From Pelagimonas phthalicica (GTDB lineage Bacteria > Pseudomonadota > Alphaproteobacteria > Rhodobacterales > Rhodobacteraceae): a stretch of DNA of 64,000 nt. This document shows positions 1 through 64,000 of this stretch, in pieces (within the stretch, counting starts at the first letter, position 1; each line of letters starts with the position of its first letter). Location: NCBI RefSeq assembly GCF_004364805.1, contig NZ_SOAP01000001.1:1798001-1862000 (forward strand), read 5' to 3'. Position numbers and translations under genes: made by a program. The notes under the pieces are model-generated. The model saw only the letters and a program-made list of their open reading frames with translations. It was not told the DNA's origin and did no database searches.

Positions 1-248
1 CAATAATGCAGCGCCCGTGAGGTGATATCGACCAGGATTGCACCATTGTTCAAATTGGAGAAATGCGGCTGCCAATCCAGCGTGCGAAAGCTGGAGATAT
101 TGCGCCGCACCACGGTCGAAATATCGCGTTCGATTTCCACGGTTTCCTGACCATCAACACTTTGGGCCAGAGCCGGTGCGCCGAGCACGGCCGCGGTCCC
201 AGCCAGAAACGCGCGGCGATTGAATTGCTGTCCTGCGCTCTTCGTCAT
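1..248 (-). CDS. L,D-transpeptidase (YkuD family), N-terminal part, cut by window edge
   Basis: The frame runs from an ATG at 248 leftwards off the window, giving 82 residues. It begins MTKSAGQQFNRRAFLAG and continues to a PALA-QS cleavage site, so it has a Tat-type signal peptide with a twin arginine (NRRAFLA). After the signal comes DWQPHFSNLNNGAILVD, which I recognise as the start of a Rhodobacteraceae YkuD-type L,D-transpeptidase. Such enzymes cross-link peptidoglycan in the periplasm. An AGGAG ribosome site lies just upstream of the ATG. The catalytic His/Cys region is outside the window, so the family call is from the N-terminus only. Confidence 0.6.
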   Translation of the reverse strand, partial: MTKSAGQQFNRRAFLAGTAAVLGAPALAQSVDGQETVEIERDISTVVRRNISSFRTLDWQPHFSNLNNGAILVDITSRALHY

Positions 249-406
249 CGTCCAAACTCCTGTCAGACCTTATCAATACTTGCGGCGATAATATGGCGCG
301 AATGCCTCAGTCGCAATTCAAACACTTGTTAACTGGCGGGCTCACGCCGATGTGGGTTTGATTGGCAACGCTTCATTCGCTATGGCTAGGCCGTCTTGAA
401 TGTATA

Positions 407-997
407 ATGAGCAGCCTCATGAACCGCCGTGCCTTTGTCGCCTTGTCCGCAGCCGCAGCTTTGACAGCCTGCACCACCACGCCGACCGATGCGCCCCTGG
501 GCGCGGATGGGAAACCAAAAACCAGAATTTATCGGATCGGGCCTGCCAATGCCAATCGCATTCAATTCCGTGTTCTTGATTCGGTGAACGCCCTGCGACA
601 GGCGTCCGGTGCGGCCCCGCTGAAAATGAATGCCAAACTGAACGCAGCAGCTGCGACACATGCGCGGGATATGTCGGTGCAAAACCGCCCTTGGCATTTC
701 GGGTCTGACGGATCATCGCCAATCGATCGCGTCAAACGCGTTGGCTATTCCGGCCGTCTCGTCGGAGAAACCATTTCCGAAACCTACGAGACTGAACTTC
801 AGACGCTGTCCGCCTGGATGGAAGAGGCCCATACGCGCAACGTTATTCTTGACCCAACCGCGCGCGATCTTGGCTTTTCCTGGCATCAAGAAAGCAATGG
901 CAAGATCTGGTGGACCATGGTTATGGGCACTCCGGAACTGGCAGCAACGCCAGGTACAATTGCCGCCGCACCAGCCGAGTCAACAGACGCGGGTTAA
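407..997 (+). CDS. CAP-domain (SCP/PR-1-like) lipoprotein
   Basis: The 196-residue product starts MSSLMNRRAFVALSAAAALTAC, a lipoprotein signal with lipobox LTAC and the lipidated Cys at 22. Residues from about 50 to 185 match the CAP fold: NALRQASGAAPL, then a histidine in THARDMS and the WHFGSDGSSPIDRVKRVGYSG stretch, then GETISE and an AWMEEAHTRNVIL segment. CAP proteins in bacteria are secreted and mostly of unknown role. The ATG at 407 is chosen over an upstream TTG at 362 because it puts the signal peptide near the N-terminus; ATG 419 is also possible. No strong ribosome site is visible. It converges on the next gene with an 18-base gap. Confidence 0.75.
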   Translation: MSSLMNRRAFVALSAAAALTACTTTPTDAPLGADGKPKTRIYRIGPANANRIQFRVLDSVNALRQASGAAPLKMNAKLNAAAATHARDMSVQNRPWHFGSDGSSPIDRVKRVGYSGRLVGETISETYETELQTLSAWMEEAHTRNVILDPTARDLGFSWHQESNGKIWWTMVMGTPELAATPGTIAAAPAESTDAG

Positions 998-1015
998 TCC
1001 AAAAGGGTCAAAACT

Positions 1016-1513
1016 CTAAGGATTGATCCGGATCGGGGTGCCATCCCTGACCATCGCATAGATGTCACGCATTTCGCGATTGGTGACGGTGATGCATCCT
1101 GCCGTCCAATCGCGACCCTTGCGCCGTTTGCCGTTATTTGGCCGACCGTGAATAAAGATATCGCCACCCGGCGAACGGCCCAGCGCCTTTGCCTCGGCGA
1201 TATCCTGTTCATTGGGGTATGAGATCCCGATGCTCAGGTAAAACGCGCTGTTCGGATTGCGCCGGTCGATAAAGTAATCCCCCTCGGGCGTTTTGCCGTC
1301 ACCGCGCACCTTCTTGTCACCAACAGGGGCAAAACCCAGTCCGAAATTGTAATCCTTCAGCACCTTATCATGGTGCAGTAGATACATTTTACGCTCACCT
1401 TTATTGACAATAATCTGCGTCACTTCGGGGCCGTGGTAACGTTTAAACTTGGACGCACAGCCCGACAGGCCAAGCGCCAGACAAAGAACCACAAGAAACT
1501 TGAAAAACTGCAT
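1016..1513 (-). CDS. L,D-transpeptidase (YkuD) lipoprotein
   Basis: The 165-residue product starts MQFFKFLVVLCLALGLSGC, a lipoprotein signal with lipobox LSGC and Cys19. The YkuD catalytic region is complete: IHG at 121-123 and DWTAGCITV with the catalytic Cys at about 140. Family members make or remodel 3-3 peptidoglycan cross-links, or anchor lipoproteins to the wall. The ATG at 1513 is chosen because GAGG lies 8 bases upstream and because the signal starts there; a longer frame reaches 1558. The partial gene at the left edge is also YkuD-like, so two paralogues sit within 1.5 kb on the same strand, with the CAP lipoprotein between them. Confidence 0.85.
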   Translation of the reverse strand: MQFFKFLVVLCLALGLSGCASKFKRYHGPEVTQIIVNKGERKMYLLHHDKVLKDYNFGLGFAPVGDKKVRGDGKTPEGDYFIDRRNPNSAFYLSIGISYPNEQDIAEAKALGRSPGGDIFIHGRPNNGKRRKGRDWTAGCITVTNREMRDIYAMVRDGTPIRINP

Positions 1514-1589
1514 CACATCGCCTCGTTTTTCAGCACAGCATATACCAATTTGGCCCAATCGAACAGGACACGTTTCTGTGACGGACCGG

Positions 1590-2375
1590 TCACTCCCGTG
1601 GCTGGTTTTGGGCCATCCGGGTCACCTGTTTTTCGATCTGCGACAGGCGTTCCAGCACCTCATCGCGATAGGCATCGGTCTTGATTGTGTCCTCTTCGGC
1701 ATGGGCGTCCTGCATCGAGTTCACGATCAGGCCCACCAGCAGGTTCACCACCGCAAAAGTCGTGACCATAATGAAGGGCACAAAGAAGACCCAAGCATAG
1801 GGGAAGACCTCCATCACCGGGCGTACGATCCCCATGGACCAGCTTTCCAAGGTCATGATCTGGAACAAGGAATAGGCGGATTGGCCTAGCGTACCGAACC
1901 ATTCGGGAAAAGCATCGCCGAACAGCCGGGTCGCGATCACCGCGCCGATGTAAAAGATAATCGCCATCAACAGGAACACACTGCCCATACCGGGCAAAGC
2001 GGTGACAAACCCTTCGACCACGCGGCGCAACCGTGGCGCGGCAGAAATCACGCGCATGACGCGGAAAATCCGCAACGCACGCAAGACAGAGACCCCCTGC
2101 CCCGCCGGAATCAGGGCAATGGCAACAATCGCAAAGTCGAACAGGTTCCAACCGCTGCGAAAGAACCCAAAGCCGCGGGCAAAGAGCTTGATGGCAATCT
2201 CGACAACAAAAATCGCCAGGCAGAGCGCATCAATCAGCTTGATCACCCCGCCCCAGTTCTGCATGAGCGTGTTAGATGTCTCCATTCCCAGCACAATGGC
2301 GTTGATGATGATGACACCGATAATCGTGTTCTGGACCCAAACCTGATCCAGCCAATTCCCAAGACGTTCGCGCAA
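1590..2375 (-). CDS. Bacterial voltage-gated sodium channel (BacNav/NavSp-like ion transporter)
   Basis: The 261-residue product has the single-domain six-helix plan of NaChBac-type channels, which assemble as tetramers in the inner membrane. S1 lies near residues 15-32. S4 carries arginines at 99, 102, 105 and 108, spaced by three. S5 follows at about 128-150. The pore loop has TLESWSM at 175-181, the selectivity filter known from sodium-selective NavAb and its marine relatives. S6 (about 194-222) leads into an acidic neck (AEED) and a C-terminal heptad-like helix (EVLERLSQIEKQVTRM), as expected for the tetramerising coiled coil. The start is 4 bases after the upstream methyltransferase stop, so the two are probably cotranscribed. 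Confidence 0.9.
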   Translation of the reverse strand: MRERLGNWLDQVWVQNTIIGVIIINAIVLGMETSNTLMQNWGGVIKLIDALCLAIFVVEIAIKLFARGFGFFRSGWNLFDFAIVAIALIPAGQGVSVLRALRIFRVMRVISAAPRLRRVVEGFVTALPGMGSVFLLMAIIFYIGAVIATRLFGDAFPEWFGTLGQSAYSLFQIMTLESWSMGIVRPVMEVFPYAWVFFVPFIMVTTFAVVNLLVGLIVNSMQDAHAEEDTIKTDAYRDEVLERLSQIEKQVTRMAQNQPRE

Positions 2376-2379
2376 TGTC

Positions 2380-3597
2380 TTACCTTTTGAATTCCAGTTC
2401 CGCTGCCAGTTCTACATGGGTTGACCAACGGAATTGGTCCACCACCTGCACCCAATTCAGCGCATAACCGCTGGCCACCAGACGGGCCGCGTCCCGCGCA
2501 AAGGTCACTGGGTTGCAGGACACAAAGGCAATTCGCGGAATCTGGCAACGTGCCAATTGTTCCACCTGCGCCTCCGCTCCGGCGCGGGGTGGGTCGATGA
2601 CCACCCCGTCAAAGCGCGCTAGTTCATCCGGCAAGAGCGGATTGCGGAACAGGTCGCGCGCCTCGTGGGTGACGTGTTTCAGGCCTTGGGCATTGCGCCA
2701 CCCGTGATCGAGCGCCTTGGTCATCGCCTTGTCGCCTTCCACCGCATGAACGCGGGCGTCTTGGGCGATTGGCAGGGCAAAGGTGCCGCAGCCTGCAAAC
2801 AGATCCGCCACATGTTTCACGGTGCCCAACGCCTCGCGAACCGAGGCCAATAGCGCCGCTTCGCCCTGTGGGGTAGCTTGCAAAAAGGCACCGGGGGGCG
2901 GTGTGACATCGGCCACGCCAAAGCGCTGAACAGGCGGCAGACGGGTCAGCGCCTCGTCATCCCAGGTGATCCGAGCCAGATCATATTTGCGCCCAAGCGC
3001 GCCCAGCGCCTCGCGCAAAGGGGAATCCACCGGCTTGCCGCCCGTGACGGAAATATCCAGGCCCGACAGGCTTTCGGTCACCAGAACCGACAGCTCGCCT
3101 TTGCGGCTGGCCCCCAGCACCGCCAGCTCTTCGACCAAGGGCAAAGAAGCTGCGATCTTGGGCGAGACCAACTGACAATCCGGGGTTTCGACGACTATGT
3201 CAGAGCCTTTGCGATGGAACCCGGCCAAGGCCCCCTTTTTCGTGCGTTTCGCCGAAAATGACGCGCGGCGGCGCGACCCCGGGGGCGAGGTCAGGCAGGC
3301 ACGAATTTCAGTCTTGAGCCCTTGGGCCTCCAAAGCACGGGCAACAACATCGGTCTTCCAGGCACTGGCAAAGGCCTCTGACGCATGTTGCAACTGGCAG
3401 CCACCGCAAGATTTCGCATGGCGGCAGGGCGCTTTGACCCGATCATCTGACGGGGTCACGATTTTCGGTGCGGCCATGATGCTGTTTTCCACGACACCTT
3501 CGGCCACCTCACCGGGCAATGTTGCGGGCACAAATATCGGGCCTGCGGCGATCCCGTCGCCCTTGTGGCCCAATCTCTCGATTGTCACTTGCTGCAT
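2380..3597 (-). CDS. TrmA/RlmD-family RNA uracil-5 methyltransferase
   Basis: The 405-residue product begins with a TRAM-like segment (MQQVTIERLGHKGDGIA). It has the iron-sulfur cysteine pattern of the RumA/RlmD group: Cys 58, 64 and 67 in CRHAKSCGGC, plus Cys 141. The Rossmann SAM site reads DLFAGCGTFALP, and the C-terminus has VIDPPRAG and the catalytic-loop SCNPVTFARD. Such enzymes form 5-methyluridine in 23S rRNA or tRNA; which site is modified cannot be read here. ATG 3597 is preferred over an upstream ATG at 3621 because it begins the conserved TRAM sequence. It is followed at once by the sodium-channel gene. Confidence 0.88.
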   Translation of the reverse strand: MQQVTIERLGHKGDGIAAGPIFVPATLPGEVAEGVVENSIMAAPKIVTPSDDRVKAPCRHAKSCGGCQLQHASEAFASAWKTDVVARALEAQGLKTEIRACLTSPPGSRRRASFSAKRTKKGALAGFHRKGSDIVVETPDCQLVSPKIAASLPLVEELAVLGASRKGELSVLVTESLSGLDISVTGGKPVDSPLREALGALGRKYDLARITWDDEALTRLPPVQRFGVADVTPPPGAFLQATPQGEAALLASVREALGTVKHVADLFAGCGTFALPIAQDARVHAVEGDKAMTKALDHGWRNAQGLKHVTHEARDLFRNPLLPDELARFDGVVIDPPRAGAEAQVEQLARCQIPRIAFVSCNPVTFARDAARLVASGYALNWVQVVDQFRWSTHVELAAELEFKR

Positions 3598-3604
3598 AGG
3601 GGGC

Positions 3605-4132
3605 CTATTGCCTCGAAACATGCACCGCGTCGAGTGTTTTTAGAAAATCACGCACCTGCGCACGGCTTTGCAGGTGAAAAACCGCCTTGTCAGAGCCTGC
3701 TTTTGCCATCAGCGCCAAGTTATTGGCCCGGCCTGTTTTCCGCGTGTTCCAAATCCATTGCCAGAACTCAAGGCTGAACTGTTCCGGGCACCCATCCGGC
3801 AGGTCCGGTCGGCTGCGCCCATAGTCGCGCAGAGTTCGCCAAAACACGCGCCACGCGCGAAACCTCAAGGGAAAGTCGAGCACGATCAGCGTATCCGCCC
3901 GGTCAAGCCGGTGGTCATAGCTTGCCGACAATCCGCCCTCAAGAATCCAAGCCTCACTGATCTCGACCGCATGGACCATTGCCAGCTTTTCCGCTTTGTC
4001 ACGCTCCATCCAGCCGGGTTTCCAGTGGATCATATCCATGTGCTGCACCGGCAATCCGGTCTTTTGCCCCATGGCGCGGGCCAGATAGGATTTGCCGGCA
4101 CCGGGTTGGCCAACAATCATGACGCGTTTCAT
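3605..4132 (-). CDS. P-loop NTPase, adenylate-kinase/FlaR-like
   Basis: The 175-residue product has a Walker A motif GQPGAGKS at residues 8-15, then HMDMIHWKPGW and ILEGGLS, an LIVLDFP strand and an FRAWRVFWR helix. This is the pattern of small proteins often annotated as DNA topology modulation protein FlaR or adenylate kinase-like. The true substrate is unknown, and a topology role is not shown by the sequence. Its ATG begins on the base after the ABC transporter stop, so it is the last gene of a three-gene leftward operon (two ABC half-exporters, then this). Confidence 0.7.
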   Translation of the reverse strand: MKRVMIVGQPGAGKSYLARAMGQKTGLPVQHMDMIHWKPGWMERDKAEKLAMVHAVEISEAWILEGGLSASYDHRLDRADTLIVLDFPLRFRAWRVFWRTLRDYGRSRPDLPDGCPEQFSLEFWQWIWNTRKTGRANNLALMAKAGSDKAVFHLQSRAQVRDFLKTLDAVHVSRQ

Positions 4133-5968
4133 TCATTCAGCCGCCTCTTGCGCATCAATGAAACCACCCGATTGCCGCGCCCAGAACCTTGCATAGAGAC
4201 CGTTTTGCGCCAAAAGCGCGTCATGACTGCCCTGTTCGGCGATGCGCCCCTGATCCAGTACGATGATGCGATCCATCTGCGCAATGGTCGAAAGCCGATG
4301 CGCGATGGCCAGCACGGTTTTACCTTTCATGACCTCTGTCAGCGCTTCCTGAATCTCGGCCTCGACCTCGGAATCAAGCGCACTGGTCGCTTCGTCCAAA
4401 ACGAGGATCGGCGCGTCTTTCAGAATGGCACGGGCAAGGGCAATGCGCTGACGCTGCCCGCCTGACAGTTTGACCCCGCGCTCGCCCAGCCGTGCGTCAT
4501 AACCCTCGCGCCCTTCGTGATCTTTCAGCTCACCGATGAACTCATGCGCCGAGGCGCGGCGCGCGGCCTCGAACACCTCTTCGTCACTGGCATCGGGGCG
4601 ACCGTAACGGATGTTTTCCATGGCCGAGCGATTGAACATCGCGGTTTCCTGCGTGACCATGCCAATCGCCTCGCGCAGACTGTCCTGTGTGATCGTCTGA
4701 ACATCCTGGCCATCAATGGAAATAGACCCTGTTTCACGGTCAAACAGCCGCAAGAGCAAAGCAACCAGCGTTGATTTCCCGGCGCCAGAAGCACCGACAA
4801 CGGCCAGCTTTTCGCCCGGTTTGACGGTCAGCTCGATGTCTTTGACACCGCCAGTCACCCCGCCATAGGCAAAGCCCACTTTGTCAAACTGGATCTCACC
4901 ACCAGCGATCTGCAAAGGCACGGCATTTGCCGCGTCCTGTACGCGTTGCGCCGGGGCCAGCGTCTTCATGCCATTTTCAACTTCACCGAGGTTGGAATAG
5001 AGCCCCATCAGGGTGAAACTGACCCAGCCGGTCATTTGCGACACCCGCACAGCCACGGCAGCAGTTGCAACAATGTCGCCCGTGCTGGCGCCACCATTGC
5101 TCCACAAAACCAGCGAAGTCCCGGCAAGCAGAACCGGCAAAGCCCCGGCCAGCAGCATCAGGAAAAACCGAAAACTCGCCGAAAGCGCGCCAAAAGCCAG
5201 CGCCTTTTCCCGCAATCCGACCATTGCCTGTTGTGCGGCCTGCTCCTCGTGTCGGTCCGAGGCAAAGAGTTTGACGGTTTTGATGTTGGTGATTGTATCC
5301 ACCACCTGCCCGCTGACATTGGCCCGCGCCCCGGCCCGCGCAGCCGAGCGTTTGCGGATGCGCGGCAGGTACCAGCGGATCAGGGCGAAATAGCCAATCA
5401 ACCACAGTGCAAACACGATCAAAACCCGCGCATCAATCGCCGCCAACAAGATGAAAGACCCCGCCAAGGAAGCGCAGGCAAAGACAATCGCGCTGATCGC
5501 CTCGGACACCACCATGGTCAGCGAATTGGCGGTCTGCATCTGCTTCTGAGCAATCCGCCCAGCAAAATCATTGTCGAAAAAGGTAACCGACTGCCCAAGG
5601 GTCCAGCGGTTTAACCGGGACAGCACAAGCGCGGGCAAGTTGGGCATGACGACATAGTTGTTGGCGACCGAAGACATGCCGAACAGGATCGGACGCAGAA
5701 CCACGAAAAACCCGACAACCCCAAGAACAAAACCCAGATTTGCCGCGCTGAAGAATGCCTCGGGGCCCAGGGCAACGGCCTTGTCGACAACGGCCCCCAT
5801 GAAATAGGCGGTCGCGGCCTCCATCCCGCCTGCGAGGGCAGACAGGATGGCGGCAACGCATATCATCGGCCAGGCCCCACGCAGACCCCAGCGAATAAAG
5901 GCCCAAAGGGTCGCAGGCGGTGCCGTGTCGTCCACCACAAAGGGTTGGATCAAATCCGAAATCTTCAC
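4133..5968 (-). CDS. ABC exporter half-transporter (permease fused to ATPase), second of pair
   Basis: The 611-residue product has an N-terminal transmembrane domain (about 25-330) and a C-terminal ATPase. Walker A GASGAGKST is at 392-400, signature LSGGQRQR at 501-508, and Walker B ILVLDE at 521-526, followed by an AHRLSTI H-loop. All catalytic elements look intact. The start overlaps the stop of the neighbouring half-transporter by 4 bases (ATGA), so the two are translationally coupled and probably form a heterodimer. Family members export lipids, peptides or drugs; nothing here fixes the substrate. It is closely similar to its neighbour, for example GQVVDTITNIKTVKLFA versus GRVVDAYSNIHSVKMFA, which suggests an old tandem duplication. 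Confidence 0.9.
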   Translation of the reverse strand: MKISDLIQPFVVDDTAPPATLWAFIRWGLRGAWPMICVAAILSALAGGMEAATAYFMGAVVDKAVALGPEAFFSAANLGFVLGVVGFFVVLRPILFGMSSVANNYVVMPNLPALVLSRLNRWTLGQSVTFFDNDFAGRIAQKQMQTANSLTMVVSEAISAIVFACASLAGSFILLAAIDARVLIVFALWLIGYFALIRWYLPRIRKRSAARAGARANVSGQVVDTITNIKTVKLFASDRHEEQAAQQAMVGLREKALAFGALSASFRFFLMLLAGALPVLLAGTSLVLWSNGGASTGDIVATAAVAVRVSQMTGWVSFTLMGLYSNLGEVENGMKTLAPAQRVQDAANAVPLQIAGGEIQFDKVGFAYGGVTGGVKDIELTVKPGEKLAVVGASGAGKSTLVALLLRLFDRETGSISIDGQDVQTITQDSLREAIGMVTQETAMFNRSAMENIRYGRPDASDEEVFEAARRASAHEFIGELKDHEGREGYDARLGERGVKLSGGQRQRIALARAILKDAPILVLDEATSALDSEVEAEIQEALTEVMKGKTVLAIAHRLSTIAQMDRIIVLDQGRIAEQGSHDALLAQNGLYARFWARQSGGFIDAQEAAE

Positions 5969-7827
5969 TCTGCTGCCCCTTTTTGCCTGTTTTCCTGATC
6001 ATCCGGGTCCATAAACCCGCCAGATTGGCGCGCCCAGAACCCAGCATATAGTCCGCCCTGCGCCAAAAGCACGTCATGGCTGCCCTGTTCGACGATACGC
6101 CCCTGATCCAGCACCAGAATGCGATCCATCTGCGCAATCGTGCTCAGCCGGTGCGCAATCGCAATCACAGTCTTACCCTGCATCATGCCATAAAGTGTCT
6201 GTTGAATGGCGGCCTCGACCTCACTGTCCAAGGCACTTGTCGCCTCGTCCAACAACAGGATCGGCGCATCCTTGAGGATCACCCTTGCCAGGCTGATCCG
6301 CTGTCGCTGCCCGCCTGACAGTTTCACACCCCTTTCGCCGACATGTGCATCATAGCCCTTGCGTCCTTTCGGGTCCTCGAGATCCATGATGAACTCATGC
6401 GCCTGCGCCTGCTTGGCGGCTTCGATCATCTGCTCTTCGCTGGCATTGGGACGACCATAGAGAATGTTGTCGCGCACCGATCTATGCAGCAGGGAACTGT
6501 CCTGCTGAACCATTCCAATGCTCAGACGCAGACTGTCTTGCGTGACCTGAGTGATGTCTTGACCGTCAATCAGGATCACGCCCTTTTCGGCGTCATAGAA
6601 CCGCAAGAGCAGCTTGACCAAAGTCGACTTGCCCGCGCCTGATCTGCCGACAAGACCAATCTTTTCGCCCGGTTGGATGTCGATGGAGACATTGTCCAAA
6701 CCGCCGGAGTCACGCCCGTAGTGGTGTGTTAGAGACTGAACTTGCACATGTCCGGCCGCAAAATCCAACGGCAGCGCATCGCGATCATCCACCAGTTTGA
6801 TCGGCTGGGCGATGGTCTCCATCCCTTCCTTGACCACACCCATTTCGCGAAACAGCGTTGTCAGGGCCCACATGATCCAGCCGGTCATGGCGTTCAGCCG
6901 CAAAGTCAGCGCCGTCGCTGCGGCGACCGCCCCGGTGCTGGCTGACCCCTGCATCCAAAGTGCAATCGCCCAACCGACAACACCAACGATCAGCAAGCCA
7001 TTCAGGCTGACCAGGGTCACATCCATGATGGTGTAGAGCCGCATTTCCTTTTGAAAGGTCTGGCGGGTGTTTTCGATGGCATCACGGGCATACTCCATTT
7101 CACGGTCGTGATGGGCAAACATCTTGACCGAATGGATGTTGGAATAGGCATCGACGACGCGCCCGTTAAACTCGCTCCGCGCATCAGACGAGGCCTGAGA
7201 GGCCGGAGAAACGCGCGTGATCGTCCAACGCAACAGCACCCCGTAAAGCGTGAGCCAGATGATCAACGGGATCATCAGTCGGGGGTCAGCATCGCCCAAC
7301 ATGACCATCGCCCCAACCACATAGGCCAAGGCAAAGGTGATGGCGTCAAAAACCTGGAACATGACTTCACCCGCAGCAGGCGGAGTTTGCATGATCCGAT
7401 TGGAAATCCGCCCGGCAAAGTCGTTTTCGAACCATCCAACAGACTGGCGCAACACGTGATTATGGGCACGCCAACGGATCAAGGACCCAAAATTGGGCAA
7501 AATCGCGTTGTTGAGCAGCAGCACATCCACCGCTTGGACAAGCGGACGGATCACGAGGATAAATGCGGCCAAAGCGAGCAGCCAAAACCCGTTTTCCGCC
7601 CAGGCGGTGGCCGGATCACCAGTCAGAATGTCGACAACCCAGCCCATGGCCCAGATCAGGCCGATTTCGACAGCTGCAACGACCACGGATAGCAAGGCAG
7701 CCACCGCAAAGATGTGTTTGAACGGCTGCGAATACCCGGCAAGAAACGGAATTACCCGCGTCGGCGGCGTGTCGGTTTGTTCGTAGTCGCAGTACGGATT
7801 TACAAGATTTTCAAAGAAGCGGAACAT
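5965..7827 (-). CDS. ABC exporter half-transporter (permease fused to ATPase), first of pair
   Basis: The 620-residue product is laid out like its downstream partner: a transmembrane domain over about the first 340 residues, then an ATPase with Walker A GRSGAGKST, signature LSGGQRQRISL, Walker B ILLLDEATS and AHRLSTI. Both ATPase sites look canonical, unlike the degenerate site seen in some heterodimeric exporters. It is the first gene of the three-gene operon. No clear ribosome site precedes the ATG on the coding strand; only a GAGGG about 10 bases upstream is visible. The substrate is unknown. Confidence 0.9.
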   Translation of the reverse strand: MFRFFENLVNPYCDYEQTDTPPTRVIPFLAGYSQPFKHIFAVAALLSVVVAAVEIGLIWAMGWVVDILTGDPATAWAENGFWLLALAAFILVIRPLVQAVDVLLLNNAILPNFGSLIRWRAHNHVLRQSVGWFENDFAGRISNRIMQTPPAAGEVMFQVFDAITFALAYVVGAMVMLGDADPRLMIPLIIWLTLYGVLLRWTITRVSPASQASSDARSEFNGRVVDAYSNIHSVKMFAHHDREMEYARDAIENTRQTFQKEMRLYTIMDVTLVSLNGLLIVGVVGWAIALWMQGSASTGAVAAATALTLRLNAMTGWIMWALTTLFREMGVVKEGMETIAQPIKLVDDRDALPLDFAAGHVQVQSLTHHYGRDSGGLDNVSIDIQPGEKIGLVGRSGAGKSTLVKLLLRFYDAEKGVILIDGQDITQVTQDSLRLSIGMVQQDSSLLHRSVRDNILYGRPNASEEQMIEAAKQAQAHEFIMDLEDPKGRKGYDAHVGERGVKLSGGQRQRISLARVILKDAPILLLDEATSALDSEVEAAIQQTLYGMMQGKTVIAIAHRLSTIAQMDRILVLDQGRIVEQGSHDVLLAQGGLYAGFWARQSGGFMDPDDQENRQKGAAE

Positions 7828-7993
7828 AAGGAGGCCCTCAAAACAGGCAAAAATATCAACGATGGAAGTCGGTCAGGCTGAACCTAACCGCACAAGCAGA
7901 CAGGGTCAGCGAAAGCTGGGTACAATCCTGTCTGTCATCATCGTCGATCCTCCAAATGGGTTCGCCTTCTGATAGCGCAGAAATTTTTGTCTG

Positions 7994-9157
7994 TCACCCC
8001 TTGTTGTGGGATGAGAGCAATTCCGCCTTTGACAGGGCAAAGTCAGACGTGATCCAAGCCGCCTCAAGCTCTTTCAATCGCGCGCCCAAGGCTGCGCCGG
8101 AAAAATCGGGCATAAGATCCTTGGCTGTGATTGGAAACTTGGCGGTCTCTGCGGCCTCAAGGGCCCTGTGATCCGGCAAGATCACAGGTTGCTCAAGGCT
8201 CGCGGCCTGCATGGCCAATGCTTCGCAAGCCGCGCGCGCACCATGGCGATAGGCTAGATCACGAGAGGATTCCTGAGACATAATCAGTCTCTGATACAGC
8301 TCAATTTGTCTCTGCTGCACTTTGGACAAGCGGAGCGAAGCCCCATCGGAAAAGCCAAGCGTCACCAGACGCCGCAACCCATCAGGTGCAAGTTTCAGGG
8401 TGCCTTCATTCATCACCAACGGGCCAAGCGGTTTGGCAACGGCCCCCGGCAAAACCCGCGCTAATACGCCGGTCTGTTCCATCACAAAAACGGCCATTGT
8501 CGGATCAGGGGCCGAGAGCAATTTGACAATTTCGCTGCCCACCCGTTCCCGAGACAGTTGATCAAGCCCGTCCAGATTCGACGCAATCGCCGACAGGGCC
8601 TCAGCATCCATGCCTTCGGACGGATCACCATACCAGGCGGCAAAGCGAAAGAATCGCAGGATACGCAAATAATCCTCGCGAATGCGGCGATCCGCATCCT
8701 CGATAAACCTAAACCGGCGCGCTTTGAGGTCGGGAAGCCCGCCCAAAGGGTCAATCACCCGCCCGGTGCGATCTGCATAGAGCGCGTTCATGGTGAAGTC
8801 CCGGCGAATGGCGTCTTCGGCAACCTCATCCGCAAACCGGATCACAGCGCGACGCCCATCAGTCTCTATATCAGCCCGAAACGTGGTTATTTCATAAGGC
8901 TCGCCCTCTGAGACCACGGTGATTGTTCCATGGTCGATCCCGGTTGGAACGGCCTTGAGCCCCGCTTGCTTGGCCAATTCCATGACCTTTTGCGGCCGCG
9001 CATCGGTCGAGATATCAACATCGGCCACCAGCGCGCCGAGCAAAGCGTTACGAACACAACCACCGACGGCAAGAGCTTGAAAACCCGCCTCTTCCAGCAT
9101 CAACATTACCCGCTGCGCTCCGTCAGCCTGCAACCAATCACCGGTGATCCGTTCCAT
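7994..9157 (-). CDS. cca: CCA tRNA nucleotidyltransferase / poly(A) polymerase family
   Basis: The 387-residue product has the class II nucleotidyltransferase head: LAVGGCVRNALLG at about 29-41, then DVDIS at 46-50 with the two metal-binding aspartates, RRDFTMNAL, and the RFIEDADRRIREDYLRILRFFRF helix. Such enzymes add or repair the 3'-CCA end of tRNAs. The start ATG at 9157 shares one base with the stop of the upstream NUDIX gene (TGATG), which argues for coupling and against the longer frame from 9208. The CCA-NUDIX-Hsp33 order forms one leftward operon. Confidence 0.88.
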   Translation of the reverse strand: MERITGDWLQADGAQRVMLMLEEAGFQALAVGGCVRNALLGALVADVDISTDARPQKVMELAKQAGLKAVPTGIDHGTITVVSEGEPYEITTFRADIETDGRRAVIRFADEVAEDAIRRDFTMNALYADRTGRVIDPLGGLPDLKARRFRFIEDADRRIREDYLRILRFFRFAAWYGDPSEGMDAEALSAIASNLDGLDQLSRERVGSEIVKLLSAPDPTMAVFVMEQTGVLARVLPGAVAKPLGPLVMNEGTLKLAPDGLRRLVTLGFSDGASLRLSKVQQRQIELYQRLIMSQESSRDLAYRHGARAACEALAMQAASLEQPVILPDHRALEAAETAKFPITAKDLMPDFSGAALGARLKELEAAWITSDFALSKAELLSSHNKG

Positions 9158-9756
9158 CACGACACCCGGTCGGCCAAACCACGCAAAATACGCGCGGTTG
9201 CGCCCCAAATGTAATAAGGGCCAAAGGGAGCGGTGTAATAGTGTCGGCGGCGCCCTTGCCAGCGGCGCGACTGCACTGTGAAACAGGCTGGATTGGTCAC
9301 ATGATCAAACGGCACGGCAAAGACCTCGTCCACTTCGCCAGGCTCTGGTTTGACCTCAAATGTGTCTCTAACCAGGCCCAAAACGGGGGTGACGGTGAAG
9401 CTGGTCACTGTCTCATGGGTCGGCAATGTCCCCAGAACCTGCACATTGTCAGGCTTTAGCCCAATCTCTTCATCCGCCTCGCGCAAAGCTGCAGCGACAA
9501 CGTCTGCATCACCTTCATCCTGTTTGCCGCCGGGAAAGGCGATTTGACCGGGATGGTGTTTCAGCCTTGAGGACCGTTTGGTCAGGATCAGCTCCAGCCC
9601 ATTCGCCCCCTGTTGAAAGGCCATAAGCACCCCAGCCGGGCGCAATTTGCGACCCGGGGGGAGCGTCACATCAGGGTTGAGATCGAAATCAGAGGAAGGG
9701 GCCGAGCGATCGCCCAGCGCCCTTTTTAGTCTCTCTATCTGCTCACTTGCCGCCAT
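9157..9756 (-). CDS. NUDIX hydrolase, CoA pyrophosphatase type
   Basis: The 199-residue product contains LTKRSSRLKHHPGQIAFPGG at about 58-77, the signature of NudL-type CoA pyrophosphatases. It runs straight into the Nudix box (GGKQDEGD...LREADEEIGL, to about 100). These enzymes split CoA and acyl-CoA into 3',5'-ADP and phosphopantetheine. ATG 9756 lies 14 bases inside the end of hslO. A longer frame to 9795 exists but would overlap hslO more. The gene is coupled at its end to cca by a one-base overlap. Confidence 0.82.
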   Translation of the reverse strand: MAASEQIERLKRALGDRSAPSSDFDLNPDVTLPPGRKLRPAGVLMAFQQGANGLELILTKRSSRLKHHPGQIAFPGGKQDEGDADVVAAALREADEEIGLKPDNVQVLGTLPTHETVTSFTVTPVLGLVRDTFEVKPEPGEVDEVFAVPFDHVTNPACFTVQSRRWQGRRRHYYTAPFGPYYIWGATARILRGLADRVS

Positions 9757-10720
9757 TTTCTGCCTCGAACCCAACTGTCTTTGGGTCGAGAACATAATGC
9801 GCTGAGCAGAACTGGCAATCGGCTGTGACCGTGCCCTCGGGTGTAGTCATCTTTTCGATGTCCTTGGCCGAATAGATCGACAGGCTTTGGCGCACGCGAT
9901 CCTCGGAACAGGTGCAGCCAAATTGCACCGGCTGCGCATCGTAAACCCGTGGCTGTTCCTCGTGAAACAGGCGAGTCAACAGTTCGGTCGGCGAGACATT
10001 GGGTCCGATCAATTCCAGATCCTCAACCGTGTTGAGGTGGAAATTCACGCGGTTCCAGTTTTCTTCGACCTCATCCGCCGTTGCCTCGGGCTGCGCCAGA
10101 ACATGTTCCGCACCTTTCAAAAGGGGGGATGCCTTGGGCAATTGCTGCAACATGATACCACCGGCGCGCCAATGCTCTGGCACACCGGGTTCCATCGACT
10201 TGCCAAAAGAGAGCGAGAACCGGGTCGGCAATTGCTCAGACTGCGCAAAATAGGCCGTCGCACAATCCGCAAGGCTGTCACCAGACAGGCCCGTGATCCC
10301 TTGATAGGGTTTTGTGCCGTCGCCCTGATCAATCAGGATGGCAAAATAGCCTTCATCGCCCAACTGCTTGAACGGGGTCTCGTCGGTCAGACGATCCTTG
10401 TCAAAGCTGGCATAGGCTCGAATACGGGCCGGTTCGCCCTCTTTTTCGGGACCATAATAGTCGGTTGCAATCATGCGCACCGCACCTTTGGTCTGCACCT
10501 GCAGCGACAATTTCCATTTCAGCTTGATCGTTTGACCAATCAACGCTGTGAGCAAAGCCATCTCGGCCACCAGCGCCTCGACCGAGGCCGGGTAAGCGTG
10601 CTGTTTCAACACGCCGGACAAGACACCATCCAGACGCGCCACGCGGCCGCGCATGTCGGTGTTATCAAGCTGAAAGGGCAGGACGGTATCGTCCCAAGCG
10701 ATTTTGGTACCAATGCTCAT
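9743..10720 (-). CDS. hslO: Hsp33 redox-regulated chaperone
   Basis: The 325-residue product ends with the Hsp33 zinc/redox switch: FGCTCSEDR and, 30-odd residues later, DCQFCSAHY, i.e. the C-x-C and C-x2-C pairs that bind zinc when reduced and form disulfides on oxidation. The core includes GSLALG-like ITGLSGDSLADCATAYFAQSEQLPT, typical of the N-terminal domain. It is a cytosolic holdase acting in oxidative stress. It is the first gene of the leftward hslO-NUDIX-cca operon. Confidence 0.93.
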   Translation of the reverse strand: MSIGTKIAWDDTVLPFQLDNTDMRGRVARLDGVLSGVLKQHAYPASVEALVAEMALLTALIGQTIKLKWKLSLQVQTKGAVRMIATDYYGPEKEGEPARIRAYASFDKDRLTDETPFKQLGDEGYFAILIDQGDGTKPYQGITGLSGDSLADCATAYFAQSEQLPTRFSLSFGKSMEPGVPEHWRAGGIMLQQLPKASPLLKGAEHVLAQPEATADEVEENWNRVNFHLNTVEDLELIGPNVSPTELLTRLFHEEQPRVYDAQPVQFGCTCSEDRVRQSLSIYSAKDIEKMTTPEGTVTADCQFCSAHYVLDPKTVGFEAENGGK

Positions 10721-10797
10721 GGGGTTTCCTTACGTGCCTTGGAATGGCATATCGCAGCCATATAGGCACGATCAAGCCAAAGGCAAAGGGGCAAGAT

Positions 10798-11232
10798 ATG
10801 ACAATGCGCTTTGGAACGCCGCCAGAACGCGGTCGCCGCTATGTTTTGCGCCCAGGAGTCTATGCCATTCTGCCCAGGGGTGGACGGCTTTTGCTGACCG
10901 AACAGGCCCCCGGTCCGGAAATCCAGCTGCCGGGGGGCGGCATCGATCCGGGTGAATCCCCGATTGTCGCGCTGCATCGCGAAGTCGAAGAAGAAACCGG
11001 TTGGTGTATTGGTCGCCCCACACGGCTGGGCGCATTTCGTCGTTTCACCTATATGCCGGAATATGACCTTTGGGCCGAAAAGCTGTGCACAATCTATGCC
11101 GCGAGGCCGATTCATCGGCGGGGAGACCCGACTGAGGCCGGGCATCGTGCGCTGTGGATGACGCCACAACAGGCCGTTCATGCGTTGGAAAACACCGGCG
11201 ATGCGCATTTTGTTCAGGTCTTTTGCCTGTAG
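10798..11232 (+). CDS. NUDIX hydrolase
   Basis: The 144-residue product has a textbook Nudix box, QLPGGGIDPGESPIVALHREVEEETGW (GX5EX7REUXEEXGU), in a short single-domain protein. The substrate cannot be told from sequence. ATG 10798 is chosen because AAGGGG lies just upstream; the frame is open back to 10744. It is divergent from hslO and converges on the REC-PP2C gene with a 7-base gap. Confidence 0.8.
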   Translation: MTMRFGTPPERGRRYVLRPGVYAILPRGGRLLLTEQAPGPEIQLPGGGIDPGESPIVALHREVEEETGWCIGRPTRLGAFRRFTYMPEYDLWAEKLCTIYAARPIHRRGDPTEAGHRALWMTPQQAVHALENTGDAHFVQVFCL

Positions 11233-11239
11233 CCTCGGA

Positions 11240-12523
11240 TCACCCTTCGGCGCGATCCTTGAGAATGTCGAATTCCAACAGCGCGGCCGACACATCGTCA
11301 CCAAGCTTGCTCGGATCCTCCATCTGTGAGGTCAAGCGCCAGAACATATCCTCAACCAGGTCAGAGCCCTGCCCGCATTTCGCGGCCTCGATGAACAGTT
11401 GAGCGAGGCCGTCTTCGCCCAGCATCTCACCGTTTTTCATCACGGCCTCGGTAAAACCGTCTGAATATAGCAGAAGCATATCACCGCTATCGAGACGGAA
11501 TTCATGCTGATCATAGTCAACATGATCCACCAAACCGATAGGCAGCCCGCCATCACCAAAGAAATCCACCTGCCCATTGGCGCGGAGAACCATGGGTGGG
11601 GAATGCCCGGCCTGTACCATCCGCACGCGCCCTGTTTGCAGGTCAACGGCGACATAGGCCATGGTCAGATATTCCTCGACACCGGGATCTGCGACCAGAC
11701 GCTGGTTCAACAAACGCGCGGTTTCTGCCGGTTCGCGCATGGCGTAGAAGCGATCAAACCGCTTTTCCAAAGCAATATTTTGATCTGGGAAATTGCTGGA
11801 AAGATAGCCAGCCACGCGCGCCGTCACCATGGCCGAGGTGATACCGTGCCCAGAGACGTCAATATTATAAAGGCCGAGACGGTCATATCCGGGACGGAAC
11901 ATGCCAACCAGGTCACCGCCAACATGACCGCAGGGGCGTAGCAACAGGCTGACCCGCGAGGTCGCCGTTTCGCAAACCCGCTCTGGCACCAGTGATTGCT
12001 GGATTGTGCGCGCCTGACGAAGGTCTTTGTCAATCGCCTCGTGAATTTCCTGCAACTCGTTCAGCGCGTCGGACACCTGCCGGTTCTTTTCCGACAACTG
12101 CCGTTCCATATCCAAAACCCGCGCACCTGCATTGATCCGGGCGCGCAATTCATGTGAATTCACCGGTTTGGTCAGGAAGTCATCCGCCCCGGCATCCAGG
12201 CCCTGCGCGACATCGCCCTTTTCGCTTTTGGAGGTCAGCAGGATGAAATAGCCATAGCTGTCGCGCTGCATATCCCGGAAACGGCGACACAGCTCCAACC
12301 CATCCATTTCCGGCATCATCCAGTCGGACAGAACCAAGTCCGGCTGTTCCCGTTCGCAAATATCCAACGCCTCGACACCAGATTCGGCTGTCAGGACTTT
12401 GTAACCCAGACGCCCTAACATGGCGGTCATTATGCGCAATTGCAGACGGCTGTCATCAACGATCAGCACAACACGCACGGCACCACTATGCGTATCTGGA
12501 TTGTTGATAGGGTCCGGTTGCAC
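11240..12523 (-). CDS. Response regulator fused to PP2C (SpoIIE/RsbU-type) phosphatase
   Basis: The 427-residue product has an N-terminal receiver domain (about 17-135: acidic pair DD 23-24, phospho-acceptor Asp67 in LSDWMMPEMDG, TS in LLTSK, Lys in FLTKPVN). A coiled linker (about 140-180) joins it to a PP2C phosphatase domain with VGGDLVG, NIDVSGHGITSAMV and LYSDGFTEA. Phosphorylation of the receiver would be expected to switch phosphatase activity on a partner, as in partner-switching stress or motility pathways. Neither an anti-sigma factor nor an antagonist gene is adjacent. The divergent HPt gene is the obvious candidate partner. Confidence 0.9.
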   Translation of the reverse strand: MQPDPINNPDTHSGAVRVVLIVDDSRLQLRIMTAMLGRLGYKVLTAESGVEALDICEREQPDLVLSDWMMPEMDGLELCRRFRDMQRDSYGYFILLTSKSEKGDVAQGLDAGADDFLTKPVNSHELRARINAGARVLDMERQLSEKNRQVSDALNELQEIHEAIDKDLRQARTIQQSLVPERVCETATSRVSLLLRPCGHVGGDLVGMFRPGYDRLGLYNIDVSGHGITSAMVTARVAGYLSSNFPDQNIALEKRFDRFYAMREPAETARLLNQRLVADPGVEEYLTMAYVAVDLQTGRVRMVQAGHSPPMVLRANGQVDFFGDGGLPIGLVDHVDYDQHEFRLDSGDMLLLYSDGFTEAVMKNGEMLGEDGLAQLFIEAAKCGQGSDLVEDMFWRLTSQMEDPSKLGDDVSAALLEFDILKDRAEG

Positions 12524-12604
12524 GGCGATTCCTTTGATACGTGCGGCAATTCTTGGACATTGCTACCGGCTGACCCTTAACGCCGACTGAATGGTAAAAT
12601 GCTA

Positions 12605-12628
12605 CTAAATGCATTTGTTGCTAAATGC
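12605..12628. promoter_or_regulatory. Repeat pair in the divergent REC-PP2C / HPt promoter region
   Basis: CTAAATGC occurs at 12605-12612 and again at 12621-12628 with a 16-base period. The first copy runs into the palindrome AAATGCATTT (12607-12616), and GCATTT (12611-12616) pairs with AAATGC (12623-12628). The spacing and symmetry look like an operator between the two divergent signalling genes. No regulator is identified. Confidence 0.35.
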
Positions 12629-12689
12629 CTTAGCGATCGAAACTTTCTGTTCACCTTGTGGGTTTTAATGTTCCCGCAGGAGGTGCCCC

Positions 12690-13025
12690 ATGATCGATTG
12701 GTCGCGCGTAGAAGAGCTGGTGGAAGAGATCGGAGCCGAGGATTTCGGTGAGGTGGTCGAGCTGTTTCTTGACGAGGTCGAAAGCGCAATCGTTGCCTTT
12801 GAAGGGGCAGCGGATGACCCGACCACGGTCGAGGAGCAGATGCATTTCCTCAAGGGCGCGTCACTGAACCTGGGCTTTGAAAGCTTGGCGCAGCTTTGTC
12901 TCAAGGGGGAACGCGCCGCGTCGTCAGGCCAGGTTGCGGTCGTTGCCCCTGCCGAAGTGCGCCAAGTCTTTGACGCATCGCGGACCCAATTTCTGGAAGG
13001 GTTACCAGCACGTTTGGCGGCTTGA
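12690..13025 (+). CDS. HPt-domain phosphotransfer protein
   Basis: The 111-residue product is a single HPt helical bundle. The phosphorylatable histidine is His52 in MHFLKGASLNLGF, which fits the H-x2-K-G-x5-G pattern. HPt proteins relay phosphate between a hybrid kinase and a response regulator. Transcribed divergently from the REC-PP2C gene, it likely works with that receiver; that is inference from context. A strong ribosome site AGGAGGTG stands 4 to 5 bases before the ATG. Confidence 0.85.
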   Translation: MIDWSRVEELVEEIGAEDFGEVVELFLDEVESAIVAFEGAADDPTTVEEQMHFLKGASLNLGFESLAQLCLKGERAASSGQVAVVAPAEVRQVFDASRTQFLEGLPARLAA

Positions 13026-13062
13026 TTTTAACACGGTTCAAGCCACCCGACGGGCGAACCAA

Positions 13063-14289
13063 TCAGATTACAAACTGCGCCAGCGTCTCATCATCAGTGA
13101 TGTCCTGATAGGTGAACCCATTTGCATTCAAACGTTCGAAAAGCTGGGTGAATTGCTCTGGGTCGCTGGTTTCGATCCCGATCAGAACAGAGCCAAAGTT
13201 GCGGGCAGACTTCTTGAGATACTCAAAGCGGGCGATATCGTCATCAGGCCCCAAAAGCCCAAGAAAATCCTTAAGTGCACCAGGACGCTGCGGCAGTCGC
13301 AGAATGAAATACTTTTTCACCCCGGAATAGCGCTGCGCCCGCTCTTTGACCTCAGGCAGGCGTTCGAAATCAAAATTGCCGCCAGACGCCACGCAAACAA
13401 CCGTGCGACCGCGGATGGCCTGACCCAGATCCTTGAGCGCATCAATCGATAGAGCACCGGCAGGCTCTAACACGATACCTTCGACATTGAGCATTTCGAT
13501 CATCGTCGTGCAAAGCCGGTCCTCGGCAATGGTCAGGGTGTTGGCCAAACCTACCCCCTTCAGGACGGCAAAGGTCTTGGCCCCGATCCGGGCCACCGCA
13601 GCGCCATCAGCAAATGTGTCAACACGCGGCAAAGCCACCGGTTTACCTGCCTGCAAAGCCGCTCGAAGACAGGCCCCACCGGACGGCTCCACAAAGGTGT
13701 ATTGTGTCTGCGTCCCGAAATAAGACAGCACGCCCGAGCTAAGCCCGCCGCCCCCCACCGGGATCACCATGTGATCGGGAACGCGGCCCAATTGCTGTTC
13801 GACTTCGACAGCAACGCTGGCCTGACCTTCGATGACATCCGCATCATCAAAGGGCGACAGAAAATGCCCGCCCTCTGCCGCGCAAAACGCCTGAGCCGCT
13901 GCGAGACAATCGTCGAAATAGTCACCAACCAGGCGAATTTCGACACTATCCCCGCCGAACATGCCGGTTTTCTGGATCTTTTGCTGCGGCGTCGTCACCG
14001 GCATAAAGATCACACCCCGAACCCCAAAATGGCGGCACATATAGGCCACGCCCTGCGCGTGATTGCCCGCGCTGGCGCAAACAAACAGATCTTTGCCCTG
14101 CTGTTTGCGCATCGCGTTAAAGGCGCCGCGCAATTTGTAGCTACGCACCGGGCTCAGGTCTTCGCGCTTGAGCCAGATATCGGCGTCAAAGCGTTGCGAA
14201 AGATGGTCATTGCGCAAAAGAGGTGTTTCGGGAAACACCTCTCGCATGGCTTTGGTGGCCTGCCTGGCCTGATCTTGGAAATCACTCAT
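13063..14289 (-). CDS. ilvA: Threonine dehydratase (threonine ammonia-lyase)
   Basis: The 408-residue product is a PLP enzyme of fold type II: KREDLSPVRSYKLRGA with the PLP lysine at 52, SAGNHAQG, the glycine-rich VGGGGLSSG, and a C-terminal ACT-like regulatory segment (YFILRLPQRPGALKDFLGLLG onwards). It converts threonine to 2-oxobutanoate, the first step toward isoleucine. There is one regulatory domain, as in the shorter IlvA form. ATG 14289 is chosen over a TTG two codons upstream. It converges on the HPt gene. Confidence 0.92.
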   Translation of the reverse strand: MSDFQDQARQATKAMREVFPETPLLRNDHLSQRFDADIWLKREDLSPVRSYKLRGAFNAMRKQQGKDLFVCASAGNHAQGVAYMCRHFGVRGVIFMPVTTPQQKIQKTGMFGGDSVEIRLVGDYFDDCLAAAQAFCAAEGGHFLSPFDDADVIEGQASVAVEVEQQLGRVPDHMVIPVGGGGLSSGVLSYFGTQTQYTFVEPSGGACLRAALQAGKPVALPRVDTFADGAAVARIGAKTFAVLKGVGLANTLTIAEDRLCTTMIEMLNVEGIVLEPAGALSIDALKDLGQAIRGRTVVCVASGGNFDFERLPEVKERAQRYSGVKKYFILRLPQRPGALKDFLGLLGPDDDIARFEYLKKSARNFGSVLIGIETSDPEQFTQLFERLNANGFTYQDITDDETLAQFVI

Positions 14290-14325
14290 GCCCAAGCAGT
14301 GACCCAGACTGCGCCCTGGCGCAAG

Positions 14326-15087
14326 TCAGTCAATGGAGCGACCTTCGACATAGTGGCCGTAAAAGGTGGTCAAGACACTGACATTGACCAGCGCCAAACC
14401 AAGGCTAACCGGGAAAGAGACCGCAAACCCGAGCGTCGCACTGATCAAGGAGATCGCCCAAACCACAAGCTGAAACAGGATGTTCACGCCAAAAGACACC
14501 AGCATCAGCACCAGAATATCCGCGGTTGAATCCTCGGTCGCCTGAAAGGCCTCGCTCAGCCCTATCGGTTTGCCAATGGCCGCCGCCGGCAGAATGACAA
14601 TCACCCGATACATGGCCACGGCAACCAACAGGTAAAGACCTAGCATCACGACAACTCCGACAACGGGAATAGCCATGAAAAGCGCGGCGACCAATCCAAC
14701 CGGAATGGCCAAGAGCAAACCGATGATGACCAGCATGATACTGCGACCGAGATATCCCAGAACCGGGCCAAAGTGAAAACTCGGGATCCAGCTTTGCGGG
14801 TATTCCTCAAGCAGAACAAACCGGTGCCAGTTCACGATTACGGATAGCATCGTCAGAACCGCAAACAGCCAAACAACAAGCAATTTGCCAGAGAATCCCG
14901 GTTGAAGAAGGAGTTGCCCCATCTGTTCAGGGTCAGATGTGGCCATCAATTCCAAAGCCGATCCGCGCAGCACAAGAAAGGCAACAGCAAGGATCAAAGC
15001 AACGGGAATCAACCCGATCTGAACCGCTTGAAACCAATTCCGCCAGACCATCAGGAACGAATGTCTGAATATCAACCAACCCTTCAT
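14326..15087 (-). CDS. Integral membrane protein of unknown function
   Basis: The 253-residue product is strongly hydrophobic with about six membrane segments (roughly 22-41, 68-84, 114-136, 138-160, 190-212, 218-242). Charged residues are few and there is no signal peptide or catalytic motif. I do not recognise a characterised family, though the layout resembles small membrane proteins of the DUF-type common in Rhodobacteraceae. It lies downstream of nothing obvious, 36 bases before the ilvA start on the same strand, so cotranscription with ilvA is possible. Confidence 0.6.
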   Translation of the reverse strand: MKGWLIFRHSFLMVWRNWFQAVQIGLIPVALILAVAFLVLRGSALELMATSDPEQMGQLLLQPGFSGKLLVVWLFAVLTMLSVIVNWHRFVLLEEYPQSWIPSFHFGPVLGYLGRSIMLVIIGLLLAIPVGLVAALFMAIPVVGVVVMLGLYLLVAVAMYRVIVILPAAAIGKPIGLSEAFQATEDSTADILVLMLVSFGVNILFQLVVWAISLISATLGFAVSFPVSLGLALVNVSVLTTFYGHYVEGRSID

Positions 15088-15211
15088 GGCACCCTCACCG
15101 CTTTAAAATGCCTCAAATGGCTATCACACCGGCCTTTTGCGTCAACCACATGACTTGCCCCTAGGGTCAAAAACAGCTACTCCGCGCCAAATCCCATCAA
15201 AGGACAGTTCC

Positions 15212-16441
15212 ATGACCGCGCCTAAGAAAGTTGTGCTGGCCTACTCCGGCGGCCTCGATACCTCGATCATCCTGAAATGGTTGCAGACCGAATATGGCTG
15301 CGAAGTGGTGACATTCACCGCTGACCTAGGTCAGGGCGAAGAGCTTGAACCAGCCCGCAAAAAGGCTGAGATTCTGGGCATCAAGCCCGAGAACATCTTT
15401 ATCGAAGATCTGCGCGAAGAGTTCGTGCGTGACTTTGTTTTCCCGATGTTCCGCGCCAATGCCGAATACGAAGGTCTTTACCTGCTGGGCACCTCGATTG
15501 CGCGTCCGCTGATTTCCAAACGTCTGGTTGAGATCGCCGCGCAGACCGGGGCCGACGCTGTGTCGCACGGTGCCACCGGCAAGGGCAACGATCAGGTGCG
15601 TTTCGAACTGGCCGCTTATGCGCTGAACCCTGAAATCGCCGTGATCGCGCCTTGGCGTGAGTGGGATCTGGGCAGCCGCACCAAGCTGATCGAATTCGCT
15701 GAAAAGCATCAGATTCCGATTGCCAAGGACAAGCGCGGCGAAGCGCCCTTCTCGGTCGATGCGAACCTGCTGCACACCTCCTCCGAGGGCAAAGTACTCG
15801 AGGATCCGGCGGAAATGGCACCCGATTATGTCTTCCAGCGCACCGTTGCGCCAGAGGATGCGCCAAACGAGCCGGAATTCATCGAAGTTGGTTTTGAACG
15901 CGGCGACGCGGTTTCGATCAATGGCGAAGCGATGAGCCCCGCCACCATCCTGACCAAGCTGAACGAGCTGGGCGGCAAGCATGGCATTGGCCGTCTCGAC
16001 TTTGTTGAGAACCGCTTTGTTGGCATGAAGTCCCGCGGCATTTACGAGACCCCCGGCGGCACCGTGCTGCTTGAGGCGCATCGTGGCATCGAACAAATCA
16101 CTCTGGATGCCGGCGCGGGTCACCTCAAGGACAGCCTGATGCCGCGTTACGCCGAGCTGATCTATAACGGCTTCTGGTTCTCGCCAGAGCGCGAGATGCT
16201 GCAGGCCGCCATCGACAAATCGCAAGAGAACGTCACCGGCACCGTGCGTCTGAAACTCTACAAAGGCTCTGCCACCTGTGTGGGCCGCTGGTCGGAAAAC
16301 CATTCGCTCTATTCCGAAGCGCATGTGACCTTTGAAGAGGACATGGGTGCCTATGACCAAACCGACGCGCAGGGCTTTATCCAGCTCAACGCGCTGCGCC
16401 TGAAACTGCTGGCCGCGCGAGACCGTCGCACCAAGGGCTAA
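15212..16441 (+). CDS. argG: Argininosuccinate synthase
   Basis: The 409-residue product starts [20 protein letters not shown], with the ATP-pyrophosphatase P-loop AYSGGLDTS at 10-18. It continues with [25 protein letters not shown] and [25 protein letters not shown]. It joins citrulline and aspartate in arginine synthesis. The length is normal for the family. ATG 15212 follows AAAGGACAG; the frame is open to 15137 but those codons are not conserved. Right after the stop lie a parS-like palindrome and a terminator hairpin. Confidence 0.95.
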
Positions 16442-16446
16442 GCCTC

Positions 16447-16462
16447 TGTTACACGTGAAACA
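16447..16462. promoter_or_regulatory. parS: parS-like centromere site (third copy)
   Basis: TGTTACACGTGAAACA differs from the perfect palindrome TGTTTCACGTGAAACA at one base (position 5), which is also the tolerated position in the Bacillus consensus TGTTNCACGTGAAACA. It lies six bases after the argG stop and about 20.6 kb from the putative oriC, between argG and its terminator, so it is non-coding. ParB is encoded at 30015-30911. Confidence 0.7.
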
Positions 16463-16466
16463 ATCG

Positions 16467-16500
16467 ACGCCTCGGGGGTGACCCTGGGGCGTTTTCTTTT
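16467..16500 (+). terminator. Rho-independent terminator after argG
   Basis: ACGCCTC...GGGGCGT form an imperfect GC-rich stem (one G-U pair and one mismatch) from 16467 to 16492, followed by TTTTCTTTT. It sits 26 bases after the argG stop. Confidence 0.65.
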
Positions 16501-16570
16501 TCCCGTAACGTCAGACTTGTCCGAACGGCGGCACCCACCTACCGAACAGTAAAACGATGGGGATACTGCA

Positions 16571-16852
16571 ATGCTGCAAGAGCTGCTGCCACGCCTGCAA
16601 CAGGGGCTAGAGAACAAGAGTTTTGACGGGTCATTGAAATTCGATTGCGGCGAGGATGGCGTGATCGTCCTGGCCGACGGCACGGCCAGCGATCAGGATC
16701 GTGACACGGATTGCACACTCAGGCTTTCAGCCGACAATTTGATGCAATTGCTGGCTGGAAAACTGAACCCGATGACCGCCGTCATGATGGGCAAAATCAA
16801 GATTTCAGGGAATCCGAAGGTGGCGATGTCTCTGGCGGATCTTCTGAAATAG
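16571..16852 (+). CDS. SCP2 sterol-carrier-domain protein
   Basis: The 93-residue product is a free-standing SCP2-like domain: FDGSLKFDCGEDGVIVLADG, a TLRLSADNLMQLLAGKLNPMTAVMMGKIKISGN core and a short amphipathic end. Proteins of this kind bind lipids or fatty acyl groups; the bacterial role is unsettled. It has its own start after the argG terminator region (about 70 bases). Confidence 0.85.
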   Translation: MLQELLPRLQQGLENKSFDGSLKFDCGEDGVIVLADGTASDQDRDTDCTLRLSADNLMQLLAGKLNPMTAVMMGKIKISGNPKVAMSLADLLK

Positions 16853-16916
16853 CTTTCGGGTTGTAGAACTCGCCATAAACGGTATCTATCGGCCTGTCAT
16901 TATTGCAGGAAGTCCC

Positions 16917-17300
16917 ATGAAAAACCTTTTATTCGCTGTTTTTGCCGCAGTGGCAATTGTCGGTTGTGTAGATCCAGAACGCGCAGCTGAACGGCGTGCA
17001 AAGCTCATAACAGCTATTTTCCCGAGTAAATCAGATCAGCATGGTTTGCATCTGGTTTTCCCGCTGGAATCTCGTGGTTTCTACTCGACATTACAAATCG
17101 TATTCTTTCCCGAACTTGTATCTGATCAAGAAATCATGCGGCGAGCCAATTGGTATTGCTCTCAGTACAAAGACGGAACCGGCGCCCCTCGCAAAGCTTA
17201 TGTCAAGGAGCCATTCGAAGAGTCCGCAGCGACTTTGGCGGATGGTCGGCGGCGCAACGCCCGGTCGGTTTGGATTACTTGCCTCGACCCCAAGAAATAA
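16917..17300 (+). CDS. Small lipoprotein of unknown function
   Basis: The 127-residue product begins MKNLLFAVFAAVAIVGC, a lipoprotein signal with lipobox IVGC and Cys17. The mature part is mixed, with cysteines at YC (about 80) and TC near the end that could pair. No known domain is evident. The start follows GCAGGAAG. It looks lower in GC than its neighbours over 16990-17130, which may mark a less conserved accessory gene. Confidence 0.6.
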   Translation: MKNLLFAVFAAVAIVGCVDPERAAERRAKLITAIFPSKSDQHGLHLVFPLESRGFYSTLQIVFFPELVSDQEIMRRANWYCSQYKDGTGAPRKAYVKEPFEESAATLADGRRRNARSVWITCLDPKK

Positions 17301-17344
17301 CCCTGCTGTTTGAGTTCACGATTGATCGCGTATCAATTTCTGAA

Positions 17345-17375
17345 AGGGCAAGACCTGAAAGCTATGTCTTGCCCT
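17345..17375. terminator. Perfect 10-bp hairpin between convergent genes
   Basis: AGGGCAAGAC at 17345-17354 pairs exactly with GTCTTGCCCT at 17366-17375 across an 11-base loop. It lies between the small lipoprotein (+) and the sulfotransferase (-). A second stem, CACTTTT/AAAAGTG, follows near 17391-17411. There is no long T-run, so it may act as a bidirectional terminator or RNA stabiliser. Confidence 0.5.
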
Positions 17376-17424
17376 ATATTGGTTGCCCACACTTTTTCAC
17401 TCGGGAAAAGTGGGCGGCCTGTAT

Positions 17425-18123
17425 TTATGCCAGCTTGGACTCTGCCAGTTTGGCATAGAACGGCATGGCTTGCGCGACGAGCTTGGCAGCCTCGTCTTGT
17501 AGTTCCGGCAACGCCCCCTCGGCCCCGGCAAAGCCTGTGCTTTTATGCACCGACCCGTACCAATGCGCCGCCCAGACCCCGTCAAAATCGCGCGGGCCAG
17601 CTTGCCAGCTCAGCATCGCCGGGTCGAATTCCAGCCCGATCGCAATACATAATTTGCGCAACATTCCTTCGGGATCGCGGCGAATATCGGCGCTGTCGAT
17701 CACTGGGCCGGGGAAGCGTTCGAAAATCTCAAGCTGCTGTTGAAATCCGATATCCCAAAAACTCGGGTTTTCCCGCTTTGCTGCATAAGAGGCGATCACC
17801 CGCGCCGGGTGCCGGATCAGATGCACATTCACGCAATCCTCAGCCCAATCCAGCGGGGTATCCTCCATATGGATGCCCATATGTTTCATGTACCAATGTT
17901 CTTTCCCATCTGGCACAGGACCGGCGATTTGGGCTGAAACAGAGACGGAATCGGCATCATGCTGCGCAATAATCTCATCCCGCATCGGGTGATCTATTCC
18001 GGTGCGTTTGAGGTAGGCCGCATAAAACGGTTCATCCCAGGCGGCAAAGTCCGCCCGGTTGCCAAAGGCATACATCATCGCCGTCGACAGATTGCGCGGC
18101 CCGCTCCACATGGCGATTTTCAT
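17425..18123 (-). CDS. Sulfotransferase-family protein
   Basis: The 232-residue product starts MKIAMWSGPRNLSTAMMYAF, where SGPRNLSTAM is the PAPS 5'-phosphosulfate loop of the sulfotransferase fold. VHLIRHPARVIASYAAKR matches the 3'-phosphate-binding region. The acceptor substrate is unknown. The ATG at 18123 overlaps the aminotransferase stop by 4 bases (ATGA), so the two are translationally coupled; this supports the start over the longer frame from 18186. Homologues I know as neighbours of class IV aminotransferases suggest a shared pathway, which is undefined. Confidence 0.75.
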   Translation of the reverse strand: MKIAMWSGPRNLSTAMMYAFGNRADFAAWDEPFYAAYLKRTGIDHPMRDEIIAQHDADSVSVSAQIAGPVPDGKEHWYMKHMGIHMEDTPLDWAEDCVNVHLIRHPARVIASYAAKRENPSFWDIGFQQQLEIFERFPGPVIDSADIRRDPEGMLRKLCIAIGLEFDPAMLSWQAGPRDFDGVWAAHWYGSVHKSTGFAGAEGALPELQDEAAKLVAQAMPFYAKLAESKLA

Positions 18124-19016
18124 GACGTCACCAACTCTTTGTAGAGCGCGCGCAGACGCAAAGTGATTGGCCCAGCCTCTCCGCAACCGATCTGGCGCCC
18201 GTCAATCTCGCTCACTGGGGTTTGTGCGCCAAATGTACCGGTCAAAAACGCCTCATCCGCGCCGTAGGTATCGACCAGGCTATAGTTGCGTTCAAAAACC
18301 GGGATGTCATTGATACGGCACAGATCAATCACCTTCTGGCGGGTGATTCCGTTCATGCAATAATCTCCGGTGCTGGTCCAAACCGCCCCTTTGCGCACGA
18401 TGAAAAAGTTACAGGCATTCGTGGTGTTCACAAAACCATGCACGTCGAGCATCAGCGCCTCATCTGCACCGGCCTTTTCAGCGGCGATACAGGCAAGGAT
18501 GCAGTTGAGCTTGGAATGCGAGTTCAATTTCGGGTCTTGGGTCATCGGCAATCCGCGTTGATGCGGCACCGTCGCAAGGCGCAGCGGGCGCGGGATCGAG
18601 GGCTTGGAATGCTCCATGATGATCACAACGGTCGGTCCCTGTTGGCTGAGCGATGGATGCTGAAAGGGTCGCGTTTTGACCCCGCGCGTCACCATCAAAC
18701 GGGCATGGGCATCACTTTCCATCCCATTGGATTTACGTGTTTCTTCCAGCGCGGCAATCACCCCGTCCCGCTCCATCCCAATGTCGAGATCAATGGCTTT
18801 GGCGGCTTCAAACAGGCGGTCCATATGCTCATCCAGGAATGCCCAGCGCCCATTATAAAGCCGCAGCCCCTCCCAAACGCCGTCCCCCAGCATAAAGCCG
18901 GAATCGAACACGCTTACCATCGCCTCGGCGCGCGGCTTGAGCGTGCCATTCACCCATATCAACACGTTGTCATTGCGCGCATCTTCCTGCGCCTGATGTG
19001 TTGAAACCTCTGTCAT
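18120..19016 (-). CDS. Class IV PLP aminotransferase (BCAT/D-amino-acid aminotransferase-like)
   Basis: The 298-residue product has the class IV fold: WVNGTLKPRAEAMVSVFDSGFMLGDGVWEG at 21-50, LMVTRG at 107-112, the likely PLP lysine at 169 in NSHSKLN, and DEALMLDVHGFVNTTNACNFF at 185-205. Members make branched-chain or D-amino acids, or cleave aminodeoxychorismate. The glutamate usual in the G-x-V-x-E-G motif that contacts the PLP ring nitrogen is replaced by Thr198. ATG 19016 is preferred to a frame start at 19046 because residue 1 there begins a non-conserved tail. It is coupled to the sulfotransferase gene. Confidence 0.8.
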   Translation of the reverse strand: MTEVSTHQAQEDARNDNVLIWVNGTLKPRAEAMVSVFDSGFMLGDGVWEGLRLYNGRWAFLDEHMDRLFEAAKAIDLDIGMERDGVIAALEETRKSNGMESDAHARLMVTRGVKTRPFQHPSLSQQGPTVVIIMEHSKPSIPRPLRLATVPHQRGLPMTQDPKLNSHSKLNCILACIAAEKAGADEALMLDVHGFVNTTNACNFFIVRKGAVWTSTGDYCMNGITRQKVIDLCRINDIPVFERNYSLVDTYGADEAFLTGTFGAQTPVSEIDGRQIGCGEAGPITLRLRALYKELVTS

Positions 19017-19132
19017 TGCGGAATCCTTTATTGCCGACCACTTCACTGGTCTTCACCAAGCGGTGAGATCACATGACAGTGCATTGTTGGAGAGGTCAAC
19101 ATTGTGCAGTGTTGCCACAAAAGGAGATTGCC

Positions 19133-19783
19133 ATGCGTATGCTAACCCGTGCCCGCCCTATTGCTTTGATGCTGTTGATGTCCCTTGGTTTTGCGGCCCA
19201 GGGCTCTGACGCTTTGGCGGATGAGATCGTTGTTGCGGGGGGATGTTTCTGGTGCGTGGAATCAGATTTTGAATCCGTTCGCGGTGTCAAAGGCGCTGTC
19301 TCTGGCTATACCGGCGGCCATGTCGCCAACCCGACTTACAAGCAAGTCACGCGCGGTGGCAGCGGCCATTATGAAGCCGTGAAAATCACCTTTAACGCCT
19401 CGCAAGTCTCGCAACGCCAGCTCTACGATCTGTTTTTCCGCTCGGTAGACCCCACTGATGCAGGGGGTCAGTTCTGCGACCGAGGCGACAGCTATCGCAC
19501 CGCGATTTTCGTCTCTAACGATGCCCAAAAGCGCGATGCTGAGGCCGCGAAAAAGGCAGCATCCGCCGCCCTTGGACGCACGATTGTAACCCCAATCTTA
19601 CCTGCGGGCGCGTTTTTCGAGGCTGAGGGGTATCATCAGGATTATTACAAAGGCACCAAACGCGTGCTGACCCGTTTTGGCCCGATTAAACAGAAAGACG
19701 CCTATAAGAAGTACCGCAACGCCTGTGGTCGCGATCAGCGCGTCAAAGAGCTGTGGGGTTCTGAGGCCGCCTTTGCGAAATAG
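19133..19783 (+). CDS. msrA: Peptide methionine sulfoxide reductase A, exported
   Basis: The 216-residue product has a signal peptide ([23 protein letters not shown], cleavage near ALA-DE), then AGGCFWCVE with the catalytic Cys38, [39 protein letters not shown] and EGYHQDYY. It reduces methionine S-sulfoxide; the signal peptide places it in the periplasm, unlike the usual cytosolic MsrA. AAGGAG before ATG 19133 decides the start. Confidence 0.92.
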
Positions 19784-19790
19784 AGACTAA

Positions 19791-20657
19791 CTAGGCAGGA
19801 AAGGCCGTATCAACCTCAGCCTTGGTTGGGATCACATCCGCCGCACCAAGGCGTGTCACCATGACGGCCCCGGCCTTGCCCGCCAGTTCAATCGCGGCGT
19901 CAACCGACATGCCTTGATCCAAACCGGCGATCAGATAGCCAGTAAACGTGTCCCCAGCCCCGGTTGTGTCAACCGGGGTTACCTTTTGTGCAGGGAACTC
20001 CCTGCTCTCAGTGCCCGAGATCCAGCGACACCCTTTGGCACCCAATGTGACGATCACATCTTTCAGGCCAAGTTCAGTCAAGGATTTGCCCAGCGCCTCG
20101 GTCAGCTGCTGCGCCTCAACTTCGTTCAAGACCAGCATATCAGTAACCGGCAAAATCGCCTCAACAGCCTCGGCCGAAAACGGCGCCGCCGCATAGATGA
20201 CTTTCAGCCCTTTGGACTTGGCCAATTGCGCTGCTTCGACCTGACCATTGGTTTCGTTTTGCGTGACGAACAACTCGCCAGGCTTGGCCTCGGCCAAGGC
20301 CGCCTGAACCGAACCCATCGACACATGGCGATTTGCGCCGGGATAGAGAACAATTGCATTCTCGCCCGCGTCATCGACATTGATGATCGCATGGCCGGTG
20401 GGTTGTGAAATATGAACGTGGTCCGTATCGACACCGCTCGCGCGCAGGCGATCCAGTGCCCAATCGCCATCCTCACCCACGGAACCGATATGAACGCATG
20501 GGGATCCAGCGCGCTGAACGGCAACCGACATATTCGCACCTTTGCCACCCAGGCCCTTGGTCACGTCAGAAGAGGCCAGGGTTTCACCCGGTCCCGGCAG
20601 ATGCGGCACACGGTAGACATTGTCGATATTGATCGAGCCCAGATTATACACGGTCAT
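19791..20657 (-). CDS. rbsK: Ribokinase (PfkB family)
   Basis: The 288-residue product has both PfkB signatures: GLGGKGANMSVAVQRAG near residues 36-52 and DTTGAGDTFTGYLIAG near 229-244, where the Asp of GAGD is the catalytic base. The N-terminus NLGSINIDNVYRVPHLPGPGETL is typical of ribokinases. It phosphorylates ribose or a similar sugar or nucleoside. No ribose transporter is adjacent, so substrate assignment is by family only. Confidence 0.82.
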   Translation of the reverse strand: MTVYNLGSINIDNVYRVPHLPGPGETLASSDVTKGLGGKGANMSVAVQRAGSPCVHIGSVGEDGDWALDRLRASGVDTDHVHISQPTGHAIINVDDAGENAIVLYPGANRHVSMGSVQAALAEAKPGELFVTQNETNGQVEAAQLAKSKGLKVIYAAAPFSAEAVEAILPVTDMLVLNEVEAQQLTEALGKSLTELGLKDVIVTLGAKGCRWISGTESREFPAQKVTPVDTTGAGDTFTGYLIAGLDQGMSVDAAIELAGKAGAVMVTRLGAADVIPTKAEVDTAFPA

Positions 20658-20717
20658 GGCTGCCCCCTCTTGTTCAGAAGGGGCATCGTGGAAGAAACCA
20701 CAACCATGTGCAAGTGT

Positions 20718-22973
20718 TTAACCGACCTTGCAGGCAGCCAGGACAGCCATGTTCAGGATGTCATTCGCGGTCATATTGGTCGAACAGATCTGGATCGACT
20801 TTTCGACCCCGGCCAAGATCGGGCCAATCACGGTCGCGCCAGCCATTTCCTGCATCAACTTGGTCGAGATCGAGGCCGAGTGACGCGCTGGAACAACCAG
20901 AATGTTTGCCGTGCCAGACAGGCGTTGGAACGGGTAGGCCTCTTGCGCCTGCACGTTCAACGCCACATCGACGGTCATCTCGCCTTCATATTCGAAATCA
21001 ACGCCGCGTTGGTCCAAGACGGCCGGTGCCAGGTGCATTTTCTCGGCCCGTTCGGAAACCGGATAGCCAAAGGTCGAAAAGCTGACAAAGGCCACACGTG
21101 GGTCAAGGCCCAGATGCTTGGCCACATCCGCGGCACGCTCGGCAATATTGGCCAGATCGTTTTCATCAGGCCATTCATGAACCAGCGTATCCGAGATCAG
21201 AACGATCCGCCCCTTGTGCAGCAGCGCAGTCACACCTGCCGCGCCGTGTTCGGCATCCGCGTCAAAGACATGGTTGATCAACTGCATCACATGCGCCGAT
21301 TTGCGCGTGGCACCGGTGATCAACCCATCACCATGGCCATGCGCCAGCATGAGCGAGGCAAAGACATGACGATCCCGTGCCGCCATGCGGTGAATATCAG
21401 AGCGATCAAAGCCTTTGCGCTGCAGGCGGTCATACAGGAAATCTTTGTAAGCCTGCAGGTGCGGGGTGTTCTTGGCGTTGACGACTTCCAGCTCGCGCAC
21501 AGCATCGGCAAGACCGGCATCTTCGAGCTTTTTCTTCACATCGTCTTCGCGACCAACAACCAAAGCTTTGCCAAGGCCGGAACGCTGATACATCACCGCC
21601 GCCCGTAAAACGCGTGGATCATCACCTTCTGCAAAGATCATCCGGGCCTGAGCTGCGCGGGCGCGGGTGTTGATCGAGCGCAGGATCGACGCGGTTGGAT
21701 CCATGCGTGATTTCAGGCCCTCTTCGTACCCATCCATATCAATGATCGGGCGCCGTGCGGCACCGGTTTCCATGCCTGCACGGGCAACGGCAGGCGGAAT
21801 GCGGTGAATTAGTCTCGGATCAAAGGGTGTTGGGATGATATAATCGCGACCAAAAGTCAGGCTCTTGCCATAGGCCAGCGCCACCTCGTCCGGCACATCC
21901 TCGCGCGCGAGATCGGCCAGCGCCTGGGCGCAGGCGATCTTCATCTCATCATTGATGGCGCGCGCATGGATGTCGAGCGCGCCACGGAACAGGTAGGGAA
22001 AGCCCAACACGTTATTGACTTGGTTCGGGTAGTCGCTGCGCCCGGTGGCAACAATGGCGTCAACGCGTACCTCATGCGCCTCTTCCGGAGTGATCTCCGG
22101 ATCGGGGTTGGCCATGGCAAAGATCACCGGGTTGTCGCCCATCGCTTTGACCATCTCTTGGGTGACGGCCCCTTTGGCAGACACGCCAAGGAACACGTCA
22201 GCACCCACCATCGCCTCTTCGAGTGTGCGGTGTTCGGTAGACACGGCATGGGCCGATTTCCACTGGTTCATACCCTCGGTACGACCCTGATAAATCACTC
22301 CTTTGGTGTCGCACACGATGCAGTTTTCGTGCCGCGCACCCATGGATTTCAACAGTTCAATACAAGCGATCCCCGCCGCCCCGGCACCGTTCAGGACGAT
22401 TTTAACGTCTTCGATCTTTTTGCCCGAGATCTTAAGCGCATTGATCAGGCCCGCCGCACAAATCACCGCCGTCCCGTGCTGGTCGTCGTGGAAGACAGGA
22501 ATGTCCATTTCCTCTTTCAGACGCTGTTCGATGATAAAGCATTCCGGCGCTTTGATATCTTCAAGGTTAATGCCGCCAAAGGTCGGCCCCATCAGCCTAA
22601 CCGCTTTGCAGAACTCATCCGGGTCTTCGGTGTCCAACTCGATATCGATCGAGTTCACATCGGCAAAACGTTTGAAGAGCACGGATTTGCCCTCCATCAC
22701 CGGTTTGCCGCCCAGCGCGCCAAGATTGCCGAGCCCCAAAACCGCGGTGCCGTTCGAGATCACAGCCACAAGGTTGCCCTTGTTGGTATAGTCATAGGCG
22801 GCTTCGGGATTGGCGGCGATCTCTTCACATGGCACGGCCACGCCCGGGGAATAAGCCAGCGACAGGTCGCGCTGCGTTGTCATTGGGACAGTGGCCTGAA
22901 CCTCCCATTTGCCGGGGGTCGGATCAATGTGAAAGGCCAGGGCCTCTTCGCGTGTAAACTTGGGTTTGGACAT
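20718..22973 (-). CDS. maeB: NADP-dependent malic enzyme with phosphotransacetylase-like C-terminus
   Basis: The 751-residue product has the two-part layout of alphaproteobacterial malic enzymes. A catalytic half (about 1-410) includes SLAYSPGVAVPC, DEFCKAVRLMGPTFGGINLEDIKAPECF, FHDDQHGTA and the Rossmann GAGAAGIA. A C-terminal half (about 430-751) resembles phosphate acetyltransferase and is usually regulatory. It oxidatively decarboxylates malate to pyruvate. ATG 22973 begins the conserved MSKPKFTREEALAFH; the frame is open to 23015. It is divergent from mutS. Confidence 0.93.
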   Translation of the reverse strand: MSKPKFTREEALAFHIDPTPGKWEVQATVPMTTQRDLSLAYSPGVAVPCEEIAANPEAAYDYTNKGNLVAVISNGTAVLGLGNLGALGGKPVMEGKSVLFKRFADVNSIDIELDTEDPDEFCKAVRLMGPTFGGINLEDIKAPECFIIEQRLKEEMDIPVFHDDQHGTAVICAAGLINALKISGKKIEDVKIVLNGAGAAGIACIELLKSMGARHENCIVCDTKGVIYQGRTEGMNQWKSAHAVSTEHRTLEEAMVGADVFLGVSAKGAVTQEMVKAMGDNPVIFAMANPDPEITPEEAHEVRVDAIVATGRSDYPNQVNNVLGFPYLFRGALDIHARAINDEMKIACAQALADLAREDVPDEVALAYGKSLTFGRDYIIPTPFDPRLIHRIPPAVARAGMETGAARRPIIDMDGYEEGLKSRMDPTASILRSINTRARAAQARMIFAEGDDPRVLRAAVMYQRSGLGKALVVGREDDVKKKLEDAGLADAVRELEVVNAKNTPHLQAYKDFLYDRLQRKGFDRSDIHRMAARDRHVFASLMLAHGHGDGLITGATRKSAHVMQLINHVFDADAEHGAAGVTALLHKGRIVLISDTLVHEWPDENDLANIAERAADVAKHLGLDPRVAFVSFSTFGYPVSERAEKMHLAPAVLDQRGVDFEYEGEMTVDVALNVQAQEAYPFQRLSGTANILVVPARHSASISTKLMQEMAGATVIGPILAGVEKSIQICSTNMTANDILNMAVLAACKVG

Positions 22974-23079
22974 TTGTTCTTGCTGTATCTCTGGCCGTAT
23001 CGTGGACCGTCTCAATTTGCGGGTTTTACCCGGGACTCACACAGCTTAATGTCACGCCAGAACGGCGAGGGAAAGTGGT

Positions 23080-25737
23080 GTGAGCGCTAACAAAGGCAAT
23101 AAAAATACCGTAACGCCCATGATGGCGCAATATTTGGAAATCAAAGCACAGCATCCCGACGCTTTGTTATTCTATCGCATGGGTGATTTTTACGAATTGT
23201 TCTTTGACGATGCCGTGGCGGCCTCTGAGGCGCTCGACATCGCTTTGACCAAACGTGGAAAACACAATGGCGAGGACATCGCCATGTGCGGCGTTCCTCA
23301 CCACGCGGCCGAAGGGTATTTCCTCACCCTGATCCGCAAAGGGTTCCGTGTTGCCGTTGGCGAACAGATGGAAACCCCTGATGAGGCCAAGAAACGCGGG
23401 TACAAGGCGGTGGTGCGTCGCGAGGTTGTGCGCCTGGTCACGCCGGGAACGTTGACCGAAGACTCGCTACTACAAGCCCGTCACCACAATTTTCTTGCCG
23501 CTTTGGGCAAGGTTAGAGACGAATTTGCCCTGTCTTGGGCCGATATCTCGACCGGTGCGTTTCACGTGATGCCTGTTGGTCAAGCCCGGATCGGGGCCGA
23601 ATTGGCGCGCCTGGGGCCGTCCGAGTTGTTGATTTCGGAAGGCGTGGATGAAGAGCTGCGCGAGGTTCTGGTAGAAATTGGCGTTGAAACCAGCATCCTT
23701 GGCAATGCTTCCTTTGATAGCACGGCAGCGGAAACCCGGTTGTGTGGGATCTTTTCAGTCTCTACTCTGGCCGGTTTCGGCAATTTCACCCGTGCCGAGC
23801 TTAGCGCGATGGGTGCGCTGGCCGATTATCTCGACATCACGCAAAAGGGCCGTATGCCGATGCTGCGCGCCCCACGCCAAGAGGCCGTGTCGCGGTTGAT
23901 GTCGATTGACGCCGCCACCCGGCGCAATTTGGAACTGACCCGGAGCATGCAGGGCGGCAAGGCGGACTCCCTGTTGTCCGTAATCGACATGACCGTCACC
24001 GCCGCTGGCGCGCGCCTGCTGGAACGCCGCGTTTCGTCTCCATCGCGTGAGATCCCCGTGATCCATGGGCGCCTTGAGGCTGTGCGTTGGGGTCTGGAAT
24101 CTGGTGTAACCGACAGTGTTAGAGACACATTGCGCCAAGTTCCCGATCTTGATCGCGCTCTGTCTCGATTGGCCCTGGATCGTGGCGGCCCACGCGATTT
24201 GGCCAATATTCGAAACGGGATTGCTCAGGCTGAGGCTATTTCGGATCGCCTTGAAGCTGTCGACTTGCCCGAATTGCTACAAACAAGCCTTGAGGCGTTG
24301 CGCGGACAAGACCCCCTGTTGGATCAGCTTGAGGAGTCTTTGATAGCCGAACCCCCGCTTTTGGCGCGGGATGGCGGGTTTATCGCGCCCGGTTTTAACC
24401 CAGACTTGGATGAAGCACGGCAATTGCGAGACGAAGGGCGCGGGGTGATTGCCGGTCTGCAATCAAAGTATTCGGACCTGACGGGTGTCACATCACTAAA
24501 AATCAAACATAACAACGTCTTGGGGTATTTTGTTGAGACGACGGCCACCCACGCCGAAAAAATGCTGTCCGCGCCGTTGTCCGAAACCTTTATCCACCGT
24601 CAGACAACCGCCAACCAGGTGCGTTTCACAACCGTTGAACTGACGGAGCTGGAGACGCGTATCCTGAACGCCGGGGCCGAGGCGTTGGCCATTGAAAAGC
24701 GTCTCTATGAAAGCCTGAAAGGCGCAATTCTGGATCAGGCCCCTGCCCTATCCGAGATGGCCTTTGCCTTGGCAGAGTTTGATCTTTCGCTTGGATTGGC
24801 AGAACTCGCCCGCCAACGGGATTGGTGCATGCCAAAGGTGGACGACAGCCGCGCCTTTGAGATCGAGGCCGGGCGCCATCCGGTTGTTGAGGCGGCACTC
24901 AAATCATCCGGCGAGGTTTTCATCGCCAATGATTGCGCCTTGAATGCCGAGGGTGACAAAGCATCAGTGACTTTGCTGACCGGCCCGAACATGGCGGGTA
25001 AATCGACCTATCTGCGCCAGAACGCACTTATCGCGATTCTCGCGCAGATGGGCAGCTATGTCCCCGCCCGGTCGGCACACATTGGCATCGTTAGTCAAGT
25101 ATTCTCGCGCGTTGGCGCATCGGATGATCTGGCCCGCGGGCGGTCAACCTTTATGGTTGAGATGGTGGAAACCGCGGCGATCCTCAATCAGGCGGATGAA
25201 CGCGCCCTGGTTATCTTGGACGAGATCGGGCGCGGTACGGCGACCTATGATGGTTTGTCAATTGCCTGGGCCACTCTTGAACATCTGCATGAAGAAAACC
25301 GCGTAAGGGGCCTGTTTGCCACGCATTATCACGAAATGACCGCCTTGGCGGGCAAGCTGCCAGGGGTCAAAAACGCCACCGTCGCGGTCAAGGAATGGGA
25401 AGGCGAAGTGATCTTTCTGCACGAAGTCCGGGATGGCGCGGCGGATCGCTCCTATGGCGTACAGGTCGCGCAATTGGCCGGATTACCTACGGCGGTGATC
25501 AAACGAGCAAGAACCGTGTTGGAAGCTTTGGAAGAAGGGGAACGTGGCCGTACGTCGCCCAAGGCGCTGATTGACGATCTGCCCTTGTTCGCTGTTGCTG
25601 CGCAACCAGAGCCGAAACCGGTTCAATCTGGGCCGTCGGAGATCGAGGACCGGGTTGCAGACCTGTTGCCGGATGAAATGACCCCCCGCGATGCGTTGCA
25701 GGCCATCTATGATCTCAAGGCTTTGTTGAAGAAGTGA
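23080..25737 (+). CDS. mutS: DNA mismatch repair protein MutS
   Basis: The 885-residue product has the mismatch-binding N-terminal domain with MGDFYELFFDDA (Phe-x-Glu motif), a clamp/lever region, and an ATPase with Walker A GPNMAGKST, Walker B VILDEIGRGT and THYHEM. It recognises mispaired bases. The start is GTG at 23080 with GAGGGAAAG upstream; an internal ATG pair at residues 14-15 is a weaker alternative. The length fits the family. Confidence 0.96.
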   Translation: MSANKGNKNTVTPMMAQYLEIKAQHPDALLFYRMGDFYELFFDDAVAASEALDIALTKRGKHNGEDIAMCGVPHHAAEGYFLTLIRKGFRVAVGEQMETPDEAKKRGYKAVVRREVVRLVTPGTLTEDSLLQARHHNFLAALGKVRDEFALSWADISTGAFHVMPVGQARIGAELARLGPSELLISEGVDEELREVLVEIGVETSILGNASFDSTAAETRLCGIFSVSTLAGFGNFTRAELSAMGALADYLDITQKGRMPMLRAPRQEAVSRLMSIDAATRRNLELTRSMQGGKADSLLSVIDMTVTAAGARLLERRVSSPSREIPVIHGRLEAVRWGLESGVTDSVRDTLRQVPDLDRALSRLALDRGGPRDLANIRNGIAQAEAISDRLEAVDLPELLQTSLEALRGQDPLLDQLEESLIAEPPLLARDGGFIAPGFNPDLDEARQLRDEGRGVIAGLQSKYSDLTGVTSLKIKHNNVLGYFVETTATHAEKMLSAPLSETFIHRQTTANQVRFTTVELTELETRILNAGAEALAIEKRLYESLKGAILDQAPALSEMAFALAEFDLSLGLAELARQRDWCMPKVDDSRAFEIEAGRHPVVEAALKSSGEVFIANDCALNAEGDKASVTLLTGPNMAGKSTYLRQNALIAILAQMGSYVPARSAHIGIVSQVFSRVGASDDLARGRSTFMVEMVETAAILNQADERALVILDEIGRGTATYDGLSIAWATLEHLHEENRVRGLFATHYHEMTALAGKLPGVKNATVAVKEWEGEVIFLHEVRDGAADRSYGVQVAQLAGLPTAVIKRARTVLEALEEGERGRTSPKALIDDLPLFAVAAQPEPKPVQSGPSEIEDRVADLLPDEMTPRDALQAIYDLKALLKK

Positions 25738-25746
25738 GGAATGAGG

Positions 25747-25773
25747 TAAGGTGGGGTTTAACCCCACCCTACG
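25747..25773. terminator. Palindromic hairpin after mutS
   Basis: GGTGGGGT (25750-25757) pairs with ACCCCACC (25761-25768) around TTA, with a further outer GTA/TAC pairing. It lies between convergent mutS and grpE and may serve both. Short GGTGGGG...CCCCACC palindromes of this kind are often found between genes in this family, so it may be a dispersed element rather than a dedicated terminator. Confidence 0.5.
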
Positions 25774-25786
25774 GCATTTCGCAGGC

Positions 25787-26350
25787 TCAGCTTGCGGGCA
25801 TCGAGCTTACGCCAACCTGCGCGGCGCGCAGAAGGCGGTCATGCAGCATAAAGCCCTCGGCGGAGACCTGAATGATGTCACCCGCTGTGGTGCCTGGCAG
25901 CGGCGCTTCGAACATGGCCTCGTGCTGCTGTGGATCAAAGCGATCACCAACCTCTGGCGTGATGCGCTGAACGCCGTGACGCTCAAACACGTTCAGCAAC
26001 TCTTTGAGTGTAAGTTCCACACCTTCGACCAAAGCCGCTGATGCCTCGCCCTCGGCCTCTTTGGCAGCTGTCAGGGCGCGGTTCAGGTTGTCATAGACCG
26101 GCAACAGGTCGCGCGCGATACGGGTGCCGCCATACATGTTGGCTTCGCGGCGATCTTTGTCCGCGCGTTTGCGCGCGTTTTCCGCATCCGCCAAGGCCCG
26201 CATGAAACGGTCTTTGTATTCATCACGCTCGGCAACCACCTGCTCGACTGCCATCGCGACCTCGTCAATCTCTTCGGTCTCGAACGCAGTTTCCTGAGCT
26301 TCGGCCTCGTCGATATCGTCGAGGAAATCTTCGTTGTTCTGATCAGCCAT
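25787..26350 (-). CDS. grpE: Nucleotide exchange factor GrpE
   Basis: The 187-residue product has an acidic N-terminus, a long helix (VAERDEYKDRFMRALADAENARKRADKDRREA, about 38-70) and a C-terminal beta domain with VFERHGVQRITPEVGDRFDPQQHEAM, the GrpE signature. It swaps ADP for ATP on DnaK. It lies 9 bases after hrcA on the same strand and is surely cotranscribed with it; dnaK/dnaJ are not in the window. Confidence 0.93.
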   Translation of the reverse strand: MADQNNEDFLDDIDEAEAQETAFETEEIDEVAMAVEQVVAERDEYKDRFMRALADAENARKRADKDRREANMYGGTRIARDLLPVYDNLNRALTAAKEAEGEASAALVEGVELTLKELLNVFERHGVQRITPEVGDRFDPQQHEAMFEAPLPGTTAGDIIQVSAEGFMLHDRLLRAAQVGVSSMPAS

Positions 26351-26359
26351 TCTCTACCT

Positions 26360-27424
26360 CTAACTGCGGTCGGTAATCAGCTTACCGACCAGCTGCGCCG
26401 TGTAATCCACAATTGGAACGATGCGGCCATAGTTGAGACGCGTCGGGCCGATCACGCCCACCGCGCCGATGATCTTTCGATCAGCGTTCATATAGGGAGA
26501 CACCACCAAAGAGGAACCCGAAAGTGAGAAAAGTTTGTTCTCTGAGCCAATAAAAATGCGCACACCCTCGCCTTGTTCGGTCAGTTCCAGAAATTCAGCG
26601 ATATCTTGCTTGCGTTCAAGGTCGTCAAAGAGGTGTTTGATCAGGTCCAGCTCTTCTTCGGCGGCGTCATCACCCAAGAGATTCGACCGCCCCCGCACGA
26701 TCAGGCGACCAGATTTGTCGTCCGGGCTTTCCCAGACGGCGATGCCTGATTCGACCAGCTGCGCCGCCTTGGCATCCAGTTCCTGTCGACGACGGGTGAT
26801 TTCATCCTGCATGATTTTGCCAAGCTCGGACAGGGTACGACCTTCGATCCAGGAATTCACAAAATTCGCCGCTTCGCGCATCGAGCTTGGGGTTTGTCCG
26901 GGTGGCGGGGTGAAGAGGCGGTTTTCGACCTGACCATCGGCAAAGACAATGACGACCAGGGCGCGGTCCTGCGCCAGGCTGACAAATTCGATATGTTTGA
27001 GCGGGGCCTCTTGTTTTGGCGTCAGGACGAGAGAGGCGCCATGCGTCACGCCGGACAGGGCCGCGCCGACCTGATCCAGCAAGCCGCCAACATCTGACGC
27101 GTTGTTGCCAACGGTCGCGTCGAGCATCTGACGGTCATCATTGTCGAGGTCGCGCACCTCAAGCAACCCATCGACAAACATCCGCAACCCCTGCTGCGTT
27201 GGTATTCGGCCTGCAGACACGTGCGGGCTGTCGAGCAGACCTAGGAATTCGAGATCCTGCATCACATTGCGGATCGTCGCGGCCGAGACCTTTTCCGACA
27301 AAGCGCGGGTCAAGGTGCGTGATCCGACCGGTCCACCATTTTCTAGGTAGGATTCGACAACCAACCGGAACACCTCGCGCGAGCGATCGTTCATTTCGGA
27401 CAGGATTTCGTTTGTTTCGCTCAT
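26360..27424 (-). CDS. hrcA: Heat-inducible transcription repressor HrcA
   Basis: The 354-residue product has an N-terminal winged helix ([27 protein letters not shown], then [19 protein letters not shown] and SAGRIPT) and the HrcA GAF-like body with an ending of [22 protein letters not shown]. It represses chaperone operons by binding CIRCE elements, with GroEL as co-factor. ATG 27424 is decided by conservation and an AGAGG just upstream; the frame runs open to 27721 across rph's promoter. I see no CIRCE element (TTAGCACTC-N9-GAGTGCTAA) upstream of hrcA itself. Confidence 0.93.
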
Positions 27425-27527
27425 CAGCGCCTCTTCTTGCAGTCTGATCCTGAAAGGCTGCGGGTACGGGGTTGCACCTGTGGGGCAAGCGCGTCTATCC
27501 CTGCCCCAAATAGCCAAGAGGATCGCC

Positions 27528-28241
27528 ATGAGACCGTCGGGAAGAGAATTAAACGAAATGCGCGCCGTTTCAATCGAAACAGACGTGACAAAACACGCCG
27601 AAGGATCCTGCATGATCCGTATGGGCGACACCCATGTTCTGTGTACCGCGTCGCTTGAGGCGCGCGTTCCGCCCTTTATCAAGGGGTCCGGCCTTGGCTG
27701 GGTCACGGCCGAATATGGCATGCTGCCACGCTCGACCTCGACCCGGATGCGCCGCGAAGCTCAAGCCGGCAAGCAGGGCGGCCGTACGGTTGAGATCCAG
27801 CGCTTGATCGGTCGTTCCCTGCGCGCTGGCGTGGATCGTGTGGCCCTGGGCGAACGTCAGATCACCGTCGATTGTGACGTGATCCAGGCCGATGGCGGTA
27901 CCCGTTGTGCCTCGATCACTGGCGGTTGGGTTGCACTGCGCCTCGCGGTGAACAAGCTGATGAAAGCCGGTGATATCGTCACCGATCCGCTGATTTCACC
28001 TGTGGCAGCTGTAAGCTGCGGGATCTATGCGGGCCAGCCTGTGCTGGACCTGGATTACCCGGAAGACAGCGAAGCCGGTGTTGATGGCAACTTTATCCTG
28101 CGCGGCGACGGTCAATTGATCGAAGTGCAAATGTCAGCTGAAGGCGCGACATTCTCGCGTGATCAGATGGGTCAGTTGATGGACCTAGCCGATAAAGGCG
28201 TTGGCGAGCTGATCGCCCTGCAACAGGCGGCGGTTGCATGA
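27528..28241 (+). CDS. rph: Ribonuclease PH
   Basis: The 237-residue product starts [20 protein letters not shown] and carries [56 protein letters not shown] and [12 protein letters not shown]. It trims tRNA 3' ends phosphorolytically, as a hexamer. ATG 27528 follows AAGAGGATCGCC. It is divergent from hrcA with about 100 bases between. That gap holds an inverted pair TGGGGCA (27481-27487) / TGCCCCA (27502-27508). The end overlaps rdgB by 4 bases. Confidence 0.95.
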
Positions 28242-28849
28242 GCCGAAAGTTTGAGGGCGACCGTCTTTTGGTCGCCACCCATAACCAAGGCAAATTGGAC
28301 GAGATGACTGCATTGTTGCAGCCATTCGGCGTGACCGTTGTCGGTGCCAAGGAAATGGGTCTGCCAGAGCCCGTCGAGGACGGAACCAGCTTTGTCGAAA
28401 ACGCCCGGATCAAGGCGCATGCTGCGGCCAAGGCAACCGGGCTCCCTGCCCTGTCCGACGATTCCGGGATCGAGATTGACGCGCTGGATAAACAGCCCGG
28501 CATCTATACGGCGGATTGGGCTGAGACGGAGTCGGGTCGTGACTTTGTCATGGCCATGACCAAGAGCCATGACATGCTGCTGGAACGCGATGCGGCGGAA
28601 CCTTGGACGGCCCGGTTTTGCTGCACCTTGGTTCTGGCCTGGCCGGATGGCGAAGATGTTGTGTTTCCCGGCGTTATGGAAGGTCGAGTCATCTGGCCGA
28701 TGCGGGGCGAGAATGGTCACGGTTACGACCCGATCTTTGTGCCCGAAGGCTATGACATCACCTTTGCCGAGATGACATCGGAAAAGAAAAACCAGATCAG
28801 CCACCGTGCAGATGCCTTCAAAAAATTCGTGGCAGGTTGCTTTGGTTGA
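28238..28849 (+). CDS. rdgB: Non-canonical purine NTP pyrophosphatase (XTP/dITPase)
   Basis: The 203-residue product has [14 protein letters not shown] (substrate loop), [30 protein letters not shown] (catalytic Asp region), GVMEGRV and GHGYDPIF. It removes ITP/XTP from the nucleotide pool. Its ATG overlaps the rph stop by 4 bases, and it in turn overlaps hemW, so rph-rdgB-hemW form one operon. Confidence 0.94.
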
Positions 28850-30002
28850 AGATTGGCAATTGGGGGGGTTTGGCCTTTATGTGCACTGGCCGTTTTGCGA
28901 GGCCAAATGCCCCTATTGCGACTTTAACAGCCATGTCTCGCGCCAGATTGATCAATCCCGTTGGGCCAAAGCGCTGGCGTCAGAAATCAAACGGGTTGGC
29001 GCGTTAACCCGAGGTCGGGTACTGAACTCAATCTTCTTTGGCGGTGGCACCCCATCCCTGATGGCGGTTGAGACCGTTGCATCAGTTCTTGAGGCGGCTT
29101 CTGACACATGGGTTTGGGCCAATGATATCGAGATCACTCTTGAGGCCAATCCAAGCTCTGTCGAAGCGGACAAATTTCGGGGATTTCGGGATGCAGGTGT
29201 CAATCGCGTTTCGCTGGGTGTTCAGTCCTTGCGCGACGATGATCTAAAACGTCTCGGCCGTCTGCATAATGTTGATGAAGCCCGCCGTGCATTGGATATC
29301 GCCAAGAATGTCTTTGACCGGGTGAGCTTTGATCTGATCTATGCCCGCCAGGATCAAACCCTTGCGAATTGGGAGACAGAGCTGACCGAGGCCCTGGCCC
29401 TCGCTGCGGATCATCTTTCTCTTTATCAGCTGACAATCGAGCAAGGCACCGCATTTGGAGATCGCTATAACGCGGGAAAACTGCGTGGCTTGCCGAATGA
29501 AGATATTTCTGCGGACATGTTTGATCTGACGCAAGCTGTTTGTGAGGCGCATGGAATGCCGGCCTATGAGGTGTCCAATCACGCCAAACCTAGTGCGGAA
29601 TCACGGCATAATTTGATCTATTGGCGGTACGGAGATTATGCGGGTGTGGGCCCGGGTGCGCATGGACGGCTGTCTGTGAGCGGTCGGAAGTTCGCGACCG
29701 ACGCAGTCTTGCAGCCTGGGGCTTGGCTTCAGAAGGTTGAGCAAGGACAAGCGGCAGATCAGGCTGTGGCTCTATCCGGAGCTGATCAGGCAGCGGAATA
29801 TCTCATGATGGGGTTGCGCATTCAGGAAGGTGTAGATCTAGCGAGACTACACAATATGCAGGGGATTGAGACCTTGCGCCCCACTATTGGTAAGCTTGTT
29901 GATATGGATCTCCTTTGGGAAAAGAAAGGCCGCCTCGGAGTGACTCCGGGCGGCAAGCTTCTTTTGAACTCTGTTTTGGTCGAACTTCTGGGTTCGAGCT
30001 AA
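28806..30002 (+). CDS. hemW: Radical SAM heme chaperone HemW (HemN-like)
   Basis: The 398-residue frame has GLYVHWPFCEAKCPYCDFNSH with the C-x3-C-x2-C cluster motif of radical SAM proteins, FFGGGTPSL, EANPSSVEADKF, SLGVQSL and LSLYQLTIEQGT. The short N-terminus and operon with rdgB fit HemW, a heme-binding chaperone, rather than HemN. The start is unclear: ATGs at 28806 and 28812 lie inside rdgB without a clear ribosome site, and a TTG at 28842 would remove most of the overlap. The conserved part starts at about residue 20. Confidence 0.85.
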   Translation: MQMPSKNSWQVALVEDWQLGGFGLYVHWPFCEAKCPYCDFNSHVSRQIDQSRWAKALASEIKRVGALTRGRVLNSIFFGGGTPSLMAVETVASVLEAASDTWVWANDIEITLEANPSSVEADKFRGFRDAGVNRVSLGVQSLRDDDLKRLGRLHNVDEARRALDIAKNVFDRVSFDLIYARQDQTLANWETELTEALALAADHLSLYQLTIEQGTAFGDRYNAGKLRGLPNEDISADMFDLTQAVCEAHGMPAYEVSNHAKPSAESRHNLIYWRYGDYAGVGPGAHGRLSVSGRKFATDAVLQPGAWLQKVEQGQAADQAVALSGADQAAEYLMMGLRIQEGVDLARLHNMQGIETLRPTIGKLVDMDLLWEKKGRLGVTPGGKLLLNSVLVELLGSS

Positions 30003-30014
30003 GGGTAAGAGCGC

Positions 30015-30911
30015 TTAGCCAGCACTCAGAATTCGGCACAAGGCGTCGAGCTGGTCCAAAGATTGGTAAGAGATTGAAATCTTGCCCGCCTCTGTTCCGG
30101 CCTTGTGATCGATATTAACCTTCATGCTGAGTGCTGCGGACAAATCCCCTTCTAGTGCGATCGTATCAGCATCCTTTTCCAGAACCGGTTTACCAGCGGC
30201 GGCTTTGGTCGACAGGGCGGGTTTGATGTTGTTCTTCGCCAGGCGTTCGGTTTCCCGGACTGATAACCCTTTCGCGACAACTTCTTTGGCCAGCTCTTCT
30301 GGATTGGGTGCCGTGATCAATGCACGCGCATGTCCAGCGCTGAGAGCATTGGACGACACCAAGTCCTGCACGGTTTCAGGCAAATTCAACAAGCGCATCA
30401 GGTTGGCGATATGACTGCGACTTTTGCCCAAAGCCTCAGCAAGTTTTTCTTGGGTATGACCAAACTTGAACATCAGTTGCTTATACCCAGCCGCTTCTTC
30501 GATTGGGTTCAGATCAGCGCGTTGAATGTTTTCAATGATCGCAACTTCAAGGACTTCTGTATCGTCAAAGTCTCGGACAATGACGGGTACTTCATGCTGC
30601 TGCGCCAATTGAGACGCGCGCCAACGGCGTTCACCCGCAACGATTTCATATTCGGCAGAGTTCCTGGGCGAGACGCGAACGATCAAAGGCTGCAAGACAC
30701 CTTTGGCTCGAATGGAGTTTGCCAGTTCCTCTAGTTGAGATTCAGTGAATTGGCGACGTGGCTGATCAGGATTTGGAACCAGGCGTTCAATCGGTACCAG
30801 CAAATCCGGTCGCTTGGGCCCTTCGGATTGTGTTTGCTCTGGCGTCACATCTGCCATCAAAGCCGAGAGTCCGCGACCCAATCCACGTTTTTGATCTTTT
30901 TTAGGTGCCAT
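30015..30911 (-). CDS. parB: Chromosome partitioning protein ParB
   Basis: The 298-residue product starts with the RGLGRGLSALMAD motif typical of alphaproteobacterial ParB. It continues with LVPNPDQPRR (box I), the CTP-binding GERRWRAS and IENIQRADLNPIEEA, a helix-turn-helix (EKLAEALGKSRSHIANLMRLLNLP) and a C-terminal dimer domain. It binds parS and slides as a CTP clamp. It ends the leftward operon rho/mnmE-mnmG-rsmG-parA-parB, and matching parS sites lie in the window at 32299, 34204 and 16447. Confidence 0.96.
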   Translation of the reverse strand: MAPKKDQKRGLGRGLSALMADVTPEQTQSEGPKRPDLLVPIERLVPNPDQPRRQFTESQLEELANSIRAKGVLQPLIVRVSPRNSAEYEIVAGERRWRASQLAQQHEVPVIVRDFDDTEVLEVAIIENIQRADLNPIEEAAGYKQLMFKFGHTQEKLAEALGKSRSHIANLMRLLNLPETVQDLVSSNALSAGHARALITAPNPEELAKEVVAKGLSVRETERLAKNNIKPALSTKAAAGKPVLEKDADTIALEGDLSAALSMKVNIDHKAGTEAGKISISYQSLDQLDALCRILSAG

Positions 30912-30923
30912 GGGTGATGTCCT

Positions 30924-31733
30924 TTACGCCGCCATCTTATCGTTTTTCTTGAGAAGTTCCTGAGCCAAAGCCCGGTAGGCCGCCGCGCCCTTCGATGCCG
31001 TGTCATAGTTCAAGACCGACATCGCATAAGACGGCGCTTCGCTGACACGCACATTTCTCGGGATCACGGATTCGAAGACCAGATCGCCAAGGTTCTCACG
31101 GGCATCAGCCTCAACTTGTTGGCTGAGGTTATTGCGCGCATCATACATTGTCAGAACAATCCCCTCAATTCTGAGTTTGGGATTGGCCGATTGACGCACT
31201 TCACGAATCGTCATCATGAGTTGCGAAAGGCCTTCTAGAGCGAAGAATTCGCTTTGAAGTGGCACAATAACGCTATTGGATGCCACGAGAGCGTTCACCG
31301 TCAAGAGATTGAGAGACGGTGGGCAATCGATCAAAATGTAATCAAATCCAAACTGATCCATATCTGGTTGCCGGATGGCGTCGTGTAGCAGGAAGCTGCG
31401 TTTTTCATTGGCAAAGAGCTCGATATCCGCTGAACTCAGATCCACTGTTGCGGGTATGAGCGAGACGTTTTTGGCCGTAGTCTCCAAGATCAAGTCGTCC
31501 AACTTGCTCTCATCCAACAGAAAATCGTACGTGGTGAATTCACGGTGCTCCGCTTCGATGCCCAAACCGGTTGATGCATTGCCTTGTGGGTCGAGGTCAA
31601 CGACAAGGATTTTCAGCCCTTTTTCAGCCAGAGCTGCAGCCAAATTGATTGTCGTCGTTGTCTTTCCTACTCCGCCTTTTTGATTTGCCAAAGCCATGAC
31701 GCGAGGAGTTTTTGGACGTGACAAGTCAGGCAT
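30924..31733 (-). CDS. parA: Chromosome partitioning ATPase ParA
   Basis: The 269-residue product has the deviant Walker A KGGVGKTTT near residue 20, LVVDLDPQGNAS, and DYILIDCPPSLNLLT (Walker B). It is a DNA-binding ATPase that pulls ParB-parS complexes. ATG 31733 is chosen because CGGAG lies 9 to 10 bases upstream; ATGs at 31742 and 31754 are weaker. This start overlaps the end of rsmG by 8 bases. parB starts 12 bases after its stop. Confidence 0.95.
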   Translation of the reverse strand: MPDLSRPKTPRVMALANQKGGVGKTTTTINLAAALAEKGLKILVVDLDPQGNASTGLGIEAEHREFTTYDFLLDESKLDDLILETTAKNVSLIPATVDLSSADIELFANEKRSFLLHDAIRQPDMDQFGFDYILIDCPPSLNLLTVNALVASNSVIVPLQSEFFALEGLSQLMMTIREVRQSANPKLRIEGIVLTMYDARNNLSQQVEADARENLGDLVFESVIPRNVRVSEAPSYAMSVLNYDTASKGAAAYRALAQELLKKNDKMAA

Positions 31734-32343
31734 GGACGACATCTCCGATTTCAAGAACCACAGCTTCTTTCAAAGTGATACTCGGGTGTTCAACGCATGA
31801 AAAGCGCCAGTTGACCTCGGCGGCTTTTTTTTCTGACGCCCAATTCTGCCCTTTAGGGAACAGCATTTGTGTTGTTGGTTTCATGTGCTTTTGCGCAAAA
31901 AAGAGGAGTTTGTCCAACGGTGCCAGGGCCCTTGCGGAGATTATATCGGCGTCTTGACCGGTTAGAACTTCAGCCCTCTGGTTGTGGATTTCGACGTTCA
32001 GGTTCAGTTCACGATTGACTGTGCGAAGGAATGCGCATTTTCGTGAATCACTTTCTACCAATGCAAACCGAGTTTTGGATTTTTCGTATTTTGCCAATGT
32101 TGCGCAGACAAGGCCTGGAAACCCTGCTCCCGACCCAAAATCTAGCCAAACCTTGGCCTCTCGGTTTGCCAGCCAAAAGATCTGAGCAGAATCTTTAATA
32201 TGACGATCCCAGGTTTCGGAAAGTGAAGCTGGTGCAACCAAGTTAATCTTGGGATTCCACTTTTTCAGAAGGTGTTCATACTGTTTTAAAGCTTCCAATG
32301 TTTCACGTGAAACATGATCTAGGGGATCCTGGCGGAGTGTCAT
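31726..32343 (-). CDS. rsmG: 16S rRNA m7G527 methyltransferase RsmG (GidB)
   Basis: The 205-residue product has LVAPASLSETWDRHIKDSAQ, the SAM loop VWLDFGSGAGFPGL, and SARALAPLDKLL, all typical of GidB. It methylates G527 of 16S rRNA. ATG 32343 shares one base with the mnmG stop. Codons 10 to 15 (HVSRET region) are made by a perfect parS palindrome at 32299-32314, so the DNA has two jobs here. The gene looks AT-richer than those left of 30 kb. Confidence 0.94.
   Translation of the reverse strand: MTLRQDPLDHVSRETLEALKQYEHLLKKWNPKINLVAPASLSETWDRHIKDSAQIFWLANREAKVWLDFGSGAGFPGLVCATLAKYEKSKTRFALVESDSRKCAFLRTVNRELNLNVEIHNQRAEVLTGQDADIISARALAPLDKLLFFAQKHMKPTTQMLFPKGQNWASEKKAAEVNWRFSCVEHPSITLKEAVVLEIGDVVHA
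32299..32314. promoter_or_regulatory. parS: parS site 1, inside rsmG
   Basis: TGTTTCACGTGAAACA is the perfect 16-bp parS palindrome bound by ParB. It lies in the 5' coding part of rsmG, about 4.8 kb from the putative oriC and 0.6 kb upstream of parA. Confidence 0.95.
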
Positions 32344-34211
32344 CAAACAGCCTTCATTCTAGAAAACTGACGAATTTTAGAAAGAAGGAGAACAAGAGCC
32401 GCCGGAGTCATCCCCTCAATACGACTCGCTTGCCCCAAATCGTCGGGCCGGGTCACTTCCAATTTACTTTTGAGTTCATTTGAAAGGCCCGAAAGTACTT
32501 GGTAATCAAAATTTGGTGGGATCCTAACGGCAGAATCCTTCTCCAGAGCTTCAATATCTTTCTTCTGACGCTCGATGTAGGATTCGTAAGTTGCCTCACG
32601 TTTCAACTGCTTCAAACTTTCAGAAGGCAAGCCTGAATAATCAGGGATAACGGTCTCGAATAAATCCGGTTCCACATCCTTGAAAGACAGCAGCTGATAG
32701 GCCGTTCTTTTCTTACCATCACGATTAAGATCTAGTCCCAACTTACGCACATCGTCCGGCGAATAGACATGAGACCCAAAAATTTCCTTGGTTCTAGACA
32801 AGTCTTCCATTTTTGAAAGAAACGAATCCCGCCTCTTATGGGAAGCTATACCCATTTCTATGGCTTTCGGTGTTAGCCTTTGATCAGCATTGTCTGCGCG
32901 TAGAGCCAGTCGGTACTCGGCACGAGATGTAAACATCCGGTATGGTTCTGACACTCCGCGAGTTGTCAAATCATCGATCAAAACGCCGATGTAGCTATTT
33001 GTTCGGGTGAAGGTGATCGTCTCTTTTTCCAAAGCCCCGGCTGCGGCATTTAACCCCGCGACCAACCCCTGCGCTGCCGCCTCTTCATACCCGGTTGTGC
33101 CATTGATTTGACCAGCCAAGAACAAACCCGGTAGATCCTTTAACTCAAGCGTTTGGGCCAAATTCCTCGGATCAATGTAATCGTATTCAATTGCATATCC
33201 GGGTTGTGTGATCTCGGCACGCTCCAAGCCAAAGATTGACTGGACGTATCGAAGCTGCACATCTGTCGGCAATGACGTTGAAATACCGTTTGGATATACA
33301 ATGTCGGAGTCCAATCCCTCCGGCTCCAAGAAAATCTGATGAGAAGACTTCTCTGAAAATCGGACAATCTTATCCTCGATGGAAGGGCAATACCGCGGCC
33401 CGACACCATCAATATGGCCACCATACATAGCCGATTGATCCAGGTTTTCGCGAATAATATCGTGTGTTTGGTCGTTCGTGTGCGTTATTCCGCAGGAAAT
33501 CTGCGGCGCGAAAACACCATCGGAGAGAAATGAAAAGAGAGTAGGCTCCACGTCACCAGGTTGTTCTTCGAGAACCTCCCAATTGATAGAAGATTTTTTA
33601 AGACGGGGAGGTGTACCTGTCTTCAGCCGTCCGCGGACCAGATTCAGGTCATTTAGTCGATCAGCAAGTTTCATCGATGCCGGACTACCAATACGCCCGC
33701 CGCGACTGGTTTCTTTCCCGATGTGAATAACACCATTCAAGAATGTACCACTTGTCAAAATGACAGACCTACAAGAAAGGGTCTGACCATCCGCAAGCTT
33801 CACGCCTTCGATTTTCCCTGCGTTTAAAGATAGATCCGCCACTTCGCCAATGACGATTGATAGGTTTTCCACTTGCGATAGCGCTTGTTTCATGGCGGAT
33901 TTGTATCGTTTTCGATCAGCCTGCGCCCGTGGACCCTGGACTGCAGGGCCCTTCTTTCGATTTAGGAGGCGAAATTGGATACCGGCATAGTCTGCAATTT
34001 TACCCATGATGCCATCTAGGGCGTCAATTTCACGAACCAGGTGACCTTTGCCAAGTCCACCAATAGCTGGATTGCACGACAACGCGCCAAGATCATCTTC
34101 TTGCATTGTGATCAGAGCAGTTTTCGCACCGTATCGAGCAGAGGCTACAGACGCTTCGGTGCCAGCATGTCCGCCACCGATTACGATCACGTCAAAGTCG
34201 AATTGTTTCAC
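32343..34211 (-). CDS. mnmG: tRNA uridine-5-carboxymethylaminomethyl modification enzyme MnmG (GidA)
   Basis: The 622-residue product has the FAD-binding [42 protein letters not shown] and [23 protein letters not shown]; all are MnmG hallmarks. With MnmE it modifies the wobble uridine of certain tRNAs. The frame is open to a GTG at 34220, but that codon touches GAGGA directly. A second GTG at 34211, 8 bases after GAGGAG, has normal spacing and gives the usual N-terminus [15 protein letters not shown] therefore choose 34211. That GTG is the centre of a perfect parS site. Confidence 0.93.
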
Positions 34212-34219
34212 GTGAAACA
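34204..34219. promoter_or_regulatory. parS: parS site 2, over the mnmG start codon
   Basis: TGTTTCACGTGAAACA, a second perfect parS copy, spans the first codons of mnmG. Its CACGTG core contains the probable GTG start, and the ribosome site GAGGAG abuts its edge. It is about 2.9 kb from the putative oriC. Confidence 0.95.
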
Positions 34220-34223
34220 CTCC

Positions 34224-35507
34224 TCACTTTCCAACACAGAAGTTTAGAAAGATCTCATCTAACAGATTCTCGACGTCAATACGACCCAAAAGAACTTCCA
34301 AACAACGGGCCGAACTACGCAGTTCTTCAGAGATTACTTCATAGAATTCGGGACCATCAGGTAACAAAATAATCGCTTGATCAAGAGCTCGCACCCCATC
34401 CATCAAAGCATTTCTCTGTCTTTCCCGACTGATCAACCCAGAATTTTGTACGCGATTCGACAACTCGTGTTTAACCTGCTCCAGAAGCTCAGGCGCACCG
34501 TTCCCGGTCTTACCCGACACACCAAAACCCTCAGCAGGAACATCTGCTTTAGCTAAGCAAACAATGTCACCTTCCAAGGGCTCAAACTCAGTTTTTTCTA
34601 AATCTAACACCAGATGGATTCGAATATCCGCCTGCCGTGCCCGATCCAACGCTCTCTCAATGCCAATCTTTTCAAGAACATCAGTCGACTGCCGAATACC
34701 CGCCGTGTCCAAAAGCGTAACTGAGTATCCCCCGATATTCATTCGCACTTCGATCACATCACGAGTCGTACCGGCAATTTCCGATGTAATTGCCGCCTCT
34801 CGCCCAGCCAGGTAATTCAGTAGCGTCGATTTCCCCGCATTTGGAGGACCAACAATCGCAATCTCAAAGCCGGACCGCACACGTTCAGAGGCTTCAAATC
34901 CGCGCAGCTCCTGATTCATTCCATCTGAAACAGCCTGCAATAGATCCTGAACCTCTTCAGTCACATCCACAGGAACGTCTTCATCGGCGAAATCAATCGT
35001 AGCCTCAAGGAGCGCGGCCGCACGCACCAAACCGGCGCGCCAAGACTCAACCTTTGTGCTCAAATTCCCTGACAATACACTCAGCGCCAACTGACGCTGG
35101 GCTTCGGTTTCCGCCTCGATCAAATCTGAAAGTGCTTCGACCTGGGTCAAGTCCATCCGACCATTATCCATGGCGCGGCGGGTAAACTCTCCGGCTTCCG
35201 CCAGACGGAAACCCTCCATCTGACGCAATTCAGTCAGCAAAGCCTGGACGACAGAAATGCTGCCATGGGTTTGAAATTCAACAACATCTTCGCCAGTAAA
35301 ACTTGCTCCAGCAGGGAAAAACAAGACCAGCGCCTCATCCAAAACCCCACCGTTTTGATCGCGAAGCTTACGAAGACTTGCAACCCGAGGTTCTGGGACA
35401 ATACCGGCCAGTGACAGCGCTGATTGCGCTGCCTTAGGACCAGACACACGAAGAACGGATACTCCAGCTTTCCCTGGGGCGCTCGCTAGCGCAAAAATAG
35501 TATCCAT
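34224..35507 (-). CDS. mnmE: tRNA modification GTPase MnmE (TrmE)
   Basis: The 427-residue product starts MDTIFALASAPGKAGVSVLRVSGP. Its inserted GTPase domain has GPPNAGKSTLLN (G1), IAGTTRD (G2) and LLDTAGIR (G3), and it ends with LLDEIFLNFCVGK, a variant of the conserved C-(I/L)-GK. It pairs with MnmG in wobble-uridine modification. Spacing to mnmG is about 12 bases. It starts 7 bases after rho. Confidence 0.95.
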   Translation of the reverse strand: MDTIFALASAPGKAGVSVLRVSGPKAAQSALSLAGIVPEPRVASLRKLRDQNGGVLDEALVLFFPAGASFTGEDVVEFQTHGSISVVQALLTELRQMEGFRLAEAGEFTRRAMDNGRMDLTQVEALSDLIEAETEAQRQLALSVLSGNLSTKVESWRAGLVRAAALLEATIDFADEDVPVDVTEEVQDLLQAVSDGMNQELRGFEASERVRSGFEIAIVGPPNAGKSTLLNYLAGREAAITSEIAGTTRDVIEVRMNIGGYSVTLLDTAGIRQSTDVLEKIGIERALDRARQADIRIHLVLDLEKTEFEPLEGDIVCLAKADVPAEGFGVSGKTGNGAPELLEQVKHELSNRVQNSGLISRERQRNALMDGVRALDQAIILLPDGPEFYEVISEELRSSARCLEVLLGRIDVENLLDEIFLNFCVGK

Positions 35508-35514
35508 CTTCGCA

Positions 35515-36786
35515 TCAACTGTTCATCGAATCAAAGAATTCGGAATTGGTCTTGGTCTGTTTCAATTTCGAAATCAGGAATTCAATCGCATCCGTGGTGC
35601 CCATCGGGTTCAGAATCCGACGCAAAACAAAGGTCTTCTGAAGATCGATTTTATCGACCAACAGATCCTCTTTCCGCGTACCAGACTTGAGAATATCCAG
35701 AGCAGGGAAGACGCGTTTATCAGCAACCTTGCGGTCCAGAACAATTTCCGAGTTACCCGTCCCTTTGAATTCTTCAAAGATGACCTCATCCATGCGTGAC
35801 CCGGTATCGATCAGCGCCGTGGCAATGATCGTCAGCGAACCACCCTCTTCGATGTTACGCGCCGCACCAAAGAAGCGTTTTGGTCTTTGCAAGGCATTTG
35901 CATCCACACCACCGGTCAGAACCTTACCAGATGAGGGCACAGTGGTGTTGAACGCCCTACCAAGTCTTGTGATCGAGTCCAGCAGAATAACTACATCTCG
36001 TTTATGTTCAACAAGACGCTTGGCTTTTTCGATCACCATTTCACTGACAGCAACGTGCCGGGTCGCAGGTTCGTCAAAGGTCGATGACACAACTTCACCC
36101 TTCACAGACCGCTGCATGTCGGTCACCTCTTCCGGACGTTCATCGATCAGAAGAACAATCAAATAGCACTCTGGGTGGTTCTTCTCGATCGAGTGGGCAA
36201 TGTTCTGCAACAGAACAGTCTTACCGGTCCGTGGCGGGGCCACGATCAAGCTCCGCTGCCCTTTCCCGATGGGTGCAACCAGGTCAATGATCCGCGCCGA
36301 GCGATCCTTGATGGTCGGATCCTCGATCTCCATCTTCAGACGCTCATCAGGGTAAAGAGGCGTCAGGTTGTCAAAAGCGATCTTGTGACGGGCCTTCTCA
36401 GGCTCTTCAAAGTTGATCTTTGTCACCGTCACCAGAGCGAAATAGCGTTCATCCCCGTCCGGTGCCTTGATTTCCCCTTCAATGGAATCCCCGGTGCGCA
36501 GCGAATACTTTCGGATCATGTCCGGCGACACATAGATATCGTCAGGACCCGGCAAATAGTTCGCCTCAGGAGAGCGCAAAAACCCAAACCCGTCCTGCAG
36601 AACTTCCAACACGCCATCGCCATAGATGTCCCAACCATCATCTGCGCGCTCCCGCAGGATCTGGAACATCATCTCGCCCTTCCGCATCGTGGAGGCGTTT
36701 TCGATCTCCAGCTCTTCTGCCATGGACAAGAGATCTTTCGGGCTCTTTGCCTTAAGATCAGCCAGATTCAGTTTTTCTTGGGTCAT
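35515..36786 (-). CDS. rho: Transcription termination factor Rho
   Basis: The 423-residue product has the N-terminal helical domain ([22 protein letters not shown]), the RNA-binding cold-shock-like domain ([23 protein letters not shown]), Walker A APPRTGKT, and the Q-loop/R-loop region [27 protein letters not shown]. It is the hexameric RNA helicase that ends transcription. ATG 36786 gives the standard start; another ATG lies at 36795. Upstream, AGGACC/GGTCCT (36800-36817) could fold in the leader, which may matter because rho often autoregulates. It is the first gene left of the putative oriC. Confidence 0.96.
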
Positions 36787-37303
36787 ACAACACATCCACA
36801 GGACCCAATTTGGTCCTTATGTCTCTTTTTCATGGGAAAGTTCGCTCCAGAACAGGAGTGAGAAAGGATCTAATACGCTTGTCGAACCAAGTCAATGATC
36901 CCATCGCAGCCCATGTTTCTCTTAAAAATATTAAAAGAAAAGAAAGGATTTTGATTTAGGAGGGGCGCGAAGTTCTGGGGATTATTTTCCTGTCCCCGAG
37001 ATGTTCCACAGGGCTTCCTTGTGGGAGAAATCTGGGGAAAACAATCTGGCAAACGTCCCAAGGCCAATGATTTAACCATATTTAATATGCAGTTAACAGA
37101 ACTGACAGCATATCGGGATAAGTCAGAAACTATTCCCCATGTTTCGACTTACCAAGGTCAACAGGTTATCCAATCCACAGCGTTCACATCTCTGTCACAC
37201 AAGCGGATAAAGGTTTCATTAACCCACAACCTTGCAACCTTGTCTGTTTTTCCTCAGAAACATACCTGTACTACCAAACAGAGTTGCCCGCAGACATATC
37301 CAC
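36787..37303. other. oriC: Putative chromosomal replication origin (oriC) between rho and maf
   Basis: This is the longest gene-free stretch in the window (about 517 bases). Genes point away on both sides: rho to parB leftward, maf to dnaQ rightward. It contains an AT-rich, A/T-tract segment at 36910-36960 suitable for unwinding. DnaA-box-like 9-mers resemble TTATCCACA: ATATCCACA (37296-37304, one mismatch), TGTTCCACA (37002-37010), CAATCCACA (37171-37179), and reverse-strand TCGGGATAA (37113-37121) and AGCGGATAA (37202-37210), all with two mismatches. A perfect CtrA-type TTAA-N7-TTAA lies at 37082-37096. No perfect DnaA box is visible, so the call rests on context as much as on motifs. Confidence 0.72.
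37082..37096. promoter_or_regulatory. Perfect CtrA-type box in putative oriC
   Basis: TTAA-TATGCAG-TTAA matches the full TTAA-N7-TTAA CtrA consensus known from Caulobacter, where CtrA binds and represses oriC. A third TTAA stands six bases upstream (37072-37075). ctrA itself is outside the window. Confidence 0.5.
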
Positions 37304-37903
37304 ATGAATCCGCATCTCATCCTCGCATCCGGCTCGCAAATCCGGGCAGATTTGCTGCGTGACGCCGGTTTGACCGTTCAAATCGAATCGCCCCGAGTCG
37401 ATGAAGAGTTGATCAAACAGGCCCTCCTGGCTGAGCAAGCGCCTCCCAGAGATATCGCTGATACCTTAGCAGAATCTAAAGCCCGTAAAGTTGCGCAGAA
37501 ATTTCCTGGGGCCAAAGTGCTGGGTTGTGATCAGGTTTTGTCCTTCAAGGGGTCGATCCTGTCCAAGCCGAACACCCGCGATGAGGCAGAGCATCAGCTC
37601 AAATCCTTGCGCGGTGAAACCCATCAGCTCCTATCTGCGGCTGTCTTATATGAAGACGGGAAACCGATCTGGCGCCATGTGGCCCCTGCTCGTCTCATGA
37701 TGCGCAATTTTTCTGACGCTTATCTGGACGCCTATCTTGATCGTAATTGGCCGGAAATCAGCCATTGCGTCGGCGGCTACATGTTAGAAAAAGAAGGTGT
37801 GCGCCTGTTCTCTCGTGTTGACGGCAACCACTTTACCGTTCTTGGTCTCCCTCTGATCGAGCTTCTCAACCAACTCTCCAATATGGGAGCGATACCCGCA
37901 TGA
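37304..37903 (+). CDS. maf: Maf-family nucleoside triphosphate pyrophosphatase
   Basis: The 199-residue product starts [23 protein letters not shown], the Maf substrate loop, and has [18 protein letters not shown] and [13 protein letters not shown]. Maf proteins hydrolyse non-canonical or modified NTPs. ATG 37304 is chosen because it starts the conserved strand; the frame is open to 37232. It is the first gene right of the putative oriC; a DnaA-like 9-mer touches its start codon. It overlaps aroE by 4 bases. Confidence 0.92.
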
Positions 37904-38733
37904 CCCTAGACCGCATCCCCTTGGCCGGAGTCATTGGCTCACCCATCGCGCATTCCAGATCCCCACGGCTCTTTGCGCATTGGCTGCGTAAACACGGGCT
38001 CGCGGGTCATTACATCCCGATGGATATCTCTGCCGACAAATTGGAAAGCACCATCCGGATGCTGCCGGATCTTGGGTTTGTCGGGGTCAATGTTACCATT
38101 CCGCATAAGGAACGGGTTATGGAGATTGCGGATCTGGTCTCGGACCGGGCGACGTTGATTGGGGCCGCCAATACGCTGATCTTTCGCAAAGATGGGCGCA
38201 TTCATGCGGATAACACAGATGGGTTCGGCTTTATCGAAAACCTGCGCCAGAATGCACCGGATTGGCAGGCCGATGCTGGACCAGCCGTTGTGTTTGGCGC
38301 TGGCGGTGCAGCACGCGCCATCATTGCTTCGCTTTTAGATGTCGGCGTGCCTGAAATTCGCCTGACAAACCGAACCAAAGCGCGGGCGGATGCCCTGCAA
38401 CAGGCCTTTGGTAATCGGGTTCAGGTCCATGACTGGGTGCAGGCAGGCAATCTGATCGAAGGGGCCGCGACCGTCGTGAACACGACCTCGCTCGGCATGA
38501 CCGGGAAAAAGGAGTTCCGTGTTCCTTTGGATGCTCTGGCGCCGGGAATGTTGGTCACAGACCTTGTTTACACACCTCTCCAGACCAAACTATTGCAATC
38601 TGCGGAACAGGCCGGATGTCAGGTGGTCGACGGGCTTGGCATGTTGTTGCACCAGGCCGTGCCCGGATTTGAACGCTGGTTCGGCATGCGTCCCGAAGTT
38701 GATGAGTCCACCCGCGCCGCCGTGCTGCGATGA
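37900..38733 (+). CDS. aroE: Shikimate dehydrogenase
   Basis: The 277-residue product has [30 protein letters not shown] (catalytic Lys), ADNTDGFGF, the NADP loop GAGGAARA and NTTSLGM. It reduces 3-dehydroshikimate. It is coupled to maf and coaE by 4-base overlaps in the maf-aroE-coaE-dnaQ operon. Confidence 0.95.
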
Positions 38734-39323
38734 GGTTCAAGCTCGGCCTGACCGGATCCATCGGCATGGGCAAAAGCACCACCGCGAAGATGTTTCAGCA
38801 ACTCGGATGTGCCCTGTGGGACGCAGATGCCGCGGTGCATCGGCTCTATTCCGCCGGCGGAGCGGCTGTTGATCCGATTAAAGACGCCTTTCCGTCTGCT
38901 ATTAATGATGGTTCTGTGTCTCGGGACGCGCTCAAGACACTCTTGTCCGAAGACCCTTCTGCACTCAAAACACTCGAAAGCATTGTTCACCCACTGGTCC
39001 AACAAGATCGCGCCGGCTTTGTCGCGCAAAACCCCAACAAGATCGGTGTTTTCGACATTCCTTTGCTGTTTGAAACCGGCGGAGATCAAGAGATGGATGC
39101 GGTAGCATGTGTCTCTGTTTCACCGCAAATCCAGCGAGACCGGGTTTTGGCGCGCGGCACGATGAGCGAAGATACCTTTGCCCAGATCCGTGCCCGCCAG
39201 ATGCCAAACGAGGACAAAGTCAAACGTTCGACCTATGTGATCGAAACGGATACATTGGATCATGCTCGCGAACAGGTTGCGGCGGTTGTACAGGATATTG
39301 AAAGGCGTTTGAGAGATGCGTGA
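38730..39323 (+). CDS. coaE: Dephospho-CoA kinase
   Basis: The 197-residue product has the P-loop [16 protein letters not shown] at residues 6-21, [11 protein letters not shown] and the [10 protein letters not shown] signature. It performs the last step of coenzyme A synthesis. Its start overlaps aroE by 4 bases and its end overlaps dnaQ by 8. Confidence 0.94.
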
Positions 39324-40044
39324 GATCGTGCTCGATACCGAAACCACAGGTTTTGATCCGTTTTCCGGCGACCGCATTGTTGAAATCGGTGCTGTCGAGC
39401 TGATGAACCATGTCGCCACGGGTGAGACCTATCATGTCTATATCAACCCGGAACGCGGCATGCCGGATGAGGCTTTTGGCGTGCATGGGATTGGCCCGGA
39501 TCTGCTCGACAGCCCGCGCGCGGCTGAACCGGGTGAGGTCACCCTGAAAGACAAGCCGGTTTTCCAAAAAGTTGGGCAATCCTTCCTGGACTTTATCGAG
39601 GATTCGCAACTGGTCATCCACAATGCGGCCTTTGATATGAAATTCCTCAATGCCGAACTGAAATGGATGGGCCTGCCGGAAATCCCCTATGAACGGGCGA
39701 TTGATACGCTGATGATCGCGCGCAAACGCTTTCCGGGGTCGCCAGCATCTCTGGACGCGCTATGTCGACGCTTCAATATCGACAACTCGAACCGGACATT
39801 GCACGGCGCGCTTCTCGATAGTGAGATTCTGGCGGATGTGTATCTGGAACTGATCGGCGGGAAGCAGCCGGATTTCGGCCTGGCACCGGTCGAAGAAACC
39901 AGCAATTCCGCTGGAACAGAGACGAATTGGCGCCCTGAACCGCGTCCAACCCCCCTGCCCTCGCGTCTTAGCAAAAAAGAAAAGGCGGCACATGCCGCCT
40001 TTGTCGAGAAGCTTGGTGATGAGGCGCTTTGGTCCAAGACCTAA
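39316..40044 (+). CDS. dnaQ: DNA polymerase III epsilon subunit (proofreading exonuclease)
   Basis: The 242-residue product has the DnaQ exonuclease motifs: Exo [12 protein letters not shown], Exo [15 protein letters not shown], and Exo [17 protein letters not shown] with its histidine and aspartate. A proline-rich linker leads to a C-terminal tail. It proofreads for DNA polymerase III. Near the 3' end, codons for EKAAHAAF contain a perfect hairpin (39981-40002). It converges on secB with a 13-base gap. Confidence 0.95.
39981..40002. terminator. Hairpin inside the 3' end of dnaQ
   Basis: AAAGGCGGCA (39981-39990) and TGCCGCCTTT (39993-40002) are perfectly complementary around a 2-base CA spacer. 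The stem ends in T on the plus strand and is preceded by A-rich sequence. Read from secB's strand it would be a stem followed by TTTCTTTTTTG, a good terminator for the leftward secB transcript. It is thus probably secB's terminator embedded in dnaQ coding sequence. Confidence 0.6.
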
Positions 40045-40057
40045 GCGCCACAAACCT

Positions 40058-40561
40058 TTAGGCGTCGGCCTTTTGACCGGCCATTTCGGCCTGACGACGC
40101 TGCAATTCAGTGCGGTACAGCGCGACAAAATCGATGGTTTCCAGATTCAGCGGCGGGAAGCCACCATCGCGGGTCACATCAGACACAACGCGGCGCACGA
40201 ATGGGAACAGCATGCGCGGGCATTCGATCAACAGGAACGGATGCATCTGATCCTCTGGAATGCCTTCGATGTTGAAAACACCGGCGTAATCCAGTTCTAG
40301 CAGGAACAGCTGCTCTTTGGCTGCAGCGGACTTGCTGTCCACTTTCAGCTTCATCACAACTTCGTACTGGTTTTCAGCGCTGCGCTTTTTCGCGTCAAGG
40401 TTCACCTGAACCTGGATTTCTGGCTGAACTTCGCCAGAAACGCCTTTTTGCGCCAGAATATTTTCGAAAGAAAGATCACGAATGAACTGTGCCAGAACAT
40501 TCATCTTGGGCGCCTGAGGTGCCTCTGTGGGTGCTTCTGCTGCGCCGTTTGTCTCAGCCAT
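40058..40561 (-). CDS. secB: Protein export chaperone SecB
   Basis: The 167-residue product has the SecB core MNVLAQFIRDLSFENI, VQVNLDAKKRSAENQYEVVMKLKV, LFLLELDYAGVFNIEG and LLIECPRMLFPFVRRVVSDVTRDGGFPPL. It keeps preproteins unfolded and hands them to SecA. The N-terminal 19 residues are Ala/Pro/Glu rich and variable in the family. Its terminator is probably the hairpin within dnaQ. Confidence 0.95.
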   Translation of the reverse strand: MAETNGAAEAPTEAPQAPKMNVLAQFIRDLSFENILAQKGVSGEVQPEIQVQVNLDAKKRSAENQYEVVMKLKVDSKSAAAKEQLFLLELDYAGVFNIEGIPEDQMHPFLLIECPRMLFPFVRRVVSDVTRDGGFPPLNLETIDFVALYRTELQRRQAEMAGQKADA

Positions 40562-40629
40562 GGACTGGTCTCCAATATAAAATCGGTGTTAGCCATATCA
40601 GCCCATGGCATGGGCCTCAACTTTGTTTA

Positions 40630-41118
40630 TCAGTGGCGGGTCCAGCCGGACCCGGGATGGTTTGGTTCTTTGCCTTGTGGAACTTCGCGGAATTCACCAT
40701 CGATCACTGTGTCGTCACGCGTTGGTCCGGGCTGCTGAGTGTGAAACTGGCCACCCATCTCAAACTGACTGACAGTGATCCGCTTTTTCGCCCAAGCGAT
40801 CACGGCCATGCGGACCGGAGGCGCCAAGAGGGCAAAACCGATCGCATCGGTAAAGAAACCGGGCGTCAGCAAAAGCGCCCCGGAAAACAGGATCATAGCG
40901 CCATGGGCCAAAGGTTCGCTCGGGTTGTCGAGGCGCGAAAAACTGCTGCGCAGATTGTTCATCGCCGATATTCCCTGTGCCCGCACCAGCCAGGTGCCCA
41001 GCACAGCCGTCAGAACGACGATTGCTAGGGTTGGCCAAAGCCCGATTGCGCCACCGACCTGGATAAACAGGCCGATTTCGATCAGGGGAACCAGAAGAAA
41101 GGCGATAAACAGCCACAT
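40630..41118 (-). CDS. fxsA: FxsA-family membrane protein
   Basis: The 162-residue product has three to four hydrophobic segments, including MWLFIAFLLVPLIEIGLFIQVGGAIG and GALLLTPGFFTDAIGFALLAPPVR, the FxsA core. In E. coli FxsA overproduction relieves phage T7 exclusion; its normal role is unclear. It is divergent from the Tim44-like gene. Confidence 0.85.
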   Translation of the reverse strand: MWLFIAFLLVPLIEIGLFIQVGGAIGLWPTLAIVVLTAVLGTWLVRAQGISAMNNLRSSFSRLDNPSEPLAHGAMILFSGALLLTPGFFTDAIGFALLAPPVRMAVIAWAKKRITVSQFEMGGQFHTQQPGPTRDDTVIDGEFREVPQGKEPNHPGSGWTRH

Positions 41119-41221
41119 TGTGTTGCATTCCTTGTTTGTGGTCAGGTGGACTCACCTGCTTGCCTCACCTACATAGGGTGTTGAACAAGAAAATTCCATG
41201 ACCGCCCCGAATGAGGTGTAA

Positions 41222-41878
41222 ATGAACTCTCCTATTATCGAGCTTCTGGTTCTTGCCGGAATTGCCGTTTTTCTAATCCTGCGCTTGCGCAGCGTTCTGG
41301 GTACGCGCGAGGGTTTTGAAAAACCACCGGTCCAACAGCGTGACCAAGGCGAAAGCCGTCCTGACCTTGAAGTGATTGATGGCGGGCCTGATCGTGACAT
41401 CATCGATCATGTTGCCGAAGGCAGCGATGCCGCCAAAGCCCTGGCCGCGATGAAGCGCGTTGATCCGTCCTTTACCGTGTCAGACTTTGTGTCCGGCGCG
41501 CGCGGTGCCTATGAAATGATCCTGATGGGTTTTGAACGCGGAGAGGTCGAAGATCTGAAACCGTTCCTGTCCGACGAGGTTTACGAGACCTTTGAAGAAG
41601 TTGTTGCCAGCCGCAAAGAACAGGGCCTGACCATCGAGGCAGAGTTCATTGGCGTGCGCGAAATTGCCATCGTCGGGGCCAGCTTTGATGAAAACACAAA
41701 GCAAGCGGAAATCACCGTGCGCAGCGTTGCTGATATGACTTCGGTCGTCAAAGACGCAGAAGGTCAGGTGATCGAAGGCTCTGCCACCGCCGTGAAGAAA
41801 CAGAAAGACGTCTGGACCTATGCCCATGACATGGGCAGTTCCGACCCGAACTGGCAGCTTGTCGCTACGGACGAATGA
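41222..41878 (+). CDS. Tim44/TimA-like inner-membrane-anchored protein
   Basis: The 218-residue product starts with a single membrane anchor (IIELLVLAGIAVFLIL, residues 4-19), then a linker and a Tim44-like domain (FTVSDFVSGARGAYEMILMGFERGEVEDLKPFLSDEVYETFEEVV). It relates to the mitochondrial import motor subunit Tim44; in alphaproteobacteria the role is not settled. It is the first gene of a timA-mltA-smr operon with 4-base overlaps. Confidence 0.88.
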   Translation: MNSPIIELLVLAGIAVFLILRLRSVLGTREGFEKPPVQQRDQGESRPDLEVIDGGPDRDIIDHVAEGSDAAKALAAMKRVDPSFTVSDFVSGARGAYEMILMGFERGEVEDLKPFLSDEVYETFEEVVASRKEQGLTIEAEFIGVREIAIVGASFDENTKQAEITVRSVADMTSVVKDAEGQVIEGSATAVKKQKDVWTYAHDMGSSDPNWQLVATDE

Positions 41879-42915
41879 AACACTCCCTCTTCGCGGCTTT
41901 TCTAGCGGTCTTATCCATGTCCACCCCGGCTGTTTCCGATACAGAGATCACGCATACGATCCTGAAATTCGAAGATTTGAACGGTTGGGAACAGGATGAC
42001 CACGGGGCCGCGTTGGAGGTGTTCCAAAACACCTGTCGGGATCTCAATGATCCCGATTGGACAGCCCTGTGCAATGTCGCGGCTGAGGCGGGTGATGCAA
42101 AACAGTTTTTTGAACTGTTCTTTCGCCCTGTCATGATCACCAATGAAACCGATGGCCTGTTCACGGGCTATTTTGAACCAGAACTAGATGGATCTCCGGT
42201 CCGGACTGAGCGTTATCGTTACCCGATCTATCAGATGCCCAAGGAAGCTAAAAAGCAGCGGCCTTGGCTGACACGGCGCGAAATTCTGACATCGGGCGTG
42301 ATGGATAATCGCGGGCTTGAGATTACCTGGGTGGATGACCCAGTTGAGCTGTTTTTCCTGCAAGTTCAAGGCTCTGGCCGGGTGAAATACCCTGATGGCA
42401 GCTTTATTCGCGTTGGCTATGGTGGGGCGAATGGGCATAAATACCGGTCCATCGGGCAAGAGCTGGTGCGCCGCGGCACCTATCAGGCCCACCAGGTCTC
42501 GGCCCAGGTCATTAAGAATTGGGTGCGTCGCAATCCCGAAGCCGGGCGGGAGCTTTTGTTTCATAACAACTCCTATGTTTTCTTTCGAGAAGTCAGCGAA
42601 GTGCCGGCTGAAAAAGGCCCGCTTGGCGCGATGAACCGGTCGATCACCACCATGCGGTCGATTGCTGTTGATCCGCTCTACACCCCTCTTGGTGCCCCGG
42701 TTTGGATCGAAAAGGGCGGGCGTTATCCTTTGAACCGGTTGATGATCGCGCAGGATACCGGCTCGGCGATCAAGGGGGCGCAACGGGCGGATATTTTTAT
42801 TGGAACGGGTGATGAGGCTGGGCAGATTGCCGGTCGCATCAAAGACCCTGGACGATTGGTTGTTTTGATGCCAATTCAGCGCGCCTATGCCCTGTTGCCG
42901 GAATCGGTCCAATGA
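41875..42915 (+). CDS. mltA: Membrane-bound lytic murein transglycosylase A (MltA)
   Basis: The 346-residue product has a signal peptide (MKHSLFAAFLAVLSMSTPAVS). The MltA body includes GLFTGYFEPELDGS, FFLQVQGSGRVKYPDG, RVGYGGANGHKYRSIG and the 3D-domain RLMIAQDTGSAIKGAQRADIFIGTGDEAG with its catalytic Asp region. There is no lipobox, unlike E. coli MltA. It cleaves glycan strands of peptidoglycan. Confidence 0.93.
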   Translation: MKHSLFAAFLAVLSMSTPAVSDTEITHTILKFEDLNGWEQDDHGAALEVFQNTCRDLNDPDWTALCNVAAEAGDAKQFFELFFRPVMITNETDGLFTGYFEPELDGSPVRTERYRYPIYQMPKEAKKQRPWLTRREILTSGVMDNRGLEITWVDDPVELFFLQVQGSGRVKYPDGSFIRVGYGGANGHKYRSIGQELVRRGTYQAHQVSAQVIKNWVRRNPEAGRELLFHNNSYVFFREVSEVPAEKGPLGAMNRSITTMRSIAVDPLYTPLGAPVWIEKGGRYPLNRLMIAQDTGSAIKGAQRADIFIGTGDEAGQIAGRIKDPGRLVVLMPIQRAYALLPESVQ

Positions 42916-43511
42916 AGAAACGGCGCCTGCGCCCTGATGAAATCGAGCTTTGGAACCAAATCGCGCAATCTGCCGATCCCTTGTTGAACCGGCCCAAAGC
43001 CAAAGAACCGGAACCGGCCCGCAAAGTCGCGGAAAAACTGGCACATCCTGAGCCGGCACCGAAACCGGTACTGCCCGCCTTTGCCATGGGCGAAAAAGCG
43101 GTTCGCAAGACAGAAACCCATGTTTTCCCGAAATCGACGTCGCAGCGGATCAAGGAAGATCCGTTGAACATGGACAACAAGGCGTTTTCCCGCATGAAGC
43201 GCGGTAAGCTTGTTCCCGAAGCACGGCTTGATTTGCACGGGTTGACCTTGGATCAGGCGCATCCGGAATTGATCCGATTTGTTCTGACGTCGCAGGCGCG
43301 TGGGATGCGCTTGGTTCTGGTGATCACAGGCAAGGGCAGTCGTGAAGATCCCTATGATCCGATGCCACGGCGGCGAGGTGTGTTGAAAACGCAGGTGCCG
43401 CAATGGTTGCGCATGGCGCCAGCATCGCAAGCTATTTTGCAGGTTGCCGAGGCGCATCAACGCCATGGCGGGGCAGGGGCCTATTACGTCTATCTCAAGC
43501 GTTTGCGTTGA
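42912..43511 (+). CDS. Smr-domain endonuclease-like protein
   Basis: The 199-residue product has a charged, Pro-rich N-terminal half and a C-terminal Smr domain (about 105-199) with LDLHGLTLDQA, VLVITGKGS and GAYYVYLKR. Smr domains nick DNA or cleave RNA. The 3' end overlaps the 3' end of idi by 17 bases. It is coupled to mltA by 4 bases. Confidence 0.88.
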   Translation: MKKRRLRPDEIELWNQIAQSADPLLNRPKAKEPEPARKVAEKLAHPEPAPKPVLPAFAMGEKAVRKTETHVFPKSTSQRIKEDPLNMDNKAFSRMKRGKLVPEARLDLHGLTLDQAHPELIRFVLTSQARGMRLVLVITGKGSREDPYDPMPRRRGVLKTQVPQWLRMAPASQAILQVAEAHQRHGGAGAYYVYLKRLR

Positions 43512-44043
43512 AAATACTGTCGTAATGATCGACCAAATAGATCCGCAGCCAGGGTGTGAATTTGGCAGGATTTGATCGGATTTCGACCCGAAGCTCGGAC
43601 AGGTCCACCCAGGCAAAATCCATGACCTCATCCGGGTTCGGTGTAATCCGCAGGTTTTGATCGGCAGCGGCAGTGAAGACATCAACCACTTCGTGCTCAA
43701 TCAGCCCGCCACCGACATCAGCGCGATATTCGATCTGGTCCTTGAATTGCGGTTCAAGCCCGGTGATCCCCAGCTCTTGTTCAAGCCGACGCACCGCACA
43801 TATCAACGATGCCTCGTCCCAATGGGGATGTGTGCAGCAGGCATTCGCCCATAGACCGGGCGTGTGATATTTGCCCAAAGCGCGCTGTTGCAGCAGGGTT
43901 TTGCTGCCATCCATGACAAAAACCGAAATGGCCTTGTGACGCAAACCTTGTTCATGCGCAGCCAGTTTTCCGACGGGAGTCAGCTTTCCATCGACCCAGG
44001 CGGGAATCAGTGCGGTCAGGTTAGTGTCAGGCGTTTTGGTCAT
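43495..44043 (-). CDS. idi: Isopentenyl-diphosphate delta-isomerase, type I
   Basis: The 182-residue product has a Nudix-related fold with LWANACCTHPHWDE (catalytic Cys and metal histidines), EQELGITG, and EVVDVFTA. It interconverts IPP and DMAPP for isoprenoids such as ubiquinone and, in many relatives, carotenoids or bacteriochlorophyll. It stands alone here, not in a photosynthesis cluster. It converges on the Smr gene with a 17-base overlap. Confidence 0.9.
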   Translation of the reverse strand: MTKTPDTNLTALIPAWVDGKLTPVGKLAAHEQGLRHKAISVFVMDGSKTLLQQRALGKYHTPGLWANACCTHPHWDEASLICAVRRLEQELGITGLEPQFKDQIEYRADVGGGLIEHEVVDVFTAAADQNLRITPNPDEVMDFAWVDLSELRVEIRSNPAKFTPWLRIYLVDHYDSIFNANA

Positions 44044-44099
44044 TTCTGCTCATTGAAGAGCAAAGAAGCCCTAGTCAAGGGCAAGAATGCACAGCGTCT

Positions 44100-44117
44100 T
44101 TCCGCCAAAGGGCGGAA
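44100..44117. other. Short hairpin upstream of the cytochrome c gene
   Basis: TTCCGCC (44100-44106) pairs with GGCGGAA (44111-44117) around a 4-base loop, in the 169-base gap between idi (-) and the cytochrome gene (+). It may be a terminator for an upstream transcript or a leader fold. Confidence 0.3.
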
Positions 44118-44212
44118 GGTCGCATGTAATCCTCCTTTGGCACTATTGTTGCGCCCCCATAGGGTTTGATAGGCTCCGCCCAGGATTGCGCGTTTTAGGA
44201 TGGAGACCTAAC

Positions 44213-44668
44213 ATGAAAATGACGATCGCATCGGCTCTGGCCGTCGCAACATTGGCCACCGGAGCTTTTGCTGACACGTCTGCACCAACCGGTGACGTAG
44301 AAGCTGGCGAAAAGGCCTTCAAGAAATGTAAGTCCTGCCACATGATTCAGGACGCTGACGGTGAGAACATCGTCAAAGGTGGCAAGACTGGCCCGAACCT
44401 GTACGGTGTTGTTGGTCGTACCGCAGGCACCTATGAAGGTTTCAAATACGGCAAAGACCTGGTCGCTGCCGGTGAAGGTGGCTTGGTTTGGACCGAAGAG
44501 GAATTCGTTGCTTATGTCAGCGATCCCAAAGCCTACATGAAAGCACGCGATGGCAAGTCCAAGATGACGTTCCGCCTGAAAAAAGGTGCTGAGGACGTGT
44601 ATGCCTATCTGGCATCTGTTGGCCCGGCCATGGAAGAAGAAGCAGCCGAAGAAGCCAAGTCTGAGTAA
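44213..44668 (+). CDS. Periplasmic class I cytochrome c (c2/c550-like)
   Basis: The 151-residue product has a signal peptide (to about FADTSA, residue 20), heme motif CKSCH at 39-43, GPNLYGVVGRTAGTYEGFKYG, LVWTEEEFVAYVSDP and KMTFRLKKGAEDVYAYLAS, with the axial Met in KSKMTF. An Ala/Glu-rich tail (EEEAAEEAKSE) follows. It is a soluble electron carrier, probably feeding terminal oxidases or, in phototrophs, a reaction centre. ATG 44213 is chosen because the signal starts there. A terminator follows. Confidence 0.9.
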   Translation: MKMTIASALAVATLATGAFADTSAPTGDVEAGEKAFKKCKSCHMIQDADGENIVKGGKTGPNLYGVVGRTAGTYEGFKYGKDLVAAGEGGLVWTEEEFVAYVSDPKAYMKARDGKSKMTFRLKKGAEDVYAYLASVGPAMEEEAAEEAKSE

Positions 44669-44691
44669 GCTGCTTAACTTAGAGTTAAAAC

Positions 44692-44722
44692 AAAAGGCCC
44701 GCTGCTATGGCGGGCCTTTTTC
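44692..44722. terminator. Rho-independent terminator after the cytochrome c gene
   Basis: AAAAGGCCCGC (44692-44702) pairs perfectly with GCGGGCCTTTT (44710-44720) and is followed by T residues. The A/T symmetry lets it end both the rightward cytochrome transcript and the leftward Wza-like transcript. Confidence 0.85.
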
Positions 44723-44743
44723 GTTCCTGCATAAGCGTAGCCT

Positions 44744-45862
44744 TTAACGGCTGAGCGCTGCGCTTTGAGCTGAAAGACCTAGGATAGAACCGAACAAGCT
44801 AAAGATGGTGCGCAGGTTGTTTACCGGAGATTCTGTTGCCAGAACCGTGTCGCCTGGGCTGACCTCGAATTTGCGTGCGGCAAAGAGGCCATCGGCATCG
44901 GTCAGATCAAAGGTGAACACCACCTGTTGCAGGGTCGGGCCAACGGTTGCTGTGCTCAGATCCTCGGCCGAATATTCCCGCAAAATCAGCACGCCTTTTG
45001 GATCGGCACGTGTATCGGACAACCCGCCCATCAATGACATGGCTTCTAACGCGGTGAGGTGATCCTTTGGGAAATAGATCAGATCCTCTTTGCCAGACGC
45101 GCCAAAGGCGACAAAGCTGCGATCATCCTGTTCGACGACAATGGTGTCGCGCGGATGGAGCAGGGCGTTCTTGGACCCATCGGCCAGCAGTAGCTCGGAA
45201 GAGATTTCGTAAGTCTTGGAGCCACGGAGAAGGCGCACGCGCGGATTGCGCAGACCTGGTGGAATGCCGCCAGCATCTGCCAGGACGTTCAGCACTTTGT
45301 AATTGCGCGACGGCATCGGGTAGCTGCCAGGCTTGGCGACGCCGCCAACAACATCAACCGCATGATCGCGGCCCTGACGCAGGCTGACCTGTACCTGAGC
45401 GGATGGAACGATTGGATCCAGTCGGCTCTGGATCTTTTTGCGAGCGCCATCTGCAGTCAGACCACGCACACGGACCTTGTTCACATAAGGAAGAAAGATC
45501 GATCCGCCGCCATCAACCTCGACATTGTCGATAACCGTATAGTTCTGGCCTGGATTGGTGATTAGAGAATGATCCTGGCTGTCCCAAATCGTGATTGTCA
45601 CACGATCGCCTGACCGGATCGTCGACGAGTTCACACCTTCGCTGGTATTCGGCCAGTGGTAATGACCGTGCCAGCCGGTTTTTGGCCAGTTCAACAGATC
45701 GGGGATATTGCTGCGCGTGACCTCAACAACCTGAAAAGTCGGATCTTCCGACGCCTTTTCATTGGTGATTTCGGACTGCAATGCCGCCCCTCTGGGCAAG
45801 GAGCAGGCTGTCAATGTCACAAAGGACAGACATAGCAGGATGAGTTTCAAAGAAAGACGCAC
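44744..45862 (-). CDS. Polysaccharide export lipoprotein (Wza-like)
   Basis: The 372-residue product begins MRLSLKLILLCLSFVTLTAC, a lipoprotein signal with lipobox LTAC and Cys20. It carries a poly-export domain (IRSGDRVTITIWD...VDGGGSIFLPYVNKVRVRGLTADGARKKIQSRL) and SLBB-like repeats (VDVVGGVAKPGSYPM; VAFGASGKEDLIYF). It forms the outer-membrane channel for capsule or exopolysaccharide. GTG 45862 is preferred over a TTG at 45889 because a GGGGGG run lies before it and the signal peptide then starts cleanly. Confidence 0.88.
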   Translation of the reverse strand: MRLSLKLILLCLSFVTLTACSLPRGAALQSEITNEKASEDPTFQVVEVTRSNIPDLLNWPKTGWHGHYHWPNTSEGVNSSTIRSGDRVTITIWDSQDHSLITNPGQNYTVIDNVEVDGGGSIFLPYVNKVRVRGLTADGARKKIQSRLDPIVPSAQVQVSLRQGRDHAVDVVGGVAKPGSYPMPSRNYKVLNVLADAGGIPPGLRNPRVRLLRGSKTYEISSELLLADGSKNALLHPRDTIVVEQDDRSFVAFGASGKEDLIYFPKDHLTALEAMSLMGGLSDTRADPKGVLILREYSAEDLSTATVGPTLQQVVFTFDLTDADGLFAARKFEVSPGDTVLATESPVNNLRTIFSLFGSILGLSAQSAALSR

Positions 45863-45963
45863 GTTTGCCCCCCGGCCAAGCCACGACAATTTATTTGTTT
45901 CTAGCCAATGAAGTCATTGATAGACAGAGCCTTAATGGATTGAAAGCAGATTGAAGGCAAAGA

Positions 45964-46824
45964 GTGGCGCCAGAACCGCAAAAAATCAGAACGCTTGTCC
46001 TGGGCGCAAGCGGGAAAATCGGCCGTATGTTGCGTGCCTCTTGGACCCTGAAACCCCCGCAAGATATTGAATTTATTTACGTCTATCGCAATGATCCGCC
46101 TGAGGAAGGCGGCATTGTTTGGACCCCCGAGGAAAGTTGCGAAAACTTACCTGATATTGATGTTATATTGGCGCTTTGGGGGGCGACGCCGTCAAATGGC
46201 AGCGCCTTGAACGCCAATGTTTCCCTTGCACATAGCGCCCTTAAGCTTGCCCTTGCCAAGGGCGCTCGAAAGGTCCTGCATTGCTCCTCAGCGGCCGTTT
46301 ACGCTCCGCAGGGGCACGTGTTGAGCGAAGAGGACGCCGGCGAGGCGGCGAATGCCTATGGGCAGTCCAAGCTTGAAATGGAGCGGGCAATTCAGGCCTG
46401 GGATCAAGAGAACCCTGGGAAGATCGAAAACGTGATGCTGAGGATCGGCAATGTGGCGGGTGCAGAGTCTTTGTTTGGGAATATGACACCGGGAGGCGAG
46501 GTGTTTCTGGACAGGTTTCCAAATGGAAAAGGACCAGAGAGAAGTTACATCGCACCGCCGGATTTGGGGCAGGTGATTGCCGATTTGATCCGTGCCAAGA
46601 CTGTCACCGGCCCGATCAATGTCGCATCACCAGAACCCGTCGAAATGGCCGAGCTGGCCGTGGCTGCGGGTTGTCATGTGACTTGGAAACCGGCCCCGGG
46701 AAATGCCGTCCAATCGGTGGTTTTGGATACGCGCAGGTTACAGGCAATCTGTGATTTAGGCGCGAATGCGTCTGATCCCACCCATCTGGTTGAAGGGGCA
46801 AAAATCGGAGGGGTTTGGCCATGA
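45964..46824 (+). CDS. NAD-dependent epimerase/dehydratase (extended SDR)
   Basis: The 286-residue product has the Rossmann loop VLGASGKIGRM at about 12-22, the active-site pattern CSSAAVYAP followed by AYGQSKLEME (Tyr-x3-Lys), and a GPINVASPEPVEMAEL end. It likely changes a nucleotide sugar used by the neighbouring sugar transferase. The start is GTG with GAAGG upstream. The stop overlaps the sugar-transferase ATG by 4 bases. It is divergent from the Wza-like gene. Confidence 0.8.
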   Translation: MAPEPQKIRTLVLGASGKIGRMLRASWTLKPPQDIEFIYVYRNDPPEEGGIVWTPEESCENLPDIDVILALWGATPSNGSALNANVSLAHSALKLALAKGARKVLHCSSAAVYAPQGHVLSEEDAGEAANAYGQSKLEMERAIQAWDQENPGKIENVMLRIGNVAGAESLFGNMTPGGEVFLDRFPNGKGPERSYIAPPDLGQVIADLIRAKTVTGPINVASPEPVEMAELAVAAGCHVTWKPAPGNAVQSVVLDTRRLQAICDLGANASDPTHLVEGAKIGGVWP

Positions 46825-47432
46825 AGCTTGCTAATCGCTCCTTTGACATCTTCTTTGTCTTGCTGTTTCTGCCATTTCTTTTGCCCGCCATCATCCTGGT
46901 GCCGTTGGCAATTCTGATCCTGGATGGCCGGCCTGTTCTCTACGTGTCCGAGCGGATGAATTCCCCAAAACAGGGCTTTAACTTGCTCAAATTTCGCACG
47001 ATGCATTTTGATCCTGATGATCAAGGCGTGTCAGGCGGGGATAAAGAGGCGCGTATCACCAAAACCGGTGCCTTTTTGCGGCGCTACAGGTTGGATGAGC
47101 TTCCCCAACTATGGAACATCTTCAAAGGCGATATCCGTTTTGTCGGCCCGCGCCCGCCACTGCGCCATTACGTGGAAAAATTTCCGGAGATCTATGGCGA
47201 GGTTCTGAAATCGCGTCCCGGGGTCACCGGATTGGCGACATTGGCCTATCACAAGACCGAAGAGCGTCTTTTGTCTGTGTGCGAAACGGCTGAAGAGACC
47301 GAAGAGGTCTATTGCCGCCGTTGCGTGCCGCGTAAGGCCAAGCTTGACCTGATCTATGCGCAAAACCAGACGCCCTGCACGGATATCCATATGATGTGCG
47401 TGACAATGTACCGAAAGATTCCGATACATTAA
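46821..47432 (+). CDS. Initiating sugar transferase (polyprenyl-phosphate sugar-phosphotransferase family)
   Basis: The 203-residue product has one membrane segment (FFVLLFLPFLLPAIILVPLAILIL), then FNLLKFRTM, RITKTGAFLRRYRLDELPQLWNIFKGDIRFVGPRPPL and RPGVTGLATL, the signature set of initiating sugar transferases. It lacks the extra N-terminal membrane helices of WbaP, so it is the short PglC-like form. It loads the first sugar onto undecaprenyl phosphate. It is coupled to the epimerase gene. Confidence 0.9.
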   Translation: MKLANRSFDIFFVLLFLPFLLPAIILVPLAILILDGRPVLYVSERMNSPKQGFNLLKFRTMHFDPDDQGVSGGDKEARITKTGAFLRRYRLDELPQLWNIFKGDIRFVGPRPPLRHYVEKFPEIYGEVLKSRPGVTGLATLAYHKTEERLLSVCETAEETEEVYCRRCVPRKAKLDLIYAQNQTPCTDIHMMCVTMYRKIPIH

Positions 47433-47443
47433 AAGGGCTTAGG

Positions 47444-47468
47444 AAGGACGTGAGAGCGTCAGGTCCTT
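47444..47468. terminator. Imperfect hairpin between convergent sugar-transferase and yjbF-like genes
   Basis: AAGGAC (47444-47449) pairs with GTCCTT (47463-47468), with an inner TGA/TCA pairing. It overlaps the stop of the leftward yjbF-like gene and could end either transcript. There is no long T-run. Confidence 0.4.
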
Positions 47469-48141
47469 ATTGGCGAAGGGCCTGCACGTTCATATAGCCG
47501 ATGACATCACCCAACCATTGGCGTCCGCTCAGAATGTTTCCGCGTGCATCAACGACATAGAGATTGTTAAAACTGCCGCCATCGCCCGAGCAATTGGCGG
47601 TTACCGCGACACCTTTGGAATTAACTTCGCCCAAGGCAACCGCGTGGGTATCCCCAACATCCAACTTGCATTCAAATGCCAGGACCCGTGTCTGGTTGTC
47701 CGAGGTCAAGAAACGCATAACATAAGACGCGGTTCCAACGGAGCGGTTACGCACCAATGACAGCAATGCGCCCTCATCCGAGGACATGAGATCACCGCCA
47801 AAGCCGCGTGTTGAAACCATCATGCCATTGCGCTGGGCAATGGTCTGACGCGCGCGCGAGCCATAGGTTTGATACCCTTGGTTTCTTTCGACCTCGACCA
47901 GGATGAACTGTGCCTTGGTGTTTTCCAACACATAGACGGAAACCGGTTTTTCCGTCGCCGCAAGCACCTGGCCGATCTGTTCCGGTGTGACCGTGGGGAT
48001 CACCGGCTCTTGCTTGGTAAACAACGTAGGCAGAGTTTTCAGGCTGACCAGCGGAGCTTCTTTATTGCTTCCCAGACAGCCTGCCAAGGTCGTCACAAGG
48101 GCAATGCCAAGCGCCAGCTTTGCGTTTCTTACCATGCTCAT
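47467..48141 (-). CDS. YjbF-family lipoprotein
   Basis: The 224-residue product has a lipoprotein signal (MSMVRNAKLALGIALVTTLAGC, Cys22) and the YjbF body: VYVLENTKAQFILVEVERNQGYQTYGS, MMVSTRGFGGDLMSSD and a C-terminal ILSGRQWLGDVIGYMNV. In E. coli yjbEFGH and the related gfc genes serve exopolysaccharide secretion. Its ATG overlaps the YjbH-like stop by 4 bases, so the two are coupled. Confidence 0.82.
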   Translation of the reverse strand: MSMVRNAKLALGIALVTTLAGCLGSNKEAPLVSLKTLPTLFTKQEPVIPTVTPEQIGQVLAATEKPVSVYVLENTKAQFILVEVERNQGYQTYGSRARQTIAQRNGMMVSTRGFGGDLMSSDEGALLSLVRNRSVGTASYVMRFLTSDNQTRVLAFECKLDVGDTHAVALGEVNSKGVAVTANCSGDGGSFNNLYVVDARGNILSGRQWLGDVIGYMNVQALRQ

Positions 48142-50288
48142 CGCCAGAACCTTCCCCAGGATTTTGCAATTTCCGGTTCATGATATTCCCGGGTTTCTTC
48201 ATACAAACGTCCGCGGACATTCAGGCGGGCACCGCCATCGCGTGACAAGGATTGAATGGTCACCGGGTTCACCTTGCGGGATGGTTGGCCAATGAACGGT
48301 GCCAATGGGATGTAGAAACGCAGCCCCTTGTCAAACGAACCTTCGCCGAAATCCTCAGCTGAGACGTTGGTAAAGGTCGCATAAGCGCCGACTTTCCAAC
48401 CATTGGCAAATTCACGGTCAATGGAGATGGTGCCGCCGTAATCCCCGGCAAGGTAACGACCCACATCCAACTGACCATGGAAGCCGTTGCCCAAGTCGTA
48501 ATAGGCCGAAATATGCCCGTTCACATGCGGGATATCGTATTTTGCACCGGTTTCCGGATCGACGGTTGTCATGTCCTGGAAGCCAAAGAGCTGGTCGTAA
48601 TCGCGGCGCTGGATATAGTTCAGCTCGGCCCCCAAAGCGAACCGGCTGTTGACTGGCTTCCAAAGCAGTTCGGCGGACACGCCACCATACATGCGTTCGA
48701 GATAACCTACCGAGAGGCGGGAATAGAGGTTGCGACCAGGGCGACCATAGGCGGCCACCTGCAGGTATTCGATGGCCGGATCACCCTCACGGGAATAGAT
48801 GTCATTGTCGGTGCGAACCCGTGGCAGGGCGGATTCATCTGAACGCCCCTCTTTGTCCAGGTTCCCGGCAAGCTTTTTGGTGATCGAGCCTTCCAAAACG
48901 ATATTGGGGCGAATGTAATATTCAGCAGAGGCGCGCACACCGACATCAAGCTTGACCGGCTGGCTTGGGTTGAACACGGACATGTCCACATAGGGGGCAA
49001 GGCGCCACTCGAATTTGGGATAGAGCCCGTCATTGGGTTTCAGACCCAGATTATACCCGTCAATGATACTGGCTTCGGCCAGCATTTTGTCCGCGCTTTC
49101 GTGCTCCAGCCGTTCCAGGTCGGAGCGTTTGAGGATCACCGCAGACATCGGAACACCGTTCGCAATCGGAACGATAACGAATTCTTCGATCGAGGCCGGC
49201 ATGGACCGGCTCATTGTTCTGGCAAGGCGGCCAATTGCCTGCGAAGGCGCGCCAAAACGCGGGTTCACAAGGCGGACGGTGGCGCGATGGTTCTCAAGCT
49301 TGACCGCTTCGACAACCAAACCCTCTTTGGCTGCGAGGACACCCAAGGCATTTTTGGCGTTTGAGCTGGCATTGGCATCCAGCGTCCAGCCAAGATCGGC
49401 GATTTCGCTTGGATTGCGTGGTTTGATCGCGACGCCGGCGGGTTCAACACCGCCGGGGATACCTTGGAACTTGGGGTTGGTCGACAAGGTGAACTGCGCG
49501 CCCACCTCGGTGCCGTGCACATGGTACAGCGACAGCTGGTTGCCGTTTTTGAACCGGTAATCGATGCCAAAGTTCCAGGGGCTTGTGCGTTCAATCTGGC
49601 CTGCACCAACCTCGTTGGCATAGGCGTCTGAAGAATATTCCAGTTTGAAATTCCAGCGGTCGTTTGGCGCATAGGACACGCCGCCAAAGGCAGAAATATC
49701 ACCGCGGAACCAGCGGTCATAGGTTGGAATACCGCCCAGCTCCAAAGTGATGTCAGAGCGCGTTCCGGCTGAGGCAAAGGAATTGTAACTGCCCAAACGC
49801 CCCCAACCGATACCGCCGGTTACTTTCAAACCCGGCGACAAGGTTTTGGTCGCGACAAGGTATTCCGCGCTGTAAAGACCGGTGCCCAAAACGTCGCGCA
49901 TGCCCAAGGTTAAAGCTGGGCGATATTTGGACTCCCGCAGGATCTGGTAGCTGACGTCAAAGCTGCGGTCGAAATAGACGTCATCCCAGTCATCATTGTC
50001 CACAAAATTGGCCAAAGCCGTATAGCGAAAATAACCAGCGAGGCGCGGGGTGATCTGAAACCCGATGGTCGAGCGCATCGTATCGCCAACATAGGAAAAG
50101 GTTGTCGACAGGGTCGCATCAGGCGCAGTTTCGGCCGTTGGCATATCGATCAGGCCAGGCGAGCCATGCAAGTTGAACGACGGCACGCGCGGTGCCTCTT
50201 GCGCGTTGGCCGCCATGGCTGACAATGAGACAGATGCAAACCCGAATACGGCGCGTTTCATCACGCCCTGCAACCGAGAATTCGGCAT
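48138..50288 (-). CDS. YjbH-family outer-membrane exopolysaccharide protein
   Basis: The 716-residue product has an N-terminal export signal (cleavage near ANA-QE, residue 29), then HGSPGLIDMPTAETAPDATLSTTFSYVGD and alternating beta-rich stretches to the end (for example GNGFHGQLDVGRYLAGDYGGTISIDREFANGWKVGAYATFTN). This is the YjbH layout, predicted as an outer-membrane beta-barrel. ATG 50288 with AGAGG 8 bases upstream is chosen; an internal ATG at 50261 is the alternative. With the YjbF-like lipoprotein it would form the outer part of the export machine. Confidence 0.85.
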   Translation of the reverse strand: MPNSRLQGVMKRAVFGFASVSLSAMAANAQEAPRVPSFNLHGSPGLIDMPTAETAPDATLSTTFSYVGDTMRSTIGFQITPRLAGYFRYTALANFVDNDDWDDVYFDRSFDVSYQILRESKYRPALTLGMRDVLGTGLYSAEYLVATKTLSPGLKVTGGIGWGRLGSYNSFASAGTRSDITLELGGIPTYDRWFRGDISAFGGVSYAPNDRWNFKLEYSSDAYANEVGAGQIERTSPWNFGIDYRFKNGNQLSLYHVHGTEVGAQFTLSTNPKFQGIPGGVEPAGVAIKPRNPSEIADLGWTLDANASSNAKNALGVLAAKEGLVVEAVKLENHRATVRLVNPRFGAPSQAIGRLARTMSRSMPASIEEFVIVPIANGVPMSAVILKRSDLERLEHESADKMLAEASIIDGYNLGLKPNDGLYPKFEWRLAPYVDMSVFNPSQPVKLDVGVRASAEYYIRPNIVLEGSITKKLAGNLDKEGRSDESALPRVRTDNDIYSREGDPAIEYLQVAAYGRPGRNLYSRLSVGYLERMYGGVSAELLWKPVNSRFALGAELNYIQRRDYDQLFGFQDMTTVDPETGAKYDIPHVNGHISAYYDLGNGFHGQLDVGRYLAGDYGGTISIDREFANGWKVGAYATFTNVSAEDFGEGSFDKGLRFYIPLAPFIGQPSRKVNPVTIQSLSRDGGARLNVRGRLYEETREYHEPEIAKSWGRFWR

Positions 50289-50423
50289 GCCACTACCTCT
50301 CTGCGTCTAAAATGCTTGTTCGTTGCTAAGAATATTAATGCAGGCTGTCCATTCTTTACAGTGCATTCCTTGTCGCCTGTGTGAATTTCAGCACGCGGCG
50401 TTTTAACGGAACATTTTGAATCG

Positions 50424-50438
50424 TTAAGCTGCTGGTAA
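50424..50438. promoter_or_regulatory. CtrA-like box upstream of motB
   Basis: TTAA-GCTGCTG-GTAA is one base from TTAA-N7-TTAA and lies about 50 bases before motB, at the head of the flagellar run. CtrA controls motility genes in Rhodobacteraceae. A single-mismatch site is weak evidence on its own. Confidence 0.35.
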
Positions 50439-50485
50439 AACCTTTGCGGTTAAACCTTGTCTCGGTGAGAGAAAAAGGTGGTGAG

Positions 50486-51322
50486 ATGAGTGGCGACGGC
50501 GAACTGGCGCCAGTCATCATCAAACGCAAGAAAGTCGTCGGTGGCGATGGGCATCATGGTGGTGCCTGGAAGGTAGCATATGCTGACTTCGTGACCGCAA
50601 TGATGGCTTTCTTTCTGTTGATGTGGCTGTTGAACGCGACAACCGAAAAACAACGTAAAGGGATTGCTGATTACTTCAGCCCAACCATTGCCATGGCTCG
50701 TGTGTCAGGTGGTGGTACAGGGGCGCTGGGCGGTGATTCCGTCTTTGCGGAGAATACGTTACCTCGGATGGGCACGGGCTCGACCAGCCTGCATGCGCAA
50801 CCTGAAAAGGGGGCGGCGGGTGCCCATACATCTGGCGAAGATGACGAGGATGCCGTCGAAGAAGAGGTATTCGAGGTTGTCGAAGATCTGCTGATGGGCC
50901 GTGGTGGCGAAAGCATGGTGGCGGATGAATTGCTTGAACATATTGTCACCCGAACCACTGACGAAGGCCTGGTCATCGAACTGTTCGAAACCGAACAGGC
51001 GCGTTTGTTCCGGGATGAAACCAAGCCAACCAAACTGCTCGAAGACCTGTCGCGCCTGATTGTTGAGGCATCCTACATCGTCACAAATGGCCTGGCGGTC
51101 GAAGGGCATACTTCCGCCTATCCGATCGTGATGACCGAAAATCCGGCATGGGAAGTATCAGCCGCGCGCGCAACCGTGTTCCGGGAATTGCTGTTGTCCT
51201 CTGGGTTGGAATCAAGCCGCGTAACGCGCGTGACGTCTTATGCAGACCGCGATCCTGTGCGTAAGAACCACATGGATATCAGAAATAACAGGATCGAAGT
51301 GGTGTTCTTACGCGGTCAATAG
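50486..51322 (+). CDS. motB: Flagellar motor stator protein MotB
   Basis: The 278-residue product has one membrane helix with AYADFVTAMMAFFLLMWLLN, where Asp34 is the proton-binding aspartate, and a C-terminal OmpA-like wall-binding domain (LAVEGHTSAYPI...WEVSAARATVFRELLLSSGL...NRIEVVF). A long acidic linker (EDDEDAVEEEVFEVVEDLL) lies between. ATG 50486 is chosen because AGGTGGTGAG precedes it. MotA is 5 kb away rather than adjacent. Confidence 0.92.
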   Translation: MSGDGELAPVIIKRKKVVGGDGHHGGAWKVAYADFVTAMMAFFLLMWLLNATTEKQRKGIADYFSPTIAMARVSGGGTGALGGDSVFAENTLPRMGTGSTSLHAQPEKGAAGAHTSGEDDEDAVEEEVFEVVEDLLMGRGGESMVADELLEHIVTRTTDEGLVIELFETEQARLFRDETKPTKLLEDLSRLIVEASYIVTNGLAVEGHTSAYPIVMTENPAWEVSAARATVFRELLLSSGLESSRVTRVTSYADRDPVRKNHMDIRNNRIEVVFLRGQ

Positions 51323-51365
51323 GCTGGCAAACATAGGCAGTTGGATTTCTGTAGGATTTTAACTG

Positions 51366-51380
51366 TTAGGCCAGCGTTAA
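51366..51380. promoter_or_regulatory. CtrA-like box upstream of flgE
   Basis: TTAG-GCCAGCG-TTAA has one mismatch to TTAA-N7-TTAA. It lies about 57 bases before the flgE start in a 114-base gap that should hold the promoter of the flgE-flgK-flgL-flgI run. Confidence 0.35.
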
Positions 51381-51436
51381 GCTCAGCGCCTTATCTGTTG
51401 TCTTGAATTTGAACGAGACAGCAGAAAGGCGTGTCC

Positions 51437-52744
51437 ATGACGATCTCCTCATCGCTCAACGCAGGTGTGGCGGGCCTTGCGGCCAACGCAACCCGACTTG
51501 GGACCATTTCAGACAATATCGCGAATTCTTCCACCAGCGGTTACAAACGTGTGGAAACTGATTTTACGTCCATGGTGATGTCCTCGTCGGGTGGCGGGTA
51601 TACTGCGGGCGGTGTGCGTACCACGACACAGCGACTGGTTGACGAAGGCGGGGCGCTGGTCGGGACGACCAATGCAACCGACCTTGCCGTGCGCGGCAAT
51701 GGTTTCCTGCCCGTTGCTGAAGCGACCGAAGTGGCCACAGGCAACGGCAACCCACAGATGTTCCTGACAACAACCGGGTCGTTCCGTGTTGATGCTGATG
51801 GATACTTGCGCACGGAATCCGGCCTGATGTTGCTGGGGTGGCCAGCGGATGCCGACGGCACCGTACCAACCTATCCGCGCGACACATCCAGCAGCTTGGA
51901 ACCGATCCGCATCAATTTGAACCAGTTCACCAGCGAACCCACAACCGAGGTGCTTCTTGGCGTCAACCTGCCAGCCTCGGGAACCTATTCTGATGCGGCT
52001 GGTGATCCTGTTGATCTGTCTGTGGAATATTTCGACAATTTAGGACGTTCGGAAAACCTGAACATCACCTTTACGCCCACGATCCCCGCAACCGGATCGT
52101 CAAATGAATGGACAGTGACAATCAACGATTCTGCAACGGATGCTGGCAGCAACCCGATTGCCGAATACACAGTCACCTTTGATGACACCCGAGGCGCGGG
52201 CGGTTCAATCGCATCTGTCGCAACGGTTTCCGGTGGGACATATAACGCCACGACTGGCACGATGATTGTGAGCGCGGCTGGCGGACCGATTGAGATCAAT
52301 ATCGGTGCACCCGGAACCAGCGCTGGCCTGACCCAAGTTGGTGACAAATTCCAACCTCTCAACATTTCCAAGGATGGTTCTCCGGTTGGCAAAATGACCA
52401 ATGTCGAAGTTGACGAGAACGGATTTGTTCATGCCTTCTTTGACACTGGCATCTCGCGCACGATTTATCAGGTGCCGCTGATCGATGTGCCCAATCCAAA
52501 CGGCTTGGTCGCGATGGATAAGCAAATCTATATGCCTTCTCCTGAAAGCGGGAATTTCTTCCTTTGGGATGCCGGGGATGGCCCGGTGGGTGACGTTGTC
52601 CCCTATGCCCGTGAAGAAAGCGCAACTGACGTGGCCAATGAATTGACGGCCATGATCCAGACACAGCGCGCCTATTCATCCAATGCCAAGGTCATCCAGA
52701 CCGTGGATGAGATGCTTCAGGAAACCACAAACATCAAACGCTAA
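51437..52744 (+). CDS. flgE: Flagellar hook protein FlgE
   Basis: The 435-residue product starts MTISSSLNAGVAGLAANATRLGTISDNIANSSTSGYKR, the N-terminal rod/hook motif. It has the FlgE body (DLAVRGNGFLPV, FRVDADGYLRTESGLMLLGWPAD, QVPLIDVPNPNGLVAMDKQIY) and ends in the C-terminal coiled motif ELTAMIQTQRAYSSNAKVIQTVDEML. It forms the flexible hook. ATG 51437 is preferred to an in-frame GTG two codons earlier. Confidence 0.94.
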   Translation: MTISSSLNAGVAGLAANATRLGTISDNIANSSTSGYKRVETDFTSMVMSSSGGGYTAGGVRTTTQRLVDEGGALVGTTNATDLAVRGNGFLPVAEATEVATGNGNPQMFLTTTGSFRVDADGYLRTESGLMLLGWPADADGTVPTYPRDTSSSLEPIRINLNQFTSEPTTEVLLGVNLPASGTYSDAAGDPVDLSVEYFDNLGRSENLNITFTPTIPATGSSNEWTVTINDSATDAGSNPIAEYTVTFDDTRGAGGSIASVATVSGGTYNATTGTMIVSAAGGPIEINIGAPGTSAGLTQVGDKFQPLNISKDGSPVGKMTNVEVDENGFVHAFFDTGISRTIYQVPLIDVPNPNGLVAMDKQIYMPSPESGNFFLWDAGDGPVGDVVPYAREESATDVANELTAMIQTQRAYSSNAKVIQTVDEMLQETTNIKR

Positions 52745-52779
52745 CACCAGTTTAGCCGTCGGTTGAAGGAGGTCGCCAG

Positions 52780-54228
52780 ATGTCTTTATCGGGTGCTCTA
52801 TACAATGCATTCAGTGGTCTTCGGGCCAATACTCGGGCGGCCGGCCTGGTGTCGACAAACATTTCCAATGCTACAACCGAGGGGTATGGGCGTCGAACGC
52901 TCGAACTGACCCCCGGTTCCTTGGGAACCTCCGGCGGTGTGCGCATCGCCGGGGTCATTCGTCACTCCGATCCTGTCCTAGTGTCAGATCGGCGCGTATC
53001 TGATGCGTCACTTGCCCATTCGGACACGATGTATACCTACTCCAAACGCCTCGAAAGCTTGATTGGCGAAAGCGATACCGCTGGATCGCTCGTTTCGCGT
53101 GTGACAGCCTTTGAGAATTCTTTGCTGTCCGCTGCGACCAACCCGGCGTCAGAACAAAGGCTGGAAAATGTCGCAACAGCGGCAACCAGCCTGACGCAAA
53201 CGTTGAATGCTCTGTCAGACGAGATCCAGCAGTCACGCCAGAATGCGGACAGTGCCATTGCCGACCAGGTAACTACACTGAACGAAACGCTTGCGCGGCT
53301 CGATCAGATCAATGGCGACATGGTTAAGGCCAGCTCGACAGGCACCGACGTCGCGACCCTCCAAGATGAACGCAACAGATTGCTTGATAGCATTTCCTCG
53401 ATTGTCCCGTTGCGGGTGGTCGAACGAGATCGCGGTGAAATCGCGCTGTTCACAATGAACGGGGCCGTTCTGATGGACGGCTCACCGGTTGAGATCGAGT
53501 TTAGTGAGGTAAACGCGATCGGGGCCGCCATGACCTTGTCAGCGGGTGATCTCAATGGTCTGACGGTCAACGGAATTCCGGTCAATTCGACAGAAACCGG
53601 CATGTTTGCCGGTGGCAGTCTGGCCGCCCAGTTTGAGATCCGTGATGTCACCGCGGTCGAAAACCAGGCCGAACTTGACGCGATTGCCCGCGACTTGATC
53701 GAACGGCTGGGCCCGTCCGGACCAGACACAACCCTTGGCGCGACAGATCCTGGCCTGTTCACTGACGCCGGAATTGCCTTTGATCCTTTGAACGAAGAAG
53801 GATTGGCAGGGCGGATTCAACTCAATTCCCTGGTCGCACCGGATTCAGGGACCGTTTGGCGGTTGCGCGACGGTCTGGGTGCCGCCACGCAAGGTGAAGT
53901 GGGCGATGGTCGATTGTTGCAATCCATTGCAGCCGCTTTGACCGAGGCTACCGTGCCCAGCTCGGCATCGCTTCCCTCAGTGTCGCGCAGCTTTGTGAAC
54001 CACATTTCGGAATATTCTTCCAGCGTTGCAGGGACGCGGGTCAGGGCGGAAAACGAACGCAGCTTCCTGTCAGCGCAAAACACCGCATTGAGCGAGCTTG
54101 AGCTCTCCAAAGGGGTCGATACCGACCAAGAGCTGCAAAACCTCATGCAAATCGAACAACAATATGCGGCCAATGCCCGTGTCATGACCGTCGTTGACGA
54201 GCTCATGGAACGGCTGATGGCCATCTGA
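52780..54228 (+). CDS. flgK: Flagellar hook-associated protein FlgK (HAP1)
   Basis: The 482-residue product starts MSLSGALYNAFSGLRANTRAAGLVSTNISNATTEGYGRRT and ends with the FlgK C-terminal heptads (SKGVDTDQELQNLMQIEQQYAANARVMTVVDELMERLM). It caps the hook and joins it to the filament. The ribosome site AAGGAGG before ATG is strong. It lies between flgE and flgL. Confidence 0.93.
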   Translation: MSLSGALYNAFSGLRANTRAAGLVSTNISNATTEGYGRRTLELTPGSLGTSGGVRIAGVIRHSDPVLVSDRRVSDASLAHSDTMYTYSKRLESLIGESDTAGSLVSRVTAFENSLLSAATNPASEQRLENVATAATSLTQTLNALSDEIQQSRQNADSAIADQVTTLNETLARLDQINGDMVKASSTGTDVATLQDERNRLLDSISSIVPLRVVERDRGEIALFTMNGAVLMDGSPVEIEFSEVNAIGAAMTLSAGDLNGLTVNGIPVNSTETGMFAGGSLAAQFEIRDVTAVENQAELDAIARDLIERLGPSGPDTTLGATDPGLFTDAGIAFDPLNEEGLAGRIQLNSLVAPDSGTVWRLRDGLGAATQGEVGDGRLLQSIAAALTEATVPSSASLPSVSRSFVNHISEYSSSVAGTRVRAENERSFLSAQNTALSELELSKGVDTDQELQNLMQIEQQYAANARVMTVVDELMERLMAI

Positions 54229-54238
54229 GGAGGACAAT

Positions 54239-55237
54239 ATGCAATCAGTAGGGGATATGGCCCGGGCGCTGGTTCTTAGAACCAATCAGGTCCGACTTCG
54301 CGAAGAAATGGACAAATTGGCGGTTGAGGTGTCCACCGGTTTCGTCACGGATTCCGCCAAGCATCTGAATGGCGATCTGACCAGCCTGCAAGAGATTGAT
54401 CGAACGCTTTCAAAACTCGAAGCCTACCGGATCAACACGACCGAGGCCTCGTATATTACATCAACCATGCAGACGAGCTTGGATGAAATCCAATCACGCA
54501 GTCAGACGCTGTCGCAGACCTTGATTGCCGCCGATCTGACGCCAACCGATCCGCTGTTGAACACGATGTCAGTTGACGCTGCAAATACCTTGGACCAGGT
54601 CATGACCGGCATGAACCGATCCGTCGCGGGGCGCACATTGTTTGGCGGTGTCGCCACAGATCGTCCGGCCGTGGCGGATAGCGAAGATATGTTGGCTGAC
54701 CTGCGCGTTCTGTTGGCGGGCGAAACAACATTGGCAGGTATCGAAGCCCAGCTCGACACGTTTTTCGGGGCAGGGGGCACCTATGACACCGTCACCTATG
54801 AGGGGTCTAACACCGGCTTGGCACCCTTTCAGCTAAGCGAAACCGATTCCGCAAATGTCGATATCCGCGCCAGCGACCCGGTGTTTAAAGAGATGTTGAA
54901 ACCGCTGGCGATGGCTGCCTTGGCCTCGGACGGCAGCTTGGGCTTTGACACGGAACTGCAGGTCGAAATCCTCTCAGCTGCGGGCCGTGATCTGCTGGGC
55001 GCACAACAATCCATGGTCGAGCTGCGCGCTGGGCTTGGTGCGCTTGAGGCGCGGATAGAAGAAACAACAACCAGGAATGCCGCCGAAACCTCCTCGGCCA
55101 GCCTGGCGCGCTTGGAACTGGTCGGGACGGATCAGTATGAATCCGCCGCCAAATACGAGAGCATTCGTGGCCAGTTGGAAAGCCTCTATGCAATCACGGC
55201 GCGGTCGCAACGCCTGTCGCTTGCGGGGTACCTATGA
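54239..55237 (+). CDS. flgL: Flagellar hook-filament junction protein FlgL (HAP3)
   Basis: The 332-residue product starts MQSVGDMARALVLRTNQVRLREEMDKLAVEVSTGFVTDSAKHLNGD, a flagellin-like N-terminus, and ends with AKYESIRGQLESLYAITARSQRLSLAGYL, a flagellin-like C-terminus. It is the second junction protein. GAGGAGGAC precedes the ATG, and the end overlaps flgI by 4 bases. Confidence 0.9.
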   Translation: MQSVGDMARALVLRTNQVRLREEMDKLAVEVSTGFVTDSAKHLNGDLTSLQEIDRTLSKLEAYRINTTEASYITSTMQTSLDEIQSRSQTLSQTLIAADLTPTDPLLNTMSVDAANTLDQVMTGMNRSVAGRTLFGGVATDRPAVADSEDMLADLRVLLAGETTLAGIEAQLDTFFGAGGTYDTVTYEGSNTGLAPFQLSETDSANVDIRASDPVFKEMLKPLAMAALASDGSLGFDTELQVEILSAAGRDLLGAQQSMVELRAGLGALEARIEETTTRNAAETSSASLARLELVGTDQYESAAKYESIRGQLESLYAITARSQRLSLAGYL

Positions 55238-56343
55238 TGCTTAGATTACTCTCTGCAGCTCTGCTGACCATTTTCTCATTTGTGCACGTTGCGCATGCCC
55301 AGTCGGTCAGGATCAAGGATTTGGTTGAATTTGAAGGGGTTCGATCAAACGATCTGGTCGGATATGGCCTGGTTGTCGGTTTGAACGGCACCGGTGATGG
55401 CTTGCGAAACTCGCCCTTTACCGAAGACATCATGTCCAACATTCTGGAACGGCTTGGTGTCAACGTGACCGGCGAACAATTCCGTCCGCGCAACGTCGCT
55501 GCCGTATTGGTGACCGCGCGCTTACCGGCCTTTGCCCGTTCCGGGGGCCAAATTGATGTCACGGTTTCTGCCATTGGTGACGCCAAAAGCCTGTTGGGCG
55601 GCACCTTGATCATGACACCGATGAATGCGGCCGACGGACAGATTTACGCGGTGGCGCAGGGAACGGTGATCGCTGGTGGCGTTGAGGCTGAAGGCGACGC
55701 AGCCAAAGTTGTTCAGGGGGTGCCGACGGCTGGGGTAATTCCATCTGGTGCCCGAGTTGAGCGCGAAGTTGATTTCGACTTTTCCCAACTGTCGAGCCTG
55801 CGTCTTGCCCTGCGTGAACCTGATTTTACCACCGCCGCCCGGATCGAGGATGTCATCAACCGCTCGATCGGGCGCCGTGCGGCGACCATGAACGATGCCG
55901 GGACTGTGACGATAAACCTGAAACAAACCGGGGCCCGATCCCCGGCGCGTGCCGTTGTGACCATCGAAAACCTGACCGTCGAACCGGAACGCAAAGCACG
56001 TGTTGTTGTTGATCAGCGATCCGGCACGATTGTCATGGGGTCAGATGTCCGGATTTCCCGCGTTGCGGTGTCTCAAGGCAACCTCACTCTTCGGATCGAA
56101 GAAGCACCGCTCGCAATCCAACCCAACCCTTTCAGCGAGGGTGAAACGGTGGTTGTCCCAAGAACCGGCGCAGCAATCGAAGAAGAGCCTGGAATTGGCT
56201 TGGCCTTGGTGCCGGGTGGCACGTCATTGTCCGAAGTCATCGCCGGCCTGAACGCCCTCGGGGTGAGCCCGCGTGACATGATCGACATCCTCAAAAGCAT
56301 CAAAGCGGCCGGGGCACTGCATGCTGATTTCGTTGTCATGTGA
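55234..56343 (+). CDS. flgI: Flagellar P-ring protein FlgI
   Basis: The 369-residue product has a signal peptide (to about HAQSVR) and the FlgI core: VGYGLVVGLNGTGDG, FTEDIMSNILERLGVNV, KNVAAVLVTARLPAF and VVDQRSGTIVMGSDVRISRVAVSQGNLT, ending in AGALHADFVVM. It forms the ring in the peptidoglycan layer around the rod. A small hairpin GGGTT/AACCC (56364-56377) lies between flgI and motA. Confidence 0.95.
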   Translation: MMLRLLSAALLTIFSFVHVAHAQSVRIKDLVEFEGVRSNDLVGYGLVVGLNGTGDGLRNSPFTEDIMSNILERLGVNVTGEQFRPRNVAAVLVTARLPAFARSGGQIDVTVSAIGDAKSLLGGTLIMTPMNAADGQIYAVAQGTVIAGGVEAEGDAAKVVQGVPTAGVIPSGARVEREVDFDFSQLSSLRLALREPDFTTAARIEDVINRSIGRRAATMNDAGTVTINLKQTGARSPARAVVTIENLTVEPERKARVVVDQRSGTIVMGSDVRISRVAVSQGNLTLRIEEAPLAIQPNPFSEGETVVVPRTGAAIEEEPGIGLALVPGGTSLSEVIAGLNALGVSPRDMIDILKSIKAAGALHADFVVM

Positions 56344-56420
56344 CGAATTTGGACAGGCGCAGAGGGTTTCTTAACCCCCTGCTGTCACTCTGAGCCCACT
56401 AGGTATTCGGGAGAGTTTTC

Positions 56421-57290
56421 ATGCTGGGAATCATTGGGATCGTTGTGATTTTTGCAATGGTTTTTGGGGGTTATGTTGCCGCTGGCGGCAAAATGGGCAT
56501 CATTATCAAAGCGTTGCCGTTTGAGATGATGATGATCGGCGGTGCTGCTGTCGGTGCCTTTATGATCAGTAATGACGGTCCAGCAGTCAAACACACGCTG
56601 AAAGACATTTCCAAGGTCTTCAAAGGCGCGAAATGGAAGAATGAAGATTACCGCGATCTTCTTTGTCTGCTGTTTGAGCTCATCCGGCTGGCCCGCCAAA
56701 ACCCGGTGGCAATCGAAGAGCATATCGAAACACCGACCGAATCCAACATCTTTGAAAAGTATCCCAAGATCTTGGGCGATAAATATGCGCTGGAGCTGAT
56801 CTGCGACACGATGCGGTCTGTATCGATGAACTATGACGATCCCCACCAGGTCGAAGAGGTCCTGGATAAGCGTTTGGATAGCATGTCTCATCACGCACAG
56901 CATTCCAGCCACGCTCTGCAGTCCACGGCCGACGCCCTTCCCGCTCTTGGGATTGTTGCTGCGGTGTTGGGGGTTATCAAAACCATGGCCTCAATCGATC
57001 AGCCACCAGAAGTTTTGGGTAAAATGATTGGTGGCGCTCTGGTCGGGACGTTCCTGGGTGTTTTTCTGGCCTATGGCATTGTCGCGCCGTTCGCCTCCAA
57101 GGTGAAGGCGGTTGTCGAAGATGATCTGCACTTCTATCACCTGATCAGAGAGGTTTTGGTGGCGAATTTGCACAATCACGCGACCAATATTTGCATCGAG
57201 GTCGGGCGACAGAACACGCCTTCGCAATACAGGCCAAGCTTTGAAGACCTGGAAGAGGCTTTGAAATCTGTAAAACAGGAGGCCGCATGA
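56421..57290 (+). CDS. motA: Flagellar motor stator protein MotA
   Basis: The 289-residue product has four membrane segments (1-19, 30-47, about 171-190, 202-225) and the MotA motifs GGYVAAGGKMGII, PFEMMMIGGAAVGAFM, and ALPALGIVAAVLGVIKTM with the large cytoplasmic loop between. With MotB it forms the proton channel. Its stop overlaps the start of the 746-residue protein by 4 bases. Confidence 0.94.
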   Translation: MLGIIGIVVIFAMVFGGYVAAGGKMGIIIKALPFEMMMIGGAAVGAFMISNDGPAVKHTLKDISKVFKGAKWKNEDYRDLLCLLFELIRLARQNPVAIEEHIETPTESNIFEKYPKILGDKYALELICDTMRSVSMNYDDPHQVEEVLDKRLDSMSHHAQHSSHALQSTADALPALGIVAAVLGVIKTMASIDQPPEVLGKMIGGALVGTFLGVFLAYGIVAPFASKVKAVVEDDLHFYHLIREVLVANLHNHATNICIEVGRQNTPSQYRPSFEDLEEALKSVKQEAA

Positions 57291-59527
57291 TACGCGCGCT
57301 TCTCATTTTCGTCGCGACCCTGCCAGGGGTCGCATCGGCGCAAGACGTGGTCGTACGCAGTGGCGAACACGGTGATTTCACCCGGCTGGTTTTCGACATT
57401 CCTCCTTCAGCTGTTTGGGAATTGGCACAAGAACCGGGTAAGCGGGCTGCGCGCTTGAGTTTCATTAAAACTGGAATCGAATTCGATTTAAGCCGAGCGT
57501 TTGAAAAGATAGCACGCGATCGCGTTTCTGATCTGGTGCGTGTCGAGGGGCAATCGGCCCTGGATATTGTGTTGGATTGTGACTGTGATGCACAGGCATT
57601 TGTACTGCGTGAGCGTATGTTGGTCGTTGATATCAAAGACAAAGAAAACCCAGAAAATCCTGCTGTGGTTGTCGAGAACAATCAGACCATCAAACATGAA
57701 AAACAAGGCGCCGATAACGCAGCCGATAACAGTGTCACAACGGAGTTGACCAACCTTTGGCTTGGACCCGCAGCAAGGATCGGACCGCCCAAACAGAATA
57801 CCGTGATCCCGCTAGGTGTGCCGTTACAACGGAGCGCGATAGATGTCGAAAGCCCGGCTTTGGACAGTGCTGATGCCGGAACTGTCAGAAACCAGATATT
57901 TAACGATGTCGCCGGTGCGGCATCACAGGGATTGTTGGACCATTCCAGAAATTTTGCGGCAGCTCCGCCGCGAAAAACGCAAATTGCTGAAAACCAGGAC
58001 GCACCGGCGGGTGAAGGGTACGATCCTCAAACCGAGGCAATTTTGGAAGAGGTCATACTCAAAAAGGGCCGTATTTCCATTGGAGGGCAGGATTGTACTC
58101 CTAACCCCAAATTGAACATCGCGAAATGGGTTGATGCCGATTCCGATATCAACATGGCACTTTCCGCGCGGCGAGGTGCGGTTTTTGGAGAGTTCGACCG
58201 GATCAATCAGGACGCTGTTCGGACCCTCGCCAAGAGCACGTTGTACTTTGGATTTGGCGCTGAAACCAGAACAGTTCTACAGTTGCAGGATCGAGGTCCT
58301 GACACGGTACTATCCGCATTGTCCTATTTGGTAGATGGCGACAAAGACCCTTCGGCCTATTTTGCGCAACAATTGGCTTGCGAAGGTCATTCCGCTCTTT
58401 GGGCTGCCATTGATGGTAGCCAGATGACCAGCAGCTCTGATTTGAACACACCCGCCATTTTGCGCAGCTTTGAATTGTTGCCCAAACATCTTCGCGAACA
58501 TCTGGGCCCGATCCTGGCAGATAACTTTACGCAGGCCGGGTTCACTGCGATTGCCAAAGACGTTTTGCGTCGTTTGCAACGTACAAGCGGCGAGGAAACC
58601 GACAGTATCAAGCTCGGCAAAGCCCATATCGATATGATGGAGGGCAATGAGGAAGATGCAGCAGAAGCATTGAAAGAGCTCACCGTGTCTCAGAGCCCTG
58701 AAACCGCAAAAGCTGTCGTTGCGACGGTTGAAATTGCGCGGTCCACCGGCGACCAAGTGTCTGAGCGTATTGTCGATCTTTCTGCCGCTTATTCTGCAGA
58801 ATTGCGAGATACTGAACAGGGGCCTGAATTGTGGCAGGCGCATGTTACATCATTGATTGTCAATGAACGGTTTGAGGAAGCGTTGGAGGTTTTAAATGAC
58901 GTTGATGGCGTTTCTGAAGACCTCGTCGTGAAGGCCAAGAACGAAGCTTTCGCGGCGATTTTCCAAAAAGCTGACGACGTGGCTTTCCTAAAATTCTTTT
59001 TCCACAAGCTGCCAAACCCGCAGAGCGAGTTGGAAGACAAGAATATGCTTATGGCGGCGAAGCGGGTTCTGAGCCTGGGATTGCCCAAAGCTGCGCTGGA
59101 AACATTGGAAAAAATCACAAATCCCGAACTGGTGCCAGACGTAAGAATGCTCAAGGCGCAGGCATTGATCGACCTCTCTCGACCAGAAGAGGCTGAGATT
59201 TTGCTAATCGGATTGACCGGCGACAATGTGGCTCGACTAAGGGCAAAGGCTCGCAGCCTGATGGGTGACCATAATTTTGCGCAAACCATCTATGCGGAGC
59301 TAGGTGAAGAAGACCAAGAAGTAACCGAGGCCTGGTTGTCTGGTGATTGGAACAGTATTGCTGACCAAGAAAGCCCGCTTGCTCCCGCCGCCCAATTGTT
59401 TGCTGAGGCACCCTTTGAACTGGCGGAAGGCACAGTGAGTTTGCAAGAAGCTGAAACTCTCTTTGGATCCAGTGCGGATGCACGCAAAGCAATTTCCGAG
59501 ATGTTGCAAGCTACTCAGTTCGAATAG
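57287..59527 (+). CDS. Large periplasmic protein of unknown function, coupled to motA
   Basis: The 746-residue product has a signal peptide (MIRALLIFVATLPGVASAQD). Residues 20-125 look beta-rich and AMIN-like (VVVRSGEHGDFTRLVFDIP), followed by a low-complexity linker (about 125-265). Residues 265 to the end form a helical-repeat region with TPR-like units (for example AEALKELTVSQSPETAKAVVATVEIARSTGD; AAKRVLSLGLPKAALETLEKIT). I do not recognise a named family. The coupling to motA and place between motA and flhA suggest a motor or stator role, comparable in position to MotC of rhizobia, but no homology is claimed. Confidence 0.6.
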   Translation: MIRALLIFVATLPGVASAQDVVVRSGEHGDFTRLVFDIPPSAVWELAQEPGKRAARLSFIKTGIEFDLSRAFEKIARDRVSDLVRVEGQSALDIVLDCDCDAQAFVLRERMLVVDIKDKENPENPAVVVENNQTIKHEKQGADNAADNSVTTELTNLWLGPAARIGPPKQNTVIPLGVPLQRSAIDVESPALDSADAGTVRNQIFNDVAGAASQGLLDHSRNFAAAPPRKTQIAENQDAPAGEGYDPQTEAILEEVILKKGRISIGGQDCTPNPKLNIAKWVDADSDINMALSARRGAVFGEFDRINQDAVRTLAKSTLYFGFGAETRTVLQLQDRGPDTVLSALSYLVDGDKDPSAYFAQQLACEGHSALWAAIDGSQMTSSSDLNTPAILRSFELLPKHLREHLGPILADNFTQAGFTAIAKDVLRRLQRTSGEETDSIKLGKAHIDMMEGNEEDAAEALKELTVSQSPETAKAVVATVEIARSTGDQVSERIVDLSAAYSAELRDTEQGPELWQAHVTSLIVNERFEEALEVLNDVDGVSEDLVVKAKNEAFAAIFQKADDVAFLKFFFHKLPNPQSELEDKNMLMAAKRVLSLGLPKAALETLEKITNPELVPDVRMLKAQALIDLSRPEEAEILLIGLTGDNVARLRAKARSLMGDHNFAQTIYAELGEEDQEVTEAWLSGDWNSIADQESPLAPAAQLFAEAPFELAEGTVSLQEAETLFGSSADARKAISEMLQATQFE

Positions 59528-59553
59528 ATTTTTAGCAAAACTTACAAAAAATA

Positions 59554-59573
59554 AACCCTGACCCCATAGGGTT
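59554..59573. other. Hairpin in the gap before flhA
   Basis: AACCCT (59554-59559) pairs with AGGGTT (59568-59573) around an 8-base loop in the 168-base gap between the 746-residue gene and flhA. Upstream is an A-rich run. It may end part of the motA transcript and let flhA use its own promoter. Confidence 0.35.
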
Positions 59574-59695
59574 AACTCAACAGGAATCGAAACTGGTTTC
59601 ATTCCATTCGACTGGGCCGCGAGGGTCTCAACGGGCGATCAGCAAGTCGAAGGTCATGAGCAAGTTGCGGTTTAGAACTTGAGGGGTTTGGGAAC

Positions 59696-61777
59696 GTGAA
59701 ATCAAAGTCGTTTGAGCTGTTCAATCCGACGATTCTGATGGCTTTGGCATTGATGGCGATCATCGTCATGATGATTTTGCCCATGCCGTCCTGGGTTTTG
59801 GATGTCGGCCTTGCCGCCTCCTTTGGCTTGGCCATTCTGATTTTTACGGTTACCCTCTTTATCGAACGGCCGCTGGATTTTTCGGCATTCCCGACCATCC
59901 TTCTGACCTCATTGATGCTGCGGTTATCGCTCAATGTCAGTTCGACAAAACTAATCATCGGGGAAGGGCATACAGGAACGCATGCCGCGGGCGAAGTGAT
60001 CCAGGGATTTGCCAATTTTGTCATGGGCGGATCCGTCTTTCTGGGGCTGGTCGTTTTTGGCGTCCTGATGATCGTGAATTTCGCCGTTATCACAAAGGGT
60101 TCCGCCCGAATGGCAGAAGTGTCAGCGCGTTTCGCCCTGGATGGGATGCCGGGCAAACAATTGGCGATTGATGCTGATATGTCGGCTGGGGCAATTGATC
60201 ACGAAGAGGCCAAGCTGCGCCGCGAAACAGAACAACAGGAGACCACCTTTTTCGGATCGCTGGATGGCGCTTCTAAATTTGTCAAAGGTGATGCAATTGC
60301 AGGTCTGTTGATCACGGCGCTCAATCTGATCATGGGTATGATCATGGGCGTTGTCGTTCACGATATGCCGCTCGCCAGCGCGATGGAGACCTATGCGATT
60401 TTGACCGTTGGGGACGGGTTGGTTTCTCAGATTCCTGCCGTCATCATTTCTATTGCGGCGGGTTTGCTTTTGGCCCGTGGCGGCTCAAATGTTGCTGCGG
60501 ATGTTGCGGTCGTTGGGCAGCTTGGTCGCCACCCGGCCGCGCTGATGACGGTTGCGGTTTTGATGGCGCTGTTTGCCTTGGTTCCAGGGCTTCCCTTCAT
60601 ACCATTCATGGCTGGGGCGGCTGTTTTGGGTGCGACGGCCTGGTGGTTGCGAAAAAACAAACCAGACGAAACCGAAGCCGAACCAACCGAAGTTGAATCG
60701 ACCGAGCCAATGGTGCGGCCCATGGGCGATGTTTTGGACCTTGACGATATCCATGTCGAATTCGCGCCGGATCTGGTCAATATGGCGCTTGATCCGGGCA
60801 CCGGTTTGGATGTGCGCATCGCCAATATGCGCAACCATATTGCCTCGAACTTCGGCTTGATCCTGCCCGAAATCCGTTTGACCGATGCCTCGTCTCTGCC
60901 CACAGGGACTTATGTTGTTCGTATCCATGGCGTGGAAATGGCACGGGGGGAATTGAATGCGGATCTGGTTTTGGCCCTCGTACCCGAAGATTCAGGATCT
61001 TTGCCCAGCGGTCAGGATGTGACCGAACCGGTTTATGGTGCGCCCGCCCGGTGGATTCGCCCCGAAGATCAAGAGCGTGCGGCCATTACCGGCGTGACAA
61101 TCGTTTCCCCAGCCGAAGTTCTGGCCACGCATCTTTTGGAAGTCATCAGGCGCAACTTTGGCCGTCTCTTGACGTTCAAAGCCCTGCGTCGGCTCTTGGA
61201 TGAAATGGTGTCCTTGTCCAATCCCACCAGAGCCGAAGCGAACCGGAAACTTTTGGACGAACTCATTCCCGACAAGGTTCAAATCGACACGCTACACCAG
61301 GTTCTTCGCCTGTTGCTGGATGAACAGGTTTCCGTCCGCAACCTGCCTTTGATCCTCGAAGCGATTTCAGAAATGCGCGGCCAGCAAACCCGTCCTGAGC
61401 TGATCTGTGAACATGTTCGACAGCGCATGGGTTTCCAGCTTGTTGCTGGGATGCGCCGTGAAGACGGAACCATTCCGTTAATCCAACTGGCCCCAGAATG
61501 GGAAGATACGTTCACGACGTATCAAATTGATGGCGGCCAAGGTGCTTTGGACGTGGCTTTGCCACCCGATAGGTTTGAGGCGCTGACCAAAGGGCTTGCC
61601 GAACAAATTGGCGAAGCAGGGTCCCGAGGGGTTGTTCCTGCAGTGGTGACATCAGCGCGCCGACGGCGATTCTTGCGCACGGTTATGGCGGCAAAGGGCA
61701 TCACAAACCCGGTTATGTCCTTTGAGGAAATTGGTGTCGAAGCACGGCCAACTCTGGTCGGGGTGGTGGCCGCGTGA
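59696..61777 (+). CDS. flhA: Flagellar type III export protein FlhA
   Basis: The 693-residue product has eight predicted N-terminal membrane helices, with SAFPTILLTSLMLRLSLNVSSTKLIIG and the cytoplasmic loop FALDGMPGKQLAIDADMSAGAIDHEEAKLRR (FHIPEP-region motif). A large C-terminal domain follows (from about 340). It is the gate of the flagellar export apparatus. The start is GTG at 59696 (MKSKSFELFNPTI); the stop overlaps fliR by 4 bases. Confidence 0.95.
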   Translation: MKSKSFELFNPTILMALALMAIIVMMILPMPSWVLDVGLAASFGLAILIFTVTLFIERPLDFSAFPTILLTSLMLRLSLNVSSTKLIIGEGHTGTHAAGEVIQGFANFVMGGSVFLGLVVFGVLMIVNFAVITKGSARMAEVSARFALDGMPGKQLAIDADMSAGAIDHEEAKLRRETEQQETTFFGSLDGASKFVKGDAIAGLLITALNLIMGMIMGVVVHDMPLASAMETYAILTVGDGLVSQIPAVIISIAAGLLLARGGSNVAADVAVVGQLGRHPAALMTVAVLMALFALVPGLPFIPFMAGAAVLGATAWWLRKNKPDETEAEPTEVESTEPMVRPMGDVLDLDDIHVEFAPDLVNMALDPGTGLDVRIANMRNHIASNFGLILPEIRLTDASSLPTGTYVVRIHGVEMARGELNADLVLALVPEDSGSLPSGQDVTEPVYGAPARWIRPEDQERAAITGVTIVSPAEVLATHLLEVIRRNFGRLLTFKALRRLLDEMVSLSNPTRAEANRKLLDELIPDKVQIDTLHQVLRLLLDEQVSVRNLPLILEAISEMRGQQTRPELICEHVRQRMGFQLVAGMRREDGTIPLIQLAPEWEDTFTTYQIDGGQGALDVALPPDRFEALTKGLAEQIGEAGSRGVVPAVVTSARRRRFLRTVMAAKGITNPVMSFEEIGVEARPTLVGVVAA

Positions 61778-62541
61778 CCACCCTTTTGCCGCTAACCGAA
61801 CTGACAATGGGGTCGCTTTGGTTTTATCTGCTTGTTTTTCTGCGCGTGAGCGCGGCGGTTTCGGTCATGCCGGCCATGGGTGAACAAATGATTTCGGTTC
61901 GCATCAAAATGGTTGTGGCATTGATGATGACCGCAGTTGTCACCCCGGTCGTCGTCGCCAAATTCGCCGGAGTCGAGCCGAGCCTTTCTACCTTTCTTCA
62001 AGCGCTGGCGACGGAAACCTTGGCCGGATTGTTCCTTGGACTTGCGCTGCGGATGTTCATGCTGGCGATCCAAACCGCCGGAGCGATCGCCGCGCAATCC
62101 ACGTCATTGGCTCAACTACTGGGGCAATCCGGGCTCGATCCCTTGCCCGCCTTGGGCAATATCCTGGCAATCTCCGCATTGGCCTTGCTTATGGTGACCG
62201 GGTTCCATGTCAAAGCCATTGCCTATCTGGTTCTCTCCTATGAGATCATGCCAGCCTTTACGATACCGAATCCGGCGGATGTGGCCGAGGCTGGCAGTCA
62301 GCAGGTCATGCGCAGTTTTGCCCTGGCTTTCACTTTGGCCGCGCCCTTTGTCATTCTGTCCGTGCTCTACAATCTAACCTTGGGCGTGATCAACAAAGCG
62401 ATGCCGCAGCTCATGGTGGCGTTCGTGGGCGCGCCGGTTATCACCTTTGGCGCGATTGCATTTTTGTTGGTGTCCGCCCCGTTGATGCTGACGGTTTGGG
62501 TGCAGGCCATGGATCGCTTTTTGGCGGCTCCGTTTAGGTAG
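61774..62541 (+). CDS. fliR: Flagellar export apparatus protein FliR
   Basis: The 255-residue product has about six membrane segments and FliR features: LVFLRVSAAVSVMPAMGEQMISVRIKMVVALMMT, ETLAGLFLGLALRMFMLAIQTAGAIAAQST, and QLMVAFVGAPVITFGAIAFLL. It sits in the export gate core with FliP and FliQ. The GTG start overlaps the flhA stop (GTGA). Confidence 0.92.
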   Translation: MTTLLPLTELTMGSLWFYLLVFLRVSAAVSVMPAMGEQMISVRIKMVVALMMTAVVTPVVVAKFAGVEPSLSTFLQALATETLAGLFLGLALRMFMLAIQTAGAIAAQSTSLAQLLGQSGLDPLPALGNILAISALALLMVTGFHVKAIAYLVLSYEIMPAFTIPNPADVAEAGSQQVMRSFALAFTLAAPFVILSVLYNLTLGVINKAMPQLMVAFVGAPVITFGAIAFLLVSAPLMLTVWVQAMDRFLAAPFR

Positions 62542-62547
62542 GTAGCC

Positions 62548-63639
62548 ATGGCCGAACAGGATGAAAGCGGCGAAAAAAGCCACGAACCCTCCCAACGAAA
62601 ACTCGAAGATGCCCGCAAAAAGGGTGAGATCCCCCGCGCCCCAGATCTTTTGACAGCGATGGCCTATTTGGGAATGTTGGCCGGGGCGGTTTCGATTGGC
62701 GGCTACACGTTGACCAGCTTTGCCGATAGTGTTTTGCCGCTGATCGAACAGCCAGACCGCTTGGCTGAGTTGTTCTTTGGCGGGAATGCACGCCCGGTGG
62801 CAGGTCAGATCATGTCAGCCAGTTTGGGGCAAAGCCTGCCGTTCTTCCTGGCCCCCGCCAGTTTTGTTCTGCTGACCCTTTTCGCGACCCGCGGGATCGT
62901 GTTTTCGGGGCAAAAGCTGACTCCAAAATTTTCCCGCCTGTCGCCGATTGAGAATGCCAAGAACAAATATGGTCGGCGCGGGCTGTTCGAGTTTTTCAAA
63001 AGCTTCGTCAAACTGTCCGTATACTCGGTCTTGCTCACGGTTTTTTTGCGAAACCAGCTTGAACCGATTATCGGCATGGTGCGCACATCACCTGGTGAAG
63101 TTGTCATGATGATCCTGACCCTGATGACCAAGTTTTTGTTCATCGTTGTTTTGATTGCCATGGTGATTGGCGGCCTGGATGCGTTTTGGCAACGGGCCGA
63201 GCATATGCGCAAGAATCGTATGTCATTGAAAGAGCTCAAAGACGAAATGAAGGAGGCCGAGGGCGACCCTTATCTCAAGCAGCATCGTCGGGCAAAGGCG
63301 CAAGAGCTCGCCTTGAACCAGATGATGGCGGATGTGCCCGAGGCGGATGTGATTATCGTCAACCCGACCCATTACGCGGTCGCCTTGAAATGGAACCGGA
63401 TGCCTGGAAGCGCGCCGGAATGTGTTGCCAAGGGGGTCGATGAGGTTGCCCTGCGGATCAGGGAAGTGGCGGCCGAGGCCGGGGTGCCCATCCATTCAGA
63501 TCCACCGACGGCGCGTGCCCTCTACGCTACGACCGATATCGGCCAGCAGATTGCGACAGAACACTATAAACCGGTCGCTGCCGCCATTCGCTTTGCTCAG
63601 GATATGCGTGAAAAAGCGCGTCAGAAAGGTTGGACATGA
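62548..63639 (+). CDS. flhB: Flagellar export switch protein FlhB
   Basis: The 363-residue product starts EKSHEPSQRKLEDARKKGEIPRAPDL, has four membrane helices, and carries the autocleavage motif NPTH at 272-275 (IVNPTHYAVALKW). Cleavage after Asn switches export from hook to filament proteins. The start has AGGTAG upstream, 6 bases after fliR. The stop overlaps the next gene by 4 bases. Confidence 0.95.
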   Translation: MAEQDESGEKSHEPSQRKLEDARKKGEIPRAPDLLTAMAYLGMLAGAVSIGGYTLTSFADSVLPLIEQPDRLAELFFGGNARPVAGQIMSASLGQSLPFFLAPASFVLLTLFATRGIVFSGQKLTPKFSRLSPIENAKNKYGRRGLFEFFKSFVKLSVYSVLLTVFLRNQLEPIIGMVRTSPGEVVMMILTLMTKFLFIVVLIAMVIGGLDAFWQRAEHMRKNRMSLKELKDEMKEAEGDPYLKQHRRAKAQELALNQMMADVPEADVIIVNPTHYAVALKWNRMPGSAPECVAKGVDEVALRIREVAAEAGVPIHSDPPTARALYATTDIGQQIATEHYKPVAAAIRFAQDMREKARQKGWT

Positions 63640-64000
63640 CACAGGATTTGACAGAGCTTGTGCAGATTTCTGACATGCTGAAAGAGCGTGCCCTGGCTGA
63701 GCATCGCAAAAATGTTCAAGAAAGTCAGAGGATTGCCCAAGAGATTGAGCAGATCGATACGTTGCGGCAACAGGCATTGCGTGATGAAAACAGCCTGATG
63801 GCGCGTCGAAGCGTTGGGGCTGATGCGCTTTGGGACAGTTGGCTGATGCGCCGGCGGGCGGAACTTATGCGCGAGGCGGCGATTGCGCGCGCCTATGAAA
63901 CAGAAAGCCTGACCCGCGCACGGGCGGCATTTGCAAAATCCGAAGCGTCCCAATCTGTCTTAAGGGACGAGATTTTGGCGAGACGAAAAGACAAGCTGAG
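63636..64000 (+). CDS. Coiled-coil flagellar protein, possibly FliJ-like, cut by window edge
   Basis: The frame starts at the ATG overlapping the flhB stop (ATGA) and is open to the window end, giving about 121 residues. It begins MTQDLTELVQISDMLKERA and is almost wholly charged helix (LAEHRKNVQESQRIAQEIEQI; RRRAELMREAAIARAYETESLTRARAAFAK) with heptad-like spacing and no glycine-rich or membrane part. Place and shape fit a small FliJ-type export factor or coiled-coil helper, but there is no diagnostic motif. Confidence 0.5.
   Translation, partial: MTQDLTELVQISDMLKERALAEHRKNVQESQRIAQEIEQIDTLRQQALRDENSLMARRSVGADALWDSWLMRRRAELMREAAIARAYETESLTRARAAFAKSEASQSVLRDEILARRKDKL

Follow-up and report, generated by a model that had tools for sequence, protein, structure and literature searches.

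A conserved gene between motA and flhA

What is the large gene that sits between motA and flhA in Pelagimonas phthalicica, and what might its product do for the flagellar motor? The window, by which we mean the whole stretch of 64,000 nucleotides analysed here, contains an intact open reading frame of 746 aa with an ATG start (57287-59527, + strand, from the ORF listing). The frame begins inside motA (56421-57290, +; Pfam MotA_N and MotA_ExbB), the last four bases of which, ATGA (57287-57290, +), hold both the stop of motA and the ATG of the following frame. Its own stop lies 168 bases before the start of the flhA frame (59696-61777, +; Pfam FHIPEP), which encodes the sole FlhA match in the P. 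phthalicica genome, and flgI lies near motA (55234-56343, +; Pfam FlgI). An earlier note, made from the letters of this DNA, had described a 746-residue protein coupled to motA and preceding flhA, and this description stands. The four-base overlap is kept across loci: with the start codon picked that lies nearest to the -4 place, 30 of 31 loci (the window locus among them) and 23 of 32 further loci show this spacing from the motA stop. The window protein, used as query P0001, has one match in its own genome and matches 195 of 295 genomes of the family, its own included, so the reading frame is conserved far beyond chance. Beside the flagellar cluster, at 44744-50288, the window also holds genes whose products resemble polysaccharide export and YjbH-type proteins.

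Homology to MotK

The earlier note called this protein unrecognised. That label is wrong, because the protein has a homologue in MotK of Cereibacter sphaeroides, published in 2024 (PMC10954123). As described there, MotK is periplasmic, has 652 aa and combines an AMIN-like start with TPR-like helices, and its gene follows motA2 in an operon ordered fliL, pflI, motE, motA, motK. The motK mutant is reported to be flagellated yet paralysed, MotK binds MotE and MotB2, and MotK-sfGFP forms foci at the flagellated pole that require MotA2 and MotB2 (PMC10954123). The same paper already proposed Roseobacter homologues of MotK, naming Dshi_3259.

The MotK reference for all of our comparisons is the copy in genome G051, whose operon encodes MotE of 185 aa, MotA of 289 aa and MotK of 652 aa. 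We infer that G051 is C. sphaeroides because these MotK and MotE lengths match those in PMC10954123, because a MotA of 289 aa fits the motA2 PCR length given there, because the single MotE cysteine, at 49, corresponds to the published C20 after a 29-residue signal, and because MotK of Cereibacter johrii, the sole named relative found for the G051 protein, is 91% identical to it. Against this reference the window protein shows 27% identity by BLASTP (165 of 616 columns, E 3e-49), and hhalign of the window protein profile gives a probability of 100 over 564 columns. The gene at 57287-59527 (+) is therefore, on sequence grounds, a motK homologue, and it very probably encodes a motor protein of a known kind. 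The homology to MotK, which belongs to the Fla2 flagellum of C. sphaeroides, covers window protein residues 5-603 with a shared domain order; in both species the gene lies directly after motA, the product has a signal-like start, and MotE is encoded in the genome. The two differ in length (746 aa versus 652 aa), and beyond residue 603 the window protein aligns with the proline-rich tail of C. sphaeroides MotK. They differ in gene order as well, with motE and fliL about 92 kb before the window rather than within the motK operon, and with a transglycosylase-like gene between motK and flhA in G051 that has no homologue at that place in the window.

A phmmer search of the window protein against PDB sequences reached a best E of 0.21. 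Identity as a type III secretion chaperone was considered and set aside, as the NCBIfam SctY match (21 bits against a cut-off of 70) was taken as a generic TPR match.

Predicted architecture

Read from its start, the protein has a putative signal peptide at residues 1-18 (57287-57340, +), recognised by eye: it begins MIRALLIFVATLPGVASA and continues with Q after the putative cut. An AlphaFold2 model built on 30 homologues (mean pLDDT 82.6 for the full chain) places nine strands within 20-118, in a domain spanning residues 19-120 (57341-57646, +) with a CxC motif at 98/100. A mostly disordered linker follows at residues 121-287 (57647-58147, +), where pLDDT falls below 50 at 123-157, 170-194 and 220-266 and a helix is predicted at 196-213. 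The rest is a predicted TPR-like arm, residues 288-743 (58148-59515, +), with helices from 288 to 743 at pLDDT mostly above 90 and a TPR_19 match at residues 598-648 that is barely over the Pfam cut-off (25.7 bits against 25). Modelled alone, the N-terminal domain reaches a pLDDT of 95.4. Its PDB fold search gave no match at E 1e-3 or better; the top match was AmiC (4bin; TM 0.73 by query length, E 1.7e-3), the PilQ B2 domain gave TM 0.70 at E 0.03, and small heat-shock domains gave E values from 2.6e-3 with TM only about 0.5. At the level of the family, Pfam AMIN-like was found in 25 of 30 members at E<=1 (best 2.5e-5) and Pfam AMIN in 7 of 30, while the window domain alone scored 18.3 bits against AMIN-like, below the cut-off of 27. 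The AMIN fold of the N-terminal domain is thus well supported as a model-based assignment, and profile search and structure prediction together bear out the AMIN-like beta region, disordered linker and TPR-like helical repeats that the earlier note had proposed. The window protein contains only four cysteines, at 98, 100, 270 and 365, conserved in 61, 61, 59 and 60 of 61 homologues respectively (the remaining rows are gaps, and two rows were removed before counting); a disulfide between 270 and 365 is possible.

The earlier note considered the layout suited to wall binding plus protein scaffolding, and an AMIN fold whose best PDB match is AmiC, at a TM of 0.73, would fit a MotK homologue that works mainly as a clamp, with its AMIN domain anchored to peptidoglycan and opening MotB, and not as a spoke on a MotE ring. 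Wall anchoring that favours open MotB was in fact proposed by the MotK authors (PMC10954123). However, the corresponding parts of PflA in Campylobacter jejuni, its beta-sandwich and linker, have a protein, PflB, as their binding partner (PMC12222027), and a spoke would suit both the length of the helical arm and MotE as a partner. We regard a role mainly as a wall clamp as less likely than a spoke. The AMIN fold is also found in AmiC and PilQ, and the protein could in principle serve the envelope in general, as a relative of secretins or amidases, and lie in a flagellar locus by chance; Pfam detects no secretin or amidase catalytic domain in it, and the genomic company that it keeps, described below, makes such an origin extremely improbable. 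Identity as an amidase or as PilQ itself was rejected, the AMIN fold being all that is common to them.

Distribution in the family and co-occurrence with flhA

FlhA matches 227 of the 295 family genomes, and all 195 carriers of P0001 are among them, whereas P0001 matched none of the 68 FlhA-negative family genomes (0 of 68). The Fisher value for this co-occurrence, 1.8e-42, overstates independence because the genomes share ancestry. This pattern, together with motA in 62 of 63 loci, speaks against a general envelope protein placed by chance, and the conserved gene is very probably a flagellar motor gene of the kind described for MotK.

Thirty-two FlhA-positive genomes have no P0001 match, and 22 of these have a best FlhA score above 765 bits. 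A single FlhA match is present in 20 of those 22; the ten P0001 carriers in the same high-score class all have two. G051 belongs to this class and carries a high-score FlhA besides the FlhA adjoining motK, and this second copy suggests that the class probably represents a separate Fla1-type system. A profile search of the 32 FlhA-positive non-carriers and of 20 of the 68 FlhA-negative genomes matched 2 of 52: G004, one of the ten FlhA-positive non-carriers outside the high-score class, and G039. The other nine of these ten have no MotK by P0001 or by profile; some are incomplete, though G023, G054, G069 and G226 are 98-100% complete. In G039 the gene is naturally truncated: a shortened MotK of 309 aa (L038 1495-2421, also in L071) keeps the AMIN domain and a short rest but lacks most of the helical arm, and its locus has flagellar gene order with fliL, motE, motA and flhA. 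A first contig search with P0001 confirmed no relative, and a plasmid search with P0001 returned one record, from Paroceanicella profunda, where the order is fliL, a pflI-like gene (by eye), motE, motA, motK and flgF.

Gene order and MotE

We examined 63 loci, with flanks of about 1.5 kb except for the 26-kb L031, and found motA in 62, motE in 40 and flgI in 16. L059, the one locus in which motA is absent, begins close to the end of its contig. The window locus belongs to the flgI group, and most loci looked at have motE near motA. P. phthalicica instead has fliL, a DUF6468-like gene and motE in a separate cluster about 92 kb before the window, with motE at about G000:C1:1705439-1706086; its MotE-like product of 215 aa matches MgtE_N at 25.4 bits, slightly below the cut-off of 25.9. 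This MotE (L035 7440-8087) has no cysteine, and C. sphaeroides MotE is reported to have one disulfide-forming cysteine (PMC10954123), so a disulfide dimer of the C. sphaeroides type cannot form in the same way in P. phthalicica. Two further genes at these loci may be recorded. One is a frame after motE (L035 8065-8751) that encodes an L,D-transpeptidase (YkuD) domain and whose longest reading begins inside the motE end. The other is the transglycosylase-like gene (L069 7745-8422, with Pfam SLT in L069), homologues of which occur in 26 of 72 loci, two of them from G051, and none in the window.

The gene order bears on another alternative, in which the product would act on the stators or the P-ring as a chaperone or assembly factor without staying in the motor. 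Many chaperones have TPR arms, and flgI lies upstream of motA in the window. Furthermore, MotE of Sinorhizobium meliloti was originally described as a chaperone (PMC10954123). But flgI is present in only 16 of 63 loci, against 62 of 63 for motA, and the polar MotK-sfGFP foci of C. sphaeroides depend on MotA2 and MotB2 (PMC10954123). We therefore think an assembly role improbable, and clearly less probable than a wall clamp.

A proposed role as a motor spoke

We favour the reading in which the window gene is motK and its product is an exported periplasmic spoke that runs from a MotE ring to the stators and holds or activates MotA/MotB, and we hold this with considerable confidence. The gene is supported as motK by homology, by coupling to motA, by matches confined, within the family, to flhA-bearing genomes, by the predicted AMIN-linker-TPR layout and by the presence of motE in the genome. 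Weighing against the reading are the local character of the scaffold match in the PDB (see below), the FlhA-positive genomes outside the high-score class that lack MotK, and a motE that stands apart from motA-motK and encodes no cysteine. Paralysis, binding and localisation are known from the relative in C. sphaeroides (PMC10954123), and would carry over by analogy; export, geometry, the direction of the arm and stator activation are what we infer for P. phthalicica. Once exported, MotK would stand as a spoke radiating through the periplasmic section of the motor, with the helical arm pointing inward to a MotE ring around the MS-ring. The AMIN domain and linker at the N-terminal end would extend outward as far as the stators, in contact with peptidoglycan, MotB or both, and there MotK could hold or activate MotA/MotB stator units. 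A possible partner is the product of motB in the window (50444-51322, +; Pfam MotB_plug and OmpA), by analogy with C. sphaeroides (PMC10954123). The role of accessory motor part put forward in the earlier note is then probable, given MotK homology, motA coupling and flhA co-occurrence, although its restriction to one lineage looks too narrow (see below). Naming the gene in this way gives a testable role to a large gene of 195 of 295 sampled family genomes.

PflA, MotC and relatives beyond the family

A Foldseek search of the full model against the PDB placed 9hmf_K first (E 1.5e-9), followed by eukaryotic helical repeats (from 2.1e-5). With a TM of 0.16 and an rmsd of 43.5, the 9hmf_K match is a local one along a flexible chain and not a rigid superposition. 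Chain K has 773 residues, which fits what we take to be the length of mature PflA, and from this length chain K would be PflA. In the 9hmf entry the flagellar scaffold in the periplasm of C. jejuni is modelled by its alpha-carbons (PMC12222027). PflA, the spoke of the proximal disk, is described as having an AMIN-like beta-sandwich, a disordered linker and a TPR superhelix, a layout shared with our predicted model; the likeness rests on this layout and on the local fold match, and global superposition is poor. MotK, MotC and CC_2058 have been argued from structure to be PflA relatives, and MotE has likewise been grouped from structure with the E-ring protein (PMC11870540, PMC13023049). Our motK assignment also connects the motor of rhodobacteria with the design of E-ring and spokes seen in Campylobacter. 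The comparison with rhizobial MotC made in the earlier note holds insofar as MotC of S. meliloti is described as a fellow MotE-linked periplasmic accessory protein needed for rotation (PMC10954123, PMC13023049). Membership in MotC itself was rejected: MotC is described as a TPR protein that lacks an AMIN domain and has its gene after motB (PMC10954123, PMC13023049), whereas the window protein has an AMIN fold and its gene follows motA. CC_2058 of Caulobacter crescentus is described with an AMIN-like start, a TPR-like arm and a gene beside motE (PMC10954123, PMC13023049).

The idea of a lineage-specific part looks too narrow, because profile relatives adjoin motE in other alphaproteobacterial families. 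Searching 385 genomes of the class with a profile led by C. sphaeroides MotK gave matches in 140, of which 136 lie outside the family of P. phthalicica, though many of these hits score weakly and some may come from TPR or AMIN proteins of no relation. Across this set of 385, 221 genomes have an FlhA match: 125 of the 140 profile-matching genomes and 96 of the other 245. Among the 15 profile-matching genomes without FlhA, G318 and G487 still carry motE and fliL (L103, L104). In 20 class regions, taken mostly from the best-scoring genomes, we found a MotK-like ORF of more than 400 aa in 18, motE in 18, both in 17, and fliL or fliP in 18. Neither of the first two turned up in L112; L103 has motE, but the MotK-like frame there is incomplete, probably because the contig breaks off within it. 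The relatives have an AMIN-like start and a TPR-like arm and are mostly longer than the 746-aa window protein: 16 of the 18 measure 978-1354 aa, the other two 750 and 762 aa, and eight have two AMIN-like stretches.

This profile link to long AMIN-TPR proteins beside motE lends sequence support to a relation that has been argued mainly from structure. We tentatively suggest, while rating the chance at somewhat under even, that MotK, these long proteins and PflA belong to a single family of homologous spokes, which sequence comparison can follow through the class. In that case a MotE ring with spokes would be a feature of most flagellated Alphaproteobacteria, and whether a protein has one AMIN domain or two would set the reach of the spoke toward the wall.

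Plasmids gave matches as well. A tblastn search with one of these relatives found them on 17 plasmid records, from Azospirillum, Sulfitobacter, Sphingobium and Erythrobacter and in the TPR part only, and the three plasmid regions that we opened (Azospirillum, Sulfitobacter and Erythrobacter) are flagellar clusters. The Sulfitobacter plasmid region encodes a 605-aa TPR protein within its flagellar cluster (L114 6857-8674) that P0001 had missed, and similar matches are present on six further Sulfitobacter plasmids.
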